Position numbers and translations under genes: made by a program
IMG/VR virus record: IMGVR_UViG_3300025012_000253
Span: 1-27,751 of that record
Length of the DNA stretch: 27,751 bases
Source: a virus
Direction: 5' to 3' (one strand)
The notes under the pieces: model-generated
Seen by the model: only the letters and a program-made list of their open reading frames with translations
What the model was told of the DNA's origin: nothing
Databases searched by the model: none
In this document: positions 1 through 27,751 of the stretch, piece by piece
How positions within the stretch are numbered: position 1 is the stretch's first letter
Layout of the letters: each line of letters starts with the position of its first letter

Positions 1-633
1 GGAAAACAAGCATTAAGAATTAAGCAAATTTATCATGATTTTGAAGCTGATTACATAGTATTAGACTTACAACAAGCAGGAATTGCAGTTTTTGAAAGAC
101 TAGCTGTGCTTACTAAAGATGAAGAACGAGGAATTGAATATGAAGCTTTTACTGTTTTCGAACATAAGTCATTAGATAAAAAATTAATTGAAGAATTGCA
201 AGAAAAAACTTTGGGTTTAAATGCAAGACCAGTAATTTATCCAATAATGGCAAATTCTAAATTAAATAATGATATAGCTGTTGATTTTAGAGATAAATTA
301 CAAAGAAGCATGTGTAGTTTTCTTATAGATGATAATGATGCAGAAGTATATTTAACGAAACACAATAAAGAATATGCAAACAATAATGGAAAAGATGTAA
401 ATATTAATATATGGTTCACTAAACCATATATTGAAACACAACTGTTAATTAATGAATCAGTAAATCTAGAATACTCTTTTAATGGTGGTAACATAAAATT
501 AGATACTGTTGGAACTGCTAGGCGTGATAGATATACGTCAAATTCATATGGAAATTATTTTATATCATTATTAGAATTAGATTTATTAAAAAATACTAAT
601 GATGACTATGATTTCGTATTTTCATACTCATAA
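1..633 (+). CDS. terL: Phage terminase large subunit, C-terminal part (5' truncated by window edge)
   Basis: The frame is open from base 1 to the TAA at 631-633, so the gene enters from outside the window. What is visible (about 210 residues) fits the RNase H-like nuclease half of the DNA-packaging terminase, which cuts concatemers at the portal. Near the left edge is an Asp-containing strand (ADYIVLDLQQAGIAVFERL, about residues 16-34 of the visible part). Near the end is the usual last nuclease motif with a conserved Asp (GTARRDRYTSNSYGNYF) followed by the ...LLELDLL helix. The ATPase half is not in the window. The GTG at 106 is internal and not a start. The portal gene follows after 34 bases, as in most tailed phages. 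The identification rests on motif pattern and on position. Confidence 0.85.
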   Translation, partial: GKQALRIKQIYHDFEADYIVLDLQQAGIAVFERLAVLTKDEERGIEYEAFTVFEHKSLDKKLIEELQEKTLGLNARPVIYPIMANSKLNNDIAVDFRDKLQRSMCSFLIDDNDAEVYLTKHNKEYANNNGKDVNINIWFTKPYIETQLLINESVNLEYSFNGGNIKLDTVGTARRDRYTSNSYGNYFISLLELDLLKNTNDDYDFVFSYS

Positions 634-650
634 TACAAAACACCTCAAGA

Positions 651-658
651 AAGGAGGT
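651..658 (+). promoter_or_regulatory. Strong Shine-Dalgarno deciding the portal start
   Basis: AAGGAGGT lies nine bases before the TTG at 668. The in-frame ATG at 599 lies inside the terminase gene and has no such site, so TTG 668 is the likely start. Confidence 0.8.
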
Positions 659-667
659 ATTCCTAAT

Positions 668-2290
668 TTGACAAAAAAAATAAACATAGGTCTTCCTTCC
701 GATCCATTTCCTCAATTTGATTCTCCCCAATTCTCAACATCAAATGAAATAGAATTAAATTCTTTATCCTATAATTCTTATTCATTTTCAACAGGAAGAC
801 TAGATACAGATAATATCCCCATGAGTGATTTAAAACAATATGTCAAATATCCTATGATATATAATGAAATATTAAGAACTATATCTGAACAAGCTTACGG
901 AACACAGGGAATTTATAGCAACATCTGCGACTACATGATAGCAATACCTACTTTAGCTAATATTACAACTATGAGAAATAAAACTCCTGAATTAAAAGAA
1001 AAAAAGAAAAAGTTTAATTTAATATTGAAATTATTAAATCATGATCGAACAACTAGAGATATATTAAGAAATGAATATATTTATGGTACATACATAGGTA
1101 CATTGCGAGAAACTTCTGCAAATAATAAAAAGCTAGATACTGGATCAATGACAGTGGAATCAATAGATAGAATTGAAGGATTATCATTAGATGATAACTT
1201 TATGATTCAACCATTAGATTTAGATTATTGTAAAATAATAGGATTCCAAAATAATATATCTATTGCTGCTTTTGATATGATGTATTTTGACCAATTCAAA
1301 TATGGTGGACTAGTAAATGAAATCAAAAATTTTCCAAAAGAATTTATGAAAGCATATATGGATTATAAAAAAGACGCTAGTAAAAGATGGTTTATATTAG
1401 ATTATAGAAAAACTATTGCATTAAAATTTAAATCAAAAGAAGATGAACCGTATGGAAGACCTTTAGGACTTTCTGCATTTACTGATATGAAATCAAGTAG
1501 TGATTATAATGATAGTCAATATCAACTAGTCAGTGAATTAGCAAGTAGTATATACTTTATGATCTTGCCAGAAGGTGAAAAAAGTGGATCTTGTAGTCTC
1601 AATGCAAAACAGCAGACTGAAGTTATTGAGGCTTTTAAAGGTGCTGTAAAAGTAAACACAAGTGGGGAAAATGCCAAAATATCAACATTGAGTTTAGCTC
1701 CAAAAACAGAAATTGGTAGATTAAGTAAAGATTCATCCTTAGTAAAAGATACTTTAAGTGATGAAAATATGAAAAAAATTTCTACAAGCTTAGGGTTTGC
1801 TAGTTCTGCTTTAAATGCCGAATCAAGTGGTGGAAGTTCGTATGCTAATTTAGCTGTAAATTTGGATTTGGTATCTTCACAAGTATTTCAATCTGTGAAT
1901 GAGATAGCTATAGAATATACTAGAGTTATCAATGAATTATTAGGCATTAAACCGCAAGATTATATTGATATTAAGTATTTGCCAATTTCTTGGTTAAACA
2001 AGGATGATATGTTTGAGAAAGCACAATCTTTATATACACAAGGAAAAGGTAGTTTAAAATTTTGGATCGCAACAATGGGCGTAGATGTAGATGATTACTT
2101 AAGTATGATGGATGAAGAGTTAGAAGAAGACTTTGAAAACAAGTATCCCGTCCATTTAACATCAGCAACTTTTTCTGGTAAAGAAGATAAAGGTGGAGCA
2201 CCTTTAAAAAAAGAAAAGGATCTTAGCGTTGGAGGGAAAGTGACTCGCAATAACAACAGTAATAATCAAGTAAAACCATCAACTAAATAA
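668..2290 (+). CDS. Phage portal protein
   Basis: Portal protein of about 540 residues, the usual size. It would form the dodecameric ring at the head vertex through which terminase pumps DNA. Support comes from its place directly after terminase and before the protease-scaffold gene. The sequence also fits: an N-terminal region with aromatic and charged helices, a mid-region with the ...YIYGTYIG... wing-type strand, and a long C-terminal helix region (SLGFASSALNAESSGGSSYANLAVNL) followed by an acidic, then Lys/Asn-rich tail, typical of SPP1-type portals in Bacillota phages. I place the start at TTG 668, not at ATG 599, because an optimal ribosome site precedes the TTG. The longer form would add 23 residues of unlikely composition. 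No frameshift or truncation is seen. Confidence 0.8.
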   Translation: MTKKINIGLPSDPFPQFDSPQFSTSNEIELNSLSYNSYSFSTGRLDTDNIPMSDLKQYVKYPMIYNEILRTISEQAYGTQGIYSNICDYMIAIPTLANITTMRNKTPELKEKKKKFNLILKLLNHDRTTRDILRNEYIYGTYIGTLRETSANNKKLDTGSMTVESIDRIEGLSLDDNFMIQPLDLDYCKIIGFQNNISIAAFDMMYFDQFKYGGLVNEIKNFPKEFMKAYMDYKKDASKRWFILDYRKTIALKFKSKEDEPYGRPLGLSAFTDMKSSSDYNDSQYQLVSELASSIYFMILPEGEKSGSCSLNAKQQTEVIEAFKGAVKVNTSGENAKISTLSLAPKTEIGRLSKDSSLVKDTLSDENMKKISTSLGFASSALNAESSGGSSYANLAVNLDLVSSQVFQSVNEIAIEYTRVINELLGIKPQDYIDIKYLPISWLNKDDMFEKAQSLYTQGKGSLKFWIATMGVDVDDYLSMMDEELEEDFENKYPVHLTSATFSGKEDKGGAPLKKEKDLSVGGKVTRNNNSNNQVKPSTK

Positions 2291-2299
2291 ATATGGTTT

Positions 2300-3898
2300 A
2301 TGTACTATTTAAAGGAGGTGAGAAAGACGAAAAATAGCGTAATTGAAATATCTAAAAAAATAGCAAAAGCAGGTAGAACACCAATTAAATTAATTTTGCA
2401 CGAATTGCATAAAGATTCTGAAGACTATAATGGAAATGGAATACACTGGACAAAAGAGTATGCTGAAAACAATATCGAATCAGTAAAAGGAATGCCTCTT
2501 GTAGCACAATTTATGGATAGCGAAAATACAATTCCTTTTGGAAGTCATGGAGATATGATAGTTGAAGAAAATAGAGTAATTTTTGAAGATAGTTTAGTGG
2601 TTGGTTCTTTTGAAAGTGGATACATAGTAGAAAATATTGAAGTAAACAATAAAACAATTGATGCCGTAGTAGGGGTAGGTTATGTGTATGATCAAAGATT
2701 CCCAGAATTAGTAGATTATTTGCAAGAAGAATATGATAATGGAAATTCTGTAGAAGGTTCAATAGAAATTTGTGCAGATAAATCATTGGGGAATAAGAAA
2801 ATAATTTATGATGGGGGATGGAAAGAAAAAAATAGAATTCCTATGTCGTATCAATACTCAGGACATGCCCTTGTAATTGGAGAAGTTCCTGCTGATAAAT
2901 CTGCTCTCATGTTGGAGTTGAATACGCTCAAGAAAAAAGAGGTGAATATATTGCCAGATAACATAGACAACAAAGATAAAACAATAATTGAAATAAATGC
3001 AATGAATTATAATGATATTTCTATGATTGTTGAAAGTAAATTCAATAAAAAACAAAATATAGATGAATCAAATTATTCTTATTATTATGTTCATAAATTT
3101 TATCCAACTATATCAACATTCATAATGAAATGTTGGGATAAAACAGGAGAATATTGTCAAATTACTTATACAGTTGAAAATGGTGAGGTAAAACTTGGTG
3201 AAACTATTAAAGTCGAGGAAGATTGGAAGCCTTTAAATGGCGAAGAATCTGTCGAAGTTAATACACCAGTTAAAAATATATTAAATAATCAAACAAAGGA
3301 GGAAAGTAAAAAAATGGATGAAAAAATCGTATTAGAACTTAATCAAAAAATCGAAGATAAAATTAATGAAATTAATACTCTTACAAACTCCCTAGAACAA
3401 AAAGGAGTAGAGATCAATTCATTGACTAAATCTTTGGAGGAAAAAGCAACAGAAATTAATACTCTAACTGAAAAAGCAACAGAACTAGATAATAAAGTAA
3501 TTGAACTAAACACCAGTATTGTTGAGGTTAATAAATTACTTGAGTCTGAAAAAGCGGAAAAAGAATCTCTTACAGTAGAAGTAAATTCTTTTAGAGAAGA
3601 AAAAATTAAAACAGAATCAGAAGCAAAAATTGCAGAAGTAAATTCTTATTTTGAAACAGAAATTACAAAGAATGGATTTGAAGAATCAGAAGTAAATTCT
3701 CTTAAATCTTTTGTAGAAGCTATTGATCTGGAAGGATTGAAGAAAGCAGAAGCAGAATTATGTGCAAAGAAATTTAAAGAAATGATTGCATCTCAAGATA
3801 CTTCTGTTGAAACTAATACTAAGAATGATATGTTTATTTCTATTAAAGAAAAAGAAATGAAAAAAGTTCCTGGTAGCATCCCATCTTTCTTTAACTAA
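2300..3898 (+). CDS. Prohead protease fused to scaffold protein
   Basis: A 532-residue head maturation protein with three parts. Residues about 16-160 look like a phage prohead serine protease, with a candidate catalytic His83 (in GSHGD) and Ser154 (in SVEGSIEI). Residues about 225-335 form a mixed alpha/beta linker domain (YYYVHKFYPTISTF...). Residues about 340-500 form a heptad-rich coiled coil (repeated EINTLT/EINSLT units) of scaffold type. The protein would cut scaffold and capsid during head assembly. It lies between portal and capsid genes, as expected. The start is uncertain: ATG 2300 has no ribosome site, whereas AAGGAGGT at 2312-2319 points to ACG at 2327. An internal start at 3314 probably yields free scaffold. 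The protease call is by motif and position; the exact family was not confirmed. Confidence 0.75.
   Translation: MYYLKEVRKTKNSVIEISKKIAKAGRTPIKLILHELHKDSEDYNGNGIHWTKEYAENNIESVKGMPLVAQFMDSENTIPFGSHGDMIVEENRVIFEDSLVVGSFESGYIVENIEVNNKTIDAVVGVGYVYDQRFPELVDYLQEEYDNGNSVEGSIEICADKSLGNKKIIYDGGWKEKNRIPMSYQYSGHALVIGEVPADKSALMLELNTLKKKEVNILPDNIDNKDKTIIEINAMNYNDISMIVESKFNKKQNIDESNYSYYYVHKFYPTISTFIMKCWDKTGEYCQITYTVENGEVKLGETIKVEEDWKPLNGEESVEVNTPVKNILNNQTKEESKKMDEKIVLELNQKIEDKINEINTLTNSLEQKGVEINSLTKSLEEKATEINTLTEKATELDNKVIELNTSIVEVNKLLESEKAEKESLTVEVNSFREEKIKTESEAKIAEVNSYFETEITKNGFEESEVNSLKSFVEAIDLEGLKKAEAELCAKKFKEMIASQDTSVETNTKNDMFISIKEKEMKKVPGSIPSFFN
2312..2319 (+). promoter_or_regulatory. Shine-Dalgarno pointing to ACG 2327
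   Basis: AAGGAGGT sits 12 bases downstream of the only ATG (2300) and 7 bases before an in-frame ACG (2327). No ATG, GTG or TTG lies at the right distance; the GTG at 2318 overlaps the site itself. Confidence 0.55.
3295..3302 (+). promoter_or_regulatory. Internal Shine-Dalgarno for free scaffold
   Basis: AAAGGAGG lies inside the protease-scaffold gene, 11 bases before an in-frame ATG at 3314, exactly at the linker-to-coiled-coil boundary. Confidence 0.65.
3314..3898 (+). CDS. Internal in-frame start: free scaffold protein
   Basis: This reading shares the frame and stop of the protease-scaffold gene and would give a 194-residue protein starting MDEKIVLELNQKIEDK. It consists almost entirely of a coiled coil with heptad-like repeats (EIN-[ST]-LT-[EKN]) and a charged C-terminal end, the build of a phage scaffold. 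A near-consensus ribosome site stands in front of the ATG in a place where the protein sequence does not need it. The layout matches the known lambda C/Nu3 arrangement, where scaffold is translated from inside the protease gene in the same frame. That both products are made here is inferred. Confidence 0.65.
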   Translation: MDEKIVLELNQKIEDKINEINTLTNSLEQKGVEINSLTKSLEEKATEINTLTEKATELDNKVIELNTSIVEVNKLLESEKAEKESLTVEVNSFREEKIKTESEAKIAEVNSYFETEITKNGFEESEVNSLKSFVEAIDLEGLKKAEAELCAKKFKEMIASQDTSVETNTKNDMFISIKEKEMKKVPGSIPSFFN

Positions 3899-3996
3899 GT
3901 TTTAGAAAGTAATTGGTTAAGAAAGTAAAATATATTAAACATAAACGAGTTAAGCTAAAGTAATAACAAAAATAAAAAGAAATGAGGTAATTAATA

Positions 3997-4518
3997 ATGA
4001 GTTTATTTAAATTCCATGATTCAAATTTTCTTAATGTATCCAACAAGCCTAATGTAAAGGCAATTGCGGATACATATAATGGTTATCAGTTCAATGTTAC
4101 ATCTGATGTTCAGGTATTAGTTCCAGATTTAGCTACAGCAAAATTAGGTGATATTTATGTTATGTGTAATATCATTGATAAGCCTGAAATCATCAATACA
4201 GATTCCTATAAAGTTGTTGCTGATGAGTATATTCGTGCATTTAGACTTAAGGATATGGTAGGACTTCAACTTGATATGTCTGCTGATTTGGTTACTGATG
4301 CTTTTGCTGATGTCGCTGTTGGTGCTCTTATCATTGGACGTTCTGTGGCAGATACTACAAATGTTCAAAAATGGACAAAAACAGCAGATCCTTCTGCATA
4401 TGAGATTTATCTTAAAGTAATCAAGAAAACTACTTTTGGTGCATTTACGATTGATGCAGGTGGTGGAACAGTTGCTGGTGGATATGTTGTAGAGGTAATG
4501 GCAAACGATAATCTGTAA
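3997..4518 (+). CDS. Putative capsid decoration protein
   Basis: A 173-residue protein with a GAGGT ribosome site before the ATG. It is rich in beta-forming Val/Ile/Thr stretches and short Gly turns, with no Cys cluster, signal peptide or membrane segment. It sits between the protease-scaffold and the major capsid gene, the classical place for a head decoration or stabilisation protein (lambda gpD position). The sequence itself does not show a motif I can name, so the function rests on position, length and composition. Upstream lies a 98-base stretch with no hairpin. Alternatives are a minor capsid or a head-fibre anchor protein. Confidence 0.5.
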   Translation: MSLFKFHDSNFLNVSNKPNVKAIADTYNGYQFNVTSDVQVLVPDLATAKLGDIYVMCNIIDKPEIINTDSYKVVADEYIRAFRLKDMVGLQLDMSADLVTDAFADVAVGALIIGRSVADTTNVQKWTKTADPSAYEIYLKVIKKTTFGAFTIDAGGGTVAGGYVVEVMANDNL

Positions 4519-4588
4519 GTTATAAGGTTTTGGATTAATGTCAAATAGTTAAACTATAAAATAATAAGAAAGAAAAGAGGTATTAACA

Positions 4589-5704
4589 ATGAGTTTTGGA
4601 ATAGATTTTTCAAATTTTCAAGAAAATGCAGAACAAGTGGAGATTAATAAAAATGTTAAGAACATTTTAGCAAATACTCGCCCAAATGAAGAAGTAGAGA
4701 TTTTTACAAATATTGTTTATGGTAAAGATGTATCTAAATATGGTAAAAAAGTTGATACAGTAATGGATAAGATTAAAATGTTGGCTACTGCTGCGACTAA
4801 TGGCAATAGTCAAGCAATCACAGAACTGAATGCTATTCGGACTGTTACTATTCGTCAACCTTTAGAAAAAAGACTTGCTATTAACAATGCTATGGGCTCG
4901 GTTACAAAGGTCGGATTTAATGAGGCCATGTATTATGAAGTATACCAATTGCAAGGTCAGAAGTCTAGAGTTCAAGCTTCGTCTGGTGCCTTCGTATTCC
5001 CTACTGTCAAGAAAAGAACTGGTACTATGGAAACTCAGACTTCCACTGGAGGCGTTTCTGTTGATTTTCGTGAGTTACAGAGTGGGGCAACAACAGGATT
5101 TGCTGAAGCCAATGAACAGGTAATGACTGACATGGTTAACCAAATGGTTCTTTCTCATATTAATGCTTTACGATCAGGTATTACTTCTGCAACCACTTTA
5201 AAGAACTATGCTGAAGGAATTACTAAGACAAATGTTGAGGATGTTAGAAAGAAAGCAAGACGATTTGGTACTTCTGTAACAATTATGGGAGACTATAGTG
5301 CAGTTAGCAAACTTGCTGATCTTGCTAATTTTAGTGTTGTGGCTGCTGGCACAGAATTTAGATTCCCAGATTCAGTGATGGAAGAGGTAATGAAAACTGG
5401 TTTGATTAAGAATTACAAAGGTAGTATTGTAGTTGAATTGCCAAACTCTTACAACATGATTGATCTTAATACTTCTAGTGATTTCTATGCTCCTCAATTA
5501 CCTACGACTGACTTATGGTTCTTACCACAAGGATCTGTTAGTCCATTACAGATTTGTCTGCGTGGCGATATGACGACAATGACTGGCACAGATTTAAATA
5601 CTCGGAGTGTCGTAACTCGCTATGATTGGGAATTTTCAAATTATTTGGTGCCGGAATATGTACCACAAATTGGATATTTGTATGATGCAGCTCTGGCTGA
5701 ATAA
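4589..5704 (+). CDS. Major capsid protein (HK97-fold type)
   Basis: A 371-residue protein that follows the scaffold and decoration genes and ends the head module at a terminator. The N-terminal ~100 residues are helical and charged. The body has the pattern of an HK97-type capsid protein: a beta strand and helix region (QASSGAFVFPTVKKRTG), a long helix (EANEQVMTDMVNQMVLSHINALRSG) and a C-terminal stretch with LPQGSVSPLQICLRGDM. Codon use is visibly richer in GCT/GGT/ACT/GTT than in neighbouring genes, as expected for the most abundant virion protein. The ATG has an AAGAGGT ribosome site. Identity is from position, length and fold pattern; residues for cross-linking were not assigned. Confidence 0.75.
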   Translation: MSFGIDFSNFQENAEQVEINKNVKNILANTRPNEEVEIFTNIVYGKDVSKYGKKVDTVMDKIKMLATAATNGNSQAITELNAIRTVTIRQPLEKRLAINNAMGSVTKVGFNEAMYYEVYQLQGQKSRVQASSGAFVFPTVKKRTGTMETQTSTGGVSVDFRELQSGATTGFAEANEQVMTDMVNQMVLSHINALRSGITSATTLKNYAEGITKTNVEDVRKKARRFGTSVTIMGDYSAVSKLADLANFSVVAAGTEFRFPDSVMEEVMKTGLIKNYKGSIVVELPNSYNMIDLNTSSDFYAPQLPTTDLWFLPQGSVSPLQICLRGDMTTMTGTDLNTRSVVTRYDWEFSNYLVPEYVPQIGYLYDAALAE

Positions 5705-5778
5705 CCAGTTATAATTAATTAAATAATTTTATAGAAGATAGGTATTAATTGAGGTTCGAAACTTGATTATCTACTGAC

Positions 5779-5815
5779 AAGGACGGTTTTCCTAACCCGT
5801 CCTTCTTTTATTTTA
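5779..5815 (+). terminator. Intrinsic terminator after capsid gene
   Basis: A perfect 8-bp stem (AAGGACGG / CCGTCCTT) with a 10-base loop is followed by CTTTTATTTTAT. It closes the head operon and separates it from the nuclease gene. Confidence 0.8.
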
Positions 5816-5853
5816 TAAAAATTTAGGTGGTGATTCGATAGGAGGAGTTAAAA

Positions 5854-7077
5854 TTGGCAAAAAGACTAACATATGAATCTATTAAAAACTATATAAATAG
5901 TGAAGAAACAGGAAATGGTTGTAAAATATTAATTTCGGAAGAAGAATTTGAGTTAGAAAAAGTTACGCAAAATAAAAACAACTCAAAAGTAAAATTAAAA
6001 ATTCAATGTGGTTGTGAAGATCATAATATATTTGAGCCATGTTTTAATAAATTTAAATCAAATAATCAAAAACAATGTCAAGAATGTGGAAATAAAAATA
6101 CGGGCAACAAATTACGAAAACCATATGAAAAGGTTAAGTTTTTCATAGAAACAGAAAGCAAAAGTAATTGTAAGTTAAAAAGTAAAACATATGAAAATGC
6201 AAAAGAAAATTTAGATATTGAATGCCGATGCGGAACACCATTTCAAACATCTTTTGATTGTTTTTCAAGTGGAAACAAAAGACAATGTGACAATTGTACC
6301 TCAAAAATGATTTCACAATTATATAAAATACCATATAGCGATATAAAAGCATATATTGAAGGTGAAAACGGTAATGGATGCAAATTGTTGACTAATGAAA
6401 TTGATTATATTAATACAAATGAAGATATATTAATAAAATGTTCATGTAAAAAAGAAAATAAATTTATTACAACGTATGATAGGTTTAAAAATCAAAATAA
6501 GAAACAATGTGACGATTGTACAAAGATTAATAAAAGAAAAACTTGCCTATTAAAGTATGGATTTGAACATCCTATGCAAAATAAAGAAGTATCTTCAAAA
6601 GTAAGGGAAACGCTAACTAAAAATGGAAATGTATCTTGTAGTAGTCAACAAAGATATGTTCACAGCATAATAGGAGGAGAATTAAATTATCCATATTATA
6701 ATGCATCTTTAGACATAGCATTCTCAGAAGAGATGATTTATTGTGAATGTGATTTTGGTGGACATTGGTTATCTATTAAATTGGGTGGATTAACTCAAGA
6801 AGAATTTGATAAAAAGCAAAGAAATAGATGGTACTCTTTATTTCGTTCTCACTGGAGAGAAATCCGTATAATCTCAACTAAAGACCTAATCCCATCAGAC
6901 CAAAAACTTCTAGAAATTCTATTATACGCACGTACATATCTAAATCAAAATCACCATTACATAAAATTCGACATTGACAATTCAAAAATAATTAATTCTC
7001 AAGGTAAATTCGACTATGATTATGGTGAGTTAAGGAGAATAAAACCAATAGATATAGAAGTTCAAGAAGCAATCTAA
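5854..7077 (+). CDS. Homing-endonuclease-like protein with three zinc-ribbon repeats and Vsr-like nuclease core
   Basis: A 407-residue protein with a TTG start preceded by GGAGGAG (5841-5847). Residues 5-222 hold three similar repeats, each with a tyrosine-led helix, a CKL/CKI strand, a CxC pair and a later CxxC pair: C52/C54 with C75/C78, C124/C126 with C145/C148, C196/C198 with C219/C222. Each could bind one zinc and contact DNA. A short TCLLKYGFEHPMQN-type segment, often seen before nuclease domains in mobile genes, follows. The C-terminal core has D287, E298, D300 and H304 (CECDFGGHW), then WREIRIIS, which fits the Vsr-like or EDxHD class of homing nuclease. It stands alone after the capsid terminator. 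The nuclease role is inferred from motifs; the target is unknown. Confidence 0.65.
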   Translation: MAKRLTYESIKNYINSEETGNGCKILISEEEFELEKVTQNKNNSKVKLKIQCGCEDHNIFEPCFNKFKSNNQKQCQECGNKNTGNKLRKPYEKVKFFIETESKSNCKLKSKTYENAKENLDIECRCGTPFQTSFDCFSSGNKRQCDNCTSKMISQLYKIPYSDIKAYIEGENGNGCKLLTNEIDYINTNEDILIKCSCKKENKFITTYDRFKNQNKKQCDDCTKINKRKTCLLKYGFEHPMQNKEVSSKVRETLTKNGNVSCSSQQRYVHSIIGGELNYPYYNASLDIAFSEEMIYCECDFGGHWLSIKLGGLTQEEFDKKQRNRWYSLFRSHWREIRIISTKDLIPSDQKLLEILLYARTYLNQNHHYIKFDIDNSKIINSQGKFDYDYGELRRIKPIDIEVQEAI

Positions 7078-7140
7078 TACTCAATAATCTAAACAAAACA
7101 AAAAAATAAAGGGTTAAAATAATGGAGGGAGTAAACTAAA

Positions 7141-7626
7141 ATGGCTATTGATATGAATAGTAGGTCAAAGGTACAAAACTTATGTGATTGGAATGTCTCA
7201 TGGGAGAGGTTTTCCATGGACGGAGACGAATTCATAAAAGCAAATCAGACAGTGTATATTCCAAATATGGAAATTGAAACACAAGTACAGAATAATAATC
7301 TTTTCTTTGTTGGATCAGGGAACGGAGATCACAGTAGAGTTTATATTCACAATCCAGAAATGAGAGAACATCTTGGTTTTGACAACAAAGAAGAAAAGCG
7401 AGTTCAACTAATTCTAAGTGATGAAAAATGTAAAGAAATATTTGATTATAAAACATTTAGCACTTTTAAAAAGCATGTAAATGAAAACATTATTACAAAT
7501 CAAGAAAAATCAAAAATAGTTAATTATGCTAAGAAAAATAAGATAAATAATTATGATCAGATTCAATTTCTAGAAAATTTCACAGGTCTTTCATTCAAAA
7601 CTGATAAAACAGATGACAAAGAATAA
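7141..7626 (+). CDS. Conserved phage head-region protein of unknown function
   Basis: A 161-residue protein with a GGAGGGAG ribosome site. The N-terminal two thirds are beta-rich (CDWNVSWERFSMDGDEFIKAN, then a strand with ETQVQNNNLFFVGSGNGDHSRVYIHN). The C-terminal third is helical and Lys-rich. I recognise the overall pattern as one that recurs downstream of capsid genes in phages of Bacillota, but I know no assigned role. No Cys, membrane or enzyme motif is seen. Its position after the capsid gene (interrupted only by the nuclease) suggests a head or head-tail joining protein. Confidence 0.55.
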   Translation: MAIDMNSRSKVQNLCDWNVSWERFSMDGDEFIKANQTVYIPNMEIETQVQNNNLFFVGSGNGDHSRVYIHNPEMREHLGFDNKEEKRVQLILSDEKCKEIFDYKTFSTFKKHVNENIITNQEKSKIVNYAKKNKINNYDQIQFLENFTGLSFKTDKTDDKE

Positions 7627-7659
7627 ATATAATAATCAAATCATCGGAGGTGATATAGT

Positions 7660-8340
7660 TTGGGAACTTTACTTCAAAAAATATATGATAAATTTTTCAT
7701 TAAAGCATCTGATGTGGATTTCACTTACAAACAAGATTTAGTTTTTGAGTTTTTTGAAACTGCCATAGGGTATAGTTACAAAACTACACCACATGATTTG
7801 AGTTATACTTTGTATTCTAATAATGCAGTTTTAATAATTTATGATGTAATAGAAAATAGTGGAGATATAACTCTAAATATTAATTATAATACATATACAA
7901 TTGCGCTTTTAAATACTGATACAAAATCAAATATTGCTACAAAAATAAAATCAGCAATAGAATCTGATTATTCAGTAATTCTAAATGATATCGAAGATCC
8001 CATCTTAACAATTACTAAAATTGACACAGATATTATAACATTAACATTTACTGATATAGGTAATACTAATTTAAATCTAATCATAAGTAAAACATATGAT
8101 GGTATAACAATTTATGACTTAGATATAGATGAAATTGAGCTAATTTCATTAAATATGAAGAAAGCATATTTAGATTACTTATTAAAACCATTATCTCGTC
8201 TAAAAAAGCAAATTGGGACTAAAGATTTTAATCGTTTGGAAAGTAAAGTAGAAGAATTAAAAGTTTATTCATTAATGTTAAGTAATTTAAAGGAAGAGAT
8301 TAAAGATTTTAGACAAGAATTTAATTCCTATTCAAATTAG
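7660..8340 (+). CDS. Putative head-tail adaptor or neck protein
   Basis: A 226-residue protein with a TTG start five bases after CGGAGGTGAT. Residues 1-40 and 150-226 are helical. The C-terminal part is a long charged helix pair (LKKQIGTKDFNRLESKVEEL...). The middle, about residues 45-145, is a Thr/Ile/Asn-rich beta segment that looks like an inserted beta-sandwich. Its place between the capsid gene and the stopper candidate suggests the adaptor layer under the portal, but no diagnostic motif is visible, so this is inference from order. An alternative is a minor head protein. Its stop lies ten bases before the next gene, with which it is probably co-translated. Confidence 0.4.
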   Translation: MGTLLQKIYDKFFIKASDVDFTYKQDLVFEFFETAIGYSYKTTPHDLSYTLYSNNAVLIIYDVIENSGDITLNINYNTYTIALLNTDTKSNIATKIKSAIESDYSVILNDIEDPILTITKIDTDIITLTFTDIGNTNLNLIISKTYDGITIYDLDIDEIELISLNMKKAYLDYLLKPLSRLKKQIGTKDFNRLESKVEELKVYSLMLSNLKEEIKDFRQEFNSYSN

Positions 8341-8350
8341 GTGGTAAAAA

Positions 8351-8572
8351 ATGAATAATAACAATAAGAAAATATTAATTAAAACTCCAAATTGTGAAAT
8401 GAGTTTTGACGATCTATGCAAAAAAGAGTATCTTAAAATAAATCATCTAATGCATATGATTGAGAAAGAGTTTGGTATTTCTTTGCATGATCACCCTGAG
8501 CTAAGAGGGGAGATTCTTGGAATTAGCAATTTTATTAAAAGAATGCCCAATTACCAAAGGGAGATCATGTAA
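8351..8572 (+). CDS. Small hypothetical protein
   Basis: A 73-residue protein starting at an ATG eight bases after an AGGTGG site. It is acidic to neutral, mainly helical, with an HDHPELRGEILGISNFIKRMP segment and a single CDS-internal Cys pair (C15, C23) too far apart for a zinc ribbon. It is tightly packed after the previous gene, so it belongs to the same operon. I do not recognise it. Similar short helical proteins occur among phage head-neck genes. Confidence 0.55.
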   Translation: MNNNNKKILIKTPNCEMSFDDLCKKEYLKINHLMHMIEKEFGISLHDHPELRGEILGISNFIKRMPNYQREIM

Positions 8573-8619
8573 TTCAATAAAATAAAGTTAATAAATATTA
8601 AGAAAAAGGAGGAGAAATA

Positions 8620-9120
8620 ATGGGATATAGTGATTCTGATTTTATTAGAATATCAGAAAGCGAAGAAGCAACTATTGATGGAGTAACTGCAGGAACAGTA
8701 ACAGCTAATAAAGTAATTGTTGCAGGAACTAATAAAAATGTTGATGTTCTGGCAGTTGCAGACTTAAAGTTGGGTGTTGGTGCAGGAACCTCTGTAGCCA
8801 GAACAGCAGCAGAAATCAACTTGTTAGTACAAGGGGCAGAAGCAGGATATAAAATTAAACATGGAGTTACAGCAATTGGGGCAGCAAGTGAAGATGTTGC
8901 AACTGGATTAACTACTGTTACAAATGTTATTGTTTCGATGGTTGGAGATCCTTCAATGACCCATATGTATTCAACTGCAACAATAGGTAATCAGACAAAT
9001 GCTCCAGTTGCAGGAAGTATAAGAGTAAAATCATGGAAACCAACGGCAGTTGGTGATGTTACACCTACTGCAGCCTCAGACGTTTTTGCCAATGTAGCAT
9101 GGATTGCCATTGGTACTTAA
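8620..9120 (+). CDS. Head-fibre-like virion protein
   Basis: A 166-residue protein, almost entirely Ala/Gly/Thr/Val, with an AAAGGAGGAG ribosome site. It contains the pattern GVTAGTVTANKVIVAGTNKNVDVL followed by an AAEINLLVQG unit. This valine-strand and turn pattern is common in phage head fibres and in surface-exposed structural proteins (phi29 gp8.5-like repeats). The second half is a compact beta domain. It is probably a virion surface protein. No signal peptide, Cys or enzymatic motif is present. The family assignment is by pattern only. Confidence 0.55.
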   Translation: MGYSDSDFIRISESEEATIDGVTAGTVTANKVIVAGTNKNVDVLAVADLKLGVGAGTSVARTAAEINLLVQGAEAGYKIKHGVTAIGAASEDVATGLTTVTNVIVSMVGDPSMTHMYSTATIGNQTNAPVAGSIRVKSWKPTAVGDVTPTAASDVFANVAWIAIGT

Positions 9121-9171
9121 TATTGTAATTTATTAAAACTAAATAAAAATTATTAAGAGGAGGAATTTATA

Positions 9172-9450
9172 ATGGCAACGAATTTTATTGGACGGTCTTT
9201 AACAGCGAACATTGCAGAACAAAATGTTACTTTGGATATGTCTTTCATTAATCTTATTGTAAATGATAGCACTTCAATTGTGACTTTGGCTTTTGATGTT
9301 GCAAGTGCAAATGCATCAGGAAACTTAATGGTGTTAAAAGCAGGAGAGTCAAGAAAAAATATTGCAGTACCTTTTGGAAAATTGTATTATAAAGCCGCTG
9401 CTGACACATCTGCTTTAAGAATTGAAGGATTAGCAAAAGCAGAATTCTAA
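9172..9450 (+). CDS. Small beta-rich putative virion protein
   Basis: A 92-residue protein with a strong AAGAGGAGG ribosome site. It reads as a single beta-sandwich: alternating hydrophobic strands and small residues, a LKAGESRKNIAVPFGKLYYKAA core, and no Cys. It follows the head-fibre-like gene and has the same Ala/Thr/Ser-rich make-up, so it is probably another surface or decoration component of the particle. I cannot name a family. Confidence 0.5.
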   Translation: MATNFIGRSLTANIAEQNVTLDMSFINLIVNDSTSIVTLAFDVASANASGNLMVLKAGESRKNIAVPFGKLYYKAAADTSALRIEGLAKAEF

Positions 9451-9468
9451 TTTTTCTAAATGTAATTT

Positions 9469-9500
9469 GAGTAGAGAGTTATATAATTAATTCTCTACTC
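9469..9500 (+). promoter_or_regulatory. Hairpin just upstream of the stopper gene
   Basis: A 12-bp stem (GAGTAGAGAGTT / AATTCTCTACTC, one G-U pair) with an 8-base loop. No T run follows, so a terminator is unlikely. It ends four bases before the ribosome site of the next gene and could affect its translation or mark an RNA processing site. Confidence 0.5.
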
Positions 9501-9509
9501 TATAAGGTT

Positions 9510-10682
9510 GTGATTTTTATAGACGTTAGAAAAAAATGGATAGATGACAGTTCAAATTATTATATTAAAGAAGAAACAATATCAGATGTAAAAGAAAATT
9601 TTGATATTCGCAGATATTATAGTGCAGAAGGTTCCACAACAACAATCGACAACACCACTACGCAAGTAATTATTCAATCACATTTAAACCCATTAAATGA
9701 GGGGAAATATGATAAGAAAATTCATATGCCAATTGATACAATTGTAAATACTGGATCAATAGTTGAATGGGAAGGTAGTAAGTGGATTATAGTAAGCAAT
9801 ATTGATAATTTACAAGCATATAAAACTGCAAGCATGATTAAATGTAATAACACCCTCCAATTCTACGACTCATCCTCAACCCTCCACTCTATCCCCTGTA
9901 TAATCTCAAAAGGTTCAATCTCCCTAGATGAACAAAAAATAATTTCAACTTTAGATTCAGAAATTGCAGTACAAATAAGTAATACTTCAATTACTAGACA
10001 AATTAAAATCAATGACATATACAGAATTGGAATTCGGAATTATTACGTAACTGACATTAATGATATTACAATTCCTGGTTTGCTCTTGCTAAAAATGGTT
10101 TATAGTGAAGTATCACAGGAAACTCATACATTTATACTTACTATCTTAAATGGATCAAGTTTAAGTATTCAACAAGACAATACGCTTCAATTAAATGTAA
10201 ATGTTACAGATAATGGTGTTTTATTGGTAAATCCAACAATTACTTATTTGAGTAGTAATAATCTAATTTGTACTGTTAATTCAAGTGGATTAGTTTCAAG
10301 CGTTGGAATTGGAAGTTGTAGTATTGGTGCAAGTGCAAATGGAGTTAGTGAAGATATTGTAATTGAAGTTATTGCCGAAGAACAACAGAATTATACTGTT
10401 GAGGTTAGTGGTAGTACATCAATAATCAAATCGTACACTAAAGAATATTTGGCAGTATTCAAAAATAATGGTTTGCCTATAGTTAAGGAATCATCTTTTT
10501 GGTTAACAGGAGTTGATAATTTACCAACTTCATTAGCAATTATTACATCACAAAATGTAGTTAATAATACTTGTGTAGTAAGGGGCGATACTTTAGGTAG
10601 TGTGAAATTATGGTGTAAGAGTACAGATGATTCTATAGTTAGTCAAGATGGAATAGTTATTCAGATTAAGAGTTTGTTTTGA
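9510..10682 (+). CDS. Putative head-closure (stopper) protein with two Ig-like domains
   Basis: A 390-residue protein. Residues about 1-200 form a compact domain with KKIHMPIDTIVNTGSIVEWEGSKW and a following ASMIKCNNTLQFYD strand, a pattern I associate with head-tail connectors of Bacillota phages. Residues about 205-290 are a bacterial Ig-like domain of BIG2 type (LQLNVNVTDNGVLL...SSGLVSSVGIGSCSIGA). A second beta-sandwich runs to the end. The Ig domains would face outward and may bind host surface sugars. The start is unclear: GTG 9510 is very close to the weak AAGG site, and the spacing of the AAGGTTGTGAT site would fit ATA 9519. The connector role is inferred from order and pattern. Confidence 0.5.
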   Translation: MIFIDVRKKWIDDSSNYYIKEETISDVKENFDIRRYYSAEGSTTTIDNTTTQVIIQSHLNPLNEGKYDKKIHMPIDTIVNTGSIVEWEGSKWIIVSNIDNLQAYKTASMIKCNNTLQFYDSSSTLHSIPCIISKGSISLDEQKIISTLDSEIAVQISNTSITRQIKINDIYRIGIRNYYVTDINDITIPGLLLLKMVYSEVSQETHTFILTILNGSSLSIQQDNTLQLNVNVTDNGVLLVNPTITYLSSNNLICTVNSSGLVSSVGIGSCSIGASANGVSEDIVIEVIAEEQQNYTVEVSGSTSIIKSYTKEYLAVFKNNGLPIVKESSFWLTGVDNLPTSLAIITSQNVVNNTCVVRGDTLGSVKLWCKSTDDSIVSQDGIVIQIKSLF

Positions 10683-10716
10683 TGTAAATGTAAAATTCTA
10701 AAGGGTTGTGATAAAT

Positions 10717-11238
10717 TTGTCGATAAATAATGAATTAATTAAATTAGATGGGATTCAAAATCTATTATCAAATATAGGAAATAAAATAATTGAGAATAAA
10801 ACACTAATGAAATGTTTGCAGTACGATTCGGCAGATGCTTTATCACAACCTGAAGTTACAATAGAACAAATTACTGATATGGTTGGTAAAGGATTAGATC
10901 CTGCGAATCAACAAAAACTTTTCAAGATGCCATTTTATGATTCAGTTGTTTCTGATCCTCGTACAGAAATTAGATTTTTTATTCCTATATTTGAACCAAA
11001 TAATATATATTTAACAAATGTAGATGTATGTTTTCAAATTGTAATTCATAATGCTAAATGGGATTTAGATGGTAATTATATTAAACCATTAGTTATGGTT
11101 AATGAAATATTAAAAGATTTTAATGGTCAAGACTTAGGTGGTATAGGGGTTTTGCAATTGAAATCATCTATTAAGGTTGCTAATTGGAATTCTAGTTTTT
11201 CTGGTTATTATTTCTATTTAAGTACAAGGTCTGTGTAA
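10717..11238 (+). CDS. Putative neck or tail-terminator protein
   Basis: A protein of 173 residues if it starts at TTG 10717, four bases after the degenerate ribosome site AAAGGGTTGTGAT. GTG 10708 lies inside that site and is less likely. The sequence has an N-terminal helix region (LLSNIGNKIIENKTLMKCLQY), a central linker, then a beta-alpha fold with EIRFFIPIFEPNN, VCFQIVIHNAKWD and a final amphipathic region. The order after the stopper candidate and the size suggest the tail-completion or terminator component that caps the tail tube. No family motif is certain. It precedes the next gene by three bases, so translation may be coupled. Confidence 0.45.
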   Translation: MSINNELIKLDGIQNLLSNIGNKIIENKTLMKCLQYDSADALSQPEVTIEQITDMVGKGLDPANQQKLFKMPFYDSVVSDPRTEIRFFIPIFEPNNIYLTNVDVCFQIVIHNAKWDLDGNYIKPLVMVNEILKDFNGQDLGGIGVLQLKSSIKVANWNSSFSGYYFYLSTRSV

Positions 11239-11241
11239 AAT

Positions 11242-12165
11242 ATGGATATATCACAATATGAGCAATACTTTATATACGATGATCCAGTGCAATACATATC
11301 ACAGAAATCATTGAAACGTAAAAAAGAAATAGAAATAGAAATTGCAAATATGGATGACAATAATTTAATCAATGATGTAAAAATACCTCAGTTAAAAATT
11401 GAATATGAGAATTTACCACTGTTAATTAGACCAGTCAGACTATCAGAATATCTTAATTTTCATATAGCTGTAAATTGCCTATCAATTGATAAAAATAAAA
11501 TACCCGATCCTAAAGTTATTAGTATGAGTTATTTAGATTTTTTATTTCATTTAATAAACAATGATACGAATGGGATCGTTTATGGCCAAATGCTCATTGA
11601 GGTATTTAGATTGTGCTTAGGTCTTGGAAATGAAGATATAAGATACTTAAAAAATGAAAATGGTAAAATCAATCTTAATTTAAATGTTAGGTATGTGTAC
11701 ACCGAAAATAACGAAGAAAAAATAGGATTTAGAGATGAAATAATTGATAAACAGGATTTTGATAATATTAGGAACATAATATTATATCAAAATATACCGG
11801 ATTATGATGATACATATATTGACCCAAAAGTAGAACAAGTTTTAAAAGAAGCACAAGATTTCATGAATAAAAATAAGAAGAAAATGTGTTCATTTGAAGA
11901 CCAATTAATTTGTGTAATGCTTGCTTTAAAAGAGGTAAGTCTTGATAATATTAAAAAACTTACAATCAGGAAGTTTTCAAAAATATTAGAGAGATACGAC
12001 TATAAGTTTCATTATGGAATTTATAAACAAGCAGAAATGAGTGGTATGGTTTCATTCAAAAAAGATATTGATCATTGGATGAGTGAATTAAAGAAAAATA
12101 AATATTCAGATGTAGCTATTGAATATGGTCAATTTAAAAATAAAATTGAAAGTGCAAAAACATAA
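11242..12165 (+). CDS. Phage protein of unknown function, possible tail assembly factor
   Basis: A 307-residue, mainly helical and charged protein that begins three bases after the preceding stop. It includes a VRLSEYLNFHIAVNCLSIDK segment, a SYLDFLFHLIN helix, an acidic linker near residue 185, and a C-terminal helix bundle with DIDHWMSELKKNKY. No catalytic, metal or membrane motif is visible. It sits between the neck genes and the tail tube gene. Its composition (soluble, helical, charged, not beta-rich) is more like an assembly factor or chaperone than a structural component, but that is inference only. Confidence 0.4.
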   Translation: MDISQYEQYFIYDDPVQYISQKSLKRKKEIEIEIANMDDNNLINDVKIPQLKIEYENLPLLIRPVRLSEYLNFHIAVNCLSIDKNKIPDPKVISMSYLDFLFHLINNDTNGIVYGQMLIEVFRLCLGLGNEDIRYLKNENGKINLNLNVRYVYTENNEEKIGFRDEIIDKQDFDNIRNIILYQNIPDYDDTYIDPKVEQVLKEAQDFMNKNKKKMCSFEDQLICVMLALKEVSLDNIKKLTIRKFSKILERYDYKFHYGIYKQAEMSGMVSFKKDIDHWMSELKKNKYSDVAIEYGQFKNKIESAKT

Positions 12166-12191
12166 TTATACTAATAAGGAGGAATTAAACT

Positions 12192-13238
12192 ATGACAATT
12201 AATAAAAAATTTGTTTGTGGCGTGGGAAAAACTTATAACTACGATTCCAATGATAATCTTTTATGGGTTGGTAAAACACTATTAAACAGTTCAATTGAGA
12301 TATCATCTGGTTCTCAAAATGTAAATGCAGGTCAGGGAAATGCCCTTCAGATGATATATTATCATACTGGACAACTTTCGTTAACTCAAGAGGAACAACA
12401 ATTTAACCTTTCTATGATTGCAAAAACACTTGGTTCTTCAATTGTTACTGGAGCTAATGTATGGGCAGAAGAAAGTGTTGTTCTTACAGCAAGTGCAGGT
12501 GCAGTTTTGGGAACTCCTATTGCTACATCTTCTGGTACAATTTATGGATGGGCAGAATTATCAGATGGTAGTTCTGAGAGATTTACTTTTTCAAGTAAAA
12601 ACTTCACATTGTCTGGTCAGTCCAGCGGAACTGTTTGTGTAAGATATTATAAATCTGATTCTGCTGCTAGGCAAGTAACTGTGAATGCTAATATTATTCC
12701 TGCGACTGTTAGGACTGTAATTGAAGCACAAATGTTCTCTGGAGATCCTAGTAATGTTAGCACATCTACTCTAGTTGGTAAAGTTTTAGTAGAAGTTCCT
12801 AGATTGCAATTAGATGGAACAGCTACATTAAATTTAACTACGACTGGTGTTTCTAGTACTCCAATTAAAGGGATGGCACTAGCTTCCGCTGTTGCAGGTT
12901 GTTCAAGTGCTGGAGTTTATGCCACTATTACAGAAGTATTAGATTCTGCCAATTGGTATGATAATGTTAATATTTTGGCAATTCAGGATGATACTATTGC
13001 CATATCTGTTGCTGTTCCCAGTGCTACGGTTGTGGTATGGGCAGTACCTACAAATGGAGATGCGGCATTTATTGCTCCTGTTGCTGATCTTTCGTTCACA
13101 AGTGGAACAGTAGGTACTTGTACAATTGGACTTCACACTGGACTTATTACTAGAGTAGCCGCAGGAAGTTCGGTCATTACAGTAATTATCACAAGTAAGA
13201 ACACCGTGTCTACAACTGCTACAGTAACAAGTTCATAA
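12192..13238 (+). CDS. Major tail tube protein with C-terminal Ig-like domain
   Basis: A 348-residue, Ser/Thr/Val/Ala-rich protein with an AAGGAGGA ribosome site. The N-terminal ~210 residues have the make-up of a phage tail tube subunit: FVCGVGKTYNYDSNDNLLWVGKTL, then a Gly-Asn-Ala turn (VNAGQGNALQMIYYHTGQLSL). Residues about 225-345 form a beta-sandwich whose end (SFTSGTVGTCTIGLHTGLITRV) matches bacterial Ig-like (BIG2-type) pattern, a common decoration of tail tubes. Codon use is GTT/GCT/ACT-enriched like the capsid gene, in line with a highly expressed virion protein. The tube call is by pattern and gene order. The tape measure gene expected next is absent. Confidence 0.6.
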   Translation: MTINKKFVCGVGKTYNYDSNDNLLWVGKTLLNSSIEISSGSQNVNAGQGNALQMIYYHTGQLSLTQEEQQFNLSMIAKTLGSSIVTGANVWAEESVVLTASAGAVLGTPIATSSGTIYGWAELSDGSSERFTFSSKNFTLSGQSSGTVCVRYYKSDSAARQVTVNANIIPATVRTVIEAQMFSGDPSNVSTSTLVGKVLVEVPRLQLDGTATLNLTTTGVSSTPIKGMALASAVAGCSSAGVYATITEVLDSANWYDNVNILAIQDDTIAISVAVPSATVVVWAVPTNGDAAFIAPVADLSFTSGTVGTCTIGLHTGLITRVAAGSSVITVIITSKNTVSTTATVTSS

Positions 13239-13254
13239 TAGTTAAAATAATAGT

Positions 13255-13674
13255 ATGAGTATTATTTGCGAATATGGTGTATATCATCAACTTGATATAC
13301 ACCATATAATTAAATGTAATGTTATTAATGAAAATTGTGCGTTTGTCCGTTGGTGTTCTGTAGATCAATGTATTAAAAATACAGATGGATATATAAATTG
13401 TAAGGTTAGGAGCGAAGAGATGTCAAGAAAAATAATAGAACAGGAAAATATTATTGAATCAACTCCTAATGGAAAATTAGAAGAAAAGTTTAAATTGAAA
13501 GAAGAGAATTGTAAAGTTATATGGGTTAAACAAAATTCTTTTGCTGTTGATTTTAAAGGTTATGGTATTTCTTTTGAGTTAGATGTTGGTAAAAAAGTTA
13601 ATGAATATATCAAAATTCAATATGAATCTGAAATTGGAAAATCAGACTTTAAAGCATATCCAATTTATGAATAA
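13255..13674 (+). CDS. Cys-rich small phage protein of unknown function
   Basis: 139 residues if started at ATG 13255, which has no ribosome site. The N-terminal 50 residues hold six Cys (about positions 5, 21, 28, 34, 39, 49) with His residues between them, so a metal-binding fold is possible. The rest is an acidic helix and a beta region (CKVIWVKQNSFAVDFKGYGISFEL). A second start, ATG 13420, has a good AGGAG site seven bases upstream and would give 84 residues lacking the Cys part. A perfect 15-bp hairpin covers bases 18-53 of the longer reading. I do not recognise the family. Confidence 0.5.
   Translation: MSIICEYGVYHQLDIHHIIKCNVINENCAFVRWCSVDQCIKNTDGYINCKVRSEEMSRKIIEQENIIESTPNGKLEEKFKLKEENCKVIWVKQNSFAVDFKGYGISFELDVGKKVNEYIKIQYESEIGKSDFKAYPIYE
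13272..13307 (+). repeat. Perfect 15-bp inverted repeat at the start of a gene
   Basis: Arms ATATGGTGTATATCA and TGATATACACCATAT with loop TCAACT. No T run follows. It lies 34 bases after the tail tube stop and inside the first codons of the Cys-rich gene. Confidence 0.85.
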
Positions 13675-13683
13675 ATAATTATG

Positions 13684-13711
13684 AGAGACTATAACTCTAA
13701 TTATAGTCTCT
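13684..13711 (+). repeat. Hairpin after the Cys-rich gene
   Basis: A perfect 10-bp stem AGAGACTATA / TATAGTCTCT with an 8-base loop, ten bases after the stop codon. The T run of an intrinsic terminator is missing, so it may instead protect the 3' end of the transcript. Confidence 0.6.
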
Positions 13712-13780
13712 AGTCAAGAGTACAGTTATTTATATTAACTATTTTAATTTTAAAACAAATAAAAGGAGTATTACCATCCA

Positions 13781-14182
13781 ATGAATAAAAACCTATTCAC
13801 AATTAAAAGAAAACTACACACCAAAAAACATTCCAATCTATTAAAAAATATTGTAAGACATGTTGGTAATTTAACTTCTGAAGATATGGAAGAAATATTA
13901 GATATTTTTGGTAATGATTATGTACTTGGCGTTAAATATTGGTCTGGAAGAAAACCTTGTAGTCTAAAAAAGTATTTTGAAATGAGAGATGAATATTTCT
14001 TATTGGAAAATAAAGAAATAGTTAATATTGAAGATGATTTTGAAGACAATTATCTAAACATAAGAGAAGTATTTATATGTGCTAGTGATTATGATTATCT
14101 GATAAACAGCGAAGATGAGCAGAGATATAAATATAGTGAAGATGAGAAAGAAGAATTAAGGAAATTATATTTAGTAAAATAA
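13781..14182 (+). CDS. Hypothetical acidic phage protein
   Basis: A 133-residue protein with AAAAGGAG about 12 bases before the ATG. The first 30 residues are basic (IKRKLHTKKHSNLLKNIVRHVG) and the last 60 are strongly acidic (NIEDDFEDNY, NSEDEQRYKYSEDEKEEL). This polarity and the lack of Cys or membrane segments are all that can be said. It stands alone between a hairpin and a strong terminator, so it may be a single-gene transcription unit. I do not recognise the family. Confidence 0.5.
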   Translation: MNKNLFTIKRKLHTKKHSNLLKNIVRHVGNLTSEDMEEILDIFGNDYVLGVKYWSGRKPCSLKKYFEMRDEYFLLENKEIVNIEDDFEDNYLNIREVFICASDYDYLINSEDEQRYKYSEDEKEELRKLYLVK

Positions 14183-14246
14183 TTATAAACAATAGCTAAG
14201 TTTATAATTATCTTATAAACACAAAACAACCCAAATCCCCCATCAA

Positions 14247-14295
14247 AATAAGAGGAAGACAGACATTCAAATTGTCTTCTTCCTCTTATTTTTTA
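14247..14295 (+). terminator. Strong intrinsic terminator
   Basis: A 17-bp stem with a one-base bulge (left arm AATAAGAGGAAGA then C bulge then AGAC; right arm GTCT then TCTTCCTCTTATT) and a 9-base loop, followed by TTTTT. It separates the acidic small gene from the fibre genes. Confidence 0.85.
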
Positions 14296-14368
14296 CTATT
14301 TTATAATCCTAATTATACATAAATAAACAAATCCCAAAAACTCACAAAGAGAAAGGACTGATAAAAAT

Positions 14369-14626
14369 ATGATCACCAATCGTTACGATGGAACAGTAAT
14401 AGGTTCGCCATCTCTACAAACATCTGTAGCAGAGGCAGAAATAATCCCTGCAAAAGCAAGAATAATTAATTTTGAATTATTAAATGATCAAGTATGTACA
14501 ATTTCTATTAATAACCAAACGCCAGTTTATGTTCGTGCGAATCAAGGTATATCTCTTGCTGTAGTTAATAGTTGTAAAATTATGGAAAATAATATTACTT
14601 ATAATTGGATCGGAATAAATGGATAA
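14369..14626 (+). CDS. Small beta-rich putative tail or fibre accessory protein
   Basis: An 85-residue protein with AAAGGA ahead of the ATG. It alternates short strands and turns (EIIPAKARIINFELLNDQVCTISINNQTPVYVRANQGISLAVV) like one small beta-sandwich, with two Cys. It is the first gene after a strong terminator and lies 25 bases before the large fibre gene, so it is probably its operon partner, for example a fibre-tip or attachment subunit. No family was recognised. Confidence 0.5.
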   Translation: MITNRYDGTVIGSPSLQTSVAEAEIIPAKARIINFELLNDQVCTISINNQTPVYVRANQGISLAVVNSCKIMENNITYNWIGING

Positions 14627-14651
14627 AAGGATAAAAGGGGTGAGATAAAAA

Positions 14652-16589
14652 ATGGGATTTAAACATAACCCAAATTTAGGAAGTGGCACCGTTAGTAATA
14701 TATCTATAAATGGTAAAACAGGTTCGAATATAACCCTTGTAAAATCAGACATTGGATTAACAAATGTACCTAATGTTGATACAAGTAATGCTAACAATAT
14801 ATCCACAGGTGTTATTAATCCTGAAAGACTACCTGTGTCATCACAAATTACTATGGGTTGTTCAAAAATTGGTAATGGTATAAATGTTGATAATGAAGGT
14901 TTAATAACAACTAAATTAGGTATTGGATTAAAATATGATGGTATATATAATATAATTCCTGATGTTGTAAACATTGACGTAACACAATTAAAGAATTTTT
15001 CAGCTATTGTAACAGGTAGTCCTAAAGGATTTTTTAACAACACAGCAACATTAGCAATATTTGCAGATGGTTCAAAGGGTGATTTCTGGATATTTAATGG
15101 GACAAATGGATTCAGTTTGGGAGGCAACACATTTAATACTGGAGACCAACTATGGATTATAAATACTTTTAGTGGGAATCCAGTGAATTTAACTGCTAAT
15201 CATGTTTATGTAGCAAATACATTGAGTCAGGCAACCACAACAACTTTTGGAACTGTCAAATTAGGTAATATAACACCTTTAGCAGATTCAAGTACTCCTG
15301 CTATTGGTACTTCGGTTGCAACGGCTAGAGAAGACCATGTTCATCTTATTCTTCCTGATGCAACAGCTACAGTAAGTGGTAAAGTGCCAACTCCTCCAAA
15401 TAATACAACTAAGTTTTTTAGAGGTGATGCTATATTTGCTGAAATTCCAAATGTAGTGGGTGCAACATCAAGCACGGATGGAACGGCAGGATTAGTTACA
15501 AAACCTATAGCTGGACAACAAAATTTATTCCTTAGAGGTGACGGAACATGGAATGCAGTATCAGGTGGGTTAACTCCTGTGGTAAAAAGTGCAGATTTTA
15601 CGGCAGATGTAGATGAATTATATTTATGTGATGTGTCAAGTAATTCAATTACGGTTGATTTATCAAACTTTCTTACTTTAAATACTGATACAACATTATA
15701 TGAATGTAATTTAAGTGCAGGTGAATGTTTTGAAGTTTATATTATAAAAGGCGATACTACTCAAAATGCAGTAACTTTATCTTTTACAGGACTTCAAATT
15801 GCTCCATATAATTTTTCATTAAATCTTGAAGGTCAAAGTGGTAGTGATTTTATTTTTGATTCAAATAGCTATTTTAGATTTACATATTCTGGTGATAATT
15901 CAATTGGATTTAAAATAAATAGTATGACAGGGAGCGTACCTAGTGATGGATTGCCTACTGGTATAACATTTCCATTTGTTGGATTTTCACCACCTAGCGG
16001 ATTCTTCGCAGTTGACGGTGCTAGTAAATCAAGAACTGATTATGAAGCATTATTTAATGTACTTACGTTTAGTATAACGGGTACTTTAACAACAGGAACT
16101 AAAAATGTCACTACTGGAAGTACAAGTGGTTTATATATTGGTGAAAAGATTGAAGGTACTGGAATTCCAATTGGAACAACTATTACAAGTATTACTAATA
16201 CTACTACTTTTGTAATCAGTAATAATGCTACAATAACAGGTTCTACTATTATTTTGGTATTACCATTTGGAGCACTAACTTCAACAACATTTAATCTACC
16301 AGACACAAGGGGTAAAACCTTAATTATGCCTGATCTAACAGCCGAATTTAAGGCAGTTGGTATGACTGGAGGAAGCAAAACGCATACCAATACTCTTGCG
16401 GAATTAATGCCACATACACATTCTTATTATGATAGAGGTAATGGTGCAATTAATCGTGGTGATTGGGGTGGAAGTACAGATGTTGCAGATAATACAGGAG
16501 GAACTTATACCACAGGTTCTACAGGTTCGGGGCAAGCTTATTCAATTTTAAATCCGTATGTTTGTATGACTTATATAATTAAATACTAA
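14652..16589 (+). CDS. Tail fibre with C-terminal phage collar domain
   Basis: A 645-residue fibre. The N-terminus has the fibre-type unit ITLVKSDIGLTNVPNVDTSNA. Near residue 270-300 is a second fibre unit with GLVTKPIAGQQNLFLRGDGTW. From about residue 430 starts a collar domain (Pfam Collar, PF07484 type): GFSPPSGFFAVDGASKSRTDYEALFNVL, later FNLPDTRGK, then HTNTLAELMPHTHS, whose His residues can bind metal, and an ending ILNPYVCMTYIIKY. A ~70-residue Thr/Gly-rich beta segment (LTTGTKNVTTGSTSGLYIGEKIEGTGIP) is inserted between the two collar halves. The protein would form the trimeric tail tip that touches the host. Ribosome site AAAAGGGGTGAG precedes the ATG. Confidence 0.8.
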   Translation: MGFKHNPNLGSGTVSNISINGKTGSNITLVKSDIGLTNVPNVDTSNANNISTGVINPERLPVSSQITMGCSKIGNGINVDNEGLITTKLGIGLKYDGIYNIIPDVVNIDVTQLKNFSAIVTGSPKGFFNNTATLAIFADGSKGDFWIFNGTNGFSLGGNTFNTGDQLWIINTFSGNPVNLTANHVYVANTLSQATTTTFGTVKLGNITPLADSSTPAIGTSVATAREDHVHLILPDATATVSGKVPTPPNNTTKFFRGDAIFAEIPNVVGATSSTDGTAGLVTKPIAGQQNLFLRGDGTWNAVSGGLTPVVKSADFTADVDELYLCDVSSNSITVDLSNFLTLNTDTTLYECNLSAGECFEVYIIKGDTTQNAVTLSFTGLQIAPYNFSLNLEGQSGSDFIFDSNSYFRFTYSGDNSIGFKINSMTGSVPSDGLPTGITFPFVGFSPPSGFFAVDGASKSRTDYEALFNVLTFSITGTLTTGTKNVTTGSTSGLYIGEKIEGTGIPIGTTITSITNTTTFVISNNATITGSTIILVLPFGALTSTTFNLPDTRGKTLIMPDLTAEFKAVGMTGGSKTHTNTLAELMPHTHSYYDRGNGAINRGDWGGSTDVADNTGGTYTTGSTGSGQAYSILNPYVCMTYIIKY

Positions 16590-16609
16590 AATAAATTGGA
16601 GTGATTAAA

Positions 16610-16804
16610 ATGAATAATCACAATAAAACTAAATTTGATAAAGAATATGCGACACAATGGAATTTAGAAAGAGATTATTTAGAAAAACAAGGTATTAAAT
16701 ATACGTTTGTTAAAGAGATAAATGGAATATCAACATATAAATACACTAAGAACTCGAAGTTATTCAAAGCTTTGAGTTCTTTTTATATGGAAAATAATAT
16801 GTAA
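16610..16804 (+). CDS. Small basic hypothetical protein
   Basis: A 64-residue protein. ATG 16610 is chosen over GTG 16601 because TTGGAGTGAT lies just ahead. It is Lys/Tyr/Asn-rich, with DKEYATQWNLERDYLEKQGIKYTFVKEINGISTYKYTKN, one helix followed by a strand pair, and no Cys. It comes 20 bases after the fibre gene and its last codons contain a terminator hairpin (16751-16784). It may be a fibre-folding or regulatory accessory, but nothing in the sequence shows this. Confidence 0.5.
   Translation: MNNHNKTKFDKEYATQWNLERDYLEKQGIKYTFVKEINGISTYKYTKNSKLFKALSSFYMENNM
16751..16784 (+). terminator. Intrinsic terminator inside the 3' end of the small gene
   Basis: A 9-bp stem (AACTCGAAG / CTTTGAGTT, one G-U pair) with a 10-base loop, then CTTTTT. 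It ends 20 bases before the stop codon, so termination here would cut the message inside the gene. Confidence 0.55.
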
Positions 16805-16836
16805 TTAAATAAGATTGAAAGGAAAGTGATAGAATT

Positions 16837-18300
16837 TTGAGAAAAGTATTTTTAGATGATTTACCACATAAAAAGGGCAACAATAATAAAATTGATTGGA
16901 AAAATAGCATTGGAGCATGGGTACCTTTCATATATGATAGTATAGAAAATAAGGTTCAAATAGTAAATTATAACGAAAAATATTTATATATTAAATATAA
17001 GGATGAAGACATTTTTAAAATTTTAACAGATGGTTTTGCAAAAGGCAAACTTGGTAAATTATTAGGTATAGTGACGATGAAATTTAGAGCAAACATCGGA
17101 GAAAATATAAGGAATTTAACTATTATAGATAGAGAATATAGAATAAATAAATATGGTCAAAACCAAAAATGGTATCGCTATAAGTGTAATTTATGCACGT
17201 GGGACAATGGTTATATGGAAGAGTCCGCTTTATTATCAAAAGGTCAAAATTGTTCTTGTTGTAGTGGTTCTGTTTGCGTGGAAGGGATTAATGATGTTGC
17301 TACTACTGATTTAAAAATAGTTAAATTTTTTAAAAACCTTGAAGACGCTAAGAAAAATACACACGGAAGTGAGAAAACAGTACAGGTAATATGTCCCGAA
17401 TGTGGTGAGGAAAAAGAGATTGCAGTATGGATATTATGCTATTATGGTTCAATCCGTTGCACATGCGGAGATGGATTTTCGTATGGACATAAATATATTT
17501 ATAACCTCCTAACACAACTTGACCAACAATTTAAAGGAAATTTGAGGTTTGATTGGTGTAAATTTTATAATCCTTATAAAAACAAAGATATGAATGGAGA
17601 ATACGACTTTGTTTTGGAAAATAATAAAATAATTATTGAGGTTGATGGAGAATTTCACAGAAAAGATAATATGATGAATGGTCAAACCAAAGAAGAATCT
17701 AAATATATTGATGATGAAAAAGATAGGCTTGCTAGTGAAAATGGTTATAAAATAATTAGAATATATTATGACGATAAAAATACAGAAATCAAGACATATA
17801 TATTAGAGTCAGAATTAAACAATATATTTAATTTATCGAGTATTGATTGGGATATATGTGAAAAATTTGCCTTATGCAATTTAATAAAAACTGCCAGTGA
17901 ATATAAGAAAAATAATCCAGATGTAACCAGTATACAAATAAGTGAGTTAATGGGGTTAAGTATTCCTACGATAATAAGTTATTTAAAGAAAGGTTCAAAA
18001 ATAGGTTGGTGCAATTACAATCCAAAAGAAGAAAGTCATAAAGCGGGCGCAAAAAGTGGAAAAGCATGTGGTAAGCCAGTAGAAATATTTAAAGATTTAG
18101 TTAGTTTGGGTATATTTGAATCCACCTTAGACCTCGAAAGGCAATCAGAAAAATTATTAGGAATTAAATTAAATCACTCTAGCATTTCATTAATATGTAA
18201 TAATAAAAAAGATACATACAAAGGATTCACATTCAAATACATACCTAATCAACAACCAACTTCCCAAGAAGAAGCACCCAACCAAGTTGCTTCTTTTTAA
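16837..18300 (+). CDS. Homing endonuclease, Vsr-like (EDxHD-type) with NUMOD1 DNA-binding domain
   Basis: A 487-residue protein with a TTG start after AAAGGAAAGTGAT. Residues 105-215 hold four Cys clusters (C117/C120, C139-C147, C186/C189, C208/C210) of zinc-ribbon type. The nuclease core at about 255-315 has EYDFVL (D257), IIIEVDGEFHRK (E268, D270, H274), DDEKDRLA and GYKIIRIYYDD, the pattern of Vsr-like and EDxHD homing nucleases. Residues about 360-395 form a helix-turn-helix (ISELMGLSIPTIISYLKKG), and the C-terminal ~60 residues (KPVEIFKDLVSLGIFESTLD ... GFTFKY) look like NUMOD1, a DNA-binding unit found in homing endonucleases. It is free-standing between two fibre genes. Cleavage site unknown. 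The last codons form a terminator. Confidence 0.8.
   Translation: MRKVFLDDLPHKKGNNNKIDWKNSIGAWVPFIYDSIENKVQIVNYNEKYLYIKYKDEDIFKILTDGFAKGKLGKLLGIVTMKFRANIGENIRNLTIIDREYRINKYGQNQKWYRYKCNLCTWDNGYMEESALLSKGQNCSCCSGSVCVEGINDVATTDLKIVKFFKNLEDAKKNTHGSEKTVQVICPECGEEKEIAVWILCYYGSIRCTCGDGFSYGHKYIYNLLTQLDQQFKGNLRFDWCKFYNPYKNKDMNGEYDFVLENNKIIIEVDGEFHRKDNMMNGQTKEESKYIDDEKDRLASENGYKIIRIYYDDKNTEIKTYILESELNNIFNLSSIDWDICEKFALCNLIKTASEYKKNNPDVTSIQISELMGLSIPTIISYLKKGSKIGWCNYNPKEESHKAGAKSGKACGKPVEIFKDLVSLGIFESTLDLERQSEKLLGIKLNHSSISLICNNKKDTYKGFTFKYIPNQQPTSQEEAPNQVASF
18266..18298 (+). terminator. Intrinsic terminator overlapping the endonuclease stop
   Basis: An 11-bp stem (core AAGAAGCA / TGCTTCTT, extended by AAG / TTT with one G-U pair) with an 11-base loop. 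The T run lies in the right arm, next to the TAA at 18298-18300. Confidence 0.7.
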
Positions 18301-18404
18301 TTTATTAAATAATAATAATAATAAAATAAAATCTTAATTTATTAAGTTTTTTATAAGTAAATGAATTTAAATAAAATAAATAAACAATAAAAGGAGAGGA
18401 TTCT

Positions 18405-20153
18405 TTGACAATTTTTTCTTCGGACTATAGTTCAAGTTCTGGAGGTTCTACCCTAAAAATACAATCAATTACCTCAGATAGTCTTACTAACGATTGGAAC
18501 TATTGTATATTAGCAGATGCTACAACTGGAAATATAACAGTAACCTTACCACTTAGCACAGCAAATTCAATAGGACGTTCTGTAACAATAAAAAAACAAA
18601 GTAATGATAACAATACCATTTGTATTAAACCATCAGCATCAGATAAAATAAATAACTCAACAGATTACATATATCTATATAATAAAGATGATTGTATTAC
18701 AATACTTTCAAGCAATAATGGCAAATGTGAGACATTGCCGGATAATCGCAATTCAACAGGTCAGAGTAAATCTTATATGATGGCTAAAACTAATACTGTA
18801 ACAAATTTTCCATCTATTCCAGTCGATATAGATTTTGACACTGTAGTTGCTTCTTATGGTAATGATATTACTGTTGATACTAATGGAGTATTTACTTTAA
18901 AAGCTAATAAAACATATAAACTTGAAGCAGAAATAGCATGCAATGGTACCGGAAATGGTCAAATTGTTTATACGTGGGTTGATTCAAATAACGTAGAATT
19001 GGTCGCTAATACTGGACGCGGAGTTATAGAAGGAGATACTGATTATACGCATAGTATAGCCAATGTCATTTATACTCCATTAGTAGACGCTCAAGTTAAA
19101 GTAAGAGCGATATCAGGTACTGCAACTGTTGGCAACTTGACTGTTGCTTCCACAAAAGCTTATATTGAATGTTTGACAACTCAGGCTACTGTAATTAATA
19201 CGGTTGATTACATATTCGCAAGAGTTACTTCTAATATTACTACTGCGAATACTATTATTCCAGTTTCTCCAGTAGTAGGGAATATTGGAGTAGTAAATAA
19301 TATGTTTTCTTTAATTGCAGGAAAAACATACGAATTAGAAGCATTCATAGAGTTTAATGGAAATACAGGTAATGTTTGGGCAGAATATGTATGGACTGAT
19401 TCCTCTGGAACTTATTTGCCAACTAGTACTACAGGTTTATCAGTTCCAGTGCAAAGTGCATCTGCAGATTCTAGTTTGCCAACAAAAGCTATTGTTACTC
19501 CTACTCAAAATATGTCAGTAAAAGTAATGACAACAGGGACTGTTGCTGGCATTACTGGAATAGCACTTACTAGGTCATATTTTAAGATAACCCAAATTGG
19601 TTCAACAGCACAAACTTTAAACTCAGGAACGAAAGCACAAAGAATTGCTATGTCTCCAACTGTGGGGTATGAGTTTTATCAAACGGATAATGGTGAAGGG
19701 AAGTATATTTACAGTGGTGGTCAGTGGTGTCAAATAAGTGGGTTATCTTATATGAGTGGTTATAAAACAGTATCATCTGGTGTAGCTACTGGGACTATAA
19801 TTAACTTTGTTGTAAGAGATAGTTTTAACATGGGTACAATAACTCCTCCAAGCATTCCCTTAAAGGCAGGAAAGACGTATGAAATACACGCATTTACACA
19901 AATTGATGGTTCAGCTCCTGCTGGTGCAAGATTTGCTTTTGTTAATGCAGTTGGGGAAGCAGAAATAGTTGCATTAAACCACGGGGTTTCTTACACTTCA
20001 ACATTCACTGGACATGTCGGGCCTCAGCCAGTTGCAGGTGGATTTTATACGCCTAGTGCTGATATTGATTTAAAATTAAAATGTATATCTATCTCTGGTT
20101 CTCCAGAGTTAGCATATGAATCTTTTAGGTTGGAAGTAAAACAGATATCATAA
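18405..20153 (+). CDS. Tail fibre or receptor-binding protein with repeated jelly-roll-like domains
   Basis: A 582-residue protein with a TTG start after AAGGAGAGGA. The first ~120 residues have a fibre-shaft pattern (ADATTGNITVTLPLSTANSIGRSVTIKKQ). Three similar beta-sandwich units follow at about 130-260, 265-395 and 455-582. Each has a [FS]x-L-x-[AG]-[GN]-K-T-Y-[EK]-[LI] strand (VFTLKANKTYKLEAEI, MFSLIAGKTYELEAFI, SIPLKAGKTYEIHAFT) and ends with a repeated Lys-Val strand. The units resemble C1q/TNF-like jelly-roll tips of phage fibres. It would bind the host surface. A GEGKYIYSGGQWCQIS segment, common in fibre tips, lies between units 2 and 3. It follows the collar fibre, separated by a nuclease gene. 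Confidence 0.65.
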   Translation: MTIFSSDYSSSSGGSTLKIQSITSDSLTNDWNYCILADATTGNITVTLPLSTANSIGRSVTIKKQSNDNNTICIKPSASDKINNSTDYIYLYNKDDCITILSSNNGKCETLPDNRNSTGQSKSYMMAKTNTVTNFPSIPVDIDFDTVVASYGNDITVDTNGVFTLKANKTYKLEAEIACNGTGNGQIVYTWVDSNNVELVANTGRGVIEGDTDYTHSIANVIYTPLVDAQVKVRAISGTATVGNLTVASTKAYIECLTTQATVINTVDYIFARVTSNITTANTIIPVSPVVGNIGVVNNMFSLIAGKTYELEAFIEFNGNTGNVWAEYVWTDSSGTYLPTSTTGLSVPVQSASADSSLPTKAIVTPTQNMSVKVMTTGTVAGITGIALTRSYFKITQIGSTAQTLNSGTKAQRIAMSPTVGYEFYQTDNGEGKYIYSGGQWCQISGLSYMSGYKTVSSGVATGTIINFVVRDSFNMGTITPPSIPLKAGKTYEIHAFTQIDGSAPAGARFAFVNAVGEAEIVALNHGVSYTSTFTGHVGPQPVAGGFYTPSADIDLKLKCISISGSPELAYESFRLEVKQIS

Positions 20154-20180
20154 TAAATAAATAAAATCTGCAATTGTAAA

Positions 20181-20216
20181 AAGTAGGGATTTGGATTAGT
20201 TTTCTCTTTCCTACTT
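20181..20216 (+). terminator. Weak hairpin after the second fibre gene
   Basis: A 7-bp stem AAGTAGG / CCTACTT with a 22-base loop, followed by CATTATTAG. There is no long T run, so termination is uncertain. Confidence 0.35.
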
Positions 20217-20285
20217 CATTATTAGCATAAAATAACAATTTAAAATTAATAATAATAAAATAAATTATAAAGTAGGTGGGTGAAA

Positions 20286-20477
20286 TTGGCAAAAGGCAAA
20301 GTTAATAAAAATAATCCAGATAATAAGGCAAACGGAAATGTAAAACAGAATAAATTAATTAGTAGTGAGCATTGTGAGAAAAATTGTAAGGATGTTGGGA
20401 TTTGTGAGAAATATAAAAGTTATATAAATTCTATGATACATGGAAAGCGTGGGTATGGCTTGAATTGCTCTAAATAA
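20286..20477 (+). CDS. Small Cys-containing hypothetical protein
   Basis: A 63-residue protein. TTG 20286 is preferred over GTG 20280 because AGGTGGGTGA lies right ahead. The N-terminal 28 residues are a Lys/Asn-rich, probably disordered tail. The second half (SEHCEKNCKDVGICEKYKS) has Cys spaced C-x3-C-x5-C and one last Cys near the C-terminus, which suggests a small metal-binding or disulphide module. It is followed by a good terminator. I do not recognise the family. Confidence 0.5.
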   Translation: MAKGKVNKNNPDNKANGNVKQNKLISSEHCEKNCKDVGICEKYKSYINSMIHGKRGYGLNCSK

Positions 20478-20499
20478 ATAAATATTTTTCAATGGATTG

Positions 20500-20533
20500 A
20501 ATCTCATTCTTTAATTAGAATGAGATTTTATTG
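20500..20533 (+). terminator. Intrinsic terminator
   Basis: A perfect 11-bp stem AATCTCATTCT / AGAATGAGATT with a 6-base loop and TTTATT after it. It lies immediately before RNA element A and overlaps its first bases. Confidence 0.7.
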
Positions 20534-20630
20534 TGTTGAAAAATCAATGCAATAAACAGGATAGGGTAGCTCCCGAAAGTCGTAATCCTTAACGATTTCC
20601 TGTTTATATACCTTTTAAGGAAACAAATAA
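20529..20630 (+). ncRNA. Structured RNA element A (candidate new family), upstream of ORF6N-nuclease gene
   Basis: P0: TATTGTGTTGA (20529-20539) pairs with TCAATGCAATA (20544-20554), loop AAAA. P1: AAACAGGA (20554-20561) pairs with TCCTGTTT (20598-20605). Inside P1: TA, then P2 GGG/CCC with loop TAGCT, then GA, then P3 AAGTCGT / ACGATTT (20577-20598) with loop AATCCTTA. The L3 bases CCTTA can pair with TAGGG before P2, which allows a pseudoknot. The element ends in ACAAATAA (20623-20630). A second copy with compensatory changes is at 22396. Function unknown: it may be a cis-acting leader controlling the nuclease or a processed RNA. Confidence 0.6.
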
Positions 20631-20652
20631 AATATTAAAGGAGATGTTAAAA

Positions 20653-21513
20653 ATGGAAAATGAAAAAGAATTAGTAATTAATGGAAGCACAATGGTTAAT
20701 GGGATTGAAATACCAAACATATGTGGTGGGTTTAATAAAGACTCAAAAGTTATTCTAGCAAATACTGTATCTAAACTACACGGAAGACCACTAGGAGATA
20801 TTAACGCATTGATAAACAATAACAGATCACATTTTGTTGATGGTATTGATATTTTTAATTTAAAAAATAATAAATATTTAATTAATATACTAATTGATAA
20901 TAAAATTGTTACTAAAAATGCAGTAAACGCTAGTAAATATATATATTTACTTAGTAAATCAGGATATGAAATAATATGTTCAATTTTAGAAAATGCCAAT
21001 AAAGATACTATTGATCAAGTATTTAGGAAATGTTTTAATTCATTTAATACTAATATAATATTTTTAAATAGATATGAAAGTGAATTTAAGAATTTATTAT
21101 TTAGCATATTAGGAAATTTTATAGCAATTAAATGTCAGTTTCCAATTTTACAATATAGAGTAGATTTCTTTATTCCATCATTAAAGTTAATTATTGAAGA
21201 GGGACATATTTATAATAAAGAAAAAGATCATAAAAGAGAAGAAAATATTCAGGAAGAATTTAAAAGATGGCATGTAGAAGATGAATATACAAAAATTAAT
21301 ATATTAAGAATTAATAAAAACAATGAATATGTGGGAATAGGAGAAATTATGAAAATTGCTACATATTACGGTATATTTAAAGAAATGTATATAGGTAGGA
21401 AAGATAGACTTTCTTATGTAGAAAATTTGTATGATTATTTTATGGACTTTTATACAAAAGAATATTGTGATGAAAAGAATATATTCAGGTTAAAATCTAA
21501 TACATACAATTAG
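20653..21513 (+). CDS. ORF6N-like DNA-binding domain fused to a nuclease-like C-terminal domain
   Basis: A 286-residue protein. ATG 20653 lies nine bases after AAAGGAG; ATG 20644 touches that site and is less likely. Residues 1-125 match the pattern of ORF6N/Bro-type phage regulatory proteins (EIPNICGGFNKDSKVILANTV, then GRPLGDINALINNNRSHFVDGIDIF and YLLSKSGYEIICSIL). Residues about 140-250 resemble the C-terminal nuclease seen on some such proteins (YRVDFFIPSLKLIIEEGHIY, then DHKREENIQEEF and INILRINKNNE). The usual E-x-D-x-x-H core is altered: an Asp seems missing between the Glu and the His, so activity is doubtful. It is directly downstream of RNA element A. It may be a mobile element relic or a regulator. 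Confidence 0.55.
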   Translation: MENEKELVINGSTMVNGIEIPNICGGFNKDSKVILANTVSKLHGRPLGDINALINNNRSHFVDGIDIFNLKNNKYLINILIDNKIVTKNAVNASKYIYLLSKSGYEIICSILENANKDTIDQVFRKCFNSFNTNIIFLNRYESEFKNLLFSILGNFIAIKCQFPILQYRVDFFIPSLKLIIEEGHIYNKEKDHKREENIQEEFKRWHVEDEYTKINILRINKNNEYVGIGEIMKIATYYGIFKEMYIGRKDRLSYVENLYDYFMDFYTKEYCDEKNIFRLKSNTYN

Positions 21514-21527
21514 ATGAAATACATTGG

Positions 21528-21686
21528 ATGTGTAGAAAGGGGTATACTTGGAGGGAAATTTATAGAGATTTGGTAAAAGAATATCCTAATCAAGTTGAAC
21601 CAGTTAGGGCAGAAAAATCTATTAAAGAGTTGAAGAAGGCTAAGAGAATTGCTATTGATAGTAATGAGTTTAAGAAGTTGAAGTAG
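21528..21686 (+). CDS. Small ORF, possibly a gene remnant
   Basis: A 52-residue frame starting MCRKGYTWREIYRDLVKEYP and ending ...DSNEFKKLK, with good coding composition (a charged helix pair). ATG 21528 lacks a ribosome site. A site (AAAGGGG, 21536-21542) lies just inside and points to a TTG in another frame that stops after five codons. Either this is a small real gene or a piece of one broken by rearrangement around the nuclease gene just upstream. No family was recognised. Confidence 0.35.
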   Translation: MCRKGYTWREIYRDLVKEYPNQVEPVRAEKSIKELKKAKRIAIDSNEFKKLK

Positions 21687-21770
21687 GTTTGTTGAGATAT
21701 GTTTGTTTGAAGACATAAATAAAATTAATAAATAAAATAATAAAATAAATAAAGGCTTTGCTTTAGGGTG

Positions 21771-21809
21771 ATGTCTTTGTTTGATATTGGAATATTGGAG
21801 ATGAAATAA
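21771..21809 (+). CDS. Very short leader ORF before the resolvase
   Basis: Twelve codons (MSLFDIGILEMK), or ten if started at TTG 21777, which suits the AGGGTG site at 21765 better. Its stop codon lies one base before the ATT at 21811, over the ribosome site of the resolvase. It could couple translation of the two. Evidence is position only. Confidence 0.3.
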   Translation: MSLFDIGILEMK

Positions 21810-21810
21810 A

Positions 21811-22356
21811 ATTAATTATATACACGCATATGATCTTTCAATGGAATCAACAGGATTTTGTATATTTGATGAAAATATGAAAGCAGTGTTGATTGATTCT
21901 ATACCCACGAAGAAAAGTCAATCTCATGGAAAAAGATTGAAAGTAATTGCTGTAAAAATGGCTGAATTAAAAACAAATTATCCTACTAAAACAATTGTAA
22001 TTGAAAGAGGATTTAGTAGATTTAATATGGCAACTCAAGTTATTTATCGCGTTCATGGTGTGACAAACTTAATCTTTCACGATTGTGAGCAAATATATTA
22101 CCCTCCTAAGACAGTTAAGGAAGCAATATTAGGTGGAAATGCTACTAAGAAACAAGTACAGGATGAAATTAAGAAAAGATATCCTGATTTAGTTTTTAAG
22201 ACAGATGATGAAAGCGACAGTATGGCAGTAGGGATTACATATTTCATTAAGACTGGGCAATTGGAATGGGTTAAGGATGTTGTAGTTAAGGAGAAGAAAG
22301 TTAGAGTTAAGAAGGATAGTAAGGAAAAGGTTGATAAAGAAAAGGTTAATAAATAA
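21811..22356 (+). CDS. RuvC-like Holliday junction resolvase
   Basis: A member of the RuvC/RNase H-like resolvase group that would cut four-way DNA junctions before packaging. The acidic residues are all present if translation starts at ATT 21811: D8 in AYDLSMESTG, E65 in TIVIERGF, and D132/D133 with D136 in TDDESDSMAV. The RuvC-type segment YPPKTVKEAILGGNATKKQVQ is also present. The first ATG (21841) falls after D8 and would remove a catalytic residue, so the start must be upstream. The only in-frame choices after the TGA at 21802 are ATT 21811 or ATA 21820, and GGAGATGA at 21797-21804 fits ATT. Length 181 residues, with a Lys/Val-rich tail. It is flanked by two nuclease genes, each with its RNA element upstream. 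Confidence 0.75.
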   Translation: MNYIHAYDLSMESTGFCIFDENMKAVLIDSIPTKKSQSHGKRLKVIAVKMAELKTNYPTKTIVIERGFSRFNMATQVIYRVHGVTNLIFHDCEQIYYPPKTVKEAILGGNATKKQVQDEIKKRYPDLVFKTDDESDSMAVGITYFIKTGQLEWVKDVVVKEKKVRVKKDSKEKVDKEKVNK

Positions 22357-22372
22357 TTTTACATAGAATTTT

Positions 22373-22398
22373 AGGCACTAGAAATAGTGTCTTTATTT
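22373..22398 (+). terminator. Terminator after the resolvase
   Basis: An 8-bp stem AGGCACTA / TAGTGTCT (one G-U pair) closed by a GAAA tetraloop and followed by TTATTT. Confidence 0.6.
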
Positions 22399-22492
22399 GT
22401 GTGTAAAAACACAAAGCAGGATAGGGAGAGCTACCCGATAAGCCAATTAGTCCTATTGGTTTCCTGCTTATTGCTTTTTGGAGGACAAATAA
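22396..22492 (+). ncRNA. Structured RNA element B (second copy), upstream of repeat-bearing nuclease gene
   Basis: P0: TTTGTGT (22396-22402) pairs with ACACAAA (22409-22415). P1: AAGCAGGA (22414-22421) pairs with TCCTGCTT (22462-22469). Inside P1: TA, P2 GGG/CCC with an AGAGCTA loop, GA, then P3 AAGCCAAT / ATTGGTTT (22440-22462) with loop TAGTCCT. The L3 bases TCCTA can pair with TAGGG. The element ends in GGACAAATAA. Compared with element A, P1 keeps pairing through an A-T to G-C exchange and P3 has a different sequence but the same shape. The nuclease start codon is 22 bases further on. Confidence 0.6.
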
Positions 22493-22514
22493 TACGAAGG
22501 ACGGTGTTGTGATA

Positions 22515-23699
22515 ATGGCATTAAAAAAGTTTACAGATGAGAAATTAATTGAAATCATGAGGGATTATATCAAGGAGATTGGAATACCTAAATCTAAGGA
22601 TTTTAAAGCAAAGAATGGATTACCTGCTAGTGAATTGTATAGAAAAAGGTTTGGAAGTTGGTATGAATCATTATTGCTTGCAGGAGCAAAAATACCAGAA
22701 GATAGACAAAGATTTTATCAAAATGATAGATTAACAGACGAAAAACTTTTAGACGATTTGAGAATAATTACAGAAATTCATTTAAAAGACAATGTATATT
22801 TATTGAATAGTTCTGATTTTATAAAATATAACACAGTTCAATCTTATTCAGCTTATGAGAGAAGATTTGGAAGTATAGAAAATACATATAAATTAATTGG
22901 ATATGACTATAATATTTTTAATAATAAAGCGTTAGAAAATGATATGTTACTTAAATTAAAAGAAGTAAATAACATATTAGGTAAAACTCCTAATACATAC
23001 GATTTAAACAGTTTTAGTCAAACTAAAGAAGGATATTATAGTGCTAGTGCATATGATCGTCATTTCGGAAATATATCAAATTCATTATTATTAGTAGGAT
23101 TAAAACCGACACAAGGTAGTATTACTAGAAAAATGGATGAAGAAGGATTGATTCAAAGTTTAAAAGACTTTTATGTAAAATATAATAGAATACCATCTCA
23201 ACCAGACACAAATGAAGAGAAAGGTATGCCAGGATATACAACCTATGTTAAAAGGTTTGGTTCTTGGGATACCGCCTTAAAGAAAGCATTTGGTAATAAA
23301 TTTAGACTTAAAAGAGTAGCAAAAGCTATGACCACAAAAGGTGGTAGATTGTGCAAATCTATGTTGGAATATTTATTTGCTACAATGTTAGAGGATCATA
23401 ATATTGACTTTAAATTAGATAAAATATATTACAGAGATTATATTCCTGATTATAAGGGAGGATATAGATTTGATTTTCTATTACATTTAGATGGTAAAGA
23501 TATTTTTATTGAGATATTTGGATTCTTAGGGAAACAATTTAAATCACAAGTTAAATATGCAAGTGATAAGGATACTAAAATAAAGTTATGTAAGGATAAT
23601 GGATTAACTTTATTGTCTTTTTATCCATATCATATTTATAGAAAAACATCAGATAAAATATATGAAATATTTGAAAATAAATTAAAGGAAGTGAAATAA
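22515..23699 (+). CDS. Homing-endonuclease-like protein with four associated repeats and PD-(D/E)XK-like core
   Basis: A 394-residue protein started at ATG 22515 (ribosome site GAAGGACGG). Residues 3-250 hold four units of the homing-endonuclease-associated repeat (PF18780 type), each about 55-65 residues and ending in R-[HKR]-F-G-[SN]-[WI]: YRKRFGSW, YERRFGSI, YDRHFGNI, YVKRFGSW. Such repeats bind DNA in tandem. The C-terminal ~130 residues carry SMLEYLFATMLEDHNI, RFDFLLHLDGKDIFIEIFGF, DKDTKIKLCKDNGLTLLSFYPYH, the order of a PD-(D/E)XK-like nuclease (E, D, E-x-F, K). It is probably a free-standing homing nuclease. It follows RNA element B and is joined to the recombinase gene without a gap. 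Confidence 0.7.
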   Translation: MALKKFTDEKLIEIMRDYIKEIGIPKSKDFKAKNGLPASELYRKRFGSWYESLLLAGAKIPEDRQRFYQNDRLTDEKLLDDLRIITEIHLKDNVYLLNSSDFIKYNTVQSYSAYERRFGSIENTYKLIGYDYNIFNNKALENDMLLKLKEVNNILGKTPNTYDLNSFSQTKEGYYSASAYDRHFGNISNSLLLVGLKPTQGSITRKMDEEGLIQSLKDFYVKYNRIPSQPDTNEEKGMPGYTTYVKRFGSWDTALKKAFGNKFRLKRVAKAMTTKGGRLCKSMLEYLFATMLEDHNIDFKLDKIYYRDYIPDYKGGYRFDFLLHLDGKDIFIEIFGFLGKQFKSQVKYASDKDTKIKLCKDNGLTLLSFYPYHIYRKTSDKIYEIFENKLKEVK

Positions 23700-24761
23700 T
23701 TGGCTAAAACAAAAATAAATAAAAATATGCTTAGGGAGATAGCACCAAAACTACCTGAAGTAACAAATGAAATGTTTGAACAATGCAATCCAGAAAATTT
23801 AAAGCTAGTTAAAGAATTTGAAGAAATGCATCCCCTATTATCATCCCAAACTAAGTCACAATATCGTAGTGGTGTAAAACAGTTTGTATGGTGGGTTAAA
23901 ACAGCATTAAATGATAAAGCATTTTATCAAATTACTAAAAGAGATTTTAATAGATATTTAAGTTATTTAATTAACAGAGGAATGTCTAGTTCAGGAATAA
24001 AATTTAAGAAGAGTTGTGTAAGTACAATTTGTGAATATGCAGAAAGAATTCTATCCGAAGAAATGAAAGAATATGAAACATTTCACAACTTCACGAAAAC
24101 AGACATAAAGATACCAAAAAATTATGTCTATAACAAAATAGCAATAACTGAAGCGGAATATAAAATATTAATAGATACATTAATGGAAGATAAAAATTAT
24201 TTAGCTGTCGCTTGGGTATCTTGTGCCTTCAATACTGGTGCAAGAAGGGGAGGGCTTAGAGGATTTAAAACTGAAATTATATATAAACCAGTAATTGAAG
24301 GTGCAGAATATGTAATGTCAAATACTGTTAGAGAAAAAGGGGCATCTGAAGATGGTCATCCTTGTGAGTATATAGTTCCGATTACTACTTTATATTATCT
24401 GAAATTATGGGTTGAAAAACGAGAATATGAACACGAATATTTGTTCACAGTAAAGCACAATGGGACGTATAATCAAATCGCTTTAGGATGGGCAGACGAT
24501 CTTTGTTCAAATGTTTTGTCAGATATATTAGGAAGAAGAATAAATCCTCACCTCTTTAAAGCCTCGGCAATAAGTAATTACCTTGCTAGTGGTATGGATC
24601 TAAAATTTGTTAGCAAACATATAGGCCAACATGCAGATATTTCAACTACATCGTCATTTTATGATTTAAGAACATTTGCAGAAGAAAAGAATGATATGTT
24701 AAGAAAAGTTAAATTTGTGGAAACTAACAAAGAAGTTATTGAAGAGGAAATAATTCCATAA
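23700..24761 (+). CDS. Tyrosine recombinase (phage integrase family) with Lys at the box II Arg position
   Basis: A 353-residue protein started at TTG 23700, four bases after AAGGAAGTGAA and immediately after the nuclease stop. Residues 45-125 resemble a core-binding SAM-like domain (SSQTKSQYRSGVKQFVWWVKTAL). The catalytic domain has R182 (NTGARRGGLRGF), K213 (TVREKGASED), H284, H311 (KHIGQHADISTT) and the nucleophile Y321 (SSFYDLRTF). The usual HxxR is PHLFK, so the box II Arg is replaced by K287. It could integrate the phage or resolve genome multimers, but no att site or repressor was found near it. Activity is uncertain because of K287. Confidence 0.75.
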   Translation: MAKTKINKNMLREIAPKLPEVTNEMFEQCNPENLKLVKEFEEMHPLLSSQTKSQYRSGVKQFVWWVKTALNDKAFYQITKRDFNRYLSYLINRGMSSSGIKFKKSCVSTICEYAERILSEEMKEYETFHNFTKTDIKIPKNYVYNKIAITEAEYKILIDTLMEDKNYLAVAWVSCAFNTGARRGGLRGFKTEIIYKPVIEGAEYVMSNTVREKGASEDGHPCEYIVPITTLYYLKLWVEKREYEHEYLFTVKHNGTYNQIALGWADDLCSNVLSDILGRRINPHLFKASAISNYLASGMDLKFVSKHIGQHADISTTSSFYDLRTFAEEKNDMLRKVKFVETNKEVIEEEIIP

Positions 24762-24864
24762 TAAATTCCTCTTCTATCCCTCACCTCAACCCCATAACTT
24801 CCAATCAAAATCGAATTTTATTTGATTATTAAGATCATAAAACCCTTATATAGCAACATTTTTC

Positions 24865-24890
24865 AAATCGCCAACTCTGGCGATTTTATT
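24865..24890 (+). terminator. Intrinsic terminator after the recombinase
   Basis: A perfect 9-bp stem AAATCGCCA / TGGCGATTT with loop ACTC, followed by TATT. Confidence 0.65.
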
Positions 24891-24947
24891 AATTTACAGA
24901 GATATTTAAATATTCAATACAAAAATAAAAAGGAGTGTCATTTAATT

Positions 24948-25223
24948 ATGGAAAAAGTTACATTTAGATATTCAGATTCTAACTTTTGTGCTTTCTTAGT
25001 TTATTTAGGTTTTGAGATCATTGGATTTGATATTGTAGAAAAGCGTGGAAATAAAGCAAAAGTATTTCTTCATTTTGAAGGAGTTAGAGAAGAATTAATT
25101 GACTTATTTAACAAATTCCATACCAATGATATTCAGGTTAACCCTAATACATTTGGAAAATCAAAAAATGCTGTATTGAAAATAGTTAAAGAACACTTAC
25201 ACAAATACATAAGCAATAAATAA
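24948..25223 (+). CDS. Small phage protein, possible DUF5659-like
   Basis: A 91-residue protein. ATG 24948 has AAGGAGTG 11 bases upstream; the frame is open further upstream but there is no ribosome site before that. Sequence MEKVTFRYSDSNFCAFLVYLGFEIIGFDIVEKRGNK begins with a beta-strand and helix whose pattern (phe-strand, then FCAFLVYLGFE) recalls the DUF5659 group of small phage proteins. The C-terminal half is a basic helix pair. It is probably transcribed with the helicase gene, 30 bases downstream. Family assignment is tentative. Confidence 0.45.
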   Translation: MEKVTFRYSDSNFCAFLVYLGFEIIGFDIVEKRGNKAKVFLHFEGVREELIDLFNKFHTNDIQVNPNTFGKSKNAVLKIVKEHLHKYISNK

Positions 25224-25253
25224 TTAATTATAAAGTAAGGGAGGCATTTAATT

Positions 25254-26792
25254 ATGCTAGTAATCAAGAAAAAGAAATTAAGAGTTAGCGATGTAGTTAC
25301 AATTAAACAAATAAAAATATGGAATTTAGCAGATATTATAACAATAAAAGCAGGTACAGGGGTAGGTAAGAGTTGGTTAATTAAAAATATACTCTATGAT
25401 ATTGCAAAAGGTGAAAATAAGAAAATATTAATGCTTATACATAGAAGTAATTGTACAGAACAATTTATTGATGAAATAGTTAGAGACAATAAATCAGATG
25501 TAATAGACATTAAAACATATCAAAAACTAGAATACAAAGAACTGAAGCAATATTTCAATGATTTAAGTGAATATAAATATATTGTTTGTGATGAATTCCA
25601 TTATTTCATGTCTGATGCGTCTTTCTCAAAAACAACTGATATGTCATTTGATTTAATATTAAGTCAATCATCTGCAATAAAAATATTCATGAGTGCCACT
25701 GGCGATCAAATGAAGAGATTTATCAATGAAAATAAAGGAATAGAAACAATAGACTATGAGTTACCTATTGATTTTGATTTTATTGAGGATTTATCTTTCT
25801 TTCACAATGATGAGACTTTTGATATATTTATGGATGAAATAATTACAAGAAATGAGAAAGCAATATTCTTTATTCAGTCTGCAAAGAAAGCATATGAATT
25901 GTGTAAAAAATATAAGGATTATTGTTTATTTAATTGTAGTAAGCATAATAGTGATTATTATAAATACGTAGACAAAACAAAGATTAAGGAAATGTTAAAG
26001 AATGAAAGATTTGAGGAATTAATACTTATTACAACTACTTGTATGGATGCAGGGGTTAATTTGGTTGACACTGAAATCAAGCATGTAATATGTGAAGTTG
26101 AAGATACTGGTACGCTTATTCAGTGTATTGGAAGAAAAAGAATACAAGACGATGAAGATAAAATTCATTTGTATATCAAAGTTATTAGCAAAAATTCTTT
26201 AGGAGGGAAAGAGACTCAATTAAAGAAGAAAATACATATGGCTAATTTCTTAAAAGAGCATACAGTAAAAGAATTTATAGAAGAATTTCCGAGACAATAT
26301 GATTATTCAAATATGGTTTATGATAATGTTGTAAAAGAAGATAATAAAGGGACTAAGAAAATAAATGAATTAATGTTTTTCAAATGTGAAGAAGATTTAT
26401 CTGAAATATTGATTATAAAAGCATATGGAAAATATGGTTATTGTAGATATTTAAAGGAGATTTTTGGAGTGGAAAATTATAGGGTTATTGAAGAACAAAA
26501 TGCAATTGATGAGTTAGAGAAATATTTGGATAGAATTATTGGTAAGAAATTATTTAAAGATGAGCAAAAAGAATTAATTGAGAATATAGATTTAAAAGAC
26601 AAAAGAGGCAGAGTACAAAAGTCAATATCTTTATTCAATGCTTATTTTGATGAAAACAAATTGCCATATATAATAAGATCAGATACAAATAATATTAAGA
26701 AATTAGAGGATGGGACTAAAGATATCAATTTTAAAAAGGTTTATTGGATTATTTATAAATTAAATGACTATAATCCAGAAAATGTGGAGTAG
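25254..26792 (+). CDS. SF2 helicase (DEAD/DEAH-like)
   Basis: A 512-residue protein with an AAGGGAGG ribosome site. Motifs are in order: Walker A AGTGVGKSW (33-41), Walker B DEFH (113-116), motif III SAT (147-149), motif V TTCMDAGVNL (261-270) and motif VI QCIGRKR (290-296). It is a superfamily 2 helicase or translocase, with a C-terminal ~200-residue helical extension. The DEFH box replaces the common DEAH. It probably takes part in phage DNA replication, recombination or packaging, since it comes after resolvase and recombinase genes. The exact substrate cannot be told. Confidence 0.8.
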   Translation: MLVIKKKKLRVSDVVTIKQIKIWNLADIITIKAGTGVGKSWLIKNILYDIAKGENKKILMLIHRSNCTEQFIDEIVRDNKSDVIDIKTYQKLEYKELKQYFNDLSEYKYIVCDEFHYFMSDASFSKTTDMSFDLILSQSSAIKIFMSATGDQMKRFINENKGIETIDYELPIDFDFIEDLSFFHNDETFDIFMDEIITRNEKAIFFIQSAKKAYELCKKYKDYCLFNCSKHNSDYYKYVDKTKIKEMLKNERFEELILITTTCMDAGVNLVDTEIKHVICEVEDTGTLIQCIGRKRIQDDEDKIHLYIKVISKNSLGGKETQLKKKIHMANFLKEHTVKEFIEEFPRQYDYSNMVYDNVVKEDNKGTKKINELMFFKCEEDLSEILIIKAYGKYGYCRYLKEIFGVENYRVIEEQNAIDELEKYLDRIIGKKLFKDEQKELIENIDLKDKRGRVQKSISLFNAYFDENKLPYIIRSDTNNIKKLEDGTKDINFKKVYWIIYKLNDYNPENVE

Positions 26793-26909
26793 GCTTATTA
26801 AGAGCCTTATCCATGATTTCTGGATTTATTGTAGTTATAAATAAAATGGAAAATCAATATTTTATAAAAACAAATAACAATTATTAAAATAATAATATAT
26901 CCATGAAGT

Positions 26910-26929
26910 AATTTTGGGACACCAAAATT
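26910..26929 (+). repeat. Perfect 8-bp hairpin
   Basis: AATTTTGG / CCAAAATT with loop GACA. No T run follows. Confidence 0.75.
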
Positions 26930-26989
26930 GCGTAATGTTCCGTAGGACAAATATAATCATCACATAATAACAAACTCAAAAGAAGAACG

Positions 26990-27049
26990 AACAATGGTCG
27001 TGCAGTAGCTCGCCCCTTGTTACCAAACATTCGCTATCGCTCAGTTTGG
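26990..27049 (+). repeat. Two adjacent hairpins, GC-richer than surroundings
   Basis: First: arms AACAATGGTCGTGC and GCTCGCCCCTTGTT with loop AGTA, 11 pairs and three single mismatches (26990-27021). Second: CCAAAC (27023-27028) / GTTTGG (27044-27049) with a 15-base loop that repeats CGCT. The pair of compact stems may be part of an RNA or a protein-binding site. Not a classical terminator. Confidence 0.5.
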
Positions 27050-27117
27050 GATTTGATTAATTAATTAAATTATTTTTTCATTTAATTATTATATTAAAAC
27101 AAAATCTCACAACAAAA

Positions 27118-27233
27118 ATCTCATCTTCAATCAATCCACAATCCAATCACACGCACCACAATCGTCTGTGTTGAGTCATAATTTATTGTTGGTGTGATTG
27201 TATGGGTCGGAATTGATTTGAGTGTTTTGAGAT
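27118..27233. repeat. Long imperfect inverted repeat
   Basis: Matching blocks in order: ATCTCA (27118-27123), AATCAAT (27129-27135), CAATCACAC (27144-27152), then GTGTGATTG (27192-27200), ATTGATT (27212-27218), TGAGAT (27228-27233). The centre is a ~39-base loop. Possible cruciform or long stem RNA. Confidence 0.55.
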
Positions 27234-27260
27234 GATTAAATTAATAAAAGCACTAAAGAA

Positions 27261-27290
27261 AAGAGACTCTAATCCAACTTAGAGTCTCTT
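27261..27290 (-). terminator. Intrinsic terminator for the leftward gene
   Basis: A perfect 12-bp stem AAGAGACTCTAA / TTAGAGTCTCTT with a 6-base loop. Read on the minus strand, TTCTTT follows the stem, as expected for a terminator of the gene ending at 27338. Confidence 0.7.
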
Positions 27291-27337
27291 AAAATCAAAA
27301 ACAATTAAATTACATAATATTATTTGTTACTTACTAA

Positions 27338-27751
27338 TTACACAATCTCATGTAATCTATACATTTCCTCTACTAAAACATTCACCTCATATTCATATAA
27401 TTTACAGGCAATGGAATATAACTCATCTATCATACCAATTTCCTCAATATATTCTAATTTGCTTCTTAATTTAGATTTATGTGTTTTATTATAAAATTCC
27501 ATTCTAGCATTTATTCTAGTTTTATATTTTAGTTCAAATGCTTTATAAAGCTCACTCCATCTATCGTTAAAATTACTGCACTTCATTACTACACGATTAA
27601 GAATTTGTCTTTTGGAAGCAAGAGGAATGTCTTCGACCAATCCTTTAATAATATCAGATTTATAATCAATATCATTTTTTTGTTTAGCAATTATTCCATT
27701 TTGATTAGTAATAACTGCAAGTGTTGACTTAAATAACATTTTAGTTGGTTC
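27338..27751 (-). CDS. C-terminal part of a probable phage regulatory (antirepressor-type) protein, 5' truncated by window edge
   Basis: The frame is open from the right edge to the stop at 27338-27340. ATG 27739 has no ribosome site, so the gene probably starts outside. The visible 137 residues are helical: LAVITNQNGIIAKQKNDIDYKSD, then ASKRQILNRVVMKCSNFNDRW with a long helix and ELYSIACKLYEYEV near the end. I associate this pattern with C-terminal domains of Rha/Bro/ORF6N-type phage regulators, but the DNA-binding part is outside, so this is tentative. It is the only leftward gene in the window and has its own terminator. Confidence 0.45.
   Translation of the reverse strand, partial: EPTKMLFKSTLAVITNQNGIIAKQKNDIDYKSDIIKGLVEDIPLASKRQILNRVVMKCSNFNDRWSELYKAFELKYKTRINARMEFYNKTHKSKLRSKLEYIEEIGMIDELYSIACKLYEYEVNVLVEEMYRLHEIV

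Follow-up and report, generated by a model that had tools for sequence, protein, structure and literature searches.

A three-way-junction RNA of the int-alpA family as a probable two-state leader governing translation of accessory and mobile phage genes

A structured RNA that occurs twice in a 27.7-kb virus record from IMG/VR (the window, meaning the whole stretch of DNA analysed) is probably, at odds that we put near three in four, a cis-acting 5' leader that controls the translation of accessory and mobile genes through two alternative states, rather than a trans-acting small RNA. Comparison among relatives in phages and bacteria shows a conserved three-way junction, a P3 hairpin loop that covaries both with a strand downstream of the junction (site 1) and with the Shine-Dalgarno sequence of the next gene (site 2), an overlap of these two pairings, and the display of the Shine-Dalgarno sequence by a further hairpin, P4. 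The RNA family is known, as RF02996 int-alpA, and no function for it is described in the literature searched; the architecture, a second class of P2 hairpin and the mechanism appear to be new. Many phage and prophage genes that are not related to one another are preceded by this layout, and int-alpA RNAs probably act as translational switches. We propose that a single RNA design, adjusted each time through compensatory change, would gate hundreds of unrelated phage genes, chiefly those of homing-type nucleases. If true, this would explain how selfish nucleases check their own expression at new sites with little regulation, and would supply a translational switch that is both portable and programmable, with a loop sequence open to free choice.

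Anatomy, family identity and distribution

The features of the two copies are listed in Table 1. The region 20529-20630 has a folding energy of -26.0 kcal/mol, compared with -13.9 +/- 2.7 for shuffled versions (z -4.45, 0/200), and its relatives carry compensatory changes, which bears out the structured RNA that a sequence-only reading had placed there. The Rfam covariance-model search proposed in that reading returned RF02996 int-alpA at 20554-20620 (41.2 bits, threshold 35.8) as the sole hit across the whole window. The element, which that reading could not match to a class known to it, does belong to a known family, by a kind of match that the reading itself had named as counting against novelty; that it is not a hammerhead, group I or HEARO RNA stands.

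Table 1. Features of RNA copies A and B and of their downstream genes in the window
Feature	Position	Strand	Description and basis
Intrinsic-terminator hairpin, copy A	20499-20528	+	Ends upstream transcription unit; 12 pairs plus T tail; shuffles expect 0.1
Leading hairpin, copy A	20531-20552	+	UUGUGUUG-AAAAAU-CAAUGCAA; lineage-specific; fold and window-like relatives
P1 5' strand, copy A	20552-20561	+	Pairs with 20598-20607; fold, relatives
Linkers, copy A		+	UA between P1 and P2; GAA between P2 and P3; refined anatomy
P2 hairpin, copy A	20564-20574	+	GGG-UAGCU-CCC; stem 20564-20566/20572-20574; self-complementary AGCU in apical loop
P3 hairpin, copy A	20578-20597	+	Stem 20578-20583/20592-20597; 8-nt loop AAUCCUUA, 20584-20591, the putative switching strand
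P1 3' strand, copy A	20598-20607	+	Fold, relatives
Site 1, copy A	20615-20621	+	UUAAGGA; pseudoknot partner of P3 loop; complementarity
P4 hairpin, copy A	20631-20648	+	AAUAU-UAAAGGAG-AUGUU; Shine-Dalgarno in loop; pairing by eye
Site 2, copy A	20638-20642	+	AAGGA inside Shine-Dalgarno AAAGGAG; alternative P3-loop partner; complementarity
Gene A, putatively regulated	20653-21513	+	ORF6N domain and a probable nuclease half, DUF559/Vsr-like; another in-frame ATG at 20644
Leading hairpin, copy B	22396-22415	+	UUUGUGU..ACACAAA
Core, copy B	22414-22469	+	P1 22414-22421/22462-22469; P2 22424-22426/22434-22436
P2 loop, copy B			AGAGCUA
P3 hairpin, copy B	22441-22447/22455-22461	+	Loop UAGUCCU
Site 1, copy B	22482-22486	+	AGGAC
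P4 hairpin, copy B	22489-22510	+	7 bp; 8-nt loop GAAGGACG with site 2 AGGAC (22498-22502) and Shine-Dalgarno; pairing by eye
Gene B, putatively regulated	22509-23699	+	HNH_repeat nuclease; start GTG 22509 or ATG 22515

Copy A has the RF02996 layout, P1-UA-P2-GAAAA-P3-P1', followed by a 3' strand complementary to the P3 loop, and in the alignment the 3' AAGG of the Rfam consensus coincides with site 1. Its P1 comprises 10 bp, 8 of which are in the covariance model, and its loop can form seven Watson-Crick pairs with site 1, counting the loop-closing A. A model of the window-type class, R1, scores copy A at 70.7 bits and, in agreement with the two copies claimed earlier, detects the second, divergent copy B (30.4 bits, E 2e-8) directly 5' of the HNH_repeat nuclease gene; it finds no further copies in the window. 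Copy B was not reported by RF02996 at the gathering threshold. The P3 loop differs between the two copies, and in each it fits both sites of that copy.

RF02996 members share with the window-type class the order P1, UA, P2, GAAA, P3 and the 3' AAGG complementary to the loop, and they are recovered by model R1. They differ in that Rfam types them as small RNAs and its model has mostly a GACG-loop P2, whereas the general form described here combines P2 loops that are self-complementary with a site 2 in the Shine-Dalgarno sequence, P4 and downstream nuclease genes. Of 27 loci of this class that were tested, the RF02996 model recovers only about 10, and the class is thus broader than the Rfam model; cmscan found no RF02996 match at E 0.1 in the first Vibrio and Pseudoalteromonas loci because of this poor coverage. 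The name int-alpA refers to a location between integrase and alpA genes, and the family was reportedly described in a 2017 paper. In the window the gene that follows copy A is instead of the ORF6N type, and the one that follows copy B is an HNH_repeat gene; RF02996 hits elsewhere also precede varied genes, and the name is not a structural criterion.

Copy A does lie directly upstream of a gene whose protein has an ORF6N domain of the antirepressor type (E 3e-8), as the sequence-only reading had it; the nuclease half that it also named comes down to sub-threshold Pfam matches (DUF559, E 0.003), and an AlphaFold prediction made without an alignment was uninformative (pLDDT 32). A protein-based search of viral contigs found no close relative of the gene A product, and the exact RNA pattern of the window copy alone gave no matches. 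Within the coding sequence of gene B, the Rfam family cow-rumen-1 matches 23161-23220 (+) with 27.3 bits against a threshold of 53.4, and it was rejected as an RNA of the window for this sub-threshold score and coding location. The cow-rumen-1 consensus CCGGACACGAUCGAAGAGG translates as P-D-T-I-E-E, and the HNH_repeat protein has P-D-T-N-E-E; the family may itself be HNH_repeat coding sequence.

About 190 non-redundant relatives were gathered from phages and bacteria, all of which share P1, UA-P2-GAA and P3, with strong compensatory change. Thirty gap-free relatives of equal length served for the covariation test and for model R1. Among them 95.7% of the paired cells of P1, P2 and P3 are complementary, compared with 65.9% after shuffling. 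Double-sided changes number 150 against a shuffled 42.6 +/- 5.1, with P1 and P3 covarying strongly; P2 is invariant in this set because of how the sequences were fetched. When sampled without the core, P2 also covaries (GUG-AUUGCAA-CAC, GAG-AUGUACA-CUC, GGA-AGUGCAA-UCC, GCUC-GACG-GGGC and others). A three-way junction with a pseudoknotting loop is upheld, and the partner of that loop, formerly sought in the junction, is instead site 1, 3' of P1, or the Shine-Dalgarno sequence.

A blastn search of phages with the RNA gave matches in Vibrio and Pseudoalteromonas phages, at non-coding positions 35-65 nt 5' of genes matching HNH endonuclease families; two of four such cassettes run opposite to the neighbouring genes. 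The 18-mer TAGGKTAGCTCCCGAAAG is present in at least 120 viral contigs and in 90 bacterial genome loci, the bacterial carriers including Proteobacteria, Planctomycetes, Spirochaetes, Fibrobacter and Clostridia. For the proteins encoded downstream at 81 phage loci, each of the 25 most frequent PHROG matches is an endonuclease, and Rha, Bro-N, VapE, SieB and lambda P proteins also occur there. The downstream proteins of the bacterial loci mostly have no Pfam family, with integrases, TIR, DUF6387, Rha and HNH proteins found in ones or twos.

The P3 loop and its two partners

The P3 loop varies among loci, and with it vary its complements at site 1, about 26 nt before the start codon, and in the Shine-Dalgarno region, about 12 nt before it. 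In 92 phage elements the loop scored 13.7 against site 1, compared with 8.15 +/- 0.22 for permuted loops (z 25), and 13.0 against the Shine-Dalgarno region, compared with 9.38 +/- 0.22 (z 17). In 71 separately sampled bacterial elements the corresponding scores were 13.85 versus 9.08 +/- 0.29 (z 16.5) and 12.87 versus 10.28 +/- 0.27 (z 9.7). These elements were non-redundant at 75% identity, which lessens their kinship without abolishing it. When Watson-Crick pairs alone were counted, at least 5 bp were formed with site 1 by 124 of the 159 pooled elements (null 13.6 +/- 3.4) and with the Shine-Dalgarno region by 107 of 159 (null 18.1 +/- 4.0). Start codons were picked by a rule that favours AGGAGG-like sequence and ignores the loop, which makes the permutation test fair, and the permutation of loops between loci rules out chance complementarity arising from look-alike Shine-Dalgarno sequences. 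A prophage variant with a P3 loop of 23-24 nt recurs (loci L021, L053, L087, L089, L103, L114 and L119) and was excluded from the pairing tests.

Fetching by the 18-mer core could make the argument circular, a concern countered by scans that did not use the core. Of the 106 non-redundant hits that patterns of loop, site 1 and Shine-Dalgarno sequence gave, 72 have the junction, and a structural scan gave 265 hits on the loci versus 2 on reversed sequence, a figure that measures specificity only, the loci having been chosen by pattern.

Sites 1 and 2 share at least four loop bases in 126 of 139 elements, and since they use mostly the same bases only one pairing can form at a time. Site 1 is usually the stronger match, site 2 being stronger in 33 of 139, and some family members retain just one of the two sites. 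Judged by complementarity, the P3 loop is coupled to the Shine-Dalgarno sequence of its own gene, and the two pairings are mutually exclusive. The segments that flank site 2 also pair with each other (z 18.8): 78% of 192 elements, versus 21% of shuffles, have a P4 score of at least 10, with the Shine-Dalgarno sequence in a loop of mostly 6-9 nt. The distance from P1 to the start codon is mostly 28-40 nt.

Many elements outside the window lineage have a TATAAT-like (sigma-70-like) -10 box, whose position peaks at -12 relative to the start of P1, and TTGACA-like sites lie 17 nt upstream of that box; from this spacing transcription would start at P1. No sigma-70 promoter was seen before copy A, and no TATAAT box before the elements of the window lineage (loci L303-L365; window 20480-20552 and 22370-22415). 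There a terminator of variable sequence is followed by a UUGUGU..ACACAA hairpin and then by P1. Stems of the UUGUGU type stand at the same position in window-like relatives, often with changed inner pairs. The leading hairpin of the sequence-only reading is therefore real, recurring in copy B with a changed stem sequence, and it is local to this lineage rather than a general part of the RNA.

A proposed two-state leader and its alternatives

In the mechanism that we favour, the loop would pair with site 1 in the ON state, a pairing formed first during transcription and usually the stronger, and the Shine-Dalgarno sequence would stay usable. In the OFF state the loop would pair with the Shine-Dalgarno sequence as a P3-P4 loop-loop contact, and 30S binding would be blocked. 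The balance between the two would set or switch the expression of accessory phage genes, mobile nucleases among them, and might be shifted by a factor or ligand at the junction, by dimerisation through P2, or by folding order alone. The downstream genes have no common function, and thus suggest no effector. In preQ1- and SAM-II-type riboswitches and in the activator pseudoknot of ColIb repZ a hairpin loop likewise pairs with or near the Shine-Dalgarno sequence; the present RNA differs in its two alternative loop partners and in having no known ligand or antisense RNA. Translation of T4-type homing endonucleases (I-TevI, segB, mobE) is limited by ribosome-binding-site hairpins (PMC2988022), which gives the purpose a precedent, in that RNA structure covers the Shine-Dalgarno sequence of a mobile endonuclease. 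Those hairpins are simple and gene-specific, whereas here one conserved junction RNA with a competing decoy site precedes unrelated genes, a combination for which no precedent was found in the literature searched.

Not all of the alternatives exclude the two-state leader, of which a riboswitch, or a switch based on dimers, would be a particular form. Palindromes of at least 4 occur in 16 of the 21 distinct P2 apical loops from the structural scan, which are not fully independent (letter shuffles gave 5.1, and at most 13 among 2000), and palindromes of 6 in 8 of 21 (shuffled 0.75). Without loops of the UAGCU type the count is 11 of 16 (shuffled 3.4, maximum 8); GACG loops do not fit the pattern. 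Self-complementary P2 loops suggest loop-loop RNA dimers, which we treat as a lead. It is conceivable, though doubtful, that this very widespread class of phage and mobile-element leaders is an RNA-only switch that dimerises with itself through palindromic P2 loops, which would make the translation of accessory genes, mobile nucleases among them, depend on how many transcripts are present or on a signal that the junction senses; unrelated selfish genes would then have a layer of regulation in common. A translational riboswitch, with the junction as an aptamer whose ligand selects site 1 or the Shine-Dalgarno sequence, would account for two exclusive pairings around a conserved junction, one of them on the Shine-Dalgarno sequence. 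We consider it unlikely, given the few fixed unpaired bases (UA, GA), the freely variable P2 of the core-free sample and downstream genes that share no pathway.

The RNA could instead stabilise its mRNA, P1 at the extreme 5' end and the pseudoknot shielding the transcript from 5'-dependent decay. Such a role fits the transcription start inferred at P1 and the order of parts, in which a three-way junction is followed, shortly 3' of P1, by the pseudoknot with the P3 loop and then by P4, and flaviviral exonuclease-resistant RNAs may have a similar topology. It would leave unexplained why the loop also matches the Shine-Dalgarno sequence, and we regard this account as improbable. Decidedly improbable is a trans-acting small RNA that ends after P1 and pairs with other mRNAs. 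It agrees with the Rfam entry type (Gene; sRNA) and with a U-tract after P1 in some members, including one RF02996 member with a distant open reading frame (L230). However, a run of five U near the end of P1 is found in just 19 of 159 elements, for which reason intrinsic termination there was also rejected as a general mechanism; moreover, the loop is tuned to the Shine-Dalgarno sequence of its own next gene, and the distance from P1 to the start codon is nearly constant. On these comparisons the Rfam typing is probably wrong for most members.

Nuclease genes adjoin both window copies and many phage copies, as they would for a guide or scaffold RNA of the HEARO/omega-RNA kind, but that reading is highly implausible: the adjoining proteins are unrelated (HNH, GIY-YIG, ORF6N, Rha, TIR, DUF6387, lambda P, SieB), there is no guide segment, the RNA overlaps the translation start signals of the gene itself, its core of about 65 nt contrasts with the long HEARO RNAs that lie beside IscB-type RuvC-HNH proteins, and Rfam gave no HEARO hit in the window. 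A self-cleaving ribozyme with a topology like that of the hammerhead (stem, linker, stem, GAA(A) and a stem closed by an A-U pair) is hardly credible, for although the helix order and the GAA followed by an A-U pair agree, the CUGANGA of the CUGANGA ... GAAA core is replaced by a UA linker, P3 and P1 are continuous in most members with no unpaired nucleotide for an NUH cleavage site, and cmscan reported no hammerhead.

Movement with nuclease genes

In Vibrio phage 1.167 a segment of 825 bp (L003 2979-3803) stands where three sister phages have about 22 bp, and it contains a -10 box, the RNA and an HNH gene; the RNA thus travels with the nuclease. Where Vibrio phage 1.276 has the RNA and an HNH gene, Vibrio phages 1.265, 1.236 and 1.198 (L246, L247 and L248) carry another small reversed gene, and the site is a shared insertion spot for accessory cassettes. 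A second HNH gene of Vibrio phage 1.276 (L004 810-970) has a differing structured leader that is not int-alpA-like, in which the Shine-Dalgarno sequence lies inside a CCUCUC..GAGAGG hairpin.

Follow-up and report, generated by a model that had tools for sequence, protein, structure and literature searches.

A leader RNA with one loop and two complements: a candidate cis-acting translational switch ahead of homing-endonuclease and other phage genes

Translational riboswitches of the preQ1 and SAM-II types have loop-tail pseudoknots that reach the Shine-Dalgarno (SD) sequence, and the int-alpA RNAs, filed in Rfam as RF02996, owe their name to the int and alpA genes between which they were originally noticed. 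A literature search, whose coverage excluded the original int-alpA description, gave no account of int-alpA function; the RF02996 consensus itself contains a loop, CCuUua, and a 3′ tail, uaAgGG, that are complementary, yet this pair is unannotated. In phages, SD-sequestering hairpins are described for the homing endonuclease genes I-TevI and segB of T4 and mobE of Aeh1 (PMC3014915).

Here we analyse two RNA elements, A and B, in a viral DNA stretch of 27,751 nt (IMG/VR record IMGVR_UViG_3300025012_000253, positions 1 to 27,751; hereafter the window). The data point to element B as a 5′ leader that controls the downstream gene in cis, as a translational switch with two states, a reading to which we assign a probability of about 0.74.

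The RNA of element B occupies positions 22414–22508, with a junction part (22414–22469) followed by a 39-nt tail and then by the GTG start codon of the gene at 22509 (Table 1). An initial annotation of this DNA had described a P1/P2/P3 layout with joints TA and GA and with AGCT and TCCT in loops 2 and 3, respectively, all of which are present. Read in order, the core consists of joint UA, P2 (GGG/CCC, 22424–22426 paired to 22434–22436), the loop AGAGCUA, and joint GA. Helices P1, P2, and P3, plus P4 around the SD, all appear in the minimum-energy fold of B; the P4 of A is absent from A's own minimum-energy fold. Folding of B and A gave modest z-scores (−1.93 and −1.88, respectively) because the pseudoknot lies outside the folding model. 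By structure prediction and sequence comparison, helices P1, P2, and P3 of B meet in a three-way junction, and B is genuinely related to element A.

Table 1. Coordinates of elements A and B, their parts, and the adjoining features of the window.
Feature	Position	Strand	Description
Intrinsic terminator ahead of A	20499–20528	+	terminator search
Element A, P1/P2/P3 three-way junction	20552–20607	+	RF02996 member (41.2 bits); R1 score 61.9 bits
Loop 3 of A, AAUCCUUA	20584–20591	+	contains UCCUUA
Proximal repeat of A, UAAGGA	20616–20621	+	complement of loop 3 UCCUUA
P4-like hairpin of A with SD	20632–20648	+	AAGGA (20638–20642) complements loop 3 UCCUU
Gene proposed to be controlled by A	20653–21513	+	ORF6N domain and weak DUF559-like C-terminus
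RuvC gene upstream of B	21841–22356	+	RuvC-like
Intrinsic terminator of the upstream RuvC-like gene	22373–22392	+	8 bp stem, T run; directly ahead of the B leader
P1 of B, 5′ strand (AAGCAGGA)	22414–22421	+	8 bp, partner 22462–22469; P1 covarying in 103 relatives
Conserved core of B	22422–22438	+	unpaired bases near-invariant among relatives
P3 hairpin of B (AGCCAAU/AUUGGUU)	22441–22461	+	7 bp
Loop 3 of B, UAGUCCU	22448–22454	+	loop of P3
P1 of B, 3′ strand (UCCUGCUU)	22462–22469	+	partner 22414–22421
Proximal repeat of B, AGGAC	22482–22486	+	complement of loop 3 GUCCU (pseudoknot PK1)
P4 hairpin of B, AAUAC-[GAAGGACG]-GUGUU	22491–22508	+	SD presented in loop
Second loop 3 complement of B, AGGAC	22498–22502	+	SD region, inside P4 loop
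Gene proposed to be controlled by B	22509–23699	+	396 aa; GTG 6 nt past the AGGAC copy; HNH_repeat

Two further parts of the annotated layout fared less well. Helix P0 is present in B and weakly in A, and the family does not conserve it (65 of 119 elements vs. 57.5 expected); the ACAAATAA tail, taken as a feature shared by the two copies, is not a family feature. The meaningful parts of the tail are the loop-3-complementary repeat AGGAC and the P4 hairpin that holds the SD. On the minus strand, the antisense of P1/P2 (22409–22436) scored as a terminator-like hairpin, which is probably a by-product of the RNA structure.

The core pattern GATAG..AGCT..CGA occurs at exactly two sites in the window, A and B, against a shuffle mean of 0.01, and two sites were reached in 0 of 100 shuffles. 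The covariance model R1 was built from 22 sequences, with A as the sole one from the window and B excluded; run with filters off, it finds B with 22.1 bits (E = 2.7e-4), the next-best window match having E = 0.16. A default genome search with R1 listed A only, and blastn of element B against phages gave no match. The recovery of B by a model that had not seen it, together with the two core sites, bears out the view that B is a second copy.

Beyond the window, the tight core pattern was found in 79 viral and 42 bacterial contigs, and a variant pattern, which reads GGCTAG where the first has GGATAG, gave at least 120 matches. The broad first core pattern had yielded mostly chance sites in viral contigs, and tight patterns with structural filters were used instead; diverged copies, B among them, escape the tight pattern. 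Among bacterial genomes of two phyla, 2 of 398 and 1 of 398 carry the tight pattern, each count taking in the genome on which the draw was centred, and this low prevalence indicates that viruses and proviruses are the main carriers of the element.

Covariation across the family is strong, and the initial annotation had held its lack to be grounds for rejecting the element. In the 103 R1 matches, 96.6% of the pair cells are standard pairs, and the covariation score is 0.670, compared with 0.138 for shuffled data and at most 0.093 for slid partners. The compensatory changes first seen between A and B extend to the family, with 12 of the 14 pairs changed on both sides; the last P1 pair, for example, shifts from A-U to C-G in a compensatory manner (AU in 69 and CG in 23 of 102 distinct sequences). 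The unpaired bases UAG, [A/C]GCU, and GAWAA are near-invariant, an invariance that is partly imposed since the loci were gathered by the core pattern; loop 3, P4, the P1 ends, and the tails are free of this selection. The corresponding joint of B reads CGAUAAG, and the family shows both AUAAG and AAAAG.

It should be noted that only element A reaches the RF02996 gathering cut-off of 35.8. An Rfam search with B, at the gathering score or at E up to 5, gave no RF02996 match, and a minus-strand L13_leader match obtained at relaxed E was weak and was dismissed as chance; no other riboswitch family of Rfam matched the element. Of 20 loci known to bear the element, the RF02996 model at its gathering score recognizes 7, which makes R1 the better search model. 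Because B falls below the cut-off, we place it in the wider R1 class, of which RF02996 is the described part; B is a significant R1 match, and its loop 3 is complementary both to the repeat and to the SD in the P4 loop. With regard to the int-alpA gene context, an integrase gene lies one gene downstream; alpA was not identified.

Complements of 4–7 nt are short, and those of a single element would prove little. Loop 3 was compared with its own tail in 107 non-redundant leaders (62 GATAG-form and 45 GCTAG-form elements) against 1000 permutations. Against its own proximal repeat, loop 3 forms a mean of 5.18 WC pairs in both forms, whereas the permuted means are 3.09 and 3.20 and the permutation maxima 3.47 (GATAG form) and 3.87 (GCTAG form). 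Against its own SD region the means are 4.71 (GATAG form) and 4.69 (GCTAG form), with permuted values of 3.36 and 3.33 and maxima of 3.68 and 3.73, respectively. Since the permutation swaps loops among real leaders, a generic anti-SD likeness cannot explain the excess; the rule for choosing ORF starts favours an SD-like triplet and introduces no bias toward loop-3 complementarity between elements. The mean duplex energies of the two pairings are nearly the same, −6.78 kcal/mol for loop 3 with the repeat and −6.77 kcal/mol for loop 3 with the SD.

The spacing of these parts is regular. P1 and the repeat are separated by a linker with a median length of 7 nt, the end of the distal complement is most often found 7 nt ahead of the start codon, and the leader-to-start-codon distance has a median of 33–34.5 nt (107 cases). 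A P4 stem of at least 5 bp around a GG-bearing loop is present in 69 of the 107 leaders compared with 16.9 expected, with every pair type seen; 22 of the 107 are without a P4 of at least 4 bp. The suggestion that A and B share a common control element is borne out by the covarying leader, the complementarity of loop 3 to the SD, and a position about 34 nt ahead of starts in 107 cases. For A, the gene start at 20653 was picked by SD spacing; the listed ORF begins at 20644.

Rfam types RF02996 as ‘Gene; sRNA’, so that loop 3 might target other mRNAs in trans and the adjacent gene be incidental. Such a function would suit a loop 3 that is CU-rich and anti-SD-like, and also the promoter-like −10 sequences that stand directly ahead of P1 in many copies: of 119 elements, 51 have a −10-like hexamer no more than 18 nt upstream of P1, compared with 8 in the control stretches, and many transcripts thus probably start at P1. 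Three observations nevertheless make a trans-acting sRNA improbable. The RNA is followed by a start codon at a median distance of about 34 nt, and the intervening hairpin holds the SD; loop 3 is a far better match to its own tail and SD than to the tails and SDs of other elements; and within the window no stem-plus-T-run separates the RNA from the gene. No strong promoter is visible ahead of A or B, and an intrinsic terminator precedes each instead.

In the window, loop 3 of A is able to pair with the SD of B as well as with its own. One provirus-like locus (L198, minus strand) carries two leaders (3242–3293 and 4626–4677) ahead of two genes, and each loop 3 there is better matched to its own repeat and its own SD.

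The cis-acting switch that we favour would work as follows. The single loop 3 has two possible partners, and pairing with both at once is presumably excluded. When loop 3 pairs with the proximal repeat, the SD would be free and the gene ON; when it forms a loop-loop kiss with the SD, the SD would be hidden and the gene OFF. The proximal repeat would thereby serve as a decoy of the ribosome-binding site, loop 3 choosing between decoy and SD, and the near-equal strength of the two duplexes suggests a bistable RNA. Some factor that recognizes the conserved core, whether a small molecule, a protein, or a part of the ribosome, could tip the balance. We lean slightly toward the compact core-plus-PK1 state as the recognized, ON state, on the grounds that its linker is short and constrained, and the direction is a guess. 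The initial annotation overlooked what is the key part of the element, the pairing of loop 3 with the repeat and the SD. Sequence comparison shows the element to be a three-way junction with a conserved unpaired core and two loop 3 complements that change together with loop 3.

As to the factor, two readings deserve consideration. A structured conserved leader and an alternative fold over the SD, which are expected of a riboswitch, are found here in silico, and the int-alpA-like RNAs might be a large, hitherto overlooked phage riboswitch class that responds to one widely conserved signal, such as a metabolite, an ion, or an infection-stage cue; this we advance tentatively. With the same reserve, such a riboswitch may time the translation of homing, replication, and capsid genes in phages that infect many bacterial phyla. 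Somewhat less likely is a leader in which a host or phage protein, or the ribosome, binds the core, with the same switch between loop 3 and the SD. Conservation of the core across phages of distant hosts would be compatible with such binding, and bound proteins are common at phage leaders (T4 review, PMC3014915), but no conserved neighbour protein is fit to be the partner, and autoregulation by the gene product is unlikely because the downstream proteins are unrelated.

The protein encoded behind B contains homing-endonuclease-associated repeats (PF18780, E = 2.4e-33, three stretches) and a putative C-terminal nuclease motif; single-sequence structure prediction gave a pLDDT of 33 and was unusable. 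BLASTP found no relation between the proteins behind A and B, in agreement with the earlier statement that two unrelated nuclease genes share the leader, and close relatives of the two were not found in viral contigs. Two more homing-endonuclease-like genes of the window (5854–7077 and 16837–18300; PHROGs homing endonuclease/HNH) are without a leader.

Across the family, homing endonucleases are the commonest among the recognizable genes behind the leader. In a first set of 60 downstream proteins, about 21 match HNH, NUMOD4/HNH, GIY-YIG, or endonuclease VII families, and PHROGs adds two further HNH proteins. Other types in this set are DUF927 (L032), an integrase (L195), phage replication protein O (Phage_rep_O, L198), and DUF6387 (L196), as well as, by PHROGs, a major head protein (L145, E = 1.1e-36) and DnaD-like or replication-initiation proteins (L137, L171). 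HNH, GIY-YIG, and endonuclease VII domains recur in a second set of 40 proteins, where DUF551, a BRO/ANT antirepressor, Rep3, DUF1376, HTH_36, and an aminotransferase also occur; in E. coli prophages the RNA lies ahead of a DUF551 gene. Leaders of head-protein genes were seen at L145 (6503–6550, PHROG 1005) and L167, an uncommon location for a switch that otherwise stands at accessory genes. At another locus (L011, 326–2415), an IS607-type element with a RAGATH-18 RNA seems to interrupt the leader's gene right after the SD.

Comparisons of the same site in related phages support portable leader-gene cassettes. In Vibrio phage 1.167.O the RNA and the gene occupy 2979–3803, on the other strand from the tail operon, and in Vibrio phages 1.133.O and 1.226.O the flanks are joined, with neither RNA nor gene. 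Pseudomonas phage phPA-G has a 549-base insert (L235, 1983–2531) composed of the leader, a 134-aa gene, and a terminator-like hairpin; Pseudomonas phage phi1 (L247) has neither RNA nor gene at this site. Joint absence, the check proposed with the initial annotation, is thus seen in all three phages. Phage D3 (L250, 888–1600) carries a leader at the same site with different genes (orf23 and orf24). At L235 2078–2482, where the leader points to the plus-strand 134-aa gene, the public record of phPA-G has a minus-strand gene.

The homology between phPA-G and D3 ends at 2020, inside the RNA core, and the genes beyond differ, which makes the conserved core a possible crossover point in one case. 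One could go further and suppose that the core is mainly a recombination homology block for swapping the gene behind it, with regulation secondary; the D3-like site and the absence of both parts in phi1 speak for this. Only one case is clear, though, and a block of this kind has no use for the covariation of loop 3, repeat, and SD or for the compensation in P1 and P3, so we consider this explanation improbable too, a shade more so than an sRNA.

The initial annotation had also raised a mobile RNA-plus-nuclease unit. The joint absence of RNA and gene at empty sites stands in its favour, as does the frequency of HNH, GIY-YIG, or endonuclease VII enzymes downstream. The strict form, in which RNA and nuclease belong together and the RNA may even be an OMEGA-like guide for the downstream nuclease, conflicts with the range of genes behind the same RNA: the annotation had named RNA without a nuclease as counterevidence, and Phage_rep_O, DnaD-like loaders, DUF927, the head protein, the integrase, BRO, Rep3, and DUF551 provide it. 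Conversely, 79 of 80 viral loci that encode homologues of one small endonuclease-associated protein (L142, DUF723 match) are without the RNA, which the identical locus alone has, and the gene behind B has a homologue in Geobacillus E3 that is without it as well. The nuclease folds are unrelated and none has RuvC/TnpB/IscB-type domains, and loop 3 is accounted for by its own leader. We regard the strict unit as the least probable of the explanations weighed here; neither is the RNA bound to nucleases nor are nucleases bound to the RNA. An OMEGA/IscB/TnpB guide RNA was rejected, the partner of B being an HNH_repeat protein and partners elsewhere being unrelated. Mobility under the cis-acting switch would instead take the form of promoter-leader-gene cassettes that are gained and lost in phage genomes.

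Taken together, the covariation data suggest that a family catalogued as an sRNA of unassigned function acts as a leader in cis and carries its own decoy of the ribosome-binding site. Unrelated phages have it ahead of genes for homing endonucleases, replication proteins, and antirepressors, and in one case for a capsid protein. The proposed choice of loop 3 between repeat and SD is a directly testable mechanism; the element is a strong orphan-riboswitch candidate, and the switch suggests how phage operons may keep selfish nuclease genes quiet.

RF02996 is among the nearest described systems. Element B has its three-stem layout, with P1 enclosing two hairpins, and its UAG/CGAAA joints; the differences are that Rfam gives an sRNA where we see a probable cis leader, in which the complement recurs at the SD and which precedes genes of many types, and that P1 closes here by A-U besides C-G. 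In its manner of action, to the extent that this can be read from sequence, B is like a pseudoknot riboswitch or a protein-gated leader. With the preQ1 and SAM-II types it shares a 5′ leader position, a conserved unpaired core, a tail/SD pseudoknot, and an alternative pairing of the SD; in contrast to them, two targets, one of which is a separate repeat, compete for its loop 3, and its context is one of phage accessory, homing, and replication genes and not a metabolic pathway. The hairpins of the T4 type resemble B in that an RNA structure at the ribosome-binding site controls the translation of a phage homing endonuclease (PMC3014915), but they are simple and gene-specific, whereas the conserved three-way junction is common to unrelated genes and phages.
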